The position numbers and the translations under genes are program-made. The notes beneath the pieces are model-generated. The model was not told where the DNA came from and ran no database searches. It was given only the letters and a program-made list of their open reading frames with translations. A stretch of 64,000 nucleotides of DNA from Candidatus Paceibacterota bacterium. Lineage in GTDB: Bacteria > Actinomycetota > Actinomycetes > Nanopelagicales > Nanopelagicaceae. The stretch is from the NCBI GenBank assembly GCA_035530615.1, contig DATKUL010000003.1, positions 434,001 through 498,000 of the forward strand. Reading direction: 5' to 3'. This document shows, in pieces, positions 1 to 64,000 of the stretch (within the stretch, counting starts at the first letter, position 1; each line of letters opens with the position of its first letter).

Positions 1-189
1 CCCAGGATCTTCATCGACGCAGCTGCACGATTGCTCAAGACTGGTGGGCTTTTTGTCATGGAGCATGGAGAAGAGCAAGCGGATGCGGTCAACATTAAAT
101 TGTCCGAAGATTTTGTAGAAATCAAGACTCATGTGGACCTCAACCAGCGACCGCGGTGGAGCAGTGCCTTGCGGAAAAATCATGACTGA
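1..189 (+). CDS. prmC: PrmC C-terminus (release factor glutamine methyltransferase), partial
   Basis: The reading frame is open from base 1 and ends at TGA 187-189, so only the last 62 codons are present. The text LKTGGLFVMEHGEEQ, then the tail DLNQRPRWSSA, is the usual last strand-helix of the PrmC/HemK methyltransferase fold. Known role: N5-methylation of the glutamine of the GGQ motif in peptide release factors RF1 and RF2, using S-adenosylmethionine in the cytoplasm. The catalytic NPPY motif lies outside the window. In mycobacteria prfA-prmC-sua5-rfe-atp is a conserved order, and the same order follows here with glyA added, which supports the call. The stop overlaps the next gene's ATG region by eight bases, so translation is probably coupled. 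Confidence 0.8.
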   Translation, partial: PRIFIDAAARLLKTGGLFVMEHGEEQADAVNIKLSEDFVEIKTHVDLNQRPRWSSALRKNHD

Positions 190-838
190 AAGAATTCAAA
201 TAGATCCTGCAGATCAAGAGGCGCAGATATTGCAGGCGCTGAGTTGGATCCATTCAGGATTTGTCATCGCCGCCCCGCTGGAAAGCGGATACGTTTATTT
301 AGCAGACGCATTTACCCACGATGCGGTCCGTTCTATGCATGTGCTGCGCGGAGATGATCTAGGCGTTGCCGCGCAGGTATTGATCGCCGGCATTGAAGTC
401 CTCCACGGTATCGCGAGAGACGTCTCTCCAAGTGCGAGAGTGCTCATGAGCAATTTCTGGCCAGGTTCACTTTCGTTTTACTTACGACCCCAACAGGCGC
501 TCTCGTGGGATCTTGGTGATGGGGGAAGGTTGGATCAGATCTGTGTGCGTGTTCCGAAATCGAGTTTTGTCCTCTCACTTCTTCGCAAGAGCGGACCTCT
601 TGCAGTTGTAAGTGCCGCGAATGCTGGTAGACCCCCCCTCTTGAATACTGATCTCGTCGCAACTGGAAGTCCGGCGTTAGCCGCAATATTTGATGGGGGC
701 CAACTGGCGGCATCGTTGGCAAGCACGATCGTGTCAGATATCGAGACTGCGCCGACTCTGGTTAGGGAAGGGTTGATTACTCTGGCAGAACTCAAGGGAC
801 ATCTGCCTAACATAGAGGGCGAAGATTCTGTAAATTGA
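182..838 (+). CDS. Degenerate Sua5/YrdC-family protein (threonylcarbamoyl-AMP synthase homologue)
   Basis: 218 residues from ATG 182, inside the end of prmC; a longer frame from 131 would overlap prmC by 59 bases and is less likely. The family is recognised by position (Sua5 follows prmC in actinobacteria) and by NFWPGSLSFYL near residue 91, matching the FWPGPLT motif. Known family role: forms threonylcarbamoyl-AMP from threonine, bicarbonate and ATP for the t6A37 modification of tRNAs. Key sites look altered. Where the family has a TDTVYGLG strand there is LESGYVYLADA; where it has the basic KxR motif there is LRGDD; the SAN motif reads SAAN. I see the fold but not an intact active site, so it may be a relaxed or repurposed paralogue. 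Start and frame are secure, function is not. Confidence 0.65.
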   Translation: MTERIQIDPADQEAQILQALSWIHSGFVIAAPLESGYVYLADAFTHDAVRSMHVLRGDDLGVAAQVLIAGIEVLHGIARDVSPSARVLMSNFWPGSLSFYLRPQQALSWDLGDGGRLDQICVRVPKSSFVLSLLRKSGPLAVVSAANAGRPPLLNTDLVATGSPALAAIFDGGQLAASLASTIVSDIETAPTLVREGLITLAELKGHLPNIEGEDSVN

Positions 839-849
839 AAAGTAACGCC

Positions 850-855
850 TAGGCT
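850..855 (+). promoter_or_regulatory. -10 box for leaderless glyA transcript
   Basis: TAGGCT lies seven bases before the glyA ATG and no Shine-Dalgarno sequence is present. This spacing would place the transcription start on the start codon. The same arrangement recurs at many genes in the window, which is the main support. Confidence 0.45.
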
Positions 856-862
856 AGGCCGT

Positions 863-2128
863 ATGGCTGATACCCCTTTCTACGGTCCTGATTTTGACCT
901 CCTTTCTAAGCAAGACCCCGATATAGCATCGATTCTCATCTCTGAATTGCACCGACAACAGAACGACTTGCAACTCATTGCCAGCGAGAATTTCACTTCG
1001 CGCGCCGTTCTTGCCGCTCTCGGATCGACGCTTTCCAATAAGTATGCTGAGGGGTACCCAGGTAAGAGGTATTACGGTGGCTGTGAAGAAGTGGATAAGG
1101 CTGAAGTTCTAGCCATCGAACGAGCCAAATCCCTTTTCGGTGCAGAGCATGCAAATGTTCAACCACACTCGGGCGCAAGTGCCAATATTGCGGTTTACGC
1201 CGCCTTCACTAAACCGGGCGACACCATTCTTGCGATGTCGCTCCCACACGGCGGCCACCTGACACATGGATCCAAAGTTAATTTTTCTGGCAAATGGTTC
1301 AATGTCGTTTCATACGGCGTCCGTCCAGATACCGAATTAATTGATTACGATGAATTGCGCGATCTGGCAATAAAAAATAAGCCAAAGATGATTTGTACGG
1401 GTGCTACCGCCTATCCAAGTTTGATCGATTTTGAGACAGTCCGAAAGATTTGCGATGAAGTTGGGGCAATTATGTGGGTTGATGCAGCCCACTTCATTGG
1501 TTTGGTCGCTGGAAAGGCGATCCCGTCGCCGGTTCCGTACGCGGATGTAGTTTCATTCACAACACACAAAGTTCTTAGGGGCCCTCGTGGAGGAATGATT
1601 CTTTGCAAAGCGCAGCACGCGGGCGCCATTGATAAGGCAGTCTTTCCAGGAACGCAGGGCGGTCCAATAATGTCGGCCGTGGCCGGAAAGGCAGTTGCTC
1701 TTAAAGAATGCGCGCAACCCGTTTACCAAGAGTATGCACGGAATGTGATTTCCAATTGCCAAGTACTTGCCAAATCTTTGGAAGAAGAGGGCATGCGGGC
1801 CGTGTCTGGCGGAACTCAGACCCACCTGGCCCTTATCGATATTCGCAACACTAGAGTCAATGGCAAAGTTGCCGATCAACGCTGTGGTCAAGCAGGCATT
1901 GTTCTCAACAAGAACTCGATTCCCTTCGATCCAGAATCTCCCATGGTTACCAGTGGTATTCGAGTTGGGTCGGCTGCTACGACAACTCAAGGCATGGGTT
2001 CCGCCGAAATGAAGACAATTGCCGCGCTGATCGCGCGCGCCATCGCTAGCGAAGATGAGAAAGTCCTCGCCCAGATTCGCACTGAAGTGCACCAACTCAC
2101 TTCGCGCTTTCCGATTTACGCAGTTTAG
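863..2128 (+). CDS. glyA: Serine hydroxymethyltransferase
   Basis: 421 residues, the normal family length. It is a PLP enzyme of the cytoplasm that interconverts serine and glycine while charging tetrahydrofolate with a one-carbon unit. The PLP lysine is K236 in SFTTHKVLRGPRGG. Other family blocks are LIASENFTS, KYAEGYPGKRYYGG, HSGASAN and WVDAAHFIGLVAG. It sits between the Sua5-like gene and the wecA-like gene, where mycobacteria have no glyA, so it is an extra passenger in the conserved prmC-atp neighbourhood. The start follows a TAGGCT box by seven bases without a ribosome site, suggesting a leaderless mRNA. The call is secure. Confidence 0.97.
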   Translation: MADTPFYGPDFDLLSKQDPDIASILISELHRQQNDLQLIASENFTSRAVLAALGSTLSNKYAEGYPGKRYYGGCEEVDKAEVLAIERAKSLFGAEHANVQPHSGASANIAVYAAFTKPGDTILAMSLPHGGHLTHGSKVNFSGKWFNVVSYGVRPDTELIDYDELRDLAIKNKPKMICTGATAYPSLIDFETVRKICDEVGAIMWVDAAHFIGLVAGKAIPSPVPYADVVSFTTHKVLRGPRGGMILCKAQHAGAIDKAVFPGTQGGPIMSAVAGKAVALKECAQPVYQEYARNVISNCQVLAKSLEEEGMRAVSGGTQTHLALIDIRNTRVNGKVADQRCGQAGIVLNKNSIPFDPESPMVTSGIRVGSAATTTQGMGSAEMKTIAALIARAIASEDEKVLAQIRTEVHQLTSRFPIYAV

Positions 2129-2150
2129 TAAGCAAGCCTGGTAGAAAACC

Positions 2151-3257
2151 ATGCGCGTCTATCTGGTTACCTCTCTATTAGCGGCGGCGATCTGTTACTT
2201 AGTTACTCCTTTTGTGAAGCAGGTGGCGGAGCATTTTGGGGTTGTGGCTCAGATACGCACTCGAGATGTTCACACTCTTCCTACCGCCCGCTGGGGTGGA
2301 GTGGCGATGTGGATTTCGATGGTGATTACATTTCTTATCGCGCGCCATTTAACTTTGGTAGAAAGCACATTTGGACATGAGCTGCAAGGCATCTTTTTTG
2401 CTTCAACGTTCGTCATCCTTTTGGGAATGGCCGACGACCGCTATCAATTAGATGCGCTCACTAAGTTGGCCGGACAGGCATTGGCCGCCGGCATTCTCCT
2501 TCTTTACGGAATTCAGATTCTCTGGCTGCCCATTAACGGCGTGATGACCTTGCCGCCAAGCATTGGCCAAGCAGTCACTGTATTGGTGGTTGTTATCACC
2601 ATTAACGCCGTCAACTTTGTTGATGGTCTCGATGGACTGGCAGCAGGAATTGTGGCAATCGCCGGTGCTTCATTTTTTGCTTTTGCTTATCTGCTTGCAG
2701 TGGTAAATGGATTTAGCCGAGCGGGTTCTCCTTCCTTGATAACAGCCATAATCGTCGGTGTCTGCATAGGTTTTCTTCCGCATAATTCGCACCCGGCAAG
2801 AATCTTCATGGGGGACTCAGGATCAATGTTCTTGGGACTACTTCTGGCCGCTGCCGCGGTAACTCTGACCGGACAGGTGGATGCAAATGCAATCACCGCA
2901 GAAAATAAGGGACCAACCTTTCTTCCACTTCTCCTCCCATTTGCAGTCTTGGCCATCCCTTTAGTAGATCTAATCCTGGCTGTCTTCCGCCGCGCCTTCT
3001 CCGGACGATCCCCATTCGCTCCCGACAAAGAGCATCTGCATCACCGTTTACTGGGAGCAGGAAATTCACATCAGCGCAGTGTTGTCATCATGTATTTCTG
3101 GACGGCCGCCATTGCAGTGCCCGCAACTCTTCTTGCTTTCCTACCTGTGTGGGTTGGAGTGGTCACGGCACTTGTATTGATGGGAATTAGCATGGCGATT
3201 TCTCGTCGATGGCTAGATGGCAGAAAGCAGAAAAGACCGGTTGATATTGCTCAATGA
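2151..3257 (+). CDS. wecA: Undecaprenyl-phosphate GlcNAc/MurNAc-type sugar-1-phosphate transferase (WecA/TagO family)
   Basis: 368 residues with about ten to eleven hydrophobic membrane segments. It belongs to the family that moves a sugar-1-phosphate from a UDP-sugar to polyprenyl phosphate at the inner face of the membrane and so starts cell-wall polymer synthesis. Diagnostic motifs are MADDRYQLDAL near residue 98, NFVDGLDGLAAG near 155 and FMGDSGSMFLG near 219, plus the basic loop PDKEHLHHRLL near 291 where nucleotide sugar binds. Position just upstream of the atp operon matches mycobacterial rfe/wecA, the arabinogalactan linker enzyme. The exact sugar cannot be told from sequence. The stop overlaps the next ATG (ATGA), so the two are probably coupled. 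Confidence 0.9.
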   Translation: MRVYLVTSLLAAAICYLVTPFVKQVAEHFGVVAQIRTRDVHTLPTARWGGVAMWISMVITFLIARHLTLVESTFGHELQGIFFASTFVILLGMADDRYQLDALTKLAGQALAAGILLLYGIQILWLPINGVMTLPPSIGQAVTVLVVVITINAVNFVDGLDGLAAGIVAIAGASFFAFAYLLAVVNGFSRAGSPSLITAIIVGVCIGFLPHNSHPARIFMGDSGSMFLGLLLAAAAVTLTGQVDANAITAENKGPTFLPLLLPFAVLAIPLVDLILAVFRRAFSGRSPFAPDKEHLHHRLLGAGNSHQRSVVIMYFWTAAIAVPATLLAFLPVWVGVVTALVLMGISMAISRRWLDGRKQKRPVDIAQ

Positions 3258-3718
3258 AAAAATTGACCCATGCCTATTCAAGTGATGAAGCGAATTTAAT
3301 TCGGGGAGCGCTCATCCCGACTATTGCAGTCGGCATTCTGGGAATAATTCTCGCCACGATTTTCCGTGGAAAACCTGGATTTTTCGCGGCCCTGTTGGCA
3401 CAGCTGGTTGTTGTGATGTACTTCACGGTTCATATCGCAGTCTCTTCGATTTCCAGGAAATTGGATCCGATGACGACTTTTGCGCTGGCTATGTTCTCTT
3501 ATTTTGCCAAAATTGCCGCCCTGGGCGTCTTTCTCTGGTTCTTGACCCGTTTCACCTCCCGCTCCAGCATTGATCGCGCCAGTTTCGGCATCGTTGCAAT
3601 TGCACTCACCGTGGCTTGGCTGGGCGGGGAGATACGAAGTTTCTTAAAACTGCAGATACATCTACCATTACCGCAGAGCACGGACCGTAATGAATCCAAA
3701 ATAGGGGAGATTGAGTGA
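3254..3718 (+). CDS. Four-helix membrane protein upstream of the ATP synthase operon
   Basis: 154 residues with four predicted membrane helices, at about residues 18-38, 43-65, 76-100 and 111-127, a cytoplasmic N-terminus and a polar C-tail. No enzyme motif is visible. It occupies the place of the small membrane gene found between rfe and atpB in mycobacteria, and in size and topology resembles AtpI-like proteins that assist c-ring assembly or ion supply. That role is inferred from position only. Overlaps of four bases with both neighbours (ATGA with the wecA stop, GTGA with the next gene) put it in one transcription unit leading to atp. Confidence 0.75.
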   Translation: MKKLTHAYSSDEANLIRGALIPTIAVGILGIILATIFRGKPGFFAALLAQLVVVMYFTVHIAVSSISRKLDPMTTFALAMFSYFAKIAALGVFLWFLTRFTSRSSIDRASFGIVAIALTVAWLGGEIRSFLKLQIHLPLPQSTDRNESKIGEIE

Positions 3719-3900
3719 AGAGAGACGAAGGCGCGGCCTGGTCGATCTTTGGATATCTCCTTTCGGGGCTCCTCTTTTGGGGTGGCGCCGGCTACTTCCT
3801 GGACCGCTGGCTCAATACCCGGTATTTCCTGCTCGGCGGGTTGCTGCTGGGCGTGAGTGCGGCTATTTATCTCATCTGGCTCAGGTTCGGGCGGGAATGA
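3715..3900 (+). CDS. AtpZ/AtpI-type small membrane protein
   Basis: 61 residues from GTG 3715, which overlaps the previous stop as GTGA. Two hydrophobic helices (about residues 9-28 and 36-55) are separated by a short DRWLNTRYF turn; the SGLLFWGGAGYFLDRW start is typical of the AtpZ/AtpI family (putative F0F1 ATPase subunit, sometimes called a Ca/Mg transporter). Members lie directly before atpB in many bacteria. Function in c-ring assembly or magnesium supply is known only for some relatives, and here it is inferred from context. Confidence 0.75.
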   Translation: MKRDEGAAWSIFGYLLSGLLFWGGAGYFLDRWLNTRYFLLGGLLLGVSAAIYLIWLRFGRE

Positions 3901-4024
3901 GTCGGCTCATGCCCCGATTTCACAGGTGAGAACCTTTGCCAATAAGGTTGCCCCGCTGACCAAATCTTTCCGAAGTCAATAAAGTAGAAGTCAATACAAA
4001 ACTCTCGAAACATAAGGAGTGTGT

Positions 4025-4813
4025 GTGCGCACGTTGCACTTGTTGAGTACTGAAGGTGGCGGATTCGTCCCGCCGAGCACAAACGACTTCAATCTCCCAC
4101 CTATTTTCGGCAACAATGAATACACCACAAAGCCAATTCTCTTGGTCTTTTTGTCGGTCATTCTGGTTTCGGTCTTTTTCATCATGGCTTCACGTAAGGC
4201 AGCAGTTCTCCCTTCAAAATTGCAGTTTGCTGGCGAGAGTATCTATTCCTTCATTCGCAACGACGTGGCTCGCGACAACATCGGACACGAGTTCATGCGC
4301 TTCGTGCCTTACTTATTCACACTCTTCACTTTTGTCTTAACCAATAATATTTTTGGCATCGTTCCTTTACTTCAATTCCCTTCCATGTCACACGTGAGCT
4401 TCCCTTATGTGCTGGCTGTGTTCACCTTTGTCGTCTTCCACTATGTCGGAATTCGCAAGCAGGGGATTCGCAAGTACATGAAGGACATCATGTTCATGCC
4501 TGGCGTTCCCAAAGCGGCATACATCCTTCTGACTCCACTTGAGCTAGCGACCTTCTTTATTGTTCGCCCACTTACTCTATCCCTGCGTCTTTTCGCCAAT
4601 ATGTTCGCGGGGCACTTGCTTCTTCTCGTTTTCATCTTGGGTGGAGATCATCTACTCAAGGGAGTCATTGGTTTGAAGTTGATCAGTCCTTTCGCCTTCG
4701 CATTCGGCATTGGTCTGACCTTCTTTGAATTTATGGTCCAAGTTCTGCAGGCGTATATCTTTACCCTGCTTACTGCTCTCTACGTCGCCGGCGCCCTAGC
4801 CGACGAGCACTAA
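4025..4813 (+). CDS. atpB: ATP synthase subunit a
   Basis: 262 residues from GTG 4025. This start is chosen because AAGGAG at 4014-4019 is correctly spaced for it; the upstream in-frame GTG at 4019 would lie inside that ribosome site. Subunit a forms the proton half-channels against the c-ring in the membrane. The essential arginine is R188 in LSLRLFANMFAGH, and the C-terminal helix pair FEFMVQVLQAYIFTLLTALYV is typical. It follows a 124-base gap with no gene, which probably holds the operon promoter or leader. Order atpB-E-F-H-A-G-D-C is the standard actinobacterial one. Confidence 0.96.
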   Translation: MRTLHLLSTEGGGFVPPSTNDFNLPPIFGNNEYTTKPILLVFLSVILVSVFFIMASRKAAVLPSKLQFAGESIYSFIRNDVARDNIGHEFMRFVPYLFTLFTFVLTNNIFGIVPLLQFPSMSHVSFPYVLAVFTFVVFHYVGIRKQGIRKYMKDIMFMPGVPKAAYILLTPLELATFFIVRPLTLSLRLFANMFAGHLLLLVFILGGDHLLKGVIGLKLISPFAFAFGIGLTFFEFMVQVLQAYIFTLLTALYVAGALADEH

Positions 4814-4868
4814 AGAAATAAATCCCATCAAGCAGTTCGCTTGATTACTTGCTAGAAAGGTAAGAAAA

Positions 4869-5072
4869 ATGACAGGCACACTCAACCTGGTCGGTTATGG
4901 CCTCTCTGCAATCGGACCCGCGATTGCTACTGGCATGATCTTCGCTGCTTACATCAGCGGCGTTGCACGTCAGCCAGAAGCACGTAGCGTTCTACAGCCA
5001 ATCGCCTTCCTTGGATTCGCACTTGCTGAAGCACTTGCGCTCTTCGGTCTCGTTCTCGCATTCGTTCTCTAA
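4869..5072 (+). CDS. atpE: ATP synthase subunit c
   Basis: 67 residues, two helices joined by the polar loop ARQPEA (residues 33-38). The ion-binding acid is E54 in [11 protein letters not shown]. There is no serine or threonine three residues after it and no glutamine in helix 1 of the sodium type, so it should be a proton-driven ring. A ribosome site, GAAAGGTAAG, lies just before the ATG. Each c-ring is built from many copies, which fits the strong site and the 55-base spacer after atpB. Confidence 0.96.
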
Positions 5073-5081
5073 CCACTAGCG

Positions 5082-5642
5082 ATGCACTCAATTAATCTGG
5101 CAGCGGAGACTGTAGAGAAGATCAACCCTCTCATTCCGCATACCGCAGAACTGGTGGTCGGCTTTATCGCCTTCACCCTTCTTTTCCTCGTCATGAAATC
5201 CAAAGTCGTGCCAATGTTTGAAAAGGGTTTTGCGGCACGAACTGAGGCCATTCAAGGCGGGATTGAGAAGGCGGAGAAGGCGCAGGTTGAGGCTGAGCGC
5301 GCTCTGCGTCAATACACCGAGCAACTTTCCAAGGCTCGCGATGAGGCTCACTCACTTCGTGAAGATGCCCGTACCCAAGGTGTTGCGATCATCGAAGAAC
5401 TGCGTAGTAAAGCGCAGGAGGAGGCAGCTCGTATTTCTGCTTCCGCGCACGCTTCTATCGAAGCCGAGCGCCAGCAGGCAATTACTTCACTTCGCAATGA
5501 AGTGGGAGCACTGGCAGTCGAATTAGCGTCCAAAATTGTCGGTGAATCACTCGATGACCAGGCGAGAGCCTCGCGCGTGGTTGACCGATTTCTTGACGAT
5601 CTTGAAGCCTCAAAAAATCCAACGACCACAACGAGCAATTAA
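5082..5642 (+). CDS. atpF: ATP synthase subunit b
   Basis: 186 residues: a short N-terminal stretch, one membrane helix (about residues 23-41) and a long charged helix to about 170 rich in E, K, R, A and Q, forming the peripheral stalk that holds F1 still. It starts nine bases after the atpE stop. Unlike mycobacteria, where b and delta are partly fused, b and delta are separate genes here. The tail after about residue 175 is Thr/Ser/Asn rich. The call is secure. Confidence 0.94.
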   Translation: MHSINLAAETVEKINPLIPHTAELVVGFIAFTLLFLVMKSKVVPMFEKGFAARTEAIQGGIEKAEKAQVEAERALRQYTEQLSKARDEAHSLREDARTQGVAIIEELRSKAQEEAARISASAHASIEAERQQAITSLRNEVGALAVELASKIVGESLDDQARASRVVDRFLDDLEASKNPTTTTSN

Positions 5643-5665
5643 GTCCACTTCGGAAAGATAGGTTC

Positions 5666-6502
5666 ATGAGAGCACATTTCGGCGGAAGCAGCAGAGAATC
5701 CCTCAAGGTTTCTCGCTCGGCCATAGATGCTGCCGTAAAAGGGGCTACCCCTGAAGCGGCGTCGACTCTAAGTACCGAACTTTTCTTCGCCGAGATGATT
5801 CTCGCTGGCTCTATTGGATTACGTCGCGCGATCACAGACCCATCACGTGACAACGCTGCGAAAGCAACTCTTGTCACTGAGATTTTTGGAAAGACTGTGG
5901 ATGCGAAGACGCTGGGGATTCTCACCACTATTTCCTCGCTTCGCTGGTCTTCTTCGGGAGATCTCGTCCAGGTGATCGAGCAACTGGCGATCGAAGCTGA
6001 AGCATCGGCAGCCAATATGGGAAACGAACTAGATCGTGTTGAGGATGAATTCTTCGCGACATCACAAGCAATATCTCAATCCTTTGATCTTCGAAAAGCA
6101 CTTCTGGTTCCGGATGCGGTAGCTGCAAAAGGTGCACTTATACAAAAACTTCTGGGGAAGAGTGCGACGGCATCGACCATTAAATTGGTGATTCATCTGG
6201 TCAATAATCTTCGCGGGAGAAGTATTGAAGCCGCCTTTGACGATTACCTGTATGCGCTCGCCGCACGTCGCAACCGCGTAATTGCCCATGTACGTGTTGC
6301 TGCTGCTCTAACAGATGCACAGCACGATCGACTTGTCACCGTTCTAACTGCGCAAGTTGGTCAACCAGTGCGGGTCAACGTGGAAATCGACCCCACCATT
6401 GTTGGGGGAGTAAGCGTGATGTTTGGCGATGAAATTGTCGATGGAACTATCAGTAATCGAATAGCGGATGCCGGACGAGCTCTCGTCGGTGTGCACGCGT
6501 AA
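5666..6502 (+). CDS. atpH: ATP synthase subunit delta
   Basis: 278 residues, longer than the roughly 180 of E. coli but typical of actinobacteria, which carry an extended N-terminal part. The C-terminal block [30 protein letters not shown] is the family signature; in text its key portion is [17 protein letters not shown]. Delta caps the F1 head and joins it to subunit b. It lies between atpF and atpA in the standard order with short spacers and should be translated from the same mRNA. Confidence 0.94.
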
Positions 6503-6537
6503 AGAAATTATTTAACCGACCAATAAGGGAGAAGAAG

Positions 6538-8178
6538 ATGGCCGAACTGCAGATCCGACCAGAGGAAATTCGCGATGCACTTGCGAATTTCGTGAAGTCG
6601 TACGATCCAGGAGTCGCTGCACGTGATGAGGTCGGAACGGTCACGCAGGCAGGCGACGGAATCGCCCGTATTGAAGGCCTTCCTTCCACAATGGCCAACG
6701 AACTTCTTCAGTTCGAGAATGGCACATTAGGTCTGGCCCTCAACCTCGACGTCCGCGAAATCGGCGTTGTTATTCTCGGTGATTACGCGGGAATTGAAGA
6801 AGGCACATCAGTTCGTCGCACCGGTGAGATTCTCTCTGTGCCAGTTGGAGATGCATTCCTCGGACGCGTTGTTGATCCACTCGGTCGCCCCATTGACGGC
6901 AAGGGAGAAATTAAAGCCGATGCCCGTCGTATTCTTGAATTACAGGCACCTTCGGTAGTTCAGCGTCAGCCAGTTAAAGAGCCACTGGCCACTGGTATCA
7001 AGGCGATCGACGCGATGACGGCTATTGGTCGCGGCCAGCGCCAGTTGATCATTGGTGACCGGCAGACCGGAAAGACCGCGGTTGCAGTCGACACAATTAT
7101 CAACCAACTCGAAAATTGGAAGACCGGAGATCCAAAGAAGCAGGTGAAGTGCATCTACGTGGCTATTGGTCAGAAGGGTTCGACCATTGCCTCCGTTAAG
7201 GCATCTTTGGAGGAAGCAGGCGCCATGGAGTACACAACCATTGTTGCCTCTCCTGCTTCCGACCCCGCCGGATTTAAGTACCTTGCTCCATATACAGGTT
7301 CTTCAATCGGCCAGCACTGGATGTACGCGGGCCAGCACGTGCTCATTGTTTTTGATGATCTTTCCAAGCAGGCTGAGGCATACCGCTCGGTCTCACTCTT
7401 GCTGCGCCGTCCACCAGGGCGCGAGGCCTACCCAGGCGATGTTTTCTACTTACACTCACGTCTTCTCGAGCGTTGCGCAAAGCTTTCCGACGAACTCGGT
7501 GGCGGTTCCATGACCGGACTTCCGATTATCGAAACAAAAGGGAATGACGTCTCTGCGTTTATCCCTACCAACGTAATTTCTATTACTGACGGGCAGTGCT
7601 TCTTGGAGACTGACCTCTTCAACGCAGGTGTGCGCCCAGCGATCAACGTCGGTGTTTCGGTATCGCGTGTTGGTGGTTCGGCCCAGACGAAGGCGATGAA
7701 GAAGATCGCCGGACGTCTACGTCTGGACCTGGCACAGTTCCGCGAACTCGAAGCATTTGCGGCTTTTGGTTCCGACCTTGACGCTGCTTCCAAAGCACAA
7801 CTGGAGCGCGGTGCGCGCATGGTCGAACTCTTGAAGCAGGGCCAGTACTCGCCTTATTCACTTGAGAAGCAGATTGTCTCAATCTGGGCCGGTACGTCTG
7901 GTCAACTCGACGATGTTGCAGTTGCCGACATTCGACGTTTCGAGACCGAGCTGCTTGATTTCATTGCTCTGGAGCGGAAGTCAATCTTCGACGTGATTTC
8001 AGAGACCAAGGAACTCAAGGACGACACTGTTACTGCTCTTGAAGAAGCAGTCACAATGTTTAAGTCTCGCTTCACATCCTCTGTTGCAAAGGCGATTAAC
8101 GAAGCGCCAGTTGCTGCTCTTGAAGGCGAAAAGAACGAACAAGTGACTAAGTACGTTGCGCCGGCGGTAAAGAAGTAA
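6538..8178 (+). CDS. atpA: ATP synthase subunit alpha
   Basis: 546 residues, normal length. It is the non-catalytic nucleotide-binding subunit of the F1 hexamer. The P-loop GDRQTGKT is at residues 173-180, and the family signature [17 protein letters not shown] is present near residue 363. A ribosome site AGGGAGAAG lies directly before ATG 6538. The start [11 protein letters not shown] is the usual one. No odd residues were seen. Confidence 0.98.
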
Positions 8179-8181
8179 ACA

Positions 8182-10517
<2,336 letters not shown>

Positions 10518-10523
10518 TAGATC

Positions 10524-10784
10524 ATGTCTGAAAGTGTGCTTGGAGTAGAACTCGTAACTCCAGAAGCAAGGGTCTGGTCCGGGCAGGCGAAGATGGTTTC
10601 TGCACGTACCGTAGAGGGTGACCTGGGAATACTTCCAGGTCACGAACCACTCTTTGGTGTACTAGTTGATGGAAAAGTAAGTATTAAGGCTCTCGATGGC
10701 GCCGTGAGCGAATTTGAAGTTCACGGCGGATTTCTTTCTGTCTCCAATAATCGTGTGTCGATCCTGACCGAGAGTATTAGCTAG
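10524..10784 (+). CDS. atpC: ATP synthase subunit epsilon, short form
   Basis: 86 residues. Only the N-terminal beta-sandwich domain is present, with the family blocks GDLGILPGHEPL and VHGGFLSVSNN. The C-terminal two-helix domain that inhibits ATP hydrolysis in E. coli (139 residues) and is partly kept in mycobacteria (about 121) is absent. Short forms exist in other actinobacteria, so this need not be damage. The stop codon's last base is also the first base of a tRNA-3'-end-like repeat copy, the entry point of array A. The operon terminator follows 45 bases later. Confidence 0.93.
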   Translation: MSESVLGVELVTPEARVWSGQAKMVSARTVEGDLGILPGHEPLFGVLVDGKVSIKALDGAVSEFEVHGGFLSVSNNRVSILTESIS

Positions 10785-10805
10785 TTCGAATCCCTTCGGG
10801 TGCAC
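10784..10805 (+). repeat. Repeat copy R0 (tRNA T-loop/acceptor-like), array A head
   Basis: TTCGAATCCCTTCGGGTGCA at 10785-10804 is very like the T-loop and 3' acceptor of a tRNA. It starts on the last base of the atpC stop. Its counterpart at the head of array B is at 21787. Confidence 0.7.
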
Positions 10806-10828
10806 AACCAAAATCGATTTGACTATAG

Positions 10829-10860
10829 AAAAAGCCCCCAGATTTACCTGGGGGCTTTTT
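10829..10860 (+). terminator. Rho-independent terminator of the atp operon
   Basis: A 13-bp perfect stem (AAAAAGCCCCCAG pairing with CTGGGGGCTTTTT) with a six-base loop, ending in a T run. It is A-rich on the left side, so it could work in both directions. Confidence 0.92.
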
Positions 10861-10970
10861 GCATCCACCTGACTAAATAAATGGTAACACTTTTCCCCAA
10901 GGTTCTACGATAAACATAGAGTTACCCATCGCTCACGCCGAAATTCGCCTAGGAAATATGGTTCGCGAAT

Positions 10971-11043
10971 GCGGCTGTAGCTCAGCGGATAGAGCATTCA
11001 CCTGACGAATGGAAGGTCGTGAGTTCGACTCTCACCAGTCGCA
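10971..11043 (+). tRNA. Atypical tRNA, Arg-like body with anticodon GAC (Val), array A copy
   Basis: 73 bases fold as a full cloverleaf. The acceptor GCGGCTG pairs with CAGTCGC, the D arm is GCTC-AGCGGATA-GAGC, and the T arm is GTGAG-TTCGACT-CTCAC. The anticodon loop is CTGACGA, giving anticodon GAC for valine by position, while the D-loop and first bases resemble tRNA-Arg. The anticodon stem has one mismatch (C31-A39) and one wobble pair, and CCA is not encoded. The second copy at 21986 has a better stem. It may be functional or decaying, and decoding identity is uncertain. Confidence 0.7.
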
Positions 11044-11070
11044 TATACGTGGGGTGGCCTTCGTCTCGTC

Positions 11071-11095
11071 AACGGGGGTCATTTCACTCTCGATT
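11071..11095 (+). other. Imperfect hairpin in the array head module (partner of 22071-22095)
   Basis: This segment aligns base for base with the ten-pair hairpin at 22071-22095 in array B. Here several pairs are G-T wobbles and the loop TCGTC is unchanged. It sits about 27 bases after the tRNA-like gene in both arrays. Confidence 0.45.
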
Positions 11096-11144
11096 TCGAA
11101 CATGAGTATGGAAACACGATTTAGTTACAAATTTACGATCGAAA

Positions 11145-11175
11145 CCCAGTGCCAAGTTTCATCCCTTCGGGCGCA
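11145..11175 (+). repeat. Repeat copy R1
   Basis: CCCAGTGCCAAG followed by TTTCATCCCTTCGGGCGCA, an almost perfect copy of the array repeat. Confidence 0.8.
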
Positions 11176-11184
11176 GTTATGAGG

Positions 11185-11221
11185 AAGGGCGTCACTACTA
11201 GTCATGGTGCAGCCCTTTTTT
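11185..11221 (+). terminator. Terminator after the array A head module
   Basis: AAGGGC pairs with GCCCTT across an inner CAC/GTG stem, followed by a run of seven T. It closes the tRNA-hairpin-repeat module; the array B module also ends in a terminator (22253). Confidence 0.65.
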
Positions 11222-11235
11222 CACATTCAAATCAA

Positions 11236-11988
11236 TTAATATTCAGCCACTTTCAACTGCTCGATCGTGTCAGTTACTTTAAAGCGTTCGGCGGAGAGCG
11301 AACCAGCATTCAAAATTGCTGCTACTAAACTTTCGCTCCCACCAATGAGAGTTACGTTGAAGTCAATCTCTGTCGCCAATATCCAACCCCGATCACTTGG
11401 CCACAAGAGGTTAGGTGATTGAGACTGAAACGACTCGGAGAATACCCAACCGATCTTTCTAGCCTCTGATAATGGGCCACGCATCAGCAAATATTCGCGA
11501 TTAGGGAGTTTAAATCGCTCCGATTTCATGATCCCTACCGGCAAAGTGTGCGACTCTAAGTGATCCAGCGATTGAACTTGCGTCCGAATTCTCCTTCTAA
11601 ACCTCCTAGCGCTGATCTTGATCGAAATTCGCAGAAAAAATCTATGAAGTATTGGGTGTCGAAGAGGTTTGAGAGTCGCGATGCTTCCCGCATGCATCCA
11701 TCCATACCCCTCCCATAATGCAAAAAAGCACTCTTCGGGGGTAATTGTGAAATTGGAGAGTATCTCTACTAGCGTTCCGAGGCTTTCATTTCCGAGTCCT
11801 CCTTGGTGATCACCCGGACCGGTATGGCGAACCAGTACATAACTCTCGAACCCTTTAGGAATGACTATTCCAATAGTGACCGGGATTTCAGAAAAAGCTA
11901 CCCATGGATCCAAAGATTCTCTGATCCAGTCACCGACTGAAACATCGAGAGCAATATCAATTTGCACTTTATCAAATCCTGAATTCAC
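11236..11988 (-). CDS. Hypothetical protein, array A cassette
   Basis: 250 residues from GTG 11988. I do not recognise a named domain. The C-terminal block LLWPSDRGWILATEIDFNVT, then LIGGSESLV, resembles a conserved stretch in actinobacterial proteins of unknown function. The middle (about residues 118-145) is very rich in arginine. There are no membrane helices and no signal peptide. The start is favoured because TAGATT lies exactly six bases before the GTG, as at other leaderless genes here. It is the only gene between repeats R1 and R2. I give no function. Confidence 0.7.
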   Translation of the reverse strand: MNSGFDKVQIDIALDVSVGDWIRESLDPWVAFSEIPVTIGIVIPKGFESYVLVRHTGPGDHQGGLGNESLGTLVEILSNFTITPEECFFALWEGYGWMHAGSIATLKPLRHPILHRFFLRISIKISARRFRRRIRTQVQSLDHLESHTLPVGIMKSERFKLPNREYLLMRGPLSEARKIGWVFSESFQSQSPNLLWPSDRGWILATEIDFNVTLIGGSESLVAAILNAGSLSAERFKVTDTIEQLKVAEY

Positions 11989-11994
11989 CTTCAG

Positions 11995-12000
11995 AATCTA
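11995..12000 (-). promoter_or_regulatory. -10 box (TAGATT) of the hypothetical cassette gene
   Basis: Read on the minus strand, TAGATT is followed by six bases and the GTG start, predicting a leaderless mRNA. Confidence 0.5.
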
Positions 12001-12041
12001 CTACCCACTTGCTCCTTTTTAGGCTAGAAGAACGATTGACT

Positions 12042-12073
12042 CCCAGTGCCCAGTTTCATCCCTTCGGGCGCAC
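12042..12073 (+). repeat. Repeat copy R2
   Basis: The best consensus copy: CCCAGTGCCCAG followed by TTTCATCCCTTCGGGCGCAC. Confidence 0.85.
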
Positions 12074-12135
12074 TCTGTTCTAATTACGTTTGCGACTTTA
12101 ACAAACCTTGCTCGCCCGCATTGCTATAGGCACTA

Positions 12136-12166
12136 AGAAAGGCTCCACAGTAAGTGGAGCCTTTCT
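12136..12166 (-). terminator. Terminator downstream of the minus-strand tRNA-like gene
   Basis: Perfect 13-bp stem AGAAAGGCTCCAC with a five-base loop. It lies eight bases past the 3' end of the tRNA-like gene at 12174-12246. Confidence 0.7.
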
Positions 12167-12173
12167 GGTGATG

Positions 12174-12246
12174 TGCCCCTGACGGGATTCGAACCCGTAT
12201 CTCCGCCTTCGTTGGAGGCGTGCTCTTTCCGTTGAGCTACAGAGGC
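12174..12246 (-). tRNA. Atypical tRNA with anticodon-position AAC and C33
   Basis: The minus strand folds as a 73-base cloverleaf. Acceptor GCCTCTG pairs with CAGGGGC, the D arm is GCTC-AACGGAAA-GAGC, the anticodon stem CGCCT/AGGCG is perfect and the T arm is ACGGG-TTCGAAT-CCCGT. The loop CCAACGA puts AAC (valine) at 34-36 but has C instead of the near-universal U at position 33. The last four loop bases ACGA match the GAC copies at 10971 and 21986. CCA is not encoded. It lies alone between R2 and the weak repeat at 12393. Confidence 0.7.
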
Positions 12247-12392
12247 ACCTCGCGTAAGTCAGAGGATGGGGCCTTGGCGATTTGCTGCTTTGCGGGAGCA
12301 TGTGGAGAACTTGTTTTAGTTAAAGGGGAAAGTCACAGAGAGTAATCATCTGTATTTCGCAAAGCACAACCAGTGAATTCCGATTCGTGCTA

Positions 12393-12419
12393 CAGTTTCA
12401 GAACTTCGTTGGGGGCGCA
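12393..12419 (+). repeat. Weak repeat copy R2b
   Basis: CAGTTTCA, then ACTTCG and GGGGGCGCA keep the order of the repeat core with small insertions. It is degenerate and could be chance. Confidence 0.35.
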
Positions 12420-12445
12420 ACAGACTCTGTTTGTTGAGTTACTAC

Positions 12446-12478
12446 CTAAAACCTCGAGAGAACATCTCGAGGTTTTAG
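12446..12478 (+). terminator. Strong hairpin between weak repeat R2b and R3
   Basis: Perfect 14-bp stem CTAAAACCTCGAGA with loop GAACA, then TGTTTCT. It lies in an interval with no gene, so it may be the remains of a lost cassette. Confidence 0.7.
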
Positions 12479-12554
12479 TGTTTCTATACCGAACTATTGG
12501 CAATTCCTTCCTTGGAATCCTCTCATTGAGACAATAACAATTGAGATTTCCGAT

Positions 12555-12580
12555 GCCCAGTTTCATCCCTTCGGTCGCAC
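12555..12580 (+). repeat. Repeat copy R3
   Basis: GCCCAG followed by TTTCATCCCTTCGGTCGCAC, one base off consensus. It sits eight bases beyond the SDR stop. Confidence 0.8.
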
Positions 12581-12587
12581 TGGTGAA

Positions 12588-13373
12588 TTAACTCCAGATG
12601 TTGTCACCTCGGATTGATGCATCAGCGCCGCCATCAATGTAGATCGTCTGACCAGTTGTATGGGTGTTCTCCTCACTGGTAAGCCAAGCAAGCAGATAAG
12701 AAACTTGCCGGGCTTTGAGGTAGTGGTTGAGCGGCATAGGAATCATCGCATCCATAGCGGTTCTGGACTCTTCAGTAGCAATCAATCCTGCGACCATCGG
12801 GGTCTCGACAATTCCAGGTCCGACGGCATTGAGTGGGATCCCTGCCCCCGCCCATTCCGGTTTGATGCACTCACGACGAATCCAACGACTAAGTGCGCGC
12901 TTGGTCGAACCATAAATCAGTCCTGCCGTTTTAGGCCCTTGATCAACTAGCCCTTGCGCAATTAGTAAGGCCCGCGCCTCATCATTGGCGAGCATTGCAT
13001 CGACTAATTCAGAAGAAATGGGAAATAGGGACGCCATCGAACTTGGTATGGCGACTCTTGGCGCCGAACTATTTTTCAGAGTTGGGAGGAGCTCGGTGAG
13101 AAACTCAGTGACTCCGAAGAAATTGACGGAAACAGTCGGGGCAATTGAATACACCAATCCAGCGCAAGGGATGACACCATCAATGCTTCCTCCACTCAGC
13201 TTTATGGCACTCCTTGCAGCATCTTTACGTCCGATGGAGGTACTCAGATCGGCGCTGATATCGGAGTTATGAATATCCACTCCAATTACTTTGGCACCAC
13301 GTTCCTTAAGCAAGGCCGAAGTAGCCGCTCCAATTCCAGAGGCAGCGCCCGTAATTACATATGTTCTTGTCAC
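12588..13373 (-). CDS. Short-chain dehydrogenase, 3-alpha-hydroxysteroid dehydrogenase/carbonyl reductase-like
   Basis: 261 residues from GTG 13373, chosen because GAAAGG lies eight bases upstream and because the Rossmann motif then starts at the usual place (TGAASGIG, residues 8-15). The catalytic YGSTK motif is present, and the end reads GQTIYIDGGADASIRG. The order of blocks, such as IGVDIHNSDISADLST and IDGVIPCAGL, closely follows the Comamonas 3-alpha-hydroxysteroid dehydrogenase/carbonyl reductase, so an NAD(P)-dependent ketone or alcohol substrate is likely. It is the single gene between R3 and R4, apparently cytoplasmic, with no visible pathway partner. Confidence 0.85.
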   Translation of the reverse strand: MTRTYVITGAASGIGAATSALLKERGAKVIGVDIHNSDISADLSTSIGRKDAARSAIKLSGGSIDGVIPCAGLVYSIAPTVSVNFFGVTEFLTELLPTLKNSSAPRVAIPSSMASLFPISSELVDAMLANDEARALLIAQGLVDQGPKTAGLIYGSTKRALSRWIRRECIKPEWAGAGIPLNAVGPGIVETPMVAGLIATEESRTAMDAMIPMPLNHYLKARQVSYLLAWLTSEENTHTTGQTIYIDGGADASIRGDNIWS

Positions 13374-13481
13374 TGTGATGACCTTTCTCAGGCGTATGGA
13401 TGGATCTGCGCTTATTCTCCTCTTTTCTGAGTAATACGGAAATGAACCACTCAATTCGAAGATAGATCGGAACGACCGATT

Positions 13482-13513
13482 CCCAACTTCCAGTTTCATC
13501 CCTTCGGGCGCGC
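13482..13513 (+). repeat. Repeat copy R4
   Basis: CCCAACTTCCAG then TTTCATCCCTTCGGGCGCGC, two or three differences from the best copy. Confidence 0.8.
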
Positions 13514-13538
13514 TAAAGACCTCTCTTCCTGAGGATTA

Positions 13539-14135
13539 CTAGTTCGGTCTTTGATAACTTCGCCATTGTTCGTCTACCGCAAAGCCAAGACTTCTCACTG
13601 TTGCATGACTCGCTTCATTGACTGCTGCGCCCCCAGTCGAAAAAAGACGCTCTCCAAGATTCGCGTAGGTACTTATCGCGAGCGACACAATTGCAGATCC
13701 CACTCCCAAGCCTCGGTGTTCTCTTCTCACGCTACCGAAATCTATATTTACTTCCTTCGCTCCCTTGGATGCGGCCACTACTCCTACGAGTAGTCCTTCT
13801 TTGAATGCGCCGAAAACCCCGTTGCCCGCTTTCCATAAGTTCCTCGTGCTTTCAAAAGTCGGCGTGGCATGCGCGGTTGCTGGTGTGTATGGGTAATCGG
13901 GATTGTTCGTAACTTCAAGTTCTAGAACCTGGTTGGCAAGGCCGAGTGCAAGGGATTCCACCTGATATCCCAACGTCTGTAATCCAGAAATCTTTCCCGC
14001 ATATAGACTCAAATCGATAGGGTCGCTTAAGCGCAGATGCGCTCCCCATGATTCTCCGACAACTGTATAACCAGCAGTTTCGAGTTCTAGACATCTGGGA
14101 TCTAGGGCATTGACTATCTCGATTTCTGAATTCAT
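13539..14135 (-). CDS. GNAT-family N-acetyltransferase, array A cassette
   Basis: 198 residues. The acetyl-CoA binding motif A is VRREHRGLGVGSAIV near residues 137-151 (R-x-x-G-x-G), followed by a strand-helix rich in N and A (STGGAAVNEASHATVRSLGF) typical of the family's asparagine motif. The N-terminal half has a weaker second GNAT-like region. The substrate is unknown; relatives acetylate small molecules, drugs or protein ends. TAGGTT lies exactly six bases before the ATG. It is the only gene between R4 and R5. Confidence 0.82.
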   Translation of the reverse strand: MNSEIEIVNALDPRCLELETAGYTVVGESWGAHLRLSDPIDLSLYAGKISGLQTLGYQVESLALGLANQVLELEVTNNPDYPYTPATAHATPTFESTRNLWKAGNGVFGAFKEGLLVGVVAASKGAKEVNIDFGSVRREHRGLGVGSAIVSLAISTYANLGERLFSTGGAAVNEASHATVRSLGFAVDEQWRSYQRPN

Positions 14136-14141
14136 CGTGAC

Positions 14142-14147
14142 AACCTA
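14142..14147 (-). promoter_or_regulatory. -10 box (TAGGTT) of the GNAT cassette gene
   Basis: On the minus strand TAGGTT is followed by GTCACG and then the ATG, predicting a leaderless mRNA. Confidence 0.5.
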
Positions 14148-14186
14148 CTGCCTATTTGCGTTTTCAATGGTAGAAAAAGAATTGAC

Positions 14187-14220
14187 TCCTAATTCTCAGT
14201 TTCTTCCCTTCGGGCGCGCT
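14187..14220 (+). repeat. Repeat copy R5
   Basis: CAGTTTCTTCCCTTCGGGCG at 14198-14217, with a diverged left side. Confidence 0.7.
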
Positions 14221-14264
14221 CGGTGGGATAAAACTGGGAATCGGTCGTTGATTTAAGCATTAAG

Positions 14265-14295
14265 AGGGGGTCCTGAGTGAAAACTTAAGACCCTT
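14265..14295 (+). terminator. GAAA-tetraloop hairpin ahead of the broken CYTH gene
   Basis: GGGGTCCTGAGT, loop GAAA, then ACTTAAGACCC and a T run. It has the same design and position as the hairpin at 22505-22534 in array B, with more mismatches. Confidence 0.6.
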
Positions 14296-14351
14296 TTCAG
14301 TTACTTCTAAAAAGCCATTCTGTCTTCCGCCATTTGACTGAGATTATGCAC

Positions 14352-14788
14352 ATGACTTCTGAGGGAAATTTACCAATGTCTAAGGGTGAGTCAATATCGC
14401 TCAAATACGCGCATGTGGAAAATGAAAGACGATTCTTAATTCGAAGTCCTTTTGCCACGACAAGCGGCGCAAGACGCCTCTATATTCGAGACCGATATCT
14501 GATTGGAACGAGACTCAGATTGCGGCAGGTTGAGGAATCTGGATTTCCAGTAGTTTATAAACTCGGACAGAAGATCAGAGTTGATGGGAGTTTGATGAGT
14601 TCGGTGGTTCGTTGGCCAACCTCGTCCTTGCGGAGGTGGATCTGGGAAGCACTGGTACCTTGCCCGCCATGTTTCCGATCGATTTGAACGACGAAGTCAC
14701 CAATGATGAACGTTTCACGGGAGGCGCACTTGCTAAAACAACAGCTGAGGAACTCACGGATATATTAAATTCTTTTAACATTCACTAG
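14352..14788 (+). pseudogene. Broken CYTH-domain gene, paralogue of 22592-23158
   Basis: From ATG 14352 the frame encodes ENERRFLI, DRYLIGTRLRLRQVEESG and KLGQKIRVDGS, the N-terminal half of a CYTH protein. It then shifts frame and continues from gatgagttcggtgg as DEFGGSLANLVLAEVDLG to TAG at 14786-14788. Compared with the intact copy, about 125 bases between DGS and DEFGG are missing. The promoter is also damaged: TAGATT of the intact copy reads GAGATT here. Both changes indicate a dead cassette. Confidence 0.85.
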
Positions 14789-14806
14789 TAGGAAACTTTC
14801 TCAAAA

Positions 14807-15355
14807 TCAAGGCAGTAAAGCTCGCTGCGCCAAGCCAAGCATGAGCGCGGCAACTTCATTGCGTCGCTGAGTGGATCGCAGCCGTGGTGTTGAGTTGAGC
14901 AATCCAAAGACTGCGTGCGCCATGGTGCGGGCAGTCTCTGGTGTGTCATTTCGCCGCACTAGTTGGATTTGATCTACCCAGAGTTCGACATATCGCCGTT
15001 GCAGGCGTCGAACCTGCCGGGCATCATCTTCTTCGAGATTACTAAAGTCGCGCTCGTGGACTCTGATGAGATCGGGATAAGTGATCGCGAATTCGACGTG
15101 ACGTTCGATCAATGCGGAGAGAGTTTGCTGCGGATCGAGATTCTCCTCGATCACTTCAGTCGCTCCCTCGAGCAGTGACTTGCTAACGGTAATGAGCATC
15201 TCCCCGAGCAGGGCACTTTTCGTGCGAAAGTGCCGGTACATCGAGGGACCGGTGAGGCCGACCGATTCGCCTAGTTCTTCAACGCCAACGCCATTGAAAC
15301 CCTTGGCGGCAAAGAGCGCAGCTCCGCTTTCAAGAAGACGCTCACGAGTCCCCAT
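14807..15355 (-). CDS. TetR-family regulator of the leucine/isovalerate operon
   Basis: 182 residues with an N-terminal helix-turn-helix: GFNGVGVEELGESVGLTGPS, then MYRHFRTKSALLGEM (about residues 19-53). The rest is the all-helical ligand domain of the family. GGAGG lies just before ATG 15355. It is divergent from the MCC operon across about 100 bases that hold an inverted repeat (15417-15442). By arrangement it most likely represses that operon and its own gene, with an acyl-CoA intermediate as the expected inducer. That ligand is inference. Confidence 0.88.
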   Translation of the reverse strand: MGTRERLLESGAALFAAKGFNGVGVEELGESVGLTGPSMYRHFRTKSALLGEMLITVSKSLLEGATEVIEENLDPQQTLSALIERHVEFAITYPDLIRVHERDFSNLEEDDARQVRRLQRRYVELWVDQIQLVRRNDTPETARTMAHAVFGLLNSTPRLRSTQRRNEVAALMLGLAQRALLP

Positions 15356-15416
15356 TATTCCTCCAAATCAAAAAGTCGCCTCGAGGTCTTCCAAACTCGG
15401 TAGCTAAGCGACTATC

Positions 15417-15442
15417 CTAACAATGTTAATGAACACTAACAG
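15417..15442. promoter_or_regulatory. Candidate TetR operator before the MCC operon
   Basis: TGTT-AATG-AACA forms an inverted repeat and is flanked on both sides by the direct repeat CTAACA. It lies 12 bases before the first gene's start, overlapping where a promoter or leader must be. Confidence 0.5.
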
Positions 15443-15454
15443 TAGCGGAGGATC

Positions 15455-17068
15455 ATGAGTTTTCCACGACTATTGACGACGATCGATCTGCGAGAGCCTT
15501 CCTTCCGCGAAAGAGATGCTGCGTTCCGAGATCTCATTGATGAATTCATGGCGCAGATGGCCCGCGCCGCCCTCGGGGGTCCAGAAAGCACACGCATCCG
15601 TCATCAAGATCGCGGAAAGTTGCTGCCGCGCGATCGCGTAACTCATCTTCTAGATCCAGGTTCGCCATTCCTCGAGCTCTCACCGCTGGCTGCGAATGGC
15701 ATGTACGGCGATGAGGCGCCAGGCGCAGGATTGATTACGGGTATTGGAATCATCAGCGGCCGTCCAGCAATGATTATTGCAAATGATGCGACGGTAAAAG
15801 GTGGGACGTATTACCCCATGACAGTGAAGAAACATCTACGTGCGCAAGATATCGCATTTGAGAATCGCCTCCCGTGCATTTACTTGGTCGATTCGGGTGG
15901 AGCTTATCTGCCGTTGCAACATGAGGTGTTTCCAGACCGAGAACATTTCGGTCGGATATTTTTCAACCAAGCACGATTGAGCGCAGCAGGAATTCCACAA
16001 ATCTCTGCAGTACTCGGAGCCTGCACGGCGGGAGGTGCATATGTTCCCGCTATGAGCGATGAGAACGTAATCGTTGCGGGGCAGGGTCACATCTTCCTAG
16101 CTGGCCCACCGTTGGTTAAAGCCGCAACTGGCGAAGAAGTGTCAGCAGAGGATTTGGGTGGCGGAGCAATGCATTCGCGCATCTCGGGGGTTACTGACCA
16201 CTTGGCCGAGAGCGAGGGTCAGGCACTCATAATTATTCGCTCAATAGTTTCCACACTTCCCCAAGGCGTAAGTTGGTTGACGCCAAATTCAGAGGTGGAG
16301 CCGCCGCTGTATAGCGATGGGGAAATCCTCGGCATCGTGCCCACTGATACGCGAACGACTTACGATGTTCATGAGGTTATCGCCAGAATCGTGGATGGAA
16401 GTCGATTCCTCGAGTTCAAGGCGGAGTTTGGCGAAACGCTGGTCACGGGTTTCGCTCATATCGACGGCTTCTTAGTGGGAATCATTGCTAATAATGGTGT
16501 TCTCTTCAGCGAATCCGCTCAGAAGGGCGCTCACTTTATTGAGATCTGCGACCAGCGGAAGATCCCTCTGGTATTCCTGCAGAATATTTCTGGTTTCATG
16601 GTCGGTCGCGAATACGAGACTGGCGGTATCGCCAAACACGGCGCCAAAATGGTGACTGCGGTGGCCTGCGCCCGAGTGCCGAAATTCACTGTGATTATCG
16701 GCGGCTCTTTTGGCGCGGGCAACTATTCCATGTGCGGGCGATCATACGATCCGCGTTTTCTCTGGATGTGGCCCAATGCTCGCATTTCGGTGATGGGTGG
16801 GGAGCAAGCTGCTTCGGTTCTGGCCACTGTCAAAAAGGACCAACTTGCGACAAAAGGCGAGCATTGGACGTCGGAGGAGGTTGAGGAATTCAAGGAGCCA
16901 ATCCGCGCAAAGTATGAGAGAGAAAGCAGCGCATATTTCTCGACTGCCCGGCTTTGGGACGATGGAATTATCGATCCGCGAGATACTCGCCGAGTCCTAT
17001 CGCTCGCTCTATCAATCTCTGGTCTTTCACCATTGCCGGCAAGTTCTTTCGGAATTTTTCGGATGTAA
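15455..17068 (+). CDS. liuB: Methylcrotonoyl-CoA carboxylase, carboxyltransferase (beta) subunit
   Basis: 537 residues, normal length. It transfers carboxybiotin CO2 to 3-methylcrotonoyl-CoA, giving 3-methylglutaconyl-CoA. Typical blocks are [55 protein letters not shown] and [16 protein letters not shown], the last being characteristic of methylcrotonoyl- rather than propionyl-CoA carboxylases. GGAGG lies six bases before ATG. It is the first of five tightly packed genes. The operon content (alpha subunit, HMG-CoA lyase, dehydrogenase, hydratase) confirms leucine catabolism. Confidence 0.93.
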
Positions 17069-18921
17069 TGGTGTTTGCAAAAGTTCTTATTGCCAATCGC
17101 GGAGAGGTCGCCCTCCGGATCAATGGAACATTGGAGCGACTTGGTATTGACGCTGTCGGCGTCTATACCCAGCACGATCGCGACTCACTGCATGTCGCGC
17201 GAATTTCGGAAAGTTATCTTCTCGATGACGTGCAACAGAGTGGGTACCTCGATATCCAACAGATAATTGCCGCCGCCCTGGCTAGCAACTCTCAAGCCAT
17301 CCATCCCGGCTACGGATTCCTTGCAGAGAATGCGCAGCTCGCGAAAGCATGTCAGGAGGCAGGGCTCATCTTCATCGGCCCGCCAGCGCACGCAATGACT
17401 GCAATGGGCGAGAAAATCTCAGCGCGAGATTATGCGATGAGAGCAGGAGTCCCCGTCGTGCCCGGTATTGGTGAATCTTCCATGTCGAACGCAGAGTTGC
17501 TCGACGCCTGTCGTGGTTTGCAATTTCCTTTGCTGGTCAAACCTGCCGCCGGTGGTGGCGGAAAAGGTCTCCATGTGGCCCGCGACTTTGATGAATTACG
17601 CGAAGTACTTCCGAGCGCGCGTCGTGAAGCGAAGACTGCATTTGGCGACGAGAGCCTGCTTGTGGAGAAGTATCTTCTGCATGCCCGGCACATCGAATTT
17701 CAAGTTGTGGCTGACAACTATGGAAGTAGCACGCATTTAGGAGAGCGGGAATGTTCGCTGCAGCGACGCCATCAAAAAGTTGTGGAAGAAGCACCGGCGC
17801 CGCGATTTTCGAAGAGCAATCGCGAAATCATGGGTGCCGCAGCAGTAGCTCTGACTTCGGCCATCGGCTACCAGAACTTAGGCACCATTGAATTCCTCGT
17901 CGACGCCGATGCGCCGGAGACTTTTTACTTCATGGAGATGAACACGCGCCTGCAGGTGGAGCACCGCGTTACCGAGATGATCACCGGGTTGGATCTGGTC
18001 GAATGCCAGCTGCGATTGGCCGCCGGCGAACGGTTAAATGATGTAATACCGACGAGCGGATTCACCGGACACGCCATCGAGGCGCGCATTTATGCCGAGG
18101 ACGCATTCAACGACTTTCTTCCAACCGGTGGAGTCGTTGGCAAATTCAAGCCAGCCAATACCTCCCACACTGTGACAGATTCGGCGATCAAGGATGGCGC
18201 ATTCATTTCATCTTCATTTGACCCAATGTTGGCCAAGGTCGCCTGTTGGGGCAAAGACCGACCTTCTGCCCTCGAAAGTTTGCGAGAGACACTTTGTAAT
18301 ACCGTCCTACTAGGCGTCACCACAAATATCGACTTCCTCATCCAACTGTTGCACCTGAGCGACATTGCAGAATCCAACTACGACACAAAATTCCTCGAGG
18401 CATGCGAGCTTGAACGTGCCCTTCCGTCACCGGCAGTCCTAACTGCGTACGCGGCGATAGCAGCCTCTTCTTCGAACGTTGGGTCCTGGCGCGCAGATGG
18501 ATGGCGCCTTAACGGTATGCCGCACGCGACGATTGCGGCGTATATCGACGGCGTCCGTCATGATGTGCCAACAGGTACTCGCTCATCTCTGGTGGTGGAC
18601 TCGTATCGCGATGATGATAACTACTGGCTTCATCATCGATCCTTTGGTACGTGGCTCATCAAAGAGGCGAATGAGCGGCGTGTTTCGAAAGATCGGTTGA
18701 GTGACGAAATTGTGAGTCCGATGCCGGGGGTGGTGATCGCATTGAATGTGGCTATTGGTGATCAGGTAACACTCGGCGATCCGCTGGTTGTTATCGAAGC
18801 GATGAAGATGGAACACATTGTTCGCGCCAGGCACTCTGGCCACGTTCTGCACTGCAACGTGACTTTAAATGCCAATGTGCGAGTGGGGCAGCTCTTACTC
18901 GAGGTGGTGGAAGATGTTTGA
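17068..18921 (+). CDS. liuD: Methylcrotonoyl-CoA carboxylase biotin-containing (alpha) subunit
   Basis: 617 residues from ATG 17068, which shares one base with the previous stop (TAATG); the frame is open further upstream but that would lie inside liuB. Biotin carboxylase domain: KVLIANRGEVALR at the start, ATP-grasp lysine region PLLVKPAAGGGGKGL near residue 160 and EMNTRLQVEHRVTE near 295. The C-terminal biotinyl domain has EAMKMEH with biotin-lysine K580. The protein carboxylates its own biotin with ATP and bicarbonate for transfer by the beta subunit. It is somewhat short compared with eukaryotic MCC alpha but complete. Confidence 0.93.
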   Translation: MVFAKVLIANRGEVALRINGTLERLGIDAVGVYTQHDRDSLHVARISESYLLDDVQQSGYLDIQQIIAAALASNSQAIHPGYGFLAENAQLAKACQEAGLIFIGPPAHAMTAMGEKISARDYAMRAGVPVVPGIGESSMSNAELLDACRGLQFPLLVKPAAGGGGKGLHVARDFDELREVLPSARREAKTAFGDESLLVEKYLLHARHIEFQVVADNYGSSTHLGERECSLQRRHQKVVEEAPAPRFSKSNREIMGAAAVALTSAIGYQNLGTIEFLVDADAPETFYFMEMNTRLQVEHRVTEMITGLDLVECQLRLAAGERLNDVIPTSGFTGHAIEARIYAEDAFNDFLPTGGVVGKFKPANTSHTVTDSAIKDGAFISSSFDPMLAKVACWGKDRPSALESLRETLCNTVLLGVTTNIDFLIQLLHLSDIAESNYDTKFLEACELERALPSPAVLTAYAAIAASSSNVGSWRADGWRLNGMPHATIAAYIDGVRHDVPTGTRSSLVVDSYRDDDNYWLHHRSFGTWLIKEANERRVSKDRLSDEIVSPMPGVVIALNVAIGDQVTLGDPLVVIEAMKMEHIVRARHSGHVLHCNVTLNANVRVGQLLLEVVEDV

Positions 18922-19852
18922 TCACAGCGAATTACCTAAAGCAGTCACCGTTTATGAAGTTGGACCGCGGGACGGGTTGCAGAACGAGAGCATGGTTCTA
19001 ACGACTGCAGTGAAAGCAGAGTTGATCAAACGCCTGGCAGGCGCGGGAATTCCCGCAATCGAAGTCGCTAGTTTCGTGCGACCCGATGTCGTCCCTGCCT
19101 TGGCAGATGCCGAAGAATTGTTAGCCGAGTTGGCGCCCCTGCTTGCGAAACATCGGATGAGTGCCTTGGTTCCGAATCAGCGAGGACTCGACCGTGCAAT
19201 AAAGGCGGGTGTGCAAGAGATCGCAGTATTCGCCAGCGCGACCGAGTCATTTGCAAAGGCGAACCTCAACAACACAGTTGCGGGTTCGCTGGAAATTTTC
19301 CGTCCGGTCATCAAGCAGGCACGAGATGCGGGTCTTCGAGTGCGTGGATACATCTCGATGTGCTTCGGCGATCCTTGGGAAGGAAAGGTGAGTGCAGAAC
19401 AAGTAGTCGATGTGGCGGAGAGGCTGTTCGCAGATGGAATCACCGAACTTTCTTTGGGCGACACCATCGGAGTCGCGACACCCGGTGATGTTATAGATCT
19501 ACTGGATGCATTAGAGGCGCGCGGTATCGCGCGTTCGCTCCTTGCGGTTCACTTTCATGACACTTACGGGCAGGCGCTTTCGAACACACTCACTGCACTT
19601 ATGGAAGGTATGACAACTGTTGACTCCTCCATCGGAGGTCTGGGTGGATGTCCGTTTGCCAAAAGCGCGACAGGAAACCTTGCTACCGAGGATCTCGTTT
19701 GGCAATTGCACGGACTCGGAATCTCCACAGGGATCAACTTCGAAGCACTACTTGACACGAGCCGCTGGCTACGTGACACGAGCGGACTGGCGATCCGCTC
19801 AAAGACTGCAATCGCATTGATGGATAACAACGAAATGGCGGAAAAGGAATGA
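18914..19852 (+). CDS. liuE: Hydroxymethylglutaryl-CoA lyase
   Basis: 312 residues from ATG 18914, overlapping the previous stop by eight bases. It cleaves HMG-CoA to acetyl-CoA and acetoacetate, the last step of leucine breakdown. The start YEVGPRDGLQNE and the flexible active-site loop GGLGGCPFAKSATGNLATED, with its conserved cysteine, are diagnostic. Metal ligands VHFHDTYGQAL near residue 215 are present. It overlaps the next gene as ATGA. Confidence 0.93.
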   Translation: MFDHSELPKAVTVYEVGPRDGLQNESMVLTTAVKAELIKRLAGAGIPAIEVASFVRPDVVPALADAEELLAELAPLLAKHRMSALVPNQRGLDRAIKAGVQEIAVFASATESFAKANLNNTVAGSLEIFRPVIKQARDAGLRVRGYISMCFGDPWEGKVSAEQVVDVAERLFADGITELSLGDTIGVATPGDVIDLLDALEARGIARSLLAVHFHDTYGQALSNTLTALMEGMTTVDSSIGGLGGCPFAKSATGNLATEDLVWQLHGLGISTGINFEALLDTSRWLRDTSGLAIRSKTAIALMDNNEMAEKE

Positions 19853-21015
19853 ATTCAGTCTTAATGCAATTGTCCGAGGATCATCAGACTCTGGCGAAAA
19901 CTGTTCGAGAGTTCGCCAACAACGTTCTCGCTCCTGTGGCAGCCAAACACGACAGGGAGCAATCCTTTCCTTATGACGTGATCAAAAAGATGGGGGCAAT
20001 GGGAATTTTCGGTCTGCCCTTTCCGGAAGAAGTGGGCGGGATGGGTGGAGACTTTCTTTCGCTCTGTCTAGCAATTGAGGAGTTGGCTCGTATCGATCAG
20101 AGCGTTGCCGTCACCGTCGAAGCTGGAGTCGGTCTGGGTTCGATGCTGATTTATCGAACGGGAACTGATGAGCAGAAGAAGAAATTCCTTCCAGCTCTCC
20201 TCAGCGGCCAAGCACTTGCCGGATTCGGCCTAACTGAGCCGGACGGCGGCAGCGATGCCAGCGGTCTGCGCACGACTGCGCGGCTAGAAGGCGATGAGTG
20301 GGTGATAAATGGCGCTAAAACCTTTATCACCAATTCAGGCACGTCGATCACCTCCTTGGTCATCGTCGCCTGCATAACTGGCACGAAGCCCGATGGAACA
20401 AAGGAGCTCAGCACGATCATCGTTCCAAATGGAACACCCGGTTTCGTCGTCGAACCCTCCTATCTCAAGGTCGGTTGGCATGCCTCTGATACGCATCCAC
20501 TCTCGTTCACTGACGTTCGTGTTCCAGCGAGCAATCTCTTAGGTGAGCGTGGACGGGGTTACGCCAATTTTCTCCAGGCATTGGATGAGGGGCGCATCGC
20601 GATCGCAGCGCTGGCTGTAGGAGCAGCACAAGGATGCATTGATGAATCCGTACGCTATGCCAAAGAACGCAAAGCGTTCGGGAAAACGATCGGCGAGTAT
20701 CAGTCGATTGCCTTCAAAATTGCAGAAATGGAAGCGCGCACGCACGTTGCACGCCTTGCTTATTACCACGCGGCTTTCCTGATGGCAGCAGGCAAAGATT
20801 TTAAGACCGAAGCATCGATCGCCAAATTAGTAGCAAGTGAAGCCGCGATGGACAACGCCCGTGCCGCCACGCAGATCTTTGGGGGCTATGGATTCATGGA
20901 TGAATACTCTGTTGCTCGACATTATCGTGACTCTAAGATTCTGGAAATCGGCGAAGGAACCAGCGAAGTGCAGAAAATTCTGATCGCCCGCAGCCTGGGA
21001 TTGAATGCGCAATGA
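19849..21015 (+). CDS. Acyl-CoA dehydrogenase, probable short/branched-chain
   Basis: 388 residues, FAD enzyme of the acyl-CoA dehydrogenase family (FGLTEPDGGSDASG, INGAKTFITNSG, RIAIAALAVGAAQG). From its operon it should oxidise isovaleryl-CoA to 3-methylcrotonoyl-CoA. However, the C-terminal block reads LEIGEGTSEVQ with glutamate E369 at the position of the catalytic base of short- and medium-chain enzymes. Classical isovaleryl-CoA dehydrogenases have a small residue there (GAGTSEV) and use a different glutamate. The substrate may therefore be isovaleryl-CoA with altered geometry, or another short branched acyl-CoA. ATGA overlaps link it to both neighbours. Confidence 0.88.
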   Translation: MNSVLMQLSEDHQTLAKTVREFANNVLAPVAAKHDREQSFPYDVIKKMGAMGIFGLPFPEEVGGMGGDFLSLCLAIEELARIDQSVAVTVEAGVGLGSMLIYRTGTDEQKKKFLPALLSGQALAGFGLTEPDGGSDASGLRTTARLEGDEWVINGAKTFITNSGTSITSLVIVACITGTKPDGTKELSTIIVPNGTPGFVVEPSYLKVGWHASDTHPLSFTDVRVPASNLLGERGRGYANFLQALDEGRIAIAALAVGAAQGCIDESVRYAKERKAFGKTIGEYQSIAFKIAEMEARTHVARLAYYHAAFLMAAGKDFKTEASIAKLVASEAAMDNARAATQIFGGYGFMDEYSVARHYRDSKILEIGEGTSEVQKILIARSLGLNAQ

Positions 21016-21770
21016 TTACAAACGACGAGTTGCTTTACGAAGTTTCTGATGGCATCGCCACCATCACTATCAATCGGCCGGATTCACGCAATGCCCTTAA
21101 CGCCGCTGTTCGTAACGGCATCAGTTCATCACTTGAATCTTTCAATAAGAATGATCGGGCAAAGATTCTGATCATCACGGCGACAGGTAACATCGCATTT
21201 AGTGCCGGAGCCGATCTCAAAGAAATGTCCGAAGAACACCTCACTATTCCTCCTGACGATTTCATTTCTGATTTAGCTAGTCACAAACCAGTTATCGCCG
21301 CTGTTAACGGAACCGCCCTTGGCGGGGGCTTCTTTCTCGCCCAAAGCGCCGATCTCGTCATTGCTGCCAGTCATGCGACCTTCGGAATTACGGAGGCACA
21401 CTACGGGCGAGGTGCACCATGGGCCGCGCCACTTGCGCTGTTGATTCCACCACGGATCGCCCTCGAACTTCTTATGACTGCGCAGCCCATCTCTGCATTC
21501 AGAGCTCAAAATCTGGGTCTAATCAACTTCGTGGTTCCCTCCGGAGAACTACGTTCTACGAGCCGAGCTCTTGCAGAACAAATCGCTGCTAATGCTCCGC
21601 TCTCAGTGGCTGCCGGCAAAGCCATGGTGCGCGGCACACTTGAAGCAATTCTTGGAGATGCGCGTCCGCGTGCAAATGAAATTTGGAATCCGGTTTATCT
21701 CAGCGAAGACGCGCAAGAAGGGCCTCTTGCATTCAAGGAAAAACGCTCGCCGCGCTGGCACGGTCGTTAA
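21012..21770 (+). CDS. liuC: Enoyl-CoA hydratase, probable methylglutaconyl-CoA hydratase
   Basis: 252 residues, crotonase fold. The oxyanion-hole blocks FSAGADLKEMSEE and NGTALGGGFFLAQSADLVIA are present. In this operon the expected reaction is hydration of 3-methylglutaconyl-CoA to HMG-CoA, feeding the lyase two genes upstream. The substrate is inferred from context because crotonases are hard to tell apart by sequence. It is the last gene of the operon; a strong terminator follows about 70 bases later, with repeat R6 in between. Confidence 0.85.
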   Translation: MITNDELLYEVSDGIATITINRPDSRNALNAAVRNGISSSLESFNKNDRAKILIITATGNIAFSAGADLKEMSEEHLTIPPDDFISDLASHKPVIAAVNGTALGGGFFLAQSADLVIAASHATFGITEAHYGRGAPWAAPLALLIPPRIALELLMTAQPISAFRAQNLGLINFVVPSGELRSTSRALAEQIAANAPLSVAAGKAMVRGTLEAILGDARPRANEIWNPVYLSEDAQEGPLAFKEKRSPRWHGR

Positions 21771-21786
21771 TAAGCAGAAGGTTTTC

Positions 21787-21810
21787 GGTTCGAATCCCTG
21801 CGGGCGCACT
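21787..21810 (+). repeat. Repeat copy R6, array B head
   Basis: TTCGAATCCCTGCGGGCGCA, the least changed tRNA T-loop/acceptor-like copy, begins 17 bases after the liuC stop. It is the counterpart of R0 after atpC. Confidence 0.7.
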
Positions 21811-21842
21811 TTTTTGGATTCTCCCGGCACTTTAAACATTAA

Positions 21843-21876
21843 AAAGACCCCTTGGCAATTCAGCCAGGGGGTCTTT
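21843..21876 (+). terminator. Terminator of the leucine operon
   Basis: 14-pair stem AAAGACCCCTTGGC against GCCAGGGGGTCTTT with one G-T pair, a six-base loop and A/T-rich ends. It is the same style as the atp terminator. Confidence 0.9.
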
Positions 21877-21985
21877 GCCATATGACGAATGGTGTTAAAT
21901 CTTAACACTCTTAACAGGATTCCTTTATCAACATGTGAAATTCCTCAAGCACAAATAACGGGCCAAAAATATAACTTTCGCATAT

Positions 21986-22058
21986 GCGGCTGTAGCTCAG
22001 CGGATAGAGCATCTATATGACGAATGGAAGGCGGTGAGTTCGACTCTCACCAGTCGCA
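21986..22058 (+). tRNA. Atypical tRNA, Arg-like body with anticodon GAC (Val), array B copy
   Basis: 73-base cloverleaf almost identical to 10971-11043. Acceptor GCGGCTG/CAGTCGC and T arm GTGAG/CTCAC are unchanged. The anticodon stem TCTAT/ATGGA pairs at all five positions (one G-T) and the loop is ATGACGA, so anticodon GAC follows the normal U33. Differences between the copies fall in the anticodon stem and keep or improve pairing, which argues for at least past function. No encoded CCA, unlike the core tRNA-Val at 58291. Confidence 0.75.
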
Positions 22059-22070
22059 TATACCTGGGGT

Positions 22071-22095
22071 GGCCTCCGTTTCGTCAACGGGGGCC
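22071..22095 (+). other. Ten-pair hairpin after the array B tRNA-like gene
   Basis: GGCCTCCGTT, loop TCGTC, AACGGGGGCC. One pair is G-T. It is followed by ATTTCATT, not a clean T run, so it may be a processing or structural element, or a weak terminator. Confidence 0.6.
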
Positions 22096-22159
22096 ATTTC
22101 ATTCTCGATTTCGAACATGAGTATGGAAACACTCTTTCGATATCGATTTACGATCGAAA

Positions 22160-22188
22160 CCCAGCGCCTAGTTCCATCTCTTCGTGCC
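22160..22188 (+). repeat. Repeat copy R7 (diverged)
   Basis: CCCAGCGCCTAGTTCCATCT then CTTCGTGCC; same place in the head module as R1, but more changes. Confidence 0.65.
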
Positions 22189-22224
22189 AACAATGACTAC
22201 TTTGCGTAACTTCTATTTCTGGCA

Positions 22225-22249
22225 TACTTTTCATACCTTCGGTTTGGCA
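22225..22249 (+). repeat. Degenerate repeat copy R7b
   Basis: TTTTCATACCTTCGGTTTGG keeps the TTCAT-CCTTCGG backbone. Weak. Confidence 0.35.
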
Positions 22250-22252
22250 GGC

Positions 22253-22283
22253 AAATGGACTCGATTATTTATCGGGTCCATTT
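22253..22283 (+). terminator. Terminator after the array B head module
   Basis: 13-pair stem AAATGGACTCGAT with ATCGGGTCCATTT (one G-T), loop TATTT, then GTT. Confidence 0.8.
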
Positions 22284-22367
22284 GTTATTCCACACTGAGG
22301 AAGTATCCATAGAATCACTTTTCATCAATCGAGAGCATTTCGATTTGATCGAGACTTCGACCGCGAT

Positions 22368-22441
22368 GTTGGCGTGTTGTAATCGGCAGCATATCTATTT
22401 TTGCCAAATCGAAGGTGCGGGTTCGATCCCCGTCGCTGACA
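22368..22441 (+). tRNA. Degenerate tRNA-like gene (possible pseudo-tRNA)
   Basis: The acceptor GTTGGCG pairs with CGCTGAC (two G-T), and GCGGG-TTCGATC-CCCGT forms a sound T arm followed by A and an encoded CC. The D arm TTGTAATCGGCAGCA resembles tRNA-Gln but has only two or three pairs. The anticodon arm CTATT-TTTGCCA-AATCG has one mismatch and would read TGC (Ala); a one-base shift would read TTG (Gln) with a poor stem. The 3' half is well kept and the 5' half decayed, so I treat it as a probable pseudogene. Confidence 0.45.
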
Positions 22442-22504
22442 CCGTAGTCTCAAACTCTCTTGGCTGATCTAGTGGCATCGATCAAGAAGTCGAAAAGATT
22501 GAGC

Positions 22505-22534
22505 AGGGGTCTTGGGTGAAAACCTAGGACCCCT
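22505..22534 (+). terminator. GAAA-tetraloop terminator before the CYTH cassette
   Basis: 13-pair stem AGGGGTCTTGGGT, loop GAAA, ACCTAGGACCCCT, then TTCT. The paralogous hairpin is at 14265. Confidence 0.85.
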
Positions 22535-22579
22535 TTCTAATTTCTGACAAACAAACGTTCGGACTTCCAAATTTTGAAC

Positions 22580-22585
22580 TAGATT
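22580..22585 (+). promoter_or_regulatory. -10 box (TAGATT) of the CYTH cassette gene
   Basis: TAGATT, six bases, then ATG 22592. The broken paralogue has GAGATT at the same place. Confidence 0.55.
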
Positions 22586-22591
22586 ACGGAT

Positions 22592-23158
22592 ATGGCTTCT
22601 GACAAGGGATCACCAATGTTTAATGGTGAGTCGATTTCACTCAAATATGCGCTTATAGAGAATGAGAGACGATTCTTAATTCGGAATCGCATTGCTATGT
22701 CGAACAACCCCAGATGCCTGTTTATCCAAGACAGATATTTGGTTGGAACTCGACTTCGGTTACGACGGGTTGAAGAATCTGGACTTCCCACCGTTTTCAA
22801 GCTGGGCCAGAAAATAAGATTTGATGGGAGTTCTCCTTCAGAGAATGCTCACACAACCATTTACTTGTCTGCAAAAGAGTTCGACCTCTTTGCTCGACTA
22901 CCTGCGAATGAGTTGGAGAAGGTGAGATGGATTAACCCCATCGGTGGGCAAAGTCTCGCAATAGATGAGTTCGGCGGGCGGCTAACTGGCCTAATACTTG
23001 CGGAAGTGGATTTGGAGACCGCAGGAACCATACCCTCCAATTTTCCAATCGAATTGAACGTTGAAATTACAAATGATGAGCGCTTCACCGGAGGAGAATT
23101 GGCGAAGACAACATCCCAGCAACTCACGCACATTTTGGATTCCTATGATATTTACTAG
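22592..23158 (+). CDS. CYTH-domain protein, array B cassette
   Basis: 188 residues. CYTH proteins bind triphosphates and metals in a beta-tunnel (class IV adenylate cyclase, thiamine triphosphatase, inorganic triphosphatase). Seen here: an ENERRFLI strand near residue 23 (the ExExxxR-like start), DRYLVGTRLRLRRVEESG near 46, KLGQKIRFDG near 68, TTIYLSAKEFD near 84, and the acidic block AIDEFGGRLTGLILAEVDLE near 126-146. No second domain is present, so a small phosphohydrolase is more likely than a polyphosphate enzyme with CHAD. The start fits a leaderless promoter. A truncated sister gene lies at 14352. Confidence 0.82.
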   Translation: MASDKGSPMFNGESISLKYALIENERRFLIRNRIAMSNNPRCLFIQDRYLVGTRLRLRRVEESGLPTVFKLGQKIRFDGSSPSENAHTTIYLSAKEFDLFARLPANELEKVRWINPIGGQSLAIDEFGGRLTGLILAEVDLETAGTIPSNFPIELNVEITNDERFTGGELAKTTSQQLTHILDSYDIY

Positions 23159-23186
23159 GGTACTCACGCAAATCCGATGATGGATT

Positions 23187-23218
23187 CCCAGTGCCCAGTT
23201 TCATTCCCTCGGACGCAC
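23187..23218 (+). repeat. Repeat copy R8
   Basis: CCCAGTGCCCAGTTTCATTC then CCTCGGACGCAC; clear copy with a few changes. Confidence 0.8.
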
Positions 23219-23275
23219 GGTCTAAAGTAATGAGATGCGCCAGACTCTCTTCCACTGTGTGGACGGTGATTGCGC

Positions 23276-23758
23276 GTGAGTACTTACCAATGGATCGAGT
23301 CTGAAGTCCCAAAAGGCTTAGAAATTCGCCAAGTTTATGGATTCATCTTTAATTTTGATGGGCGAATCCTTCTGCTGGAAGACAGAGGAAAGTACAACCT
23401 TCCGGGTGGCAAACCTGAAAACGACGAGAGTGTGTTCCAAACTCTCATTCGAGAAGCTGAAGAAGAAGTACAGATAGCGATTGCCTCTCTCAATTATCTG
23501 GGGTATCAACTCATCACAGTTGATGAGGAATTTGCTCAAGTGCGATTGGTCGGCTTGATCGATCAAATAACCCCAAGCGCGTCTGATCCGAACACTAGGA
23601 GGAAGTACGCGAGACTATGGGTTCCACCCATCCATACGAATGATTTGCTCAATTGGGGAGAATCAGGACGTCAGCAGATAGCGACGGCAATTGCGGCGGC
23701 TGCAAGACTTAGAGTGACTTGGGATGGATCTCCCCGTGAATACATCGAGATTAACTAG
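23276..23758 (+). CDS. Nudix hydrolase, array B cassette (plus strand)
   Basis: About 160 residues from GTG 23276 (TTG 23270 is also possible; neither has a clear ribosome site or the usual TAnnnT box, so the start is uncertain). The Nudix box is GKPENDESVFQTLIREAEEE, with the spacing G-x5-E-x7-RE-x-EE; the usual final glycine is replaced by Q. Family members cleave nucleoside diphosphates linked to another group. The substrate is unknown. It is the only gene between R8 and R9. Confidence 0.85.
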   Translation: MSTYQWIESEVPKGLEIRQVYGFIFNFDGRILLLEDRGKYNLPGGKPENDESVFQTLIREAEEEVQIAIASLNYLGYQLITVDEEFAQVRLVGLIDQITPSASDPNTRRKYARLWVPPIHTNDLLNWGESGRQQIATAIAAAARLRVTWDGSPREYIEIN

Positions 23759-23784
23759 CTCTTTCCGCATTGGAAAGATGGATA

Positions 23785-23815
23785 CCCGTGCCCAGTTTCA
23801 TTTCGCCGAGCGCAC
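23785..23815 (+). repeat. Repeat copy R9
   Basis: CCCGTGCCCAGTTTCATTTC, then GCCGAGCGCAC; the CTTCGGG centre is altered but the ends are kept. Confidence 0.7.
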
Positions 23816-23874
23816 TTTGTCGCGAATTCAATGAGAGATTGCAAGAGACTGCCCCACTTCACCCTCCTGCTAGG

Positions 23875-23880
23875 TAGACT
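23875..23880 (+). promoter_or_regulatory. -10 box (TAGACT) of the hydrolase cassette gene
   Basis: TAGACT, six bases, then GTG 23887, which decides the start. Confidence 0.55.
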
Positions 23881-23886
23881 TTTTTG

Positions 23887-24423
23887 GTGACTTTTCATCA
23901 GGGCACAAACGGCAGAGTGGCTGTGTTGTTACCTGGCCGAAACTACTCGCCGCACCACCCTCTCCTCTATTACGCATGGAATGTGCTATTAACTAAAGGA
24001 TGGTCCGTAGAAGAAGTTTGGTGGGAACCAGAAGATCTCCTTTCCGAGGAGGCTCTTATTGGAAGAGTGAAGACGACGCTAGACAAATTCTCTAGCCAGG
24101 TTCCTCTTGTTGTTGGTAAGTCTCTAGGTTCGCTCGCCTTGCCTTTAGTGATTGAACGTGGTTTGCCGGCGATCTGGCTCACGCCACTCCTAAATAGGCC
24201 TGAATTAGTTGAAGCCTTATCACGCGTAACAAGCAAGACCTTATTGGTTGGCGGGACTGCCGACGATTCATGGAATGGCGATATCGCAAAGGCGAGTGGC
24301 CAGCAAGTCCTAGAATTGCTTGGCGCAGACCACGGTTTGGAAATACCGGGAGATCCCTTGGCTTCCGTAGGACTCCTAAAAGAAATCGTGGCGGCCATAA
24401 CGTTATTTGTGGAGAACCTCTAA
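23887..24423 (+). CDS. Small alpha/beta hydrolase, array B cassette
   Basis: 178 residues from GTG 23887, six bases after a TAGACT box. The nucleophile elbow is VVGKSLGS (GxSxG, near residue 76), the likely acid is in GGTADDSW, and the histidine is in LLGADHGLE, giving a complete catalytic triad in the expected order. VAVLLPGRNYSPHHPLLYYA at the start is the first strand and loop. Small size suggests an esterase or lipase-like enzyme with no lid domain. Substrate unknown. Single gene between R9 and R10. Confidence 0.8.
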   Translation: MTFHQGTNGRVAVLLPGRNYSPHHPLLYYAWNVLLTKGWSVEEVWWEPEDLLSEEALIGRVKTTLDKFSSQVPLVVGKSLGSLALPLVIERGLPAIWLTPLLNRPELVEALSRVTSKTLLVGGTADDSWNGDIAKASGQQVLELLGADHGLEIPGDPLASVGLLKEIVAAITLFVENL

Positions 24424-24437
24424 AGACAGAGCGGATT

Positions 24438-24469
24438 CCCAGTGCCCAGTTTCATCCACCCAAGCGCAC
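24438..24469 (+). repeat. Repeat copy R10
   Basis: CCCAGTGCCCAGTTTCATCC then ACCCAAGCGCAC. The antisense strand of this copy supplies the last codons and stop of the Nudix gene at 24452. Confidence 0.8.
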
Positions 24470-24871
24470 AAAATCCAATGTCTGGCGCACGTGCCAAACC
24501 AGAGGAAAGGCAAGAGCATCATCAATGCTTAGCCAAATTGCTTTGTCGTGTTCTTCCTCCGAAATCTTGATTCCATTAGTGGCTTGCTCTTCTTTCCAAT
24601 TCATTCTGTACGTCATCGTGTGGAAGACTAAATCCCGCCCTTCAGTGTCTGCATTTGTGTAATGAGTAATCAGTTCTCCACACGTTGCACCGAATCCAGT
24701 TTCCTCGAAGCATTCCCTGACGGCCGCGTCCTCTGGAGACTCGTCCACTTCAACAGTCCCGCCAGGAATATCCCACTGTCCACCCAGATAACGATCATCG
24801 CGCCGTCTAAGGAAGAGATAGGAAGAACCCTTGGAAACTAGGCAATGCGCTACATATTGATCTTGACTCAC
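24452..24871 (-). CDS. Nudix hydrolase, array B cassette (minus strand)
   Basis: 139 residues from GTG 24871. The Nudix box is complete: GGTVEVDESPEDAAVRECFE, then ETGF. The opening HCLVSKGSSYLFLRRRDDRY and GGQWDIPGG are typical of MutT-like enzymes. The start is fixed by TATCTT six bases upstream. The C-terminal residues VRLGG and the TGA stop are encoded inside repeat R10 read backwards, so the repeat is part of the coding sequence. It is unrelated in close sequence to the Nudix gene at 23276. Confidence 0.87.
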   Translation of the reverse strand: MSQDQYVAHCLVSKGSSYLFLRRRDDRYLGGQWDIPGGTVEVDESPEDAAVRECFEETGFGATCGELITHYTNADTEGRDLVFHTMTYRMNWKEEQATNGIKISEEEHDKAIWLSIDDALAFPLVWHVRQTLDFVRLGG

Positions 24872-24877
24872 GACACC

Positions 24878-24883
24878 AAGATA
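24878..24883 (-). promoter_or_regulatory. -10 box (TATCTT) of the minus-strand Nudix gene
   Basis: On the minus strand TATCTT is followed by GGTGTC and the GTG start. Confidence 0.5.
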
Positions 24884-24932
24884 TAGACACGAAAAGATTT
24901 TGTCAGCGCCTAAGTCAAGATCAAAACAGAGA

Positions 24933-24964
24933 CCCAGAGTCCAGATTCATCCCTTCTGGCGCAT
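24933..24964 (+). repeat. Repeat copy R11
   Basis: CCCAGAGTCCAGATTCATCC then CTTCTGGCGCAT; clear but diverged copy. Confidence 0.7.
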
Positions 24965-25041
24965 AGTTTCGAATGCGAAGAACTGTTGTATTACCTCTAC
25001 ATTTGCGTTTTCGGTACCTTGTATGGAATCTCGTTAACGAT

Positions 25042-25047
25042 TATCCT
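25042..25047 (+). promoter_or_regulatory. -10 box (TATCCT) of the NERD cassette gene
   Basis: TATCCT is followed by seven bases and ATG 25055. This favours the internal ATG over a TTG at 24986. Confidence 0.45.
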
Positions 25048-25054
25048 CTCAAAA

Positions 25055-25903
25055 ATGGATCGCAAAATTTCTGTCAGGAGAGTCGGTTCGTGTTCAGAAT
25101 GCGGGTCGGTCATCCCTATCGGGAGTCAAGCATGGTGGGACCCGACCCAACGGATCTTGATCTGCCTGTCTCACACCGATGCTGACCATTTGACTACGAA
25201 AGAGCACGCGAAGATGCAAGATCTGGGGAGAGCCGGGGGTTCTGCTCTGGCTATGAGTCAAAAGTTCCATAATCGGGATCAGATAAAAGCTAAACGCGAT
25301 CAGGAGAACTTTGAAATCTCGCATCCATTCCTCAGTAAATACATCACTCCTAAAGCCCAGACTTCAAACCAAACAAAGGTGTGGGGCAAGGGGGCGGAAG
25401 GAGAAGTCGAAGTTGGCAAGCTCCTAAATGACTTGGCTGATAAGTACGGTTTCTTAGCCATTCATGATCGGCTAATGCCAAGGTCGAAGGCAAACATCGA
25501 TCATATGGCCGTCACTAGTACCGGCATTTTTATTGTTGATGCGAAGAATTACCAAGGCACCATCGAGGTTCGAGGGAGAATGGAAAAGTTTGTCGGCGGC
25601 ACCTCCCAACTTTGGATTGGAAAGCGGAACCGAACAAATCTTGTCGACGGCGTGAACAAGCAGATCCTCGCTGTAGAGACAGTGCTTGAACACGCAGGCG
25701 TAAAATTTCCCGTATTTGGTGCCCTGGCGTTTTATAAAGCTAAATGGGATCTGCCAACTTTTCTTCGCCCAAATTCCGTGAATGGGATCCTAGTTAACTC
25801 GAAAGGTCTCGAACACATCTTTGAAAAGATGGCCCCCAATGATCCACATGAGGTAGCAGGGATTGCGGAGCTATTACTATCGAAATTACGATCCGCTTCT
25901 TGA
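25055..25903 (+). CDS. NERD-domain protein with N-terminal zinc ribbon, array B cassette
   Basis: 282 residues from ATG 25055; the frame is open to TTG 24986, which would add a hydrophobic stretch. Residues 12-40 carry CSECG and a later ICLSH, a probable half zinc ribbon. The NERD (nuclease-related) domain runs from about GKGAEGEVEVGKLLNDLADK to ALAFYKAKWD; key parts are NIDHMAVTSTGIFIVDAKNY with the D and K of a PD-(D/E)xK-like site. NERD proteins are suspected nucleases found in plasmids and defence loci, but activity is rarely proven. Last cassette of array B. Confidence 0.8.
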   Translation: MDRKISVRRVGSCSECGSVIPIGSQAWWDPTQRILICLSHTDADHLTTKEHAKMQDLGRAGGSALAMSQKFHNRDQIKAKRDQENFEISHPFLSKYITPKAQTSNQTKVWGKGAEGEVEVGKLLNDLADKYGFLAIHDRLMPRSKANIDHMAVTSTGIFIVDAKNYQGTIEVRGRMEKFVGGTSQLWIGKRNRTNLVDGVNKQILAVETVLEHAGVKFPVFGALAFYKAKWDLPTFLRPNSVNGILVNSKGLEHIFEKMAPNDPHEVAGIAELLLSKLRSAS

Positions 25904-25929
25904 GGAGAAGATGAGTGGAACGCTGGATT

Positions 25930-25958
25930 CCCATTGTCCAGTTTCATCCGCTCGGGTC
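25930..25958 (+). repeat. Repeat copy R12
   Basis: CCCATTGTCCAGTTTCATCC then GCTCGGGTC; right end of array B, 59 bases from the bkd E2 stop. Confidence 0.7.
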
Positions 25959-26016
25959 CTTTCTTTTTATTTGAATCAGAAAGATAACTCGAGAAATCGA
26001 GAAAAGTAATTCAGAC

Positions 26017-27333
26017 TCACGCCAAGAGTTGAGATGGTTCTTGCAACATCCCTGCAATGTCGGCCAGAAATTTCGAGCCTTGGGCGCCGTCGACGAGTCG
26101 GTGATCGAAGGACAAAGCGAGCGTCGTCACTTGTCGCACGGCAATCTCGCCGTCGATTACCCATGGGCGATCGACAACTGCACCTAGCGAGACGATCGCT
26201 GATTCACCGGGCGGCATGATTGGAGTTCCTGCGTCGATGCCAAAGACACCGATGTTGGTGATGGACATAGTCCCGCCCGCCATTTGCGACGGTACTGTCC
26301 GACCCTCTCGTGCTGCCTCAATGACAACAGCGATGGCCCGGGCCAGTTCTTTCACAGTAAGTTGGTCGGCATCTTTAACATTGGGCACCAACAGGCCACG
26401 GTCGGTCGCAGTTGCAATACCGAGATTCACATAGTGCTTGGTCACAATCTCCTGCGCGGGCGCATCCCAGAAACTGTTGATCTGCGGCGTCCGGCGGGCC
26501 GCGATACACATGGCGCGGGCGAGCAACGTCAGAGGGGAAAGCCGAATTCCCGCATACTCCGGTTCAGTGCGAAGCTTGTCGAGCAACTGCATTGAAGCGG
26601 TGACGTCCACCGTAATGAATTCAGTAACGTGGGGCGCAGTAAAGGCACTGGCAACCATTGCCTCAGCCATCGCCCGACGCACACCTCGGATCGGTGTGCG
26701 GGTTTCGCGAGAGTTATCGCCCGAGTTTTCGGATGGCGTAGCAGAATCTTTTTTCTCTCCGGCGGCCGCCAACACATCTTCGCGAGTGACTGAACCGTCA
26801 GGTCCACTGCCGATGAAGCCAGTCAGATCAACTCCGAGTTCGCGAGCTAATTTACGAACAGGGGGTTTAGCCAAACCAGCAGAGTGACTTTCCACGATCG
26901 GTGGAGTTGCTGGTGTCGGCGGAGTTGGAGGTGGTGTTGGTGTTGGTGTCGGTGACGCGGCATCGCGTCCGTAGGTGCGTGGTGCGCGCCTTTGGCGTCG
27001 GGCTTCTTCATTTCGGGGGCCCGAACCCACCAGCATCTCTGTTCTCTCCGTATTCGATGCGACTGCAGCGACGCGCTCTGGCTCGTCGCGTTGGATTCGG
27101 ATAATGGGAACTCCAACTCGCACGACTTGGCCTTCACTGGCAAGTAATTCGAGCACTATTCCAGCGAACGGGCTGGGTAACTCGACTAATGATTTTGAAG
27201 ATTCGATCTCGACGATGATTTGGTTGACCGCGATCTGCTGACCTACTGAAACTTTCCATTGGACGATCTCAGCGTCTTCCAATCCTTCCCCGACATCAGG
27301 AAGCAGAAACTCGAATTCTGAATTTGTCGCCAT
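26017..27333 (-). CDS. bkdC: Branched-chain 2-oxoacid dehydrogenase E2 (dihydrolipoyl acyltransferase)
   Basis: 438 residues. One lipoyl domain at about residues 8-80 with lipoyl-lysine K47 in EIESSKSLVELPSP. Then comes a flexible linker rich in T and P, a peripheral subunit-binding domain near residue 160 (KPPVRKLARELGVDLTGFIG), and the catalytic acyltransferase domain ending in FDHRLVDGA with the active-site His and Asp. It moves the acyl group from the E1 thiamine to CoA. It begins one base after the E1beta stop. A branched-chain rather than pyruvate role is inferred because a homodimeric pyruvate dehydrogenase (aceE) lies at 54-57 kb and the liu operon is adjacent. Confidence 0.9.
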   Translation of the reverse strand: MATNSEFEFLLPDVGEGLEDAEIVQWKVSVGQQIAVNQIIVEIESSKSLVELPSPFAGIVLELLASEGQVVRVGVPIIRIQRDEPERVAAVASNTERTEMLVGSGPRNEEARRQRRAPRTYGRDAASPTPTPTPPPTPPTPATPPIVESHSAGLAKPPVRKLARELGVDLTGFIGSGPDGSVTREDVLAAAGEKKDSATPSENSGDNSRETRTPIRGVRRAMAEAMVASAFTAPHVTEFITVDVTASMQLLDKLRTEPEYAGIRLSPLTLLARAMCIAARRTPQINSFWDAPAQEIVTKHYVNLGIATATDRGLLVPNVKDADQLTVKELARAIAVVIEAAREGRTVPSQMAGGTMSITNIGVFGIDAGTPIMPPGESAIVSLGAVVDRPWVIDGEIAVRQVTTLALSFDHRLVDGAQGSKFLADIAGMLQEPSQLLA

Positions 27334-27334
27334 C

Positions 27335-28318
27335 TTAGTAACTCATACTCTTCTCGACCGCGTCCAGAATACGGTCTGCATCGGGTAGATAGTCATCCTC
27401 AATTCGACTTGGCGGATATGGAGTGTCATACCCGGTTACTCGCAAGACTGGAGCTTTCAAATTGTAGAAACATGATTGCATCAATGATTGACCGATCTCG
27501 CCGCCAACGCCACCGCTGCTTGATGCCTCGTGAACTACAACGGCACGACCTGTCTTCATCACCGACTCTATAAGAGTAGGCATGTCGAGCGGACTCAGCG
27601 AGCGCAGGTCGATGACTTCAAGTTTTACGCCGTCTTCGGCTGCGAGCCGAGCTGCTTGTAGACAGGTTGTGACCGTTGGACCATAACCGATGAGCGTGCA
27701 GTCCGAACCCTCAACCATGACCCTGGCCTTGTACATCGGCGGCACTGTCGAGAGATCTGCGGTGGTGTCGACCTCACCTTTTTGATAATAACGCCGCTTC
27801 GGTTCGAGAAAGATAACGGGGTCATCGCTGGCGACGGCTTGCTGGATCATCCAATATGCATCCGTTGAGTCGGCGCAGGCTACGACCCGTAAGCCAGGAG
27901 TGGAAGCGAAATAAGCCTCCGGCGATTCGCCGTGATGCTCAACCGATCCGATACCGCCACCGAAAGGCATCCTGATGGTGATTGGAAGATAGAGGGCACC
28001 GGCCGAGCGATATCTCATTCGGGCTACCTGGACCACGATCTGGTCAAAGGCAGGATAGACGAACCCGTCGAACTGAATCTCAATCACCGGTCGATAGCCG
28101 TAGAGCGCAAGACCAATTGCAGTGCCGACGATTCCAGATTCTGCCAGCGGAGAATCAATGACTCGATCTTCACCGAAATCCTTCTGTAAGCCTTCGGTTG
28201 CTCGGAAAACACCGCCGAGTTTGCCGATGTCCTCACCCATGAGCAGAACTTTCGGATCGGACTCCATGGCACGGCGCAAACCTTGGTTAACCGCCTGAAC
28301 AATATTGAGCTCTGTCAT
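27335..28318 (-). CDS. bkdB: Branched-chain 2-oxoacid dehydrogenase E1 beta subunit
   Basis: 327 residues. Typical transketolase-type C-half blocks: LLMGEDIGKLGGVFRATEGL near the start, PLAESGIVGTAIGLALYGYR, EIQFDGFVYPAFDQIV and VVHEASSSGGVGGEI. It pairs with E1alpha to form the thiamine-diphosphate decarboxylase that acts on the keto acids of leucine, valine and isoleucine. It starts one base after the E1alpha stop and is followed at once by E2. The E3 subunit is not in this cluster and is probably shared. Confidence 0.92.
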   Translation of the reverse strand: MTELNIVQAVNQGLRRAMESDPKVLLMGEDIGKLGGVFRATEGLQKDFGEDRVIDSPLAESGIVGTAIGLALYGYRPVIEIQFDGFVYPAFDQIVVQVARMRYRSAGALYLPITIRMPFGGGIGSVEHHGESPEAYFASTPGLRVVACADSTDAYWMIQQAVASDDPVIFLEPKRRYYQKGEVDTTADLSTVPPMYKARVMVEGSDCTLIGYGPTVTTCLQAARLAAEDGVKLEVIDLRSLSPLDMPTLIESVMKTGRAVVVHEASSSGGVGGEIGQSLMQSCFYNLKAPVLRVTGYDTPYPPSRIEDDYLPDADRILDAVEKSMSY

Positions 28319-28319
28319 C

Positions 28320-29414
28320 TCAATTCATCCGCTCTTCGGAGAGGATGGTCGCAACTTCGCGCCGCTGCGCATCGATCCGAGCATCAGGGCCTGCATAAAC
28401 GTGGTCGAACATAGATAGCGGATCCGGATCAGGGAGTTCGCGGCAACCCTCGCGCATCCGATCGGCAAGGGATGATGCCTCGCGGGCCAGTTCGGATTGC
28501 AACTCGTCATTGAGAAGACCCTTTGCCCGCAGAAGAATCCGCAGTCGCTCGATCGGATCGCGGCCACGCCATAATTCGTCGTCGGCACCATCGCGGTATT
28601 TCGTTGGATCATCCGATGTCGTGTGAGCACCCATTCGATAAGTGACGGCTTCGATCAGGGTCGGACCATGGCCCAACCGGGCACGATTGAGTGCCGCTGC
28701 GGTGACGGCATGGCAGGCAATGACATCGTTCCCATCCACACGCACCCCGGGCATACCGAATCCATTTGCCCGCCGGGCAAGCGGAATCAGACTCTGTCGC
28801 TTCGTCGGTTCAGAAATGGCCCACTGATTGTTCTGGCAGAAGAAAACCACTGGAGATTGATAGGCGGTGGCGAAGACGAAGGCTTCGTTGACATCGCCTT
28901 CACTCATGGCGCCATCACCAAAGTAGGCCACGACCGCTTGGTCTCGTCCTGTCTCGCCGGTGCCTACTCGCCCTGCGAGTCGAGCACCCATCGCATATCC
29001 AGTGGCGTGCAGAGCATGCGCCCCAATAATGATTTGATAGCCATAAAATCGATGCAGGTTCGCATTCCACGCTTGATGCATGGTTCCGCGCCAGAATCGG
29101 AGCATGTCAACCGGATCAACCCCGCGACACCATGCCACCCCATGCTCCCGATAGGTCGAGAAAGCGAAATCCTGGTCCTGCATTGCTCGAGCCGAGCCGA
29201 TCTGCGCGGCCTCCTGACCCAGAAGTGGTGCCCAGAGGCCGAGTTCCCCCTGTCTCTGCAGGGCTGTTGCTTGTTCGTCGAGTTGGCGAACCAAGACCAT
29301 GTCCCGATAGAGACCGGAAAGCGCGGCATCGTCCAACGTGGACCGGTATCGCGAGTCATCGATGATTGAGCCGGTGGTGTCAAGTAGTTGAACGATGGGA
29401 TCGAGCTGGTCCAT
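28320..29414 (-). CDS. bkdA: Branched-chain 2-oxoacid dehydrogenase E1 alpha subunit
   Basis: 364 residues from ATG 29414, chosen because GGAGG sits seven bases upstream and the product MDQLDPIVQLL has the normal family length. An upstream in-frame ATG at 29543 would add 43 residues but has no ribosome site and would leave only 20 bases to the divergent gene. The thiamine-diphosphate motif is GDGAMSEGDVNEAF followed by NNQWAIS; the substrate region HGVAWCRGV and the phosphorylation-loop-like YRMGAHTTSDDPTKYR are typical. First gene of the operon. Confidence 0.92.
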   Translation of the reverse strand: MDQLDPIVQLLDTTGSIIDDSRYRSTLDDAALSGLYRDMVLVRQLDEQATALQRQGELGLWAPLLGQEAAQIGSARAMQDQDFAFSTYREHGVAWCRGVDPVDMLRFWRGTMHQAWNANLHRFYGYQIIIGAHALHATGYAMGARLAGRVGTGETGRDQAVVAYFGDGAMSEGDVNEAFVFATAYQSPVVFFCQNNQWAISEPTKRQSLIPLARRANGFGMPGVRVDGNDVIACHAVTAAALNRARLGHGPTLIEAVTYRMGAHTTSDDPTKYRDGADDELWRGRDPIERLRILLRAKGLLNDELQSELAREASSLADRMREGCRELPDPDPLSMFDHVYAGPDARIDAQRREVATILSEERMN

Positions 29415-29512
29415 CGGGCCTCCGAGTACGAGCGTGCATGAGAGATGCTTCTCTGGGTCCGATGATGCTAACAATCGGTGTCCCATAGGTACAAGAGGAG
29501 TCGACAATGCTA

Positions 29513-29523
29513 GACCATTGGTC
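29513..29523. promoter_or_regulatory. Palindrome between bkd and its Lrp-type regulator
   Basis: GACCATTGGTC reads nearly the same on both strands and lies in the 149-base divergent gap. It is a candidate Lrp/AsnC half-site or promoter operator. Confidence 0.35.
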
Positions 29524-29563
29524 CATTTAATGTCAGAATTCATAGTCAACGAGAGGTGAAATC

Positions 29564-30067
29564 ATGTCCCTTGACCAAATTGACTGCGCCATCTTAGGCG
29601 AGCTCCTGAGCCGACCTCGGGCGGGGGTTCGCGATTACGCGCGCACGCTCGGACTCGCTCGCGGAACCGTGCAGGCCCGGCTCGATAGATTGACGGAACA
29701 AGGAGTCATTGGCGATTACGCACCCCAACTCAGTCACGCGGCTCTGGGATTCCCGGTTCTTGCCTTCGTACATATTCAGTTGCAACAGGGCAGTCTCGAG
29801 TCATTCGCCAAGGAGTTGGCAACTCTCGCCCAAGTCGTTGAGGCCCACTCGATGACTGGTGATGCCGACATGCTCTGCCGAGTAGTCGCGCGTGATAACC
29901 GAGATCTCGAGGCGGTTATTCAAGCAATCTTGCATCTTGAGGGCGTTGTCCGAACCCGCTCTGAAATTGCGCTGAGCGAGAGGGTCCCACGACGCGATGG
30001 CACTTTGCTGGAGGAGTTGGCTGGACTGGCACCAAGCAGCAGCCGGGCCGGCGTGCCCATCCACTAG
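29564..30067 (+). CDS. bkdR: Lrp/AsnC-family regulator of the bkd operon
   Basis: 167 residues. The N-terminal winged helix-turn-helix is LDQIDCAILGELLSRPRAGV then RDYARTLGLARGTVQARLDRL; the C-terminal RAM domain, which senses amino acids, spans about residues 65-145 (AFVHIQLQQGS, GDADMLCRVVARDN). GAGAGGTG lies just before the ATG. Its place divergent from bkdABC is the same as in other bacteria where BkdR activates the operon with branched-chain amino acids. Activation here is inferred. Confidence 0.87.
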   Translation: MSLDQIDCAILGELLSRPRAGVRDYARTLGLARGTVQARLDRLTEQGVIGDYAPQLSHAALGFPVLAFVHIQLQQGSLESFAKELATLAQVVEAHSMTGDADMLCRVVARDNRDLEAVIQAILHLEGVVRTRSEIALSERVPRRDGTLLEELAGLAPSSSRAGVPIH

Positions 30068-30384
30068 ATAGACAAGTTACAAATGCGATTCTTCGCTGTT
30101 CTGGTCTCTGAAAGTTGGAACTTTAGAAACACCAAAGCCACGAGATATTCTCTCGAGGCTTCAGGTTGCAACTCAATTGATAGAACACAAATACGGTATC
30201 GACGAAACAAGAGGACTGTAACACGCTATCTTTAATTGGCGCTCTAGTTATGTAGAAATTGTGTAACTACTTTAAGTAACTGGGTGCACGGAACCTGAAT
30301 TCCCTATAGGTGGATTTCTTTTTTGGACTTCGTGGTTTTCTCTCGTGTCAACGTCGGTCAAGTTATCTTTACGGGATTTCTTGA
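30068..30384. other. Gene-free stretch between bkdR and the AbiE locus
   Basis: 317 bases. One hairpin at 30135-30161 (AAGCCACGAGA/TCTCGAGGCTT, loop TATTC, one mismatch, no T run) could end bkdR transcription. I see no open frame worth calling, no tRNA and no clear array repeat. It is notably A/T-rich. Confidence 0.5.
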
Positions 30385-31262
30385 TTAGTGCCAGATAGAC
30401 CTGATTGGATCCCATGCGGAGGTCTCGTGCGCGCTACCGCGGAGAACGGGGTCAGTAAATTTGTAGATGGTATCCAAAAGCGCTCCGAAATCTTCTGGTA
30501 ATTCAAGTCGATCTTGTTTTATTCGCCAGTTTTCATATTTGGTTTGGCCAATTTGCGGGTAGTCCGAAAGCACTTCTCGGAGAGCTCCTATTTCTACTGT
30601 GCGGTGGGCTGATACAGCAGTGATTGATATCTTCATCTCTTTTAGCGATAAGGAATGAATTCGGATCAGATTATAGATATCTCCGAAGTCACGCCAACGA
30701 GTGCTGGCAGTTCCGCGCTGGATCGCCGTCACGACTTTCTCTGCCAAGACCATAGAAATTGGGTAGCCCAATAATTGAATTCGGATTGAGTCGTCTAATA
30801 TGCGCGGATAATCTACCTGGACTGCACCGGGTTCGATTGGACACCCACATTCACATCAATGTGAAATGTAATCTGTGCAGTCGCTATTCTTGCCATCATC
30901 GAAACTCGGACACCCGAGTACTCGTCGTCATCCCGAATAATGATAGCCGCAGCCGAGGCGACATCAAAGGTGATGCCATCGGCTTGGGAGATTGACGCGA
31001 TAGTGCAACATGCGTCTAGCACATATTTGGTTTCATTACTTGTACCAAGTGCAGCAAAATCAATATCACGGGTTGGCCTTCTTGCATTCCAGGCGGCGAG
31101 TAAAACTCCACCCTTGAGAACTAATTGTTCTCTAAATTGGCTCTGGGCAACTCGAGAGAGAAAGCCTTCCAATACGTATAACGTCATGAATTCTGCAGTG
31201 CTACGGCCCGCCTCTCGTGCCCGACGTTGTAACTCCCGATAAATCTCACCTTCGATTGTCAT
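30385..31262 (-). pseudogene. AbiEii-family nucleotidyltransferase toxin, frameshifted
   Basis: The first part (31262 to about 30843) encodes VLKGGVLLAAWNARRPTRDIDF, the GG...RDxD nucleotidyltransferase core, and ends in HIDVNVGV before running out of frame. Reading on one frame over gives DPIEPGAVQVDYPRIL and then, at 30771, GYPISMVLAEKVVTAIQRGT with TRWRDFGDIYNL, the family's C-terminal half. One missing base near 30839-30843 (GTGGGTGTCC where GTGGGTGATCC is expected) explains the break. Intact relatives are toxins of type IV systems that modify tRNA or block growth on phage infection. Here the toxin is probably dead, unless the break is a sequencing error or programmed shift. Confidence 0.8.
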
Positions 31263-31885
31263 GACAGTATTTCCAAAATAGTTTGAATTCGATAGCGTGC
31301 TCCGGGAAGTCTGCGAGCAACTTTCAAGAGATTGGCAGGGTGGTTCCCTGGTTTCCGTAACCAGCGACGGATTCCTTCAATTAATTCTGCCTGATCTAAA
31401 TTGGGATGACGAGCAAGGTCGGCGAGCGTTCGCTCTGGCGTGTAAATCCCAATAGTTAAATCTGTACCTGGAATTGGTCGCTCTCCTCTACCGAGGTTAA
31501 ATTTCTCTGGGTCGAATCTATGCCAAGCGACTGCCGCCGTTGTCCTTGGTGCCCATGCACCACGAGGAATTGCAATGTGCAATTTCTTGGGTATTGCATC
31601 CGACAGATCATGTTCCACTAAGGCTGATGTTAAACATATCGTTGCGCTAGGTGCCTTTGAGGCTATCTCCACCAAATCCAGGTCAACTGTGCTCTGTGCA
31701 TCTCGGCTATAGAGCCCACGAGCTATTGAATGAATGTCACCACGTTGAGCGAGGCGATGAAATGTGGAACTTGGAATTCCCTTCGCAAGGGCTTCGGCCG
31801 TAGTAAATAAGTATGGCAAATCAGCGATTGGCTTGGTTTTGCCGATTTCGCTTGCCTCTAGGCCCTTCGTCATGGGAGTAATCAT
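31259..31885 (-). CDS. AbiEi-family antitoxin/transcriptional regulator
   Basis: 208 residues from ATG 31885 (the frame is open upstream to 31927). N-terminal winged-helix region LFTTAEALAKGIPSSTFHRL at about residues 27-46; the central block ICLTSALVEHDLSD and AIPRGAWAPRT is characteristic of AbiEi. The family antitoxin represses its own operon and counters AbiEii. The stop overlaps the toxin start by four bases, as usual. An almost perfect inverted repeat with C/G-rich arms overlaps the start codon (31885-31907), consistent with autoregulation. Confidence 0.83.
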   Translation of the reverse strand: MITPMTKGLEASEIGKTKPIADLPYLFTTAEALAKGIPSSTFHRLAQRGDIHSIARGLYSRDAQSTVDLDLVEIASKAPSATICLTSALVEHDLSDAIPKKLHIAIPRGAWAPRTTAAVAWHRFDPEKFNLGRGERPIPGTDLTIGIYTPERTLADLARHPNLDQAELIEGIRRWLRKPGNHPANLLKVARRLPGARYRIQTILEILS

Positions 31886-31907
31886 ACACACCCCATAGGG
31901 GGGTGTA
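31885..31907. promoter_or_regulatory. Operator-like inverted repeat at the AbiE promoter
   Basis: TACACACCCC, three bases, GGGGGGTGTA: ten-base arms with one mismatch, starting at the antitoxin ATG. A promoter must lie within or just upstream, so binding would block transcription. Confidence 0.6.
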
Positions 31908-32038
31908 AAGGATTTCTCCAGCCCCAAGAGTTTAGGAAATAGGTTTATGAAGTCCCAGTTTCATTTTTGCTTATGTGGCCCTTGACGGCTCTGGAGAACA
32001 CACGACGGACCTTGCCAGGTTTGCCAATTAAATTCGTT

Positions 32039-32345
32039 CTAGCTTCTAAGGTTGTGCTCGGTCTCAATCAGGCGAACAGTGTGGCTCTCACCGCGCATCA
32101 CGATGGAGTGACTTATCGCTCCAAAACTTGTGTGTCGGACTCCGCGTAGTAGTTCGCCATCGGTAATTCCTGTGGCAGAGAGAAAAACATCCTCGGAGTT
32201 GATGAGATCGCGCGAGTTAAGAATTTTTGAAAGATCATGGCCCAGATCAATCGCCTTCTGTCGTTCTTCATCATCCCTCGGGGCAAGCTGACCCTGGATG
32301 GTGCTGCGTGCCGTGGGCGATTGAGGACAACAACGGTGAAGTAGG
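32039..32345 (-). pseudogene. Fragment of glpX with internal deletion
   Basis: The minus strand encodes [20 protein letters not shown] through [16 protein letters not shown], nearly identical in protein to the end of the intact glpX at 36628. In front of it, in another frame, is [11 protein letters not shown], also from glpX. About 55-60 codons between these two pieces are missing and the frame is broken. At the DNA level the copy differs from the intact gene at many silent sites, so it is not a fresh duplicate. It marks the left edge of the ots/sulfotransferase island. Confidence 0.88.
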
Positions 32346-32423
32346 GGATCGACCATATATTAGGCAACAAAAGAAATCGCAATTGGTGTTTGGATCGAGG
32401 ATTGATTCGAACGTTGCCGTAGT

Positions 32424-33212
32424 TCAAGTTCTTCTGGGGTTTGCCTCAATCGAAATATCGTGTAGAAATCGATTGACCCCACTACGTGATTTGAAATAAT
32501 ACTGCGCGAGACTTGTATCTGACTTGCCCACACGAAAAGTAATGCCGCTCCTAGCGAACACGCGAAAGGCATCTTCGTCGGTTAAGCTGTCACCGATATA
32601 GACCGCAACGGCGTTCCCTTTTCTGGTTAGGCCATATATGTGCTTCGCGCAACTGCCCTTTGTCCAACCGGACATGGGCGTAATTTCAAATGTAAATAGA
32701 TTGTCTAATACGCGAATGTTTCCGGCGCGAACAAAAATCTCTGATTTCTCCATTGCTCCGATGCGGAATTGTGTCGCCTGCATAGCAGAAAGCGAACGAT
32801 ATCCCAACGCGAGGCTAAAATCATTATCTTCTACTTCCAGTTCTGGGAACAGTTTGGCATATTGCAAAAGTAGACTTCGCGCCACTTCAAACGCTGCCAT
32901 GATATTTTCGGGGACCTCATAGCGATTTAGGCGGCCCTCTATTTTCCAGTCGAGCCCATGATTGCCTGCATATATAACATCGTTTAATCCCACCCGCTTC
33001 TCAATATCAGACACCGTACGGCCAGTTATTACCGCCACGGGCATCCTCTTGGCACAGGCCAGCAATGATCGGCGGGCAATCGGCGATATGCGTGCTTTTG
33101 AGGGGAGCTTTACGATAGGGGATAGAACGCCGTCAAAATCAAGCATGAGAACACAGCCGCGGCTTCGAATATCGGCGACGATCGAATCGATGTGGTTGGC
33201 CGCGTCCTTCAT
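32424..33212 (-). CDS. otsB: Trehalose-6-phosphate phosphatase
   Basis: 262 residues from ATG 33212, one base after the otsA stop (a TTG at 33221 lies inside otsA). It is a HAD-type phosphatase that turns trehalose-6-phosphate into trehalose. The nucleophile motif is LMLDFDGVLSPI (DxD), motif II is AVITGR, and motif IV is VYIGDSLTDEDAF. A cap domain lies between about residues 100 and 175. Usual size for bacterial OtsB. It is cotranscribed with the sensor-OtsA fusion upstream. Confidence 0.92.
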   Translation of the reverse strand: MKDAANHIDSIVADIRSRGCVLMLDFDGVLSPIVKLPSKARISPIARRSLLACAKRMPVAVITGRTVSDIEKRVGLNDVIYAGNHGLDWKIEGRLNRYEVPENIMAAFEVARSLLLQYAKLFPELEVEDNDFSLALGYRSLSAMQATQFRIGAMEKSEIFVRAGNIRVLDNLFTFEITPMSGWTKGSCAKHIYGLTRKGNAVAVYIGDSLTDEDAFRVFARSGITFRVGKSDTSLAQYYFKSRSGVNRFLHDISIEANPRRT

Positions 33213-33213
33213 A

Positions 33214-35421
33214 CTATTCAAGTTGCAAGAGGGCTTTGATAAGTTCGGCCGACCAGCGATAGATGTTGTAATCGCTGACAGAAGTGCGCATCATCCTCAT
33301 TCTACGTTGCTGCTCAGTTTTCGGCATCACCAAAGCGGTATGAATTGCGGCGGACGTTTCCTCGGCACTGTACGGATTGATGAGCAATGCGCCGTTCAAA
33401 TCGCGTGAAGCACCCGCGAACTGGCTCAATATCAACACGCCAGATTCATCATTTCGTGCAGCAGCGTATTCTTTTGTCACAAGGTTCATACCGTCGTGCA
33501 GGGATGTAATCAGGCAGACATTCGCAAGCTGGTAGAGGTGAATGAGATCATCATGCGAGTAGTTTCGCTTCTCAAGCACGATAGGCTTCCAGTTGTTTGT
33601 GCCAAATCTCTTGTTGATTCGTTCCGCTTCCTCGGTCACGCGGATTGCAAACTCCCGATATTGTGCAACGTTCTCGCGAGATGGCGATGCAATCTGAAGC
33701 AACGTGAGATTCTCCAAGTATGTGGGGTTGGCCTCAAGAAAAAACTCGACTCCCTTGAACCTCTCCAGTATTCCTTTCGTATAGTCAAGGCGATCCACGC
33801 CGAGCACTAGATGTTCGCCGCGAATGCCAAGCGCGTCGATCACTTTATTGCTGGGCTCGGGGTGACCCTCAGCACTACCTGGGAATGCAACTGATATGGG
33901 GAACGGCTTAATCGCAGTTTTATGTGCGCCCCGGAATATTGCAAATTGCTCATAGTCTATGCGCGACTCGATCTCATTACCGACCGTCTCGATGAAGTTA
34001 TTACAGTGCTGCTGCGTGTGAAATCCAACGAGATCCGCATTGAGCATGCCGCGTAGGAGTTCCCTCCGCCAAGGACATATATTGAATTGCGCTGCGGACG
34101 GCCAAGGTATGTGCCAGAAAATGGCAACTAGAGCATCTGGGCGGCTCTTTTTTATCATTTCCGGTACGAGCGCTAAATGATAATCTTGGACCAATACAAT
34201 CGGTCGCTCGATATTTCGTATTTCAACCAGCAAAGTCTTTGCGAACTTGGCATTAACTCTCTGGTATTCAGTCCAATCCTCCGAGCGAAAAAGTGGGCGC
34301 GTGTGAGCCATGAGGCACAAAGGCCAAAGCGCTTCATTAGAGAAACCGACGTAGTAACCTTCGATTTCTTTTTGGGTGAGCGAGACGCGCTTGAGGGTGT
34401 ATTTCGGTTCATCCGGCGGAACCATTATCTTGCCGTACTTATCAGCAACATCCATGTCCGCATTGCCGCTGCCGTGCGCTATCCATGTTCCACCGGAGGC
34501 TTCCATGACGGGCTCCAACGCGGTCACCACGCCTCCAGCTGGCACCGACCATTGAATTCTATTCTTCGTTTTATTGTGCACGTACGGTTCGCGGTTGGAA
34601 AGTACAAATATCGGTCGATCCTTGGCGTAGACTTTCATAAATTCTCGGAGTCGATCTTCTGTCCATGGAGAGTCGATCTTTTCGATACGCATTCGAGCTT
34701 CATCGCTCGCCGCCTGTCGTGCCCGCCGCAAACTTTTAGTAACTTTTGTGATTTCTCCCGCAAGGGGATTGAAGAAACTTGGACTTTGGATCGTATCGAT
34801 CTGGGAATCGCCTCTACGAAGAGCTTGTAGTGACTCAACCATTTGCGAGATTGCGTTAAGAAAGAACCAACGTACCAGGACAAAGATTGTGATGGCAAAA
34901 ATCAAAATTTGCAACAGCAGGCGAACAGCGTTACGCCGCCAGATATCACCCTTACTTATATCGATATACGTGGCATTCTGCGCGATTGCGAGAGCACCGA
35001 CAACGTTCCCGTCCATATGGAGAGGTGTGACGAGCACGTAGTAGGTGGAGTTGCTTCGGTGGACATAATCACCGATAGCCTGATCGCTATCCATCACCAT
35101 CGTAGTGAAAGTTGCATCCTCTGGAAGCGGCATATTCTTTGAGCCTGCCACTATCGCACCCATGTTATCAAAAACACTAAGACCAGCTAGACGTTCGCTG
35201 TGAGTGAATTTATCTATTACTTTTTGCACGTCGCTTGTCGTGCCGTAATTGTATGAGCGCTCGATACTTTCTGAAAGACTGTCGGCCAAAACTTCGGTGC
35301 GTGACTGAAGTCGTGAAGTTAGATCAAGTTGTTCGCGGTTTACCTGGTTTATAGTCAAAATACTCGCCAAGAGGCTCGCAAAAAGTATGGCCGCGGCAAC
35401 TATTACATAAACCTTTCTCAT
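33214..35421 (-). CDS. otsA: Membrane-anchored sensor/trehalose-6-phosphate synthase fusion
   Basis: 735 residues from ATG 35421, which has AAGGTG eight bases upstream (ATG 35445 also possible). Membrane helix 1 is at about residues 3-24 and helix 2 near 165-190. Between them lie about 140 residues predicted outside the membrane, resembling a small sensor domain (SVFDNMGAIVAGS, YYVLVTPLHMDGNVVGALAIAQ, as in PAS/Cache folds). A HAMP-like linker follows (about 190-245). The rest is a complete glycosyltransferase family 20 synthase: VPAGGVVTALEP, VQDYHLALVPEMI, FWHIPWPS, GVDRLDYTKGI and SLHDGMNLVTKEY. It makes trehalose-6-phosphate from UDP-glucose and glucose-6-phosphate. Ordinary OtsA is about 470-500 residues and soluble. 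Confidence 0.9.
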   Translation of the reverse strand: MRKVYVIVAAAILFASLLASILTINQVNREQLDLTSRLQSRTEVLADSLSESIERSYNYGTTSDVQKVIDKFTHSERLAGLSVFDNMGAIVAGSKNMPLPEDATFTTMVMDSDQAIGDYVHRSNSTYYVLVTPLHMDGNVVGALAIAQNATYIDISKGDIWRRNAVRLLLQILIFAITIFVLVRWFFLNAISQMVESLQALRRGDSQIDTIQSPSFFNPLAGEITKVTKSLRRARQAASDEARMRIEKIDSPWTEDRLREFMKVYAKDRPIFVLSNREPYVHNKTKNRIQWSVPAGGVVTALEPVMEASGGTWIAHGSGNADMDVADKYGKIMVPPDEPKYTLKRVSLTQKEIEGYYVGFSNEALWPLCLMAHTRPLFRSEDWTEYQRVNAKFAKTLLVEIRNIERPIVLVQDYHLALVPEMIKKSRPDALVAIFWHIPWPSAAQFNICPWRRELLRGMLNADLVGFHTQQHCNNFIETVGNEIESRIDYEQFAIFRGAHKTAIKPFPISVAFPGSAEGHPEPSNKVIDALGIRGEHLVLGVDRLDYTKGILERFKGVEFFLEANPTYLENLTLLQIASPSRENVAQYREFAIRVTEEAERINKRFGTNNWKPIVLEKRNYSHDDLIHLYQLANVCLITSLHDGMNLVTKEYAAARNDESGVLILSQFAGASRDLNGALLINPYSAEETSAAIHTALVMPKTEQQRRMRMMRTSVSDYNIYRWSAELIKALLQLE

Positions 35422-35576
35422 GGTTATCACCTTAGCAGTATTCATTATTTGAGTTTTAGCAATCCTCTAGTGGGGCCGTTCTCTCACATCGTTAAAGTAC
35501 GTCTGGCATCACTGAGAAGCAGCCTTTTTTAATAATAGGTGCTTGCATGAATTATTATGGCAATTTCTCTCTACTA

Positions 35577-36431
35577 TCAGTCGCCCCAACCAAAATCACT
35601 GCCTAGGAGTTCGCGAAGCCTCTTGTTGCTCTCGGCGTAAATGCCATGCAGGAATTCCCGATCTTCAACCGACATCTCAGGCGCTACCTCGACCATTCCG
35701 GTCTTTCGAATCCACTTCTGTTTTTTCGAATAACTAATAAACCAAAATCGATTGATCATCTTCACTAAGTACGGGTAACGACTCTTTTTGGCCGTATTAA
35801 CCTTGGGAAATTCGATCGTTCGACCTGATTCACCAATGACGTCCTTTCCAACTAGGAATCGCATTACCGGCGCAATGCATTTGTCGGGATCACTGGTCAT
35901 GGATTCAAAAGTTATGAATTTCATCTGCTCTAGTTTGAAAAATTCAAGCCAATGCTCAATCTGATCAATGTAGAAACCTCGCGAGACGACATCGCCGTAG
36001 GCCTTCCCAGCGAGAGCCTCATATTCTCTGATTGCTTGAGAAAAGGAGCGGCTCTTTGGAATAGCGCCAACGCGTAGACCATGTAGATACGCCGAAAGTG
36101 CCCTATCGGCAGGATTACGTAAGACCGTTACTAACTTAATCTGCGGGAAGAATTCCTTCACTCTTCCTGGCGCATCAATGCTCGGTAGATAACTCGGGCA
36201 CTTTTCGCCAATCAGCTGGCTCGGACGCCTACTCTTGAAATGCTCAAAATACTCGGGGAGGCCCTCGCCACTTCTAAATTCGGACTCTCTGTTCCAGAAA
36301 TGCAACTCACTGCTCGGTAGATAGAAATGATCTGGAAATTGATTGAAGTACTCTCTTAAACTGGTCGTACCGGCCTTCTGAGCGCCAATAATGAGAAAGT
36401 CTAACTTCCTATCCCTCGGCGAATTTTCCAC
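35577..36431 (-). CDS. Sulfotransferase family protein
   Basis: 284 residues from GTG 36431. PAPS-binding loop FLIIGAQKAGTTSLREYF near residues 12-29 and the 3'-phosphate site VLRNPADRALSAYLH near 104-118 are the two signatures of this family. The EKCPSYL block is also typical of the heparan-sulfate/N-deacetylase type. It would sulfate a sugar or surface polymer with PAPS; the acceptor is unknown. It is upstream of the ots genes on the same strand with its own TAGCCT box six bases before the GTG. The nearby trehalose genes may be linked in function, but that is a guess. Confidence 0.85.
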   Translation of the reverse strand: MENSPRDRKLDFLIIGAQKAGTTSLREYFNQFPDHFYLPSSELHFWNRESEFRSGEGLPEYFEHFKSRRPSQLIGEKCPSYLPSIDAPGRVKEFFPQIKLVTVLRNPADRALSAYLHGLRVGAIPKSRSFSQAIREYEALAGKAYGDVVSRGFYIDQIEHWLEFFKLEQMKFITFESMTSDPDKCIAPVMRFLVGKDVIGESGRTIEFPKVNTAKKSRYPYLVKMINRFWFISYSKKQKWIRKTGMVEVAPEMSVEDREFLHGIYAESNKRLRELLGSDFGWGD

Positions 36432-36437
36432 ATCAGC

Positions 36438-36443
36438 AGGCTA
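36438..36443 (-). promoter_or_regulatory. -10 box (TAGCCT) of the sulfotransferase gene
   Basis: Minus strand TAGCCT, GCTGAT, then GTG: leaderless arrangement. Confidence 0.5.
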
Positions 36444-36627
36444 CTAGTCGCCCAAAGAAGGATGAACCTAAAAACGCGTTAAAGATTGTGAAAATCTTGT
36501 GAATTCGCGCCACGCGTTTGTAGGTTGGAATGAACGTATGGTCCACTCCGTGAGATTTCTGCGAAAATAAATCCAATCTCAATCTAGTGATCTCGTCACA
36601 CGGGGTGAAGAAGTTGCTTTTCACGGC

Positions 36628-37590
36628 CTAACTTCTGAGATTATGTTCGGTTTCAATCAGACGGACTGTGTGGCTCTCACCGCGCATCACGATGGAGTGA
36701 CTTATTGCGCCGAAGCTTGTGTGGCGAACTCCGCGAAGTAATTCGCCATCAGTTATTCCTGTAGCAGAGAGAAAGACATCCTCGGAGTTGATGAGATCGC
36801 GCGAACTAAGAATCTTCGATAGATCGTGGCCGAGGTCAATCGCCTTCTGACGTTCTTCATCATCCTTGGGAGTGAGTTGGCCCTGGATTGTTCCACCTAA
36901 GCAGATCATTGCGGCTGCGGTAATAACGCCCTCTGGTGTTCCGCCTATCCCCATCAAAATATCTATACCGGTTCCTGGACGGGCTGCCTCAATGGCAGCG
37001 GCAACATCGCCATCTTGAATGAGTCGAATTCTTGCGCCGACATCGCGAAGTTCTTGCAGCAGTGCCGCGTGACGGGGTCGGTTTAGAACAACAACGGTAA
37101 CGTCGCTGACGGAAATCTTTTTTGCTTTCGCAACTCTTCGCACGTTCTCAGCTGGAGGGATCGTAATATCAATGACATCAGCGGCATCTGGGCCCGTAGC
37201 CATTTTATTCATATAGAAGACGGCTGATGGGTCATACATGGTGCCGCGAGGGGAGAGGGCGATGACGCTGATCGCTCCGCTCATTCCATTGGCGGTGAGT
37301 GACGTCCCATCAATGGGATCAACGGCGACATCGCACCGAGGACCCAAACCGTTGCCAACGGCTTCTCCATTGTGGAGCATCGGCGCATGATCTTTTTCGC
37401 CTTCGCCAATGACGACAATTCCAGCCATGTCAACGGTATTGATGCGTTCGCGCATGGCTTCTACCGCGGCATGGTCGGCAAGATTTTTATCTCCGCGACC
37501 CACCCAAGCCGAACCAGCGAGCGCGGCGGTTTCTGTTACGCGGACTAATTCGAGGGCTAGATTGCGGTCAGGATTTATGGTTGTCGACAT
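36628..37590 (-). CDS. glpX: Fructose-1,6-bisphosphatase class II
   Basis: 320 residues, normal length. It dephosphorylates fructose-1,6-bisphosphate in gluconeogenesis, with Mn or Mg. Blocks seen: [31 protein letters not shown] (metal-binding), [15 protein letters not shown] and [14 protein letters not shown]. Its promoter TAGATT at 37598-37603 lies in the end of murA with seven bases to the ATG. A broken partial copy is at 32039, on the other side of the ots island. Confidence 0.95.
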
Positions 37591-37595
37591 TGGTC

Positions 37596-38858
37596 TTAAT
37601 CTACGCTTTCTCTAGTGACATCCGCGCCCAGGGCTCGGAGTTGTTCGGGGAAATTTGGATAGCCTCTATCAATGTGAAAAGAATCCTCGACTATTGTAAT
37701 TCCATCACTTACCAGGCCTGCAATAACGAGTGCCGCTCCGGCTCTAATATCGGTAGCAGCCACAGGCGCACCCGAAAGTCTCTCAATCCCGTGGATTGAG
37801 GCGTGGTGTCCATCGACGTTGATCTGCGCCCCTAAGCGAACCAATTCATTGACAAACATGAATCTTCCCTCGAAGACATTTTCCGTCACAATTGCATTTC
37901 CATCGGCAATGGCGTTGAGACAGATAACAAGTGGCTGCAGATCCGTCGGGAAACCAGGGTAGGGAAGCGTTGCTACATCTATTGATTTTGGCCGACCTTC
38001 CATACGCACGCGGATGCCATCTGCACTTGTTGTAATGATTGCACCGGCGGAGGCAAGTTTTTCCAGTGGCAATGCAAGGTCTGTAGCCCGTCCTCCGTGA
38101 ATCGTGATGTCGCCTCTTGTCATCGCAGCAGCAAAGGCCCATGTTCCAGTCACAATTCGGTCTGGAAGAGTGACGTGATTGGTCGGATGCAATTCTTTGA
38201 CACCATGAATCGTGAGAGTCGGCGTACCCAATCCTTCGATCTTTGCTCCCATACTGATAAGGAATTCACCGAGATCGACAAAATCCGGTTCGCGCGCGGC
38301 GTTCTCAATGACCGTAGTGCCAGATGCAAGAACCGCGGCAGTGAGGAGATTCTCAGTGGCCCCAACACTTGGAAATTCAAGAGAGAGTTCTGCGCCTTTG
38401 AGTCCTTCTGGCGCCGATGCAAGAACATACCCGTGCTCAATGTGGGCGGTAGCTCCCAGCATTTCGAGTCCGCGCAGATGAAAATCTAATCCGCGCGATC
38501 CGATTGCGTCTCCACCGGGCAGGGCAACTTCCGCGACACCGAGGCGGGCAACCAACGGACCCAGAACATTTATTGAGGCGCGAAGTTTACGCACGAGGTC
38601 GTAGTCAGCTCGATGCCCTGGCCTCTGCGGGACATTAATTGTGACCGAATTCTTTGCGCGAGAAACCGTGCATCCCAGTCGGGTGAGTAAGTCGGCCATG
38701 ATTCCGACATCGGCAATTTCTGGAACATTGCTGATTGTGGTTGTCCCAGGGGCGAGCAAGGTTGCGGCCATGAGTTTGAGAACGGAGTTCTTGGCTCCGC
38801 AGACGGAGACCTCTCCACGGAGTCTGGTGCCTCCGACGATGCGTAGTCGTTCGGACAA
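37596..38858 (-). CDS. murA: UDP-N-acetylglucosamine 1-carboxyvinyltransferase, Asp-type
   Basis: 420 residues from TTG 38858, preceded by GGGAAGGGGG; an in-frame TTG eight codons earlier has no such site. First committed step of peptidoglycan synthesis: enolpyruvyl transfer from PEP to UDP-GlcNAc. The start [20 protein letters not shown] is typical. The active-site loop reads [10 protein letters not shown] with Asp at residue 117 where most bacteria have a cysteine. This is the mycobacterial variant, and it predicts natural resistance to fosfomycin. The residue number agrees with mycobacterial MurA, which supports the chosen start. Confidence 0.95.
37598..37603 (-). promoter_or_regulatory. 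-10 box (TAGATT) of glpX
   Basis: Minus strand TAGATT, AAGACCA, then ATG 37590. It lies within the murA coding end. Confidence 0.5.
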
Positions 38859-38937
38859 AGGGCCCCCTTCCCACTGGATCAAACGCTCGCTTGTAGAGCA
38901 GAAGCCCCGACAGTAGGTCCATCGTAACTTGTCCTAT

Positions 38938-38943
38938 TAGGCT
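38938..38943 (+). promoter_or_regulatory. -10 box (TAGGCT) of the adenosyltransferase gene
   Basis: TAGGCT, TTACCC, then ATG 38950; leaderless arrangement. Confidence 0.5.
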
Positions 38944-38949
38944 TTACCC

Positions 38950-39522
38950 ATGGTTCATTTGACGAGGATTTACACGAAAACTGGCGACGATGGCACCACA
39001 TCTCTCGGAGATATGAGTCGAACATCGAAAAACGATCCGCGTTTGGAGGCCTACGCCACCGTGGATGAGGCCAATTCCTCAATTGGTGTGGCACTGGCCA
39101 TGGGCCAACTTCCACCGGATCTGACCGCACTTCTTGTCAGAATACAGAATGATCTTTTTGATGTGGGTGCCGACCTTTGCACCCCTGTTGTTGATTCGCC
39201 TGCATTTGAGCCATTGCGAGTCTTGGAATCGCAAATCACCTACCTTGAAGATCGTATTGATTTCTATAACAAAGAACTAGAACCACTTCGATCCTTCGTC
39301 CTGCCTTCTGGGACACCGGCTGCCGCGTTGTTGCACGTTGCACGAACTGTCACCCGCCGCGCAGAGCGACGGACATGGGCAGCGATTCATTCCTTTGGAT
39401 CTGGAGTGAATCCTCTGACCGCAAAGTACCTCAATCGACTCTCTGATTTACTTTTCGTTCTCGCGCGGACTGTAAATAAGGAACTCGGTGATCAACTCTG
39501 GGTTCCTGGGGCAACTAGGTAG
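38950..39522 (+). CDS. Cob(I)alamin adenosyltransferase, PduO type
   Basis: 190 residues. It adds the adenosyl group of ATP to cob(I)alamin, giving coenzyme B12. The start IYTKTGDDGTTSLGDMSRTSK binds ATP; then DPRLEAYATVDEANSSIG, and later FVLPSGTPAAALLHVARTVTRRAERR carries the conserved family arginines. The gene stands alone, divergent from murA. It implies use of adenosylcobalamin by some enzyme elsewhere in the genome. Length is normal. Confidence 0.93.
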   Translation: MVHLTRIYTKTGDDGTTSLGDMSRTSKNDPRLEAYATVDEANSSIGVALAMGQLPPDLTALLVRIQNDLFDVGADLCTPVVDSPAFEPLRVLESQITYLEDRIDFYNKELEPLRSFVLPSGTPAAALLHVARTVTRRAERRTWAAIHSFGSGVNPLTAKYLNRLSDLLFVLARTVNKELGDQLWVPGATR

Positions 39523-39550
39523 AAGTAGTTAAGACCAGGTAGTAAATAAA

Positions 39551-40282
39551 TCAGCTCGTCGGTTCTGGGCTGGGTGAAATACTTGGAGAGATGCTTGCAC
39601 TTGGTGCTGGCGTGGGAGTGGGAGTGCCGGTGACGTACCAATTTGATGGAACTCGACCGGTAACTGGTGAGTGATAACAATTAACGCTGATTCCACTCAC
39701 CGTAACATCAGGTTTAAGAAGTTCTTTACTAATTAATAGAATGGTGACAACCTGTTTTGGTTTTGTACCTTCGGCGGTTGTGCGAAGTACGCCAAGTGGC
39801 CTTAATGTTGGATCCACATCCGAGGTTGGTCCAGAAACGGTTGAGGTAATTTCCCACCATGTGCACCCCATGGCGGAGGCAACTCGAACCGCGCCACAAG
39901 CGAAAGTTGAACACTTCTTCACTTGAGTAGCCAAAGTCTTGGTAGCAGAAAGTATGCCAACCAATTCTTTAGCAGTAGGCACTTTGGCATAGACCTTAGA
40001 GTTCTCACGGAACCCTTTGGGCGGCCAGGCTGGTTTTGGGGAGGGGGCAACCGTCACACCGCGTCGTTTTTTAACATATTTCTTCTTGCTTGCCGACTTT
40101 TGACTCGCGGTTTTCTTCTTTACTACCGGTTTCTTTGTCGCCTTAGCGCTTGGCTTTGTCGCTGCCTTTGTGATTGTCCCCATAGCAGATGGAGTGGCGG
40201 AAGGAATCGCGACGGAAGTCGAGAGGAGCACGGCGCTGGCAATGAGAATTGACAGCGCTCGCGACCCTACTCGCGATCCCAT
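39551..40282 (-). CDS. Secreted lysine-rich protein of unknown function
   Basis: 243 residues. Probable signal peptide at residues 1-27 (RALSILIASAVLLSTSVA). Then come a lysine/threonine/alanine-rich stretch (about 38-75, KPSAKATKKPVVKKK), a folded-looking region from about 80 to 215 with several cysteines, and a low-complexity tail of P, S and T. I recognise no domain. The basic stretch could bind cell wall or nucleic acid after export, but that is a guess. It overlaps the ABC permease end by 16 bases. Confidence 0.7.
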   Translation of the reverse strand: MGSRVGSRALSILIASAVLLSTSVAIPSATPSAMGTITKAATKPSAKATKKPVVKKKTASQKSASKKKYVKKRRGVTVAPSPKPAWPPKGFRENSKVYAKVPTAKELVGILSATKTLATQVKKCSTFACGAVRVASAMGCTWWEITSTVSGPTSDVDPTLRPLGVLRTTAEGTKPKQVVTILLISKELLKPDVTVSGISVNCYHSPVTGRVPSNWYVTGTPTPTPAPSASISPSISPSPEPTS

Positions 40283-41061
40283 TTGAAAGTCCGAATCGAG
40301 AGTACGAGACCGATGACAAACCAGATAAGTAGTATGAGAAGAGTTTTACCCGTCTCCCATGAGTGCGCGACCTCGCTCTGCGCGAAGGCATCAGGGAGGA
40401 AAACTGAGCGGATGCCTTGGCAGAGCCATTTTAAAGGGAAAATCGCCGCTATTTGCTGCATCCAGTCGGGAAGTTGGGTGAAGACGAAGAAGACTCCACT
40501 GAAGAATTGAAGAATAATAACGAGTGGCGAAACAACTGCCGATGCACCTCGTCCGCTCTTCGGGACGACTGAGAAAGCGATTCCCAACGCAGTAGAGCCA
40601 GCGGTGCCAAGAACAATCAGTGCGGCGAAGGTTAACCACTTCTCTAAAGTAGTTGGTAAATGGATTCCGAAGAAGAGAAGACCGCCTAGAAGTAAGAAAA
40701 ATACTTGAAAGGTTATGCTGGCCAGAACAAGGATCGTCTTGCCGATGAAATAACTCGTTACGGGCATTGGTGTTCCGCGCAGTCGCTTGAGGGATCCGTC
40801 ATCTCGTTCCATTGGTATGTTGATGGCCAATTGTTGAAATCCGCTATTGACGAGTCCGGAGGCGATCATCCCAGCAAGGAAGTACTGACTAAAGGAGACG
40901 CCAAATTCAATTTCGCCGGTAAAGACGGAACCAAAGATTGTCATCAAGATGAGAGGAAAGAGAAGTGTGAATACGACTGACTCTCGCTGACGAGTGAATT
41001 GGCGAATCTCTAATTTGCCACGGCGCAATCCCAGAGTCAGAGTCGATGGAAGTGAATTCAT
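40267..41061 (-). CDS. ABC-2 type transporter permease
   Basis: 264 residues with six predicted membrane helices and a cytoplasmic N-terminus. The block LRGTPMPVTSYFIGKTIL and the end FPLKWLCQGIRSVFLPD are typical ABC-2 exporter features (drug, lipid or polysaccharide export, DrrB-like). Its ATG overlaps the ATPase stop as ATGA, so the two form one exporter. Substrate unknown. Confidence 0.88.
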   Translation of the reverse strand: MNSLPSTLTLGLRRGKLEIRQFTRQRESVVFTLLFPLILMTIFGSVFTGEIEFGVSFSQYFLAGMIASGLVNSGFQQLAINIPMERDDGSLKRLRGTPMPVTSYFIGKTILVLASITFQVFFLLLGGLLFFGIHLPTTLEKWLTFAALIVLGTAGSTALGIAFSVVPKSGRGASAVVSPLVIILQFFSGVFFVFTQLPDWMQQIAAIFPLKWLCQGIRSVFLPDAFAQSEVAHSWETGKTLLILLIWFVIGLVLSIRTFKWDRE

Positions 41062-41942
41062 GTGTGGCTCCCGGTTACTTCACCGATCATTTCAAGATAA
41101 ATATCTTCCAAGGTTGCTCTCAGTACTGTGAGCTTTGGAATCTCTCCAGTAAATTCTTTTGATAGACGAGCAATCACAGCAGTTGGCTCGTTTGTGAACT
41201 CTTCATGCATCTTTCCATCTGCTTCCCAGCGCACACGTGCCAGGGAGGTTGCCCGATCACCTAAATTCGATGGAGTGGCTATTTCAAGAATCTGCCCGGC
41301 GTTGATAACTGCGACTCGATCGGCGAGCGCTTCTGCTTCGTCCAAATAGTGCGTGGTGAGAACAATGGTTGTGCCAGATTCTCGCAGGGCGTGAATCAAT
41401 TCCCAGAAAGATCGTCTCGCCTCCGGATCAAAACCAGTTGTTGGCTCGTCCAGAAAGAGAAGTTCGGGATTTCCAATAATTCCTAGCCCCACGTCTAACC
41501 TTCTACGCTGTCCGCCTGAGAGAGTATGAATGAGGGCGTTGCTTTTCTCGCCTAACCCAATGGATTCAATCACTTCGGAAGGCTTGCGTGGCTTTGAGTA
41601 GTAACCGCTGAAATGATTCAAAGTTTCACTTACGGTGAGATCGCCGGCGTCTGAGGTTGATTGAAGGACGATTCCTATTCGGTCGCGAAAATCTCTGGCA
41701 CTCCTGCCCTTGATAGCCGGATCCATCTCCAGAACACGAACGTCACCGGAATCTCGCTTCCGGAAGCCTTCAAGAATCTCGACCGCAGTCGTCTTGCCCG
41801 CCCCATTGGGCCCCAAAATTGCGAAGATTTCGCCCTGATCGATTGAAAGGTCGATGCCGTTGACAGCCTGAACCTCGCTGTAACTCTTTCGCAAATCCCT
41901 TACTTCGATGACGCCCACCCGCCTATCTTGCCATTGGGGCAT
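41058..41942 (-). CDS. ABC transporter ATP-binding protein (DrrA-like)
   Basis: About 294 residues from ATG 41942; GTG 41918 is a plausible later start, and the frame is open to 41981, which would run into the divergent gene's start region. Walker A GPNGAGKTT, signature LSGGQRRRLD and Walker B LLFLDEPTTG are all intact, with the H-loop in LTTHYLDEAEAL. The tail after residue 220 is the usual regulatory extension of drug-resistance-type exporters. It partners with the permease downstream. Confidence 0.9.
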   Translation of the reverse strand: MPQWQDRRVGVIEVRDLRKSYSEVQAVNGIDLSIDQGEIFAILGPNGAGKTTAVEILEGFRKRDSGDVRVLEMDPAIKGRSARDFRDRIGIVLQSTSDAGDLTVSETLNHFSGYYSKPRKPSEVIESIGLGEKSNALIHTLSGGQRRRLDVGLGIIGNPELLFLDEPTTGFDPEARRSFWELIHALRESGTTIVLTTHYLDEAEALADRVAVINAGQILEIATPSNLGDRATSLARVRWEADGKMHEEFTNEPTAVIARLSKEFTGEIPKLTVLRATLEDIYLEMIGEVTGSHT

Positions 41943-41964
41943 AGAAATACGAAAAGATAGGGGT

Positions 41965-42276
41965 ATGAGCCCCCGCCGCAACTACCCCAAGGGTCGCAAA
42001 CCCAAAAATGAGGAGCGTGAAATTGGAACATCGGGTGAAGCAATCGAAGAACATGCTGAGGGAATCTATAGAGTTCGCAGAATCACCGGCTCAAGTTCGA
42101 CGAAACCATATCGATGTCCTGGTTGCGATCAGATGATTCCAATGGCAACCCCGCACACTGTCGCCTGGCTTGAAGAGGATGTTGAAAGTCGACGCCACTG
42201 GCACAATGCATGTTGGAACAAAAGAGCACAACGTTCGCCCCGAATTGAACGGACTAGAAATGCACCCCGTTATTAG
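41965..42276 (+). CDS. Small zinc-binding actinobacterial protein
   Basis: 103 residues from ATG 41965. A basic N-terminus (SPRRNYPKGRKPK) is followed by YRCPGCDQMIPMATPHTVAW and then RRHWHNACWNKR, giving a C-x2-C...H...H-x3-C type zinc site. This small protein is conserved in actinobacteria, where it is often mislabelled an ATP/GTP-binding protein. Function unknown. Divergent from the ABC exporter with only 22 bases between the proposed starts. Confidence 0.78.
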   Translation: MSPRRNYPKGRKPKNEEREIGTSGEAIEEHAEGIYRVRRITGSSSTKPYRCPGCDQMIPMATPHTVAWLEEDVESRRHWHNACWNKRAQRSPRIERTRNAPRY

Positions 42277-42298
42277 TTTGGGTTATTAGTTTGTGCCA

Positions 42299-43789
42299 TT
42301 AGTTTGTTTTACTTTTGAATTTACTTCCGTAGAGGAGTTTGGCAAGTCGAACAATCATCCGATCCGCAAAGTGATTTCTTCCAAAGCTTGTGAGCATTAT
42401 TGGCAACTGAAAACGAGCCCGGACTACCGAACGCGAATAAGTGAATTCCAAAAGACCTTCGGGTCCGTGAATGCGACCGTACCCAGAGTCTTTCACTCCG
42501 CCGAAAGGAACAGTTGGAACCGCTGCGAAGGAGATAGTGGAATTGATTGCGACCATGCCGCAATGAAGTTTTGACGCAATCTCATTGCCGTGGTTCTTTG
42601 ACCAGACGGATGCTCCCAACCCATATGGACTGTCGTTGGAGAGTCCAACTGCCTCAGACATATCTTTCACTCGGTTGATAATAATGACGGGCCCAAAGGT
42701 TTCGTTCTTCATTGCAATTGAATCTTCCGGAACATTAGTCAAGATGACCGGTTCAACATAAGGTGGCTTCACCGACTCGGTTCCGCCCAGCAATGCAGTT
42801 CCGCCGCGCGCAAGTGCATCCTGAATATGAGACTTAATAATTCCGAGTTGTTTTGGCATGGTGGCCGGGCCGTAATTTCCGACTCCAGGAATACCTGGAG
42901 AGATCTGCTTGCCCTTCTCAACCATGAGGGAGATGAATTGGTCGGCAACCTTTTCGTGGACGTAGACCCGTTCGGCGCCGATACACGTCTGTCCCGCATT
43001 GGACATCGCCGACCAGAGAGTGGCATCAGCGGCCGTCTTGAGGTCGGCGTCTTCGGCGATAATGACCGGGTCTTTTCCGCCACATTCAATGAGCACAGGG
43101 GTAAGAGTCTTGGCACAGGATGCAGCGACATTTTTTGCGGTTGCAGTAGAGCCGGTGAAGGCGAGTTTGTCGACTCCGCTTTCGCAGAGCGCGCGTCCGG
43201 TATCGCCCGTGCCGGTTACAACCAAGAAAATGGATGTGGAGGGAGCGACTTCAGCGAAGGTATCTGCCAGCCAGACCCCTACACCTGGGGTGAATTCGCT
43301 GGGCTTGAAGACGACAGTGTTTCCAGCAGCGAGTGCGTACGAGATAGATCCCATGGGTGTGAAAACCGGATAGTTCCAAGGTCCGATAACACCGACAACC
43401 CCAACAGGTGAGTGTTCGACTTTTGCCGACATATTGGCCATGAGAATGCCAGGTCGTCGAAACTGATCACGCAGAACTGAGCGAGCATTCTTTGCGGCCC
43501 AAGCAAGATGTCCGAAGGCCAGAGTCGCTTCGAGTGTTGCATCACTGGTTGGCTTGCCAGTTTCCAATGAAATCAAGGTGGCGCACTCATCAATGCGACT
43601 TACAAGCACTTTGCACCAGTTGAGCAGAATCTTTTGCCGACCGTCGTGACCTAATCCCTGCCATAACAAAGTTGCTTCCCGAGCCTTCGCTACAGCTGTG
43701 GCGACATCCTCCGCAGTTTGAACGGGATATGTATCGAGAACTTCGTCCGTCACAGGATTGAGTGAAGTGAAGTGATTATGCGCGGCCAT
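42299..43789 (-). CDS. NAD(P)-dependent aldehyde dehydrogenase, succinate-semialdehyde type
   Basis: 496 residues. Catalytic glutamate region LIECGGKDPVII and catalytic cysteine in NAGQTCIGAERVYVHE are both intact, and the cofactor block VIGPWNYPVFTPMGS is typical. The shape of the cysteine region and the C-terminal hydrophobic tail resemble succinate-semialdehyde or fatty-aldehyde enzymes. Substrate not certain. The ATG is six bases after TACACT (43796-43801, minus), a leaderless start. Confidence 0.88.
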   Translation of the reverse strand: MAAHNHFTSLNPVTDEVLDTYPVQTAEDVATAVAKAREATLLWQGLGHDGRQKILLNWCKVLVSRIDECATLISLETGKPTSDATLEATLAFGHLAWAAKNARSVLRDQFRRPGILMANMSAKVEHSPVGVVGVIGPWNYPVFTPMGSISYALAAGNTVVFKPSEFTPGVGVWLADTFAEVAPSTSIFLVVTGTGDTGRALCESGVDKLAFTGSTATAKNVAASCAKTLTPVLIECGGKDPVIIAEDADLKTAADATLWSAMSNAGQTCIGAERVYVHEKVADQFISLMVEKGKQISPGIPGVGNYGPATMPKQLGIIKSHIQDALARGGTALLGGTESVKPPYVEPVILTNVPEDSIAMKNETFGPVIIINRVKDMSEAVGLSNDSPYGLGASVWSKNHGNEIASKLHCGMVAINSTISFAAVPTVPFGGVKDSGYGRIHGPEGLLEFTYSRSVVRARFQLPIMLTSFGRNHFADRMIVRLAKLLYGSKFKSKTN

Positions 43790-43795
43790 GAAAAA

Positions 43796-43801
43796 AGTGT
43801 A
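43796..43801 (-). promoter_or_regulatory. -10 box (TACACT) of the aldehyde dehydrogenase gene
   Basis: Minus strand TACACT, TTTTTC, then ATG 43789. Confidence 0.45.
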
Positions 43802-43818
43802 GTGGCGGCCAGGTTGGT

Positions 43819-43824
43819 TAGACT
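43819..43824 (+). promoter_or_regulatory. -10 box (TAGACT) of the hydrolase at 43831
   Basis: TAGACT, GAGCCC, then ATG; leaderless arrangement. It lies only 17 bases from the divergent aldehyde dehydrogenase box. Confidence 0.5.
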
Positions 43825-43830
43825 GAGCCC

Positions 43831-44541
43831 ATGTCCGAAATTATTCGCGCAAATACAGTCCTACCTGCAATTCGCACGCCATTCACCGTTCTCACGGAAG
43901 ATGGATTGAAGTTAATTGGGGAAGTTGCCCGTCCGACGGGAGAGTCAAAGGGCGCGATTCTCTGTCTACATCCACTTCCTACCGCTGGCGGAATGATGGA
44001 CAGTCACATCTATCGAAAAGCCGCCAATCGACTCCCAGAGTTGGCGGGAATTACTGTCGTCAGATTTAATACGCGCGGCACGGAAAGTGATGCTGGTAAG
44101 AGTGAAGGGGAATTCGACAACGGAGTAAGCGAACGTCTGGATATTGAGGCGATGCTGAGATACTGCTTTGACGAACTCAAACTTTCCAATCTCTGGGTGG
44201 TGGGCTGGTCATTTGGCACTGACCTTGCATTGCAGCATGCCAAGGATTCACGGCACAAGGGCTTAATTTTGTTGAGCCCACCGCTGCGGACATCAACGCC
44301 CGAACAACTTGCATACTGGAATTCTGATCAACGTCCGATTATCGCCCTCATTCCTGAATTGGATGACTACCTGCAACCGCCGCAAGCGCGGGAGAGATTT
44401 TCGGTTATTCCCCATGCCCAACTCATCGCGGTGGAAGGCGCAAAACATCTGTGGGTGGGGGAGCCGTCGGTCTATCGAGTTCTCAGTGAAATTGTTAAGT
44501 GTGTAGCGCCAGAGCGATTGCCCTTGCCAACCCAGTTTTGA
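43831..44541 (+). CDS. Alpha/beta hydrolase
   Basis: 236 residues. Nucleophile elbow VVGWSFGTDLAL (GxSxG) near residue 125, acid probably in PELDDYLQP, histidine in EGAKHLWVG; the strand VVRFNTRGT before the elbow is typical of the KANL3/Tex30-like and CocE-like hydrolases. No signal peptide. Substrate unknown. Divergently transcribed from the aldehyde dehydrogenase, possibly under shared control. Confidence 0.83.
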   Translation: MSEIIRANTVLPAIRTPFTVLTEDGLKLIGEVARPTGESKGAILCLHPLPTAGGMMDSHIYRKAANRLPELAGITVVRFNTRGTESDAGKSEGEFDNGVSERLDIEAMLRYCFDELKLSNLWVVGWSFGTDLALQHAKDSRHKGLILLSPPLRTSTPEQLAYWNSDQRPIIALIPELDDYLQPPQARERFSVIPHAQLIAVEGAKHLWVGEPSVYRVLSEIVKCVAPERLPLPTQF

Positions 44542-44597
44542 GAATGTGACCCTTTGCGCTTCAGGAGGTTAGGTAGTTGGTGCGTTGTGATGAATCC

Positions 44598-44643
44598 GAC
44601 CTCTCGGTTTTTAAAGGTTTGACCCCTCGGTTTTTAAAGGTTG
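44598..44643 (+). repeat. Tandem 23-base repeat in the promoter of the DUF4143 gene
   Basis: Two adjacent copies of GACCYCTCGGTTTTTAAAGG plus TTK, differing at two positions. They end three bases before the TAAAAT box, where a regulator or the -35 contact would lie. Confidence 0.75.
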
Positions 44644-44646
44644 TGT

Positions 44647-44652
44647 TAAAAT
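44647..44652 (+). promoter_or_regulatory. -10 box (TAAAAT) of the DUF4143 gene
   Basis: TAAAAT, GGGCGG, then ATG 44659; leaderless arrangement. Confidence 0.5.
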
Positions 44653-44658
44653 GGGCGG

Positions 44659-45921
44659 ATGGCAGGCAAGTCAAAAGTGATCTCTCGTAGAGTCACTTCT
44701 CTAATCCAGGACCGAATGGGCATTGAGCCCGTCATTATCCTTGAGGGTCCTAGGGCGGTGGGCAAGTCAACGGTGCTCAGAGAAATATCTGCTATTACTA
44801 AAACCCCAATTATCGACCTCGACAATCCCGCAACCCGCCGGGCTGTTGAAGCAGGCTCAGGGCATTTTGTTGCAGGCGGTGGCTTGGTTTTAGTAGATGA
44901 GTATCAGCGTGTTCCAGAAATACTTGATTCGATTAAAGCCGAGTTGAACCAAGATACAAGGCCCGGCCGTTACCTTCTCACGGGCTCGGTCAAACAAGAA
45001 AAATTACCACGCGGAACACAAGCGTTAACAGGCCGTTCGCATCGAATGGTGATTTCGCCTCTCATGCAGTGCGAAATTGGAAACACTAAGACAAATTTAT
45101 TAGATGAGATACTTAATGCTCCAGAGCAACTAACAAGTCAGATGCGATCAAAGACGACGCGTATTGATTACGCCAACAGGGTAACGATTGGTGGATTTCC
45201 TTTGGCTTTGACAAGACAAGATTCGGCTCAGCGCAATCGTTGGTTTAGAGATTATATTTATAAAACATTGAGTCAAGATATTCAAGAAATTAGCAAGATC
45301 CAGCAAGTTAAAATACTTCCAAAACTGCTTACTCAAATGGCTGGGCAGAATTCTCAAGTTCTCAATACTTTAAAGGTTGCTCGCCAATTGAATCTAAATC
45401 CTGTCACGACCGAGAATTATGTCCAGTTAATGGAATCTTTATATGTTGTGAAGAGGTTACCTGCATGGGGGACCACTTTGAATTCTCGCTCAACGCACAA
45501 ACCCAAATTACATTTCGTTGATTCCGGACTCTTGTCTTACTTATCAAAGATGACCACAGAAAAAATTTTGAGCAAGAATGCAACAGCATTGAGTGAGTAT
45601 GGGCATGTCTTCGAGACGTTTATCATCGGTGAAATAACACGGCTAGCTGAATTCAGAGATGATTTTCTTGACAGCGGTCATTGGCGAACGCATGATGGTG
45701 ACGAAGTTGATTTAGTGATGGAATTTCAATCAGGAGAAGTAATAGGAATTGAAGTGAAAGCTGGCAGTATGCCAAGCGAAAAAGATTTCAGAGGATTGAG
45801 CAAACTAAGAGACTACTTAGGAACTTCATTCCACGCGGGAATTCTCATTCACCAAGGCGAGTTCGCTTATCAGAAGAGTGATCGAATCTTTGCAATTCCG
45901 GCTGATCGACTATGGAAATAG
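44659..45921 (+). CDS. AAA ATPase with DUF4143 domain
   Basis: 420 residues. Walker A LEGPRAVGKST near residues 29-39, Walker B GLVLVDEYQR near 76, sensor LLTGSVKQ near 105, then a winged-helix and DUF4143 region with a nuclease-like fold ending in DEVDLVMEF and IGIEVKAG (D...ExK). Members are widespread, patchily distributed and of uncertain role; some are proposed in DNA transactions or defence. The gene is richer in A/T than its neighbours and has its own repeat-bearing promoter, both signs of acquisition. Confidence 0.87.
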   Translation: MAGKSKVISRRVTSLIQDRMGIEPVIILEGPRAVGKSTVLREISAITKTPIIDLDNPATRRAVEAGSGHFVAGGGLVLVDEYQRVPEILDSIKAELNQDTRPGRYLLTGSVKQEKLPRGTQALTGRSHRMVISPLMQCEIGNTKTNLLDEILNAPEQLTSQMRSKTTRIDYANRVTIGGFPLALTRQDSAQRNRWFRDYIYKTLSQDIQEISKIQQVKILPKLLTQMAGQNSQVLNTLKVARQLNLNPVTTENYVQLMESLYVVKRLPAWGTTLNSRSTHKPKLHFVDSGLLSYLSKMTTEKILSKNATALSEYGHVFETFIIGEITRLAEFRDDFLDSGHWRTHDGDEVDLVMEFQSGEVIGIEVKAGSMPSEKDFRGLSKLRDYLGTSFHAGILIHQGEFAYQKSDRIFAIPADRLWK

Positions 45922-46101
45922 TTGGTACCGGCCCACTTCTAAGTGTGTTGTGAATGGTTGGGGTGTACTAAGGATCTTGGACAGATTGGCGTGCCATAGG
46001 TTTCTTGACACAGCCCAGGTTTGTAACTATTAATGAAGTTGTTCGTGCCGCATTTCAATGCCATCGCGATTAATAGTCAATGCAATTTAATGCAGACGAA
46101 A

Positions 46102-47223
46102 TTAAGAATTCTCCGCTCTCGGTATAAAGACCTCATCAAGAATCAAAATGAACGAGGCGGCAAGTGGGACGGCCAGAAGTGCTCCAACTAGTCCCAATAA
46201 TGCCGCCCCGGTGAGGGCAGCGATAATGGTCACGACGCCCGGAATTGCTAAGGACCTACGCATTATTTTTGGCGTGATGACATAATTTTCAACTTGGACA
46301 TAAAGCGCATATGCCACGAAAGCGATAATACCTACGAGCACTGAATGAGTAAGCGCAATGATTGTGATGATGGATATGCCAATGGTGTGTCCGATCAGTG
46401 GGATTGCCAAATCGCAAACGAAAACCAACATCGCAAGTGCTATCGGGGATGGCAGGCGCAAAATTATTGCTAGGCACAGAATAAATGTGCCAGAAATAAG
46501 CGCAACCGTGATCTGGCTTCCTATGTACGTTCCAATTCGGTCCACCACGCCATTGGTTAGGCGGGTGACTCTGTCTCGTCGGGTTGCTGGAACTAGTTTC
46601 AGACCCAATTCAATGATGGTGGGTAGCGAACTGAGAAAGTAGAGGGTGAGAATTAGGACCGTAATCGCGGCAAATGTTCCTGAGAGTACGCTTTTCCCAA
46701 CTCCAATGACGCCGCCAAATGCTGAGAAGAGAAGCGTTCCGTTGGATGAGATGGATGCGAACTTCTTCTGCAAAGTGTCGACAATTCCATATTGATCGTT
46801 AAGGCTTGCGATCGTCGCATTATGTTTCAAATCCGCAAGAATTGTTGGACCATTCTCTATTAGTTGAGTTCCCTGCGAGACTACCGGCGGAATGACCAAC
46901 CAAGCGAAAAGCCCAACGAAGATCATGACGGCGGCGAAAATTACCGCCACTGCACTGGATCGCGATAGTCCACGGCGGCGAAGTGATTCGACCGCGGGGT
47001 TCAGCCCAGTTGCGAGAAATAATGCGATGATAATCAGAACGAAAATCTGGCTGGCAGCAGCGAGCGAGCGGAGCATGACAAGGGCTAGGAGCCCACCACT
47101 CGTGGCGAGAAATCCGAAGTAAAAGGGATGCGATCGGTTGATCGGAAGTCCAGGAGCTCCGAAATCGACAGTCAATGCTTTTTTTGTCCTACTCGATTTT
47201 TTTGCCGGTTCCTTGGTTGCCAT
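46102..47223 (-). CDS. AI-2E family transporter (PerM/TqsA-like)
   Basis: 373 residues from ATG 47223, six bases after TAGAAT (47230-47235, minus). A basic lysine-rich N-tail is followed by about eight membrane helices, a long central polar loop (residues 105-160) and the family block PSPIALAMLVFVCDLAIPLIGHTIG. Family members export the AI-2 signal, sodium or other small solutes; the substrate here is unknown. The 180 bases upstream toward 45921 hold no gene. Confidence 0.86.
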   Translation of the reverse strand: MATKEPAKKSSRTKKALTVDFGAPGLPINRSHPFYFGFLATSGGLLALVMLRSLAAASQIFVLIIIALFLATGLNPAVESLRRRGLSRSSAVAVIFAAVMIFVGLFAWLVIPPVVSQGTQLIENGPTILADLKHNATIASLNDQYGIVDTLQKKFASISSNGTLLFSAFGGVIGVGKSVLSGTFAAITVLILTLYFLSSLPTIIELGLKLVPATRRDRVTRLTNGVVDRIGTYIGSQITVALISGTFILCLAIILRLPSPIALAMLVFVCDLAIPLIGHTIGISIITIIALTHSVLVGIIAFVAYALYVQVENYVITPKIMRRSLAIPGVVTIIAALTGAALLGLVGALLAVPLAASFILILDEVFIPRAENS

Positions 47224-47229
47224 AATCAC

Positions 47230-47235
47230 ATTCTA
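47230..47235 (-). promoter_or_regulatory. -10 box (TAGAAT) of the AI-2E family gene
   Basis: Minus strand TAGAAT, GTGATT, then ATG; it decides the start over the GTG six bases earlier. Confidence 0.5.
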
Positions 47236-47311
47236 AGCATTGCGGGCTTCCATGAGGCTCAAATCGGGTTGAGTTCACCTCGGGTTAACATAGATAGGCA
47301 AGAATGAGAAC

Positions 47312-48532
47312 ATGGCGTTGCGAATAACCGGTCAAGCCGAAGAGATAACCGCGGTTCTGGGTTTGCCATGGGAGCGTCCACTCGAGTCTTGGCCGGAAGA
47401 TCCCAGTTTGGCCGAGAAGCGCGGAATATCACGGCACGTTGTCCGTCTGGTGAGAGCAACGGAAGCCCCTGACAGTGAAATCTATGCGGTTAAGGAAACT
47501 GTCTCGGAGTTTGCCAACCGCGAATATCGGCTGCTGCGCCAACTCGCCAGCCTGGACGCTCCGAGTGTTGAGCCGATTGCTGTGGTTGAGGGCCGACTTG
47601 ATGTAGACGGAAATGAACTTCCCTCTGCACTAGTCACTCGTTTCCTTCCATACTCATTGCCTTACCGCGTGCTGCTCTCTGGCGAAGTGAGTGCTCATGA
47701 CGTCATGACCATGGCCAATGGGCTGGCGCTACTGCTGGTTCGGATGCACTTGCTGGGATTCTGGTGGGGAGATTGCTCGTTATCCAATGCCCTCTTTCGT
47801 CGTGACGCGGAAGGTTTTGCGGCCTATCTCGTGGACGCAGAGACGGGGGAGTTTCACAAGAATTTGTCTAATGGACAACGCGAGCACGACCTGGAGATCG
47901 CTCATTTCAATGTTGCAGCCGAACTTGAGGATCTATCTCTTTCTGGAGTCCTTTATCCAGGAATGGATCCGGTAAGGGCAAGTGATGGAGTAATCAAGCG
48001 ATACCGACGGCTGTGGGCGGCGCTTCGGGAACCTCAGTTGCTCGATCCCGAGGATCGACATGCGGTTGAACGTGCCATGCGGCAACTTCAAGATTTGGGG
48101 TTCGCGGTTGAGGAAGTGCAAGTCTCATTGGATGGCAATCATCAGGCACTTGCCTTCCAGCCGAAGTTGGTGGCAGCTGGATATCACCAAGCGAGACTGC
48201 GCGAACTCACGGGGCTTGAAACCGAAGAACTCCAAGCCAAGCGGCTTCTCGCATCCTTTGATCGGTACCGAACGCGACAAGAGAGCCCGCAATCTTCAAT
48301 AGAGGAAAGTGCTCGGCTCTGGCTAACCAATGTTTTTCAACCCATTACCTCGTTGGTCCCCGCGCATTTGGCAGGCAGGGTCGAACCCGCACAAGTATTT
48401 CATGAAGTTCTTGAGCATCGGTGGTATCTGAGTGAAAAAGCTGGTCGGGATGTTGGGTTAGAATATGCAGCACGTTCTTATATTTCCGAGATCCTTCCGT
48501 TCCGAAGAGATTCAGGTGTTGAATTAAAGTGA
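47312..48532 (+). CDS. DUF4032 protein with kinase-like N-terminal fold
   Basis: 406 residues. The N-terminal half looks like a degraded protein or lipopolysaccharide kinase: IYAVKETVSEFANREYRLLRQL has the lysine and glutamate positions, and GFWWGDCSLSNALFR followed by YLVDAETGEF has the catalytic and metal Asp positions (D in GDCSLSN, D in VDAET). The second half is DUF4032. The architecture is common in actinobacteria; the substrate is unknown. It is followed eleven bases later by the CnoX-like gene. Confidence 0.83.
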   Translation: MALRITGQAEEITAVLGLPWERPLESWPEDPSLAEKRGISRHVVRLVRATEAPDSEIYAVKETVSEFANREYRLLRQLASLDAPSVEPIAVVEGRLDVDGNELPSALVTRFLPYSLPYRVLLSGEVSAHDVMTMANGLALLLVRMHLLGFWWGDCSLSNALFRRDAEGFAAYLVDAETGEFHKNLSNGQREHDLEIAHFNVAAELEDLSLSGVLYPGMDPVRASDGVIKRYRRLWAALREPQLLDPEDRHAVERAMRQLQDLGFAVEEVQVSLDGNHQALAFQPKLVAAGYHQARLRELTGLETEELQAKRLLASFDRYRTRQESPQSSIEESARLWLTNVFQPITSLVPAHLAGRVEPAQVFHEVLEHRWYLSEKAGRDVGLEYAARSYISEILPFRRDSGVELK

Positions 48533-48542
48533 GAGTACGTCT

Positions 48543-49403
48543 GTGACACTTCCTCCAAATTTTGGTCGCGCCATAGATCTCAGCGCGCTTGGAAAACCAC
48601 CAGTTACTCAATCCGTATCCGTGGCAGCTAAAGAAGTAACCGCGGCGAATCTCGCTTCAGAATTTCTGCCTCTTTCACGGGAGAAAGTTGTAATACTTCT
48701 CTGTTGGTCAGCACGCAGTCCTGAGTCGATTGCGGTTCTGGAGATTTTGGCCAAATTGCAAAATCAAGACGCTGACAAATGGATACTAGGTACCGTCAAT
48801 ATTGATGTTGAGGCGCAGGTTGCCCAAGCACTGCAAGTTCGCACCATTCCATATGCAATTGCAATTGTTGCCGAACAAGTGGTCCCACTTTTTGAGCAGA
48901 GCCATCCAGAGGCACAAATAAGATCAGTGATAGATAAAGTGTTGGCGATTGGCGCCGAGCAAGGTATTGGTGGAGTGCCCCAGGAAATTATCGAACCTGA
49001 AGAGGAAGAGGCAGTTGCCGCGCTTGAATCCGGAAATTACGCGAAGGCGGAAGAAGCCTATAAAAAACTTCTTTCACGCAAGCCTGCTGATCCATACGCC
49101 AAGATTGGATTGGCGCAGACTCAATTGTTGATCCGCACTTCGAATCTTGACTCTGCCCTGGTGGCAAAAGCCGCAGATGCTCAACCGGAGAACATAGACC
49201 TGCAAATTCAATGTGCAGATTGCGAAATGGTGGCTGGAGATGTCGATACGGCATTTTCTCGGCTGCTTCAGGCGGTTCGAATTTCATCGGGCGATGAGAA
49301 AAACCAGGCCAAAAACCACCTGCTCGAACTTTTTTCCCTGGTTGATTCATCCGATCCTCGGCTTGTCAAGGCGAGAAATGCCTTGGCTAGTGCTCTCTTT
49401 TAG
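48543..49403 (+). CDS. Thioredoxin-fold/TPR protein, CnoX (YbbN)-like
   Basis: 286 residues from GTG 48543. The N-terminal thioredoxin fold (about 25-125) lacks the CxxC pair: the site reads CWSARSPES. The cis-Pro is present in VRTIPYAIAI. The C-terminal 150 residues are helical repeats of TPR type (ESGNYAKAEEAYKKLLSRKP, DPYAKIGLAQTQLL). In E. coli CnoX is a holdase that passes clients to GroEL; in actinobacteria this form is common and its role is inferred. The stop abuts the next ATG. Confidence 0.82.
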   Translation: MTLPPNFGRAIDLSALGKPPVTQSVSVAAKEVTAANLASEFLPLSREKVVILLCWSARSPESIAVLEILAKLQNQDADKWILGTVNIDVEAQVAQALQVRTIPYAIAIVAEQVVPLFEQSHPEAQIRSVIDKVLAIGAEQGIGGVPQEIIEPEEEEAVAALESGNYAKAEEAYKKLLSRKPADPYAKIGLAQTQLLIRTSNLDSALVAKAADAQPENIDLQIQCADCEMVAGDVDTAFSRLLQAVRISSGDEKNQAKNHLLELFSLVDSSDPRLVKARNALASALF

Positions 49404-50582
49404 ATGAAGACTGCACAAAGACGGATGCTGGGCGCTCTCTTCTTCCTCTTCGGAGCGGGCATTATGGGTTGGGTCCCTCGATTTCCTGAGGTGAAAGCGA
49501 ATCTCAATGTCGGAAATGGGCAATTCGGAACTCTCATTAGCATGGGAGCGATCGGCTCGGTCATCAGTCTGGTAGCCGTTGGTCCACTCGTTCATCGTTT
49601 TGGAAGTCGCAAGGTCATGACAGTAAGTGCAACAGTTCTCTTTAGCGCGATCGCGGTAATCGTTCACATCAGGTCTGAGTGGCAGTTTCTCGTTTGCAAC
49701 ATGATGATTGGTGCAGGGATATCCGCATTCCATATTGCGGTCAACAGCCAGGCGCTTTTTGAGCAATCCCGTGATCGCGAAAACTTAATGCCGCGCCTTC
49801 ATGGATTGTGGTCTCTTGGCGCACTCACAACTGCGATGCTTTCTGCTCTACTCATTGGAAACGTTCCATTATGGATTCACATCGATGTGCTCTGCGTTTT
49901 TGTGTATGTGGCGACTTTGATTCTTATTAAGAAAATCGCCTCGAGTTCGCTCAAGGCAAGTAAAGAGCCAAGAGAGGAGTATTCATTCAGAGTACTTTTC
50001 AATAGAAACAATATTGATTGGATCCTGGGGCTAGGAGCCACCTGCGCATTGGCAATTGAGTATGCTATTGCAGACTGGGCAGCGATTTTTTCAAAAGAAG
50101 AACTGCACATGAGCGCCAGTCTCAGCGCTCTTCCGTATGTTCTATTTATTCTCGCAATGATTATTGGCCGCCTGAGTTTCCATCACGTGACCGAATACAT
50201 TGGAATTGGTAAGTTAATCAGGATCTGCACTCTGGTGGGCGGCACAACTTTTATTCTTGCTATCCTGATTGGAGTCCAGGTCAGCAAGAGTTCAGCGACC
50301 GCGGGTTTCGTTATCGTGCTGGGTGGACTGTTCATTGTGGGGCTTGGCGATTCTTTCCTCGCGCCGACCTTCATGCACGCTGCTAGTAATCGATCTAAGT
50401 CGCCAGGAAGCGTTGTTATCGGGCAAATGGGCGCGATCAATACGTCGCTGGTGCTTGTTATTAAGCCCGTTATTGCGTGGACCGCTCAGATAACTTCGGT
50501 GGCTTTGGCTCTTCTTATTCCGGCAATTATGCTCTTGTTGGTCTCCACTTTTGCTCGCACTGTACAGAAGGCAAATGATTAA
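49404..50582 (+). CDS. MFS transporter
   Basis: 392 residues with twelve predicted membrane helices and the motif-A-like loop GPLVHRFGSRKVM between helices 2 and 3. It belongs to the sugar/drug type major facilitators (ABH-like WALLR text such as HGLWSLGAL). Substrate unknown. ATG follows directly on the CnoX-like stop, so it is cotranscribed. The stop overlaps the convergent glgB stop by four bases. Confidence 0.85.
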   Translation: MKTAQRRMLGALFFLFGAGIMGWVPRFPEVKANLNVGNGQFGTLISMGAIGSVISLVAVGPLVHRFGSRKVMTVSATVLFSAIAVIVHIRSEWQFLVCNMMIGAGISAFHIAVNSQALFEQSRDRENLMPRLHGLWSLGALTTAMLSALLIGNVPLWIHIDVLCVFVYVATLILIKKIASSSLKASKEPREEYSFRVLFNRNNIDWILGLGATCALAIEYAIADWAAIFSKEELHMSASLSALPYVLFILAMIIGRLSFHHVTEYIGIGKLIRICTLVGGTTFILAILIGVQVSKSSATAGFVIVLGGLFIVGLGDSFLAPTFMHAASNRSKSPGSVVIGQMGAINTSLVLVIKPVIAWTAQITSVALALLIPAIMLLLVSTFARTVQKAND

Positions 50583-52432
50583 CCTAACGCAAGCCATAAC
50601 GTAGCAAGAGGTGGGATTCGCAATTTGACACGATTTCCCGATTCAACGTGAGATGTAATATTCTCATTTGAAATTCCGCTACCACCGAATGCAACATCGT
50701 CGGTATTCATCACTTCTTTCCAATTACCCGATACCGGCAGAGTCATTTCATACCGTTCATGAGGAATAGGAGAGAAATTTGTAATGCTGACCAGTGGATT
50801 CCGCGCATCATCCCAGCGTACGAAGGCGAGGATGTTGCTAGGCGCATCATTGTTGACCAGCCAAGTAAACCCCTCAGGAGATGCGTCCTTCTCCCACAGT
50901 GAGGGAGTCGCGACGTAAATGTGATTGAGTGCCTTGACACTCTTTTGAATGCCTTGGTGTTCGCCGTACTGAGCGAGGTGCCACTGCAATCCCAGGCTTT
51001 CGCTCCACTCATCACTTTGAGCAAATTCGCAACCCATAAAAAGCAATTTCTTACCGGGGTGCGCCCACATAAAACCGTAGAGAGCTCTCATGGTCGCAAG
51101 CTTCTGCCAACGATCTCCATGGAATTTATTTACGAGTGAGGCTTTGCCGTGCACCACCTCATCGTGCGAGATTGGCAGGACGTAATTCTCACTCCAGGCA
51201 TAAAGAATCGAATAGGTGATTTCGTTATGGTGATGGGCACGGTGGATAGGGTCCTTCTGGAGGTAAGAGAGAGTGTCGTGCATCCACCCCATATTCCATT
51301 TATATCCAAAGCCAAGCCCTCCGGAGTCGGTACTCCTTGAAACGCCAGACCAAGCGGTTGATTCTTCTGCGATCATCATGATTCCGGGGTGTTCTCTATA
51401 TGCCGTAGAAGTCACTTCTTGCAGAAGCTGGACCGCCTCCAAATTCTCACGGCCACCAAACTTATTGGGAAGCCATTCGCCTTCCTTGCGGGAGTAGTCC
51501 AAGTAGAGCATGGACGCCACTGCATCTACTCGAAGACCATCAATGTGGAATTCAGTGAGCCAAAAAAGTGCACTTGCAACGAGGAAATTCTTTACCTCCG
51601 TGCGGCCGAAGTTGAAGATGAGAGTTCCCCAGTCTGGGTGCTCTCCTAATCGTGGATCGGCATGCTCGTACAGCGCAGTGCCATCGAAGTTGGCGAGCGC
51701 CCATTCATCTTTGGGAAAGTGGGCGGGCACCCAATCGAGTATGACTCCGATACCGGCGGCGTGAAGGGCATCGATGAGATGGCGAAAATCATCGGGGGAA
51801 CCAAACCGTGATGTGGGAGCGAAAAAGGATGTGACTTGATATCCCCAAGATGGGCCGTATGGGTGTTCCATGACTGGAAGAAATTCCACGTGAGTGAACT
51901 TTTGATTCTTCACATATTCGATGAGTTCAATCGCGAGTTGGTTGTAACTGAGTCCGAGTTTCCAGGATCCGAGATGGACCTCATAGATTGAGACGGGTTG
52001 CCTCCATGATTGAAAGGACTCTCTTCGATCCATCCATGGTTGATCGCTCCACTGAAAATTTGATTCAAAAACAATTGAAGCGGTGAGGGGAGGAGTCTGC
52101 GTCCGTCGGGCAAGTGGATCTGCGTGATCGATCCATTTCCCGTCACGCTGCAAAATCGCGTATTTGTAGTGAAGTCCTTCACCGACGTCGGGAACGAAAA
52201 GTTCCCAGATTCCGCTCTTTCCCACGGGAGACAACTTGTGTGTGTTTCGATCCCAATAGTTGGCATCGCAGATCAGGCTTACCTCACGCGCGTTGGGTGC
52301 CCAGACCGCAAACGTAGTGCCGGTGACCACTCCGTTAGGAGAGTATTTAATATGAGAACCCAAAACCTCCCAAAGCTTTTCATGGCGACCCTCACCAATC
52401 AGGTAGAGATCGATCTCGCCAAGTAAGGACAT
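50579..52432 (-). CDS. glgB: 1,4-alpha-glucan branching enzyme
   Basis: 617 residues, a GH13 enzyme making alpha-1,6 branches in glycogen. N-terminal CBM48 (VTGTTFAVWAPNAREVSLI), then catalytic motifs EFLPVMEHPYGPSWGYQV, GVILDWVPAHFPKDEW, IDGLRVDAVASMLYLDY with the nucleophile Asp, MIAEEST with the acid/base Glu and PISHDEVVHGK. It lacks the extra N1 module of longer forms. It follows glgE by seven bases. Confidence 0.95.
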   Translation of the reverse strand: MSLLGEIDLYLIGEGRHEKLWEVLGSHIKYSPNGVVTGTTFAVWAPNAREVSLICDANYWDRNTHKLSPVGKSGIWELFVPDVGEGLHYKYAILQRDGKWIDHADPLARRTQTPPLTASIVFESNFQWSDQPWMDRRESFQSWRQPVSIYEVHLGSWKLGLSYNQLAIELIEYVKNQKFTHVEFLPVMEHPYGPSWGYQVTSFFAPTSRFGSPDDFRHLIDALHAAGIGVILDWVPAHFPKDEWALANFDGTALYEHADPRLGEHPDWGTLIFNFGRTEVKNFLVASALFWLTEFHIDGLRVDAVASMLYLDYSRKEGEWLPNKFGGRENLEAVQLLQEVTSTAYREHPGIMMIAEESTAWSGVSRSTDSGGLGFGYKWNMGWMHDTLSYLQKDPIHRAHHHNEITYSILYAWSENYVLPISHDEVVHGKASLVNKFHGDRWQKLATMRALYGFMWAHPGKKLLFMGCEFAQSDEWSESLGLQWHLAQYGEHQGIQKSVKALNHIYVATPSLWEKDASPEGFTWLVNNDAPSNILAFVRWDDARNPLVSITNFSPIPHERYEMTLPVSGNWKEVMNTDDVAFGGSGISNENITSHVESGNRVKLRIPPLATLWLALG

Positions 52433-52439
52433 TAGTAGG

Positions 52440-54386
52440 TTATCCGAAATTCACATGTGCGATATGCGCGACTTTGCCACGTGATCCCGTGGGATCTAAT
52501 CGAATAAAAGTATCGCTGGACCATTCAAAAGATGTTCCGTCAATTAAATCGGTTACGGCAAACTTTTCAGAATCAATTCCAAGAGCATTCATATCCCAGT
52601 GCACCACTGTTTCTTGGGGACAGGTGGGATCGAGGTTGACGACCACAAGGATGAGATCTGACCCTTCTTTCTTGGAGTAGGCAATAATGGCATCAGAGCC
52701 AGTGTTATGGAATATTAGATTGCGTAAGCGTTGCAACGCCCGGTGCTCTTTGCGAATCTGATTGAGCGTGCCGATAAATGGAGCCAAGGTGTTGCCCTTC
52801 TCTTTCGCGCCCTCAAAATCACGGATCCGTATCTGATATTTTTCAGAATTCTTGTACTCCTCGCTACCCTCCTTCAAAGGTTCGTGCTCAAAAAGTTCGT
52901 ACCCTGCATACATCCCCCATGAAGGCGAGAGTGTGCTGGCGAGGACCGCACGAAGTGCAAAGATGGCGGGAATTCCGGTCTGTAAGTGGAAAGGAAGAAT
53001 GTCGGGCGTATTCACCCAGAAACTTGGACGAAAGAACGCGCTCGTCTCGGTGGCAACTTCGTTGCCGTATGAAATGAGTTCTTGCTTGCTTGTCCGCCAC
53101 GTGAAGTATGTATACGACTGGTGAAATCCAACTTTGCCCAGTGCGTGCATCATGGGAGGGCGGGTAAATGCCTCTGCCAGAAAGATTACTTCTGGATTCT
53201 GCTCTCTGATTATTTTGAGGAATTCTTGCCAGAAGTGGAGTGGCTTTGTGTGCGGATTATCTACTCGGAAAATTGTGACACCCTTGCTGACCCAGAATCG
53301 AACGATCCGCGTCACCTCAGCGAGAATGCCGTTGTAATCTTTATCAAAGTTAATTGGGTAAATATCTTGGTATTTCTTAGGTGGATTCTCGGCGTAGGCA
53401 ATTGTTCCATCGGGCCTGTGGTTGAACCATTCGGGGTGGGCTTTCACCCAAGGATGATCGGGTGAAACTTGGAGCGCGAAATCCATAGCTACTTCTAATC
53501 CAACTGTCTTTGCACTACTTACAAAACCTTCAAAATCCTGCATGGTGCCAAGTTCGGGATTTATCGCGTCGTGCCCACCATCTCTATTGCCAATTGCCCA
53601 CGGCACTCCCGGCTCATTGGCCCTTGGATTAAGTGAGTTGTTTGCGCCTTTGCGGAAAGTCAGGCCAATGGGGTGAATTGGCGGCAAGTACAGAACGTCA
53701 AATCCCATTGCCGCCACGTCAGCAAGTCGCTTGGCTGCTGTGGCAAAAGTTCCGCTTGCATGTGCAGTAGCGCCTTCACTTCGGGGAAAGAATTCATACC
53801 ATGCCCCGACGAGGGCACGTTCGCGGTCCACTCGGATCGGAAATAAGTCGGTTTTGGTCACTAATCGGCGAAGTGGTTTTTCATAGAAATAACTTCGTAT
53901 ATCTCCGCTTGTGGCGATTGAGAATCGGTTGGCGGGTGCCATCGACCTGTTCTGAAGTGCTTCTAGAGCATTTGTTAGAAGTTTGTTCGATGAGGAGCCG
54001 ATAGCTTCCGCAAAAATTAGGGAGCCCATTTCGCAACAGAGTTCGGGGTCGATATTCGCACTTATTTTGATTTCGCTGTCATGGTGCCAGGTTGCGTACG
54101 GGTCATCAAAAGATTCAACAAAGAATGCGAAATCACCAGTGACGGGAAGGGCGAGCTCTGCTTGATATCGATCACTTCCTGGCCAGATCTCGACCATTCG
54201 TTTCCGGTAAATCTCAACTCCTGAAGAATCCAGTACGACTACCTGCGCTCCAAGCGCATCGTGACCTTCACGAAAAACAGTGGCAGATACTGTGATGATT
54301 TCGCCGGGGATTGCTTTGACAGGAACGAATTCTCCCCCGAGAAGAGAAACGGGGGAGACATCCGTGATTGGAATTCGCCCTATCAA
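52440..54386 (-). CDS. glgE: Alpha-1,4-glucan:maltose-1-phosphate maltosyltransferase
   Basis: 648 residues from TTG 54386, which overlaps the aceE stop by four bases. GH13_3 family: [39 protein letters not shown], the nucleophile Asp in [14 protein letters not shown], and [14 protein letters not shown] with the acid/base Glu. It adds maltose from maltose-1-phosphate to alpha-glucan chains, which GlgB then branches. The usual sources of maltose-1-phosphate (TreS plus Pep2, or GlgM) are not in this window. Coupling to aceE is unusual. Confidence 0.94.
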
Positions 54387-57103
54387 CCAGAGCCCTCAGT
54401 GTTGCCAGCATCGGCAGCTGAAATGTCGAAAATCTGATACTTTTTTATTGCATCCTCAACGAGGCTCGAGTGGATTTCGCCACTTTGAGCAAGTTGCGAC
54501 AGCACTGCAATCGCGATGGATTGCGCATCCACTTTGAAATGCCGACGTAGAGCGCCGCGAGTATCGGATAATCCGAAGCCATCGGTACCAAGAGAGAGGA
54601 ATGGTTGTTCTACCCACGGCAGAATTTGATCTTGCACCCCTCGCATGAAATCACTTACCGCGACAACAGGGCCTTGGGCACCCTCCAATTTTGTAGTGAC
54701 GTACGCTTTGCGTTGATCGTGCGGGTGGAGCAAATTGTGCTTATTTGTTTCCAATCCGTCTCGACGTAATTCATTCCATGAGGTCACCGACCAGACGGAT
54801 GCAGAAACGCCCCAGTCTTCTTCAAGAAGTTGTTGGGCTTTAAGAGCCCAGTTGAGGCTTACACCCGAGGCAAGAATTTGCGCGTGATACTTTGCGTCGC
54901 CCCGAGCAGGTGAATACTGATAAATACCCTTTAGTAGTCCATCGACATCCAGATTCTCTGGTTCTGCCGGCTGAACATAAGGCTCGTTGTAAACGGTCAG
55001 GTAATAGTAGATATTTTCACTATTTTCACCGTACATTCGTCGCAGACCATCTTTGACAATGTGACCGACTTCGAATGCGAATGCTGGATCGTAGGCAACT
55101 ACTGCAGGATTTGTTGATGCGAGCAGTGGCGAGTGTCCATCTTCGTGTTGCAAACCTTCACCATTGAGAGTGGTGCGACCCGCAGTGGCACCCAGGACAA
55201 ATCCCCGTACCATCTGATCGCTTGCCGCCCAGAATGCATCTCCTGTCCGTTGGAAACCGAACATTGAGTAGAAGATGTAAATCGGAATCATTGGTTCGTC
55301 ATGAGTGGAGTAAGAGGACCCAACCGCGGTGAAGGAGGCAACAGATCCCGCCTCATTGATTCCTTCGTGAAGAATCACCCCGGATGTAGATTCTTTGTAC
55401 GAGAGCATTAATTCGCGGTCGACTGATGTGTAGGTCTGCCCCAGCGCGGAATAGATTTTGAGTGATGGGAAAAGCGAATCCATTCCAAAAGTTCTGGCTT
55501 CATCGGGAATGATCGGTACAAATCGACTTCCCATCCCGGGATCCTTGAGAAGGTCTTTGAGAAGTCGGACGAAACTCTGGGTCGTCGCAACTTCTTGCGC
55601 TCCCGAGCCGCGTCGTGCTGATTCATAGACGGAATCGGCTGGCTGCGGCAGTGGCCGGGATTGGGTGCGACGGCGCGGGATAGATCCACCCAGGGCTCTA
55701 CGGCGCTCCAGCAGATACTGGGTCTCTGGAGAATCCTCTGCAGGTTTGTAATAAGGAGGTAATTTCGCGTCAAGTTGGTCATCTGGAACTGGAATCTGCA
55801 GGCGATCGCGGAAGGTCATGATGTCTTCCAAAGTCATTTTCTTCATCTGGTGCGTTGAGTTGCGACCTTCGAAACTTGATCCAAGAGTCCAGCCCTTGAT
55901 GGTCTTTGCCAGAATAACTGTCGGTCTTCCCTTGTGATTGACGGCTTCGCTATAGGCGGCATAGAGCTTTCGATAGTCGTGACCACCGCGCTTGAGTCCC
56001 CAGATTTTATCATCGGACCAATTGGCGACCATTGCGGCTGTGCGGGGATCGCGACCAAAGAAATGCTCGCGCACGTACGCGCCACTTTCTGCTTTGAAAG
56101 TTTGATAATCCCCATCCGGGGTTTGATTCATGAGTTGGACGAGTGCGCCTTCCCTATCTTGGGCTAATAGCGGATCCCATTCCCGACCCCATACGACTTT
56201 AATGACGTTCCAACCTGCTCCACCAAAGATGGATTCAAGTTCTTGGATGATTTTTCCGTTGCCACGAACTGGTCCATCTAGGCGTTGCAGGTTGCAGTTG
56301 ATGACGAATGTCAGGTTGTCTAGTCCTTCGCGCGCTGCGAGTCCGATTGCACCAAGACTTTCTGGCTCGTCCATCTCGCCATCGCCCAGGTATGCCCAGA
56401 CATTCTGCTGGCTGGTGTCTTTTATGCCGCGGTTGTGCAGATAGCGATTAAAACGCGCTTGATAAATGGCATTCAACGGTCCAAGACCCATGGAGACGGT
56501 GGGAAATTCCCAGAACTCCGGCATTAATCGCGGATGCGGATAAGAGGAAAGGCCACCTCCATCGTGAGAGAGCTCCTGTCGGAATCCGTCTAGTTGGGTT
56601 TGGTTCAATCTTCCTTCGATAAAGGCGCGGGCATACATTCCAGGACTGGCATGTCCCTGGAAGTAAATTTGATCTCCGCCACCTGGATGATCTTTGCCCC
56701 GGAAGAAGTGATTGAATCCCACTTCATAAAGAGCCGCCGATGAGGCATACGTTGAAATGTGTCCGCCAACACCAACGCCAGGACGCTGTGCACGATGGAC
56801 CAGCATGGCCGCGTTCCAACGAATTGCCGCACGGATGCGCTTCTCGACTGCCTCATCACCTGGGAAAGTGGGTTCGCGCTCTGGAGGAATGGTGTTGATG
56901 TAGTCAGTAGTTCGCAGATAGGGAAGACCGACATTTTTTTCTCGTGCCCGCTTGAGCAGACTCAGCATGAGGTAGCGGGCTCGGACGGGGCCGGCATGTT
57001 CAAGAGCGGAGTCGAAGGAGGCGTGCCATTCGGCGGTTTCCTGGGGATCGGTATCAACAAGTTGGTCGATGACCTGATCGGGCGTATTAAATATTTCGCT
57101 CAT
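54383..57103 (-). CDS. aceE: Pyruvate dehydrogenase E1, homodimeric
   Basis: 906 residues, normal length. Thiamine-diphosphate motif [20 protein letters not shown] near residue 243 and [10 protein letters not shown]; the histidine-bearing [11 protein letters not shown] block near 113 and [20 protein letters not shown] near 585 are typical. It decarboxylates pyruvate in the PDH complex, with E2 and E3 encoded elsewhere. The neighbouring DUF3052 and ahpE genes match the mycobacterial aceE locus. Upstream GAAAGATAGGGGC may serve as ribosome site. Confidence 0.96.
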
Positions 57104-57279
57104 GCCCCTATCTTTCCCTCTTTAGGTGCCTCCCGTCACATCGGGGCCAAAATGCCAGACGATTGCCGGCAAAGGGGAGATTTCTGCGCGAAAAAATGGC
57201 GAAATAACCGTTAAATGGTCTTGCGCAGAGGCCAACTCTTGGGTGGACTTATCCCTTGGCCAGCGGGGCCAAAATTGCC

Positions 57280-57302
57280 AAAGCGCAGATTTTCTGCGCT
57301 TT
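57280..57302 (+). other. Perfect ten-pair hairpin in the aceE/DUF3052 divergent gap
   Basis: AAAGCGCAGA, TTT, TCTGCGCTTT. It lies 29 bases before the DUF3052 GTG and within the 227-base divergent gap, so it could be a leader hairpin, an operator or an attenuator. Confidence 0.5.
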
Positions 57303-57330
57303 CGTGAAGATGTGAGAAGGGACGGCGTTG

Positions 57331-57744
57331 GTGAATACCCCCTCGGGGACAATGGCAGAAAGATTGGGATTTGAGCCAGGTTTTCTTATTCTGGAATCGG
57401 GTTATGGCGATGACTGTGATGAAACGCTTCGCCAGGACATTATTAAATTCACGGGCAATCAATTCATTAGTGGTCATGTGCAAGAGGTGGTCGATGCCGT
57501 CCTGCTCTGGTGGCGAGATGACGGAAGCGATCTGGTAGACGAATTGGTCGATGCCCTTGCATACCTAACTGATGGCGGTCCGATCTGGGTTATCACTCCG
57601 AAAGTTGGTAGACCTAATCATGTTGAACCAAGTGATATTCAAGATGCAGCACCGACTGCGGGGCTAAGTCAGACATCTTCATTTTCGGTTGCACCGGATT
57701 GGTCCGCGACACGATTGGTGGCACGAAAGGCCGCTAAGCGATAA
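57331..57744 (+). CDS. DUF3052 family protein
   Basis: 137 residues from GTG 57331, with AAGGG ten bases upstream. Text such as ERLGFEPGFLILESGYGDDC, LLWWRDDGSDLVDELVDALA and GPIWVITPKVGRPNHVEPSD followed by APTAGLSQTSS is that of the actinobacterial family next to aceE (mycobacterial Rv2239c position). Function unknown. No membrane helices. Divergent from aceE. Confidence 0.88.
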   Translation: MNTPSGTMAERLGFEPGFLILESGYGDDCDETLRQDIIKFTGNQFISGHVQEVVDAVLLWWRDDGSDLVDELVDALAYLTDGGPIWVITPKVGRPNHVEPSDIQDAAPTAGLSQTSSFSVAPDWSATRLVARKAAKR

Positions 57745-57753
57745 GTTCTCTAT

Positions 57754-58227
57754 ATGTCCCAAAGCATTGGAAGCCTTGCCATTGGAACTCTGGCGCCGGA
57801 TTTTGATTTATCCGACCAGCATGGAGCTAAAGTATCACTGACTTCATTTCGGGATAAGAAGAATGTGGTTCTGCTCTTTTATCCATTCTCGTTTACCGGA
57901 AAGTGCACTGGTGAACTCTGTGAAATTCGTGACGACTTGAATGCATTCCAAAATGATGATGTGCAATTGCTGGCAATCTCGTGCGACTCAATATTTTCGC
58001 AGAGATCCTTCGCGCAGGCGCAGGGATACAAATTCCCAGTTTTGAGTGACTTCTGGCCGCACGGTGAAGTATCCAAGGCCTACGGAGTATTTAACGAGGC
58101 TCGCGGATGTGCCATCAGAGGAACATTTATTATCGATAAGAGAGGCATTCTTCGCTGGCAGGTAGTCAACGTTATGGGTGACGCCAGGAGCGCTCTGGAC
58201 TACAAAACGGCGATTGCAGCCCTTTAA
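57754..58227 (+). CDS. ahpE: Peroxiredoxin, AhpE type
   Basis: 157 residues. Peroxidatic cysteine C51 in FYPFSFTGKCTGEL, with a second cysteine at 56 in CEIRDDL. It reduces peroxides in the cytoplasm. Mycobacterial AhpE is a one-Cys enzyme that uses mycoredoxin; the extra cysteine may allow an internal disulfide. TAAGTT, which includes the DUF3052 stop, lies six bases before the ATG, so it may also have its own leaderless promoter. Confidence 0.9.
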   Translation: MSQSIGSLAIGTLAPDFDLSDQHGAKVSLTSFRDKKNVVLLFYPFSFTGKCTGELCEIRDDLNAFQNDDVQLLAISCDSIFSQRSFAQAQGYKFPVLSDFWPHGEVSKAYGVFNEARGCAIRGTFIIDKRGILRWQVVNVMGDARSALDYKTAIAAL

Positions 58228-58290
58228 CTAGTGACTTCGGTCGACAATTCGGTCAACTGGTACTAATCCAGTAGAATCTGCTGACCGTCA

Positions 58291-58365
58291 GGGTGCTTAG
58301 CTCAGTGGTAGAGCGCCTCGTTTACACCGAGGATGTCGGGGGTTCGAAACCCTCAGCGCCCACCA
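58291..58365 (+). tRNA. tRNA-Val (anticodon TAC)
   Basis: Standard cloverleaf: acceptor GGGTGCT/AGCGCCC, D arm GCTC-AGTGGTA-GAGC, anticodon loop TTTACAC with TAC, T arm GGGGG-TTCGAAA-CCCTC, discriminator A and encoded CCA at 58363-58365. It contrasts with the odd array tRNAs, which lack CCA. Confidence 0.96.
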
Positions 58366-58391
58366 GAAAAACAGTGGAGGGTAGGAGATTG

Positions 58392-59120
58392 ATGAAAGCC
58401 TCCCCAAGTGATCAACTGCAGATACTTGATATTCAGCGCATGGATTTTCAGGTTGCAACGCTTCGTAACAAACTCGCTTCGCTCCCCGAAATAGCTGAGT
58501 TGTTGGCATGTACCCAGCGTTTAGCCGTCGTGCGTGATCTCGAAATCGCGGCGCAGACACAGATCAGCGACATAAAACGCGAGTTATCGCGTGCAGAAGC
58601 GGACGTAGAGCAAGTGGTGGTCAGGCTCGAACGAGACGAGAAGCGCCTTGCAGAAGGAAGTGCCGCGCCCAAGGAACTAGAGAAATTGCAGCATGAGATT
58701 GAGACACTAAGCGCTCGTCGTTCTGAATTGGAAGAAGTCGAATTGGAAGTGATGCTCCGTATTGATTCGATTAAGTCGCGTTTAGAAGAATTGCAGGGCG
58801 AAGAGGAAAGTCTTAAAACTTCAAACGATGAAATTACCGTAAGAAAGAATTCAGCCTCGTCTTCCATCGAAGATGAAATCGCATCCACAATTTCGGAACG
58901 AAACGCCACAGCAGCGACCGTGGATGTGGCGCTTCTCGAGCTTTATGAAAAGATTCGAAGTAGTACCGGAACAGGTGCGGCTGCCCTACGTGAAGGACGA
59001 TGCGATGGTTGCCATCTGGCCATCAATAGTGTTGAAATCGGAAGATTGAAAACTCTGGCATCGGACGAGGTTGTCCGTTGCGAAGAGTGCCGCTGTATTT
59101 TGGTGAGGGGAGCGAATTAA
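58392..59120 (+). CDS. Coiled-coil protein with C-terminal zinc ribbon (CT398-like)
   Basis: 242 residues from ATG 58392, preceded by GTAGGAGA. A long coiled coil (about residues 30-185) is followed by a C4 zinc ribbon: CDGC near 207 and CEEC near 231. In mycobacteria the homologue sits beside the RNase H-CobC gene as here. Function unknown; nucleic-acid binding is often assumed. The frame is open back into the tRNA, but that is chance. It shares a TAATG overlap with the next gene. Confidence 0.88.
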   Translation: MKASPSDQLQILDIQRMDFQVATLRNKLASLPEIAELLACTQRLAVVRDLEIAAQTQISDIKRELSRAEADVEQVVVRLERDEKRLAEGSAAPKELEKLQHEIETLSARRSELEEVELEVMLRIDSIKSRLEELQGEEESLKTSNDEITVRKNSASSSIEDEIASTISERNATAATVDVALLELYEKIRSSTGTGAAALREGRCDGCHLAINSVEIGRLKTLASDEVVRCEECRCILVRGAN

Positions 59121-60193
59121 TGGCACGCCATTTTGTCATGACCGCAGATGGCGGTTCGCGTGGAAATCCGGGGCCGGCGGGGTACGGCGCAGTAATACAC
59201 GAAGGTCATATTGTCCTCCAAGAGCTTTATGACTTCATTGGAATTGCCACCAATAACGTGGCGGAATACAGCGGATTGGTCGCAGGTCTTACCGCAATTC
59301 ATTTGCTTGATCCTGAAGCGACCATTGACGTCCGCATGGACAGCAAATTAGTTGTTGAACAGATGTCAGGTAGATGGCAGATAAAGCACGCCGATATGCG
59401 CGCCCTTGCTATGGAAGCGCGAACAGTGCATTCTCCAACGCTTGTTTCATACACTTGGATTCCGCGTGAAGAGAATGCTCACGCTGATCGCCTTGCCAAC
59501 CGCGCACTCGATGAGCGCGGGGGAAAGAAAACCCAACAAGTCAATTTCTTAACTGAGCGTCTTCGCATGCCCGAAATTCCAACAATGATTTATTTTGTCC
59601 GTCACGGCGAGACAATCCTGACACCAGATCGTAAGTTCTCGGGCAGTGGCAAATTAAATCCACCTCTAACTCCAGAGGGGCAGGCTCAGGCTCAAGCGTT
59701 AGCAAATGAAATTGAAAAACTAAAGCCCGAAATCTTAGTTGCCTCTCCTCTGCAGCGGACCAAGGAGACTGCCGAAGTAATTGCATCAAAGGTGAAATTG
59801 CCAATTATTTTTGATGAGGCTTGGTATGAGTGCGGTTTCGGAATCTGGGATGGAATGTCCATTGATGAAGTGGCCAGTACTTATCCGGCCGAATACCAAG
59901 CCTGGCTCGCATCATCCGCATATGTGCCTCCTGAGGGAGAGTCGTACGACGAACTAGGGTGGAGAGTTGACGAGGCGATTGACAAACTCGCTGCCAAATA
60001 CCCTGGCAAGCGAATTGTTGTTGTCAGCCACAATGGAGTGATTAAGCAGGCTATAAGACTGGCGATCGGCGGTTCTGCCGAGAGTATTTTCCACATTGAT
60101 GTTGCGCCTTGCTCGATCTCGACAATTTCAATCTGGCCAAGTGACGGATTACGCGCCATGAGATCTGCAAACGAACGCGGACATCTCCGCTAA
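59120..60193 (+). CDS. RNase HI fused to phosphoglycerate-mutase-like phosphatase
   Basis: 357 residues from ATG 59120. Residues 1-140 are RNase H type I with acids D10 ([12 protein letters not shown]), E49 (NNVAEYSGL), D74 (VRMDSKLV) and a final HADRLAN. Residues 155-357 are a histidine phosphatase: [10 protein letters not shown] with the catalytic His, [21 protein letters not shown] and [10 protein letters not shown]. The same fusion in M. tuberculosis has RNase H plus CobC (alpha-ribazole phosphatase) activity. It probably removes RNA from hybrids and serves B12 synthesis or another phosphatase need. Confidence 0.93.
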
Positions 60194-60200
60194 GCCGCGC

Positions 60201-60206
60201 TATTGT
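60201..60206 (+). promoter_or_regulatory. -10 box (TATTGT) of the hut operon
   Basis: TATTGT, CTAGGC, then ATG 60213; leaderless arrangement. Confidence 0.45.
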
Positions 60207-60212
60207 CTAGGC

Positions 60213-61883
60213 ATGACGCAGAGTCAGTCAGGCGCAAGAATTCTTCAGGCGGCTACAGGTTCAAAAATGAGCGCCCTTGGTTGGGGTCAAGAAGCCGCGC
60301 TTCGCATGCTTCACAACAACCTTGACCCTGCAGTAGCCGAACATCCAGAGAAACTTGTTGTATACGGTGGCACAGGTAAGGCTGCGCGGGACTGGCCATC
60401 TTTTGATGCGATCGTGCGAACCCTTACGAAACTCAAAGATGACGAAACGCTCCTTGTGCAATCAGGCAAACCAGTCGGCGTTTTTCAAACGCATGAATGG
60501 GCGCCGCGGGTATTGATTGCGAACTCAAATCTTGTCGGAGATTGGGCGACCTGGCCTGAATTTCGTCGCCTCGAACAACTCGGCCTCACGATGTACGGAC
60601 AGATGACTGCTGGTTCTTGGATTTACATCGGGACTCAGGGGATCTTGCAAGGAACATATGAAACATTCGCCGCCATCGCACGGAAGCGATACAACGGGAT
60701 GCTGCAAGGCACGCTTACTCTGACTGCGGGCTGTGGTGGAATGGGAGGCGCCCAACCACTTGCCGTCACGATGAACGGCGGTGTCTGTTTAATAGTAGAT
60801 ATTGATAGGACTCGACTGGAGAAGCGAATCGAAACTCGTTATTTGGACGAGATTGCACATGATCTTAATGACGCAATTGATCGGGTATTGAAGGCGAAAT
60901 CGGCAGGCAAGCCACTTTCGGTTGGTCTTGTGGGAAATGCCGCGGTGGTTCTTCCACAACTCCTGTCCATGGATGTCCCAATCGATATTGTCACTGATCA
61001 GACTTCAGCTCACGATCCGCTTGCCTATGTTCCGATTGGCGTTGAATTCCACGATGCGGCGCAATTGGCCATGGATGATCCGGAAGATTTCACTCTTCGC
61101 GCTCGCGCATCCATGGCAAAACACGTCGAAGCAATGGTCGGATTTTTAGATAAAGGTGCGGAGGTTTTCGATTATGGCAATTCCATCCGTGATGAAGCGC
61201 GCCAGGGTGTCTTCGGCCGTGCGTTTGCATTTCCGGGTTTTGTTCCCGCCTATATCCGCCCACTTTTCTGCGAAGGCAAAGGACCTTTCCGTTGGGTAGC
61301 TCTTTCGGGAGATCCAAAAGATATTTATCGCACCGATAAGGCTGTTCTTGATCTCTTTCCGGAAAATGAAGGACTTCATCGCTGGATCACATTGGCGCAG
61401 GAGAAAGTCGCCTTTCAAGGCCTTCCTGCCAGAATCTGTTGGCTCGGATATGGTGAGAGAGATAAAGCGGGTATTGCCTTTAATGATCTCGTCGCCAGCG
61501 GAGAAGTGTCTGCACCGATTGTAATTGGGCGCGATCACTTGGACTGTGGCTCTGTGGCATCCCCCTATCGAGAGACTGAAGCAATGAAAGATGGATCCGA
61601 TGCGATAGCAGATTGGCCGCTTCTCAATGCCATGATCAATGTTGCATCCGGTGCATCGTGGGTCTCAATCCATCATGGTGGCGGCGTTGGAATCGGTCGT
61701 TCAATTCATGCGGGCCAAGTCTGCGTCGCCGATGGCACGAAGTTGGCAGGTCAGAAACTCGCCAGAGTGCTGACAAACGATCCTGGCATGGGCGTTATCC
61801 GCCATGTGGATGCGGGATATGACGAAGCAACTAGTGCCGCACGTCAGAAACATGTTCATGTTCCGATGCTGGATGTGGAGTAA
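60213..61883 (+). CDS. hutU: Urocanate hydratase
   Basis: 556 residues, normal length. It hydrates urocanate to imidazolonepropionate with tightly bound NAD. Blocks [53 protein letters not shown] and [20 protein letters not shown] are typical, and the active cysteine region [20 protein letters not shown] is intact. First gene of a hutU-hutI-hutH run for histidine breakdown; it begins 19 bases after the RNase H fusion with its own TATTGT box. Confidence 0.97.
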
Positions 61884-61885
61884 CC

Positions 61886-63061
61886 ATGACTCGAACCCTG
61901 GTAGATAACATCGGATTACTCGTCACCAACGACTTATCGATGGACGGCAGTCCTCTGGGACTAATTCAAGACGCGGCTTTCCTTATGGAAGAGGGCGCAA
62001 TTTCTTGGATTGGAGAGTCTTCCGCTGCTCCGCGAAGTGAAATTCCCAACCGCATTGACGCGCAAGGAAGATGCATTATTCCGGGATTTGTTGATAGCCA
62101 TACCCATCTCATTTTTGCGGGAGATCGAAGTGATGAGTTTCGTGCCCGGATGCAAGGGGAGCCTTACACGGCCGGCGGAATTAATTACACGGTTGAACTC
62201 ACGCGGAAAGCATCGAATGGGCAGTTGCTACAGAGCGGTCGTCGTCTGATTGCCGAGGCAAATGCATCGGGCACAACAACAATTGAATGTAAGTCTGGAT
62301 ACGGCTTGACCGTTGATGACGAAGCTCGTTCGCTGGTAGTCGCCAAGCAACTCACCGACGAAACCACATTCTTAGGAGCTCACATCGTCCCGCTGGAATA
62401 TCGAGAGAGTCCTGAAGAGTATGTCGATCTTGTATGTGGTCCGATGCTGGATGCTGCCCGACCAAATGCAAAGTGGATTGACGTATTCTGCGATAAAGGC
62501 GCCTTCACGGCCGAACAGACAAGAAGGATTCTGAGAGCAGGGATTGCGCACGGCCTTCTTCCCCGGCTGCACGCCAATCAACTCGAACCTGGCGAGGGCG
62601 TACAGATCGGCGTTGAACTTGGCGCAGCATCGGTAGACCATGTCAGTCACCTCTCGGATGATGACATTTCTTTACTCGCTGATTCTGAAACTCTGGCAAC
62701 TCTATTACCCGCAGCGGAGTTTTCAACCCGGTCTACTTACTCTGATGCGCGCAGACTCTTTGAAGCCGGCGTCAATGTTGCTCTGGCCTCCGATTGCAAT
62801 CCAGGAAGTTCGTACACCACCAATATTCCATTTGTTATTGCAGTTGCGGTGCGTGATCTGCACTTCTCTCCAGAGCAGGCAATTTGGTCGGCGACAAAGG
62901 GCGGTGCGATGGCACTTCGGCGCGAAGACGTCGGCCACCTAGGAGTTGGCGCAAGTGCCGATTTTTCAATACTGAGCACTACTTCTTACATACACCTGGC
63001 GTACCGCCCAGGAGTTCCGTTAGTAGATGAGGTATGGCGTCATGGTAAACGGATCAAATAA
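61886..63061 (+). CDS. hutI: Imidazolonepropionase
   Basis: 391 residues. An amidohydrolase that opens imidazolonepropionate to formiminoglutamate. Metal ligands HTH in FVDSHTHLIFAGDRSDEF, a later HANQLEPGEG and the Asp in ALASDCNPGSSYT are all present, as are ECKSGYGL and HLSDDDI. Its ATG is two bases after the hutU stop and its end overlaps the hutH start. Confidence 0.96.
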   Translation: MTRTLVDNIGLLVTNDLSMDGSPLGLIQDAAFLMEEGAISWIGESSAAPRSEIPNRIDAQGRCIIPGFVDSHTHLIFAGDRSDEFRARMQGEPYTAGGINYTVELTRKASNGQLLQSGRRLIAEANASGTTTIECKSGYGLTVDDEARSLVVAKQLTDETTFLGAHIVPLEYRESPEEYVDLVCGPMLDAARPNAKWIDVFCDKGAFTAEQTRRILRAGIAHGLLPRLHANQLEPGEGVQIGVELGAASVDHVSHLSDDDISLLADSETLATLLPAAEFSTRSTYSDARRLFEAGVNVALASDCNPGSSYTTNIPFVIAVAVRDLHFSPEQAIWSATKGGAMALRREDVGHLGVGASADFSILSTTSYIHLAYRPGVPLVDEVWRHGKRIK

Positions 63062-64000
63062 CTCAAATAGCGTGATAACTCTCGGTACTAGTGGGGTCAC
63101 ATTTGAGGATGTAATCGCGGTTGCGCGCCATGGTGCACAAGTCGTCCTTGCCTCTAAGGCGATTGAAGCGATTAGTGAAACACGAAAATATATTGATGCG
63201 TACGCAGCAGGTGGGGTTCCTGTCTACGGAGTCTCTACCGGCTTTGGTGCCCTGGCAAATCGCCATATTGATGTTGAGGATCGAACTCAACTTCAAAAAT
63301 CACTGATCCGATCGCATGCTGCTGGAGTAGGCCCCGCGGTCGAACGTGAAGTTGTACGAGCATTGATGTTTTTGAGGTTGCGAACCATGGCATCTGGTCG
63401 CACGGGGGTGCGGGTAGAAGTAGCCCAGGCATATGTTGATTTTCTTAACTCTGGCATTACGCCATTGGTCCCAGAATTTGGTTCTCTCGGCTGCAGCGGC
63501 GATTTAGCACCACTTGCTCACTGTGCACTTTCGATGATGGGCGAAGGCCTTGTCCACGATGGCGACGGAAATGAAATGCCATCTTTGGACGCAATGAATG
63601 CGGCGGGTTTAAAGTCGATTGAACTTCAAGCGAAAGAGGGTCTGGCTCTCATCAATGGCACCGATGGAATGCTCGGGATGTTGATTATGGCGTGTGCAGA
63701 CCTTGCCCAACTCTGCACGGTCGCAGATATCACTGCTGCAATGAGCGTCGAGGGCTTGCTCGGAACCGATCGAGTCTTTGCACCTGATCTACACGCGCCA
63801 CTTCGTCCACAAATTGGGCAGATAACGAGCGCGGCAAATATGTACGCACTCCTACAGAATTCAGGGATTGTTGCATCCCATCTTGAGCATGATTCCCGCG
63901 TGCAAGATGCTTACTCTCTGCGTTGCGCACCGCAAGTCAATGGAGCGGTAAGGGATACCGTCGATTATGCGTCAACAATCGCTCACCGTGAATTGCGCAG
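63042..64000 (+). CDS. hutH: Histidine ammonia-lyase, partial
   Basis: 319 codons are present and the frame stays open at the window end. It removes ammonia from histidine to give urocanate, the first step of the hut pathway. PVYGVSTGFGALAN near residue 55 and the MIO cofactor site GSLGCSGDLAPLAH with C151-S152-G153 identify it. Many relatives have Ala-Ser-Gly; the Cys-Ser-Gly form occurs in actinobacterial HutH. The start ATG 63042 overlaps hutI by 20 bases; GTG 63072 is an alternative. Confidence 0.93.
   Translation, partial: MVNGSNNSNSVITLGTSGVTFEDVIAVARHGAQVVLASKAIEAISETRKYIDAYAAGGVPVYGVSTGFGALANRHIDVEDRTQLQKSLIRSHAAGVGPAVEREVVRALMFLRLRTMASGRTGVRVEVAQAYVDFLNSGITPLVPEFGSLGCSGDLAPLAHCALSMMGEGLVHDGDGNEMPSLDAMNAAGLKSIELQAKEGLALINGTDGMLGMLIMACADLAQLCTVADITAAMSVEGLLGTDRVFAPDLHAPLRPQIGQITSAANMYALLQNSGIVASHLEHDSRVQDAYSLRCAPQVNGAVRDTVDYASTIAHRELR

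Follow-up and report, generated by a model that had tools for sequence, protein, structure and literature searches.

Can a signal outside the cell set the synthesis of trehalose directly, through a single protein in which a membrane sensor is joined to the sugar synthase itself? The question is raised by a gene in the 64,000-nucleotide stretch of DNA analyzed here (the window), for which a preliminary description proposed a two-helix membrane region, an extracellular sensor-like loop and a HAMP-like linker ahead of a complete GT20 domain, paired with otsB. That description gave the interval 33214-35421, without a strand. The longest open reading frame is 33214-35445 on the minus strand, 743 aa from an ATG at 35445, and the plus-strand frame over the same region contains many stops. 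Because 91% of 55 relatives have a methionine at the position of a second ATG, at 35421, and because AAGGTGATAACC lies just upstream of it, this second ATG is the likely true start, in agreement with the interval first given. The features of the locus are collected in Table 1, and residues are numbered throughout from the upstream ATG at 35445 (743 aa).

Table 1. Features of the sensor-GT20 locus, in window coordinates.
Feature	Position	Strand	Residues	Basis
Sensor-GT20 fusion protein (probable trehalose-6-phosphate synthase with receptor N-terminus), 735 aa	33214..35421	-		ORF, Pfam, relatives' starts, predicted structure
TM1	35350..35406	-	14-32	hydrophobic segment; long helix in model
Extracytoplasmic single-Cache-like sensor domain	34930..35343	-	35-172	profile, fold, predicted structure
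TM2	34861..34929	-	173-195 (hydrophobic segment 173-191)	model
HAMP-like linker	34711..34860	-	196-245	alignment, conservation, HAMP matches in relatives
Helical stalk and conserved linker (EARMR...SPWT)	34660..34710	-	246-262	conservation, alignment, model
GT20 catalytic domain	33229..34611	-	279-739	Pfam, active-site residues, fold
otsB, trehalose-6-phosphate phosphatase	32424..33212	-		profile; starts one base past synthase stop
Second copy of the glpX 3' end, a remnant of the insertion	32039..32305	-		profile, comparison with congeners
Sulfotransferase upstream of synthase, possible operon member	35577..36431	-		profile
glpX (complete), chromosomal boundary of insert	36628..37590	-		profile, comparison with congeners

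The N-terminal part of the protein has two hydrophobic segments enclosing ~138 residues. AlphaFold2 models of the full protein (55 sequences) and of the front part alone (40 sequences) have mean pLDDT values of 89 and 86, respectively; in the predicted order, a long TM1 helix leads into a five-strand PAS-like domain, from which the TM2 helix passes into the cytoplasm, followed by a second helix and then by the enzyme. As modeled, the outside domain has the single Cache (PAS-like) fold. Upon fold comparison, the WalK sensor ranks first for this domain (Z 15.1, rmsd 1.9 Å over 129 residues), followed by CitA, KinD, DctB and chemoreceptor sensors, and the front part as a whole aligns with the full-length WalK model over 250 residues (Foldseek 4.6e-13). 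A profile of the N-terminal part, built from 40 members, reaches the WalK sensor 5is1 with an E-value of 0.0016 and, more weakly, KinD and HAMP structures. Matches to sCache_3_2 are seen for 15 of 40 relatives (best 1.1e-8), while the window protein itself scores 20.0 bits against Pfam Cache_WalK, for which the cut-off is 27. A Halomonas histidine kinase also aligns with residues 10-255, position for position. This kinase, which is unannotated (L034:3905-5350) and has a TM-sensor-TM-HAMP order, is the sole plasmid match to the window N-terminus; the response-regulator gene lying 3' of it is apparently broken into two frames.

Beyond TM2, the family alignment follows the pattern RW....PI....EW...LR.G...PLA.E....A.SL..AR.AA.EEAR.R. 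Pfam HAMP (PF00672) has no match in the window protein's own sequence and is matched by 10 of 40 relatives (best 4e-5). The conserved E231 is present. Where HAMP usually has a proline, which 84% of relatives retain, the window copy has A198, and the DEIG.L core of HAMP mostly reads PLA.E in the family, with DELGKLADE retained in one member (L106). Following the linker, a profile search finds GT20 only, with the HisKA and HATPase_c domains absent. Because the profile and fold matches lead to WalK and to other kinase and chemoreceptor sensors, and because dozens of relatives from many phyla share the layout, the predicted sensor character of the N-terminal part is confirmed to be more than chance. 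The front part of the preliminary description is upheld in each of its elements: the two-helix region by the hydrophobic segments and the model, which predict a membrane-bound N-terminal part; the sensor-like loop by profile, structure prediction, fold comparison and conservation; and the HAMP-like linker before the enzyme by alignment, conservation and the HAMP matches in relatives.

The complete layout, from the two helices and outside sensor through the HAMP-like linker to GT20, recurs in 73 of the best 80 relatives from one scan of species genomes (with a full-length query, so that the list favors full-length matches); these span approximately the whole protein and have both membrane segments where expected. 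The full-length relatives are 36-67% identical to the window protein, and the best 80 come from Patescibacteria, Acidobacteriota, Omnitrophota, Elusimicrobiota, Nitrospirota, Methylomirabilota, Rokubacteria, Gemmatimonadota, Bacteroidota, Desulfuromonadaceae and Paucimonas. Three of the 80 are truncated by contig ends (L097, L103, L105) and one is without the second helix (L081). In a sample of 287 Patescibacteria genomes, 31 hold some match and 10 a full-length one (starting genome included); in a sample of 396 genomes from the phylum of the window, the matches listed, its own aside, all start at residue 243 or later. Viral contigs yield no relative with the layout, only one 91-residue piece of GT20, and the best plasmid matches are GT20 proteins with a single anchor helix. 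A recent local accident of fusion is ruled out by the spread across phyla and by the tree; judged from sequence, the sensor-GT20 fusion is an old and widespread family.

The reading that we favor, at a probability of roughly 60%, is that of a transmembrane receptor-enzyme in one piece, in which trehalose-6-phosphate synthesis is set by the outside domain through the HAMP-like stalk. HAMP linkers transmit sensor state to kinases. By analogy, an outside signal (an osmotic, solute or envelope state) would change the conformation of the single-Cache, WalK-type input domain held between the two membrane helices, and the HAMP-like linker and helical stalk would pass this change to the cytoplasmic GT20, with its activity going up or down as a result. 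The GT20 domain would convert UDP-glucose and glucose-6-phosphate to trehalose-6-phosphate, from which the coupled OtsB would then take off the phosphate. Conservation is lowest in the outside domain, at 1.82 bits, and reaches 2.01 in the HAMP-like part, 2.52 in the linker to the enzyme and 2.85-3.22 in the enzyme itself, a gradient that fits a drifting input combined with a constrained transmission element.

That the sensor is less conserved than the linker would also suit an N-terminal part that serves mainly as membrane anchor and dimer platform, its kinase-derived sensor fold no longer signaling, and that brings the making of trehalose to the membrane, perhaps close to an exporter or an envelope consumer. 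Loss of the HAMP proline in the window copy points the same way, and the natural deletions make anchoring a real rival: three relatives (L053, L090, L098) keep the enzyme, a membrane helix, the HAMP-like linker and the stalk with the outside domain absent, and an Aminobacter plasmid protein has its GT20 behind a single anchor helix. As the three relatives stand apart on the tree, the outside domain has been lost more than once, and these deletions, together with the Aminobacter protein, indicate that sensing is not indispensable in every lineage. On the other hand, the outside domain is complete in the majority of relatives, over many phyla and including genomes <1 Mb, which is costly for an anchor, and the HAMP-like linker and stalk are conserved, not eroded. 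We consider anchoring unlikely, if deserving of serious attention. As for the receptor-enzyme reading, we give slightly better than even odds to its extension to a class of one-component receptor-enzymes that is widespread and whose Cache-HAMP unit would gate a biosynthetic enzyme directly, bypassing kinases, second messengers and transcription.

The identity of the enzyme bears on a second alternative, in which the product is some glucoside phosphate other than trehalose-6-phosphate and the partner is an OtsB-like phosphatase. The proposed complete GT20 domain is borne out by a full-length Pfam match (PF00982; 380.2 bits versus a cut-off of 32.5, E 1.9e-113, profile positions 4-471 of 473) and by intact catalytic residues. 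Upon alignment with E. coli OtsA, taken from the K-12 genome, R285, G305, Y365, W374, D421, H445, R552, K557, R590, D651 and E659 are all kept; the catalytic and substrate-contact (glucose-6-phosphate, UDP) roles of these positions we take to be those of the OtsA structures. Foldseek with the GT20 part lands on the Candida, Mycobacterium and E. coli trehalose-6-phosphate synthases. The pairing with otsB holds as well, directly behind the synthase stop, and otsB is present in the loci of 55 of the 80 relatives, mostly directly downstream, with some loci cut short. The retention of the active-site residues and the otsB partner thus argue for trehalose-6-phosphate synthase activity. The exact product, probably trehalose-6-phosphate, is given as a prediction because the score falls below the NCBIfam cut-off of the OtsA equivalog TIGR02400 (434.4 versus 564.85 bits). 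The equivalog for glucosylglycerol-phosphate synthase is likewise not reached (310 versus a cut-off of 569). A different glucoside phosphate is nevertheless improbable: the OtsA score is far above that of the alternative, every residue mapped from E. coli OtsA as contacting glucose-6-phosphate or UDP is retained, and the partner exceeds the trehalose-phosphatase (T6PP) cut-off (103.6 versus 68.05). Within the family, a Kaiserbacteria relative (L041:5001-7205) has Ala in place of the near-invariant Arg of SNRE, giving SNAEPY, and the corresponding motif reads SSTEPY in L053:4827-6566; activity may be altered or lost in members with either motif.

HAMP-type linkers can act in both directions, so that GT20 might mainly sense sugar phosphates and have its state read out via the membrane part, but with the active site intact, otsB coupled and a readout partner not seen in the locus, such reverse signaling is very improbable.

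How did the gene come to this genome? None of 20 congener genomes contains GT20. On the GT20 tree, the window copy nests with a Kaiserbacteria copy and L035 (100/100), and this clade lies inside a 13-row Patescibacteria group (100/100). The fusion gene sits between the complete glpX and a second, diverged glpX 3' end (86% DNA identity). In one congener (G015), what corresponds to window positions 28900-30013 comes ~0.4 kb past the end of glpX; in another (G005), the sequence right after glpX matches window 30118-30195. From this comparison, ~6.4 kb has been inserted at the glpX 3' end, the insert corresponding to approximately 30200-36620 of the window. Because all 20 congeners are without GT20 and the gene lies in this insert, it was acquired horizontally; the transfer was presumably out of Patescibacteria, and the open-licence literature yielded no papers on transfer from Patescibacteria. 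An assembly chimera is ruled out by the three-contig, 100% complete genome and by the position of the gene within the glpX region, between native flanks. No integrase was recognized among the genes checked, and the glpX 3' end is a possible insertion hotspot. In the genus, TreY and TreS both stay below their family cut-offs, so the ability to make trehalose may be new to the host and have arrived with the insert. AbiEi/AbiEii-type toxin-antitoxin genes, with AbiEii possibly split into two frames, occupy 30385-31927, between the glpX remnant and the native flank. The sulfotransferase, for which sulfated trehalose is one speculative product, is ruled out as a conserved partner, being found beside none of the 80 relatives.

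Should the receptor-enzyme reading be true, an outside signal could switch trehalose production without any relay, and an outside cue would set the level of a stress protectant. This would make a compact osmotic or envelope stress switch, of note in Patescibacteria genomes of <1 Mb, and a broadly shared Cache-HAMP receptor acting on metabolism itself would extend the range of processes under transmembrane receptor control. The system would be directly assayable, with UDP release reporting the state of the sensor, and it offers a module for signal-controlled sugar synthesis.

Both parts of the protein, a Cache-HAMP-type receptor and GT20, are known; their join is undescribed. In the open-licence literature, we found no paper with this layout among those on trehalose synthase, OtsA or GT20 joined to HAMP, Cache or a sensor, and none on a Cache-HAMP receptor whose output is a biosynthetic enzyme. 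In the Geobacter genome paper (PMC2700814), the description of GSU2337 is limited to its "containing a domain" similar to the mycobacterial enzyme, so that family members may sit in databases under a plain enzyme name. The TPSP-GT-MSC operon of Thermoproteus tenax, for which a link between trehalose synthesis and the membrane stress response has been proposed (PMC3634074), encodes separate proteins, including a mechanosensitive channel, and, unlike the window protein, no synthase-fused sensor. The Aminobacter plasmid protein (WP_083948901) is a related GT20 with an N-terminal membrane helix, but this is a single anchor helix with no sensor domain, and its neighbors are different. The GT20 synthases E. 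coli OtsA (1GZ5), the Mycobacterium enzyme (5JIJ) and Candida Tps1 (5HUT) are alike in catalytic fold, active-site residues and otsB partner, but are soluble, whereas the window protein has a two-TM sensor module before the enzyme. In the Cache receptors of the 2016 survey, as in the window protein, an extracytoplasmic Cache domain lies between two TM helices; in the passages of the survey cited here, all Cache protein architectures had known signaling outputs, SMP_2 excepted, and the outputs named (kinases, chemoreceptors, c-di-GMP enzymes, cyclases and phosphatases) do not include a biosynthetic glycosyltransferase (PMC4822843). Finally, the sensor histidine kinase WalK (YycG) has both the TM-single Cache-TM-HAMP-type layout and the outside-domain fold in common with the window protein, but where its output is the kinase domains, the window protein has none of these and ends instead in a metabolic enzyme.
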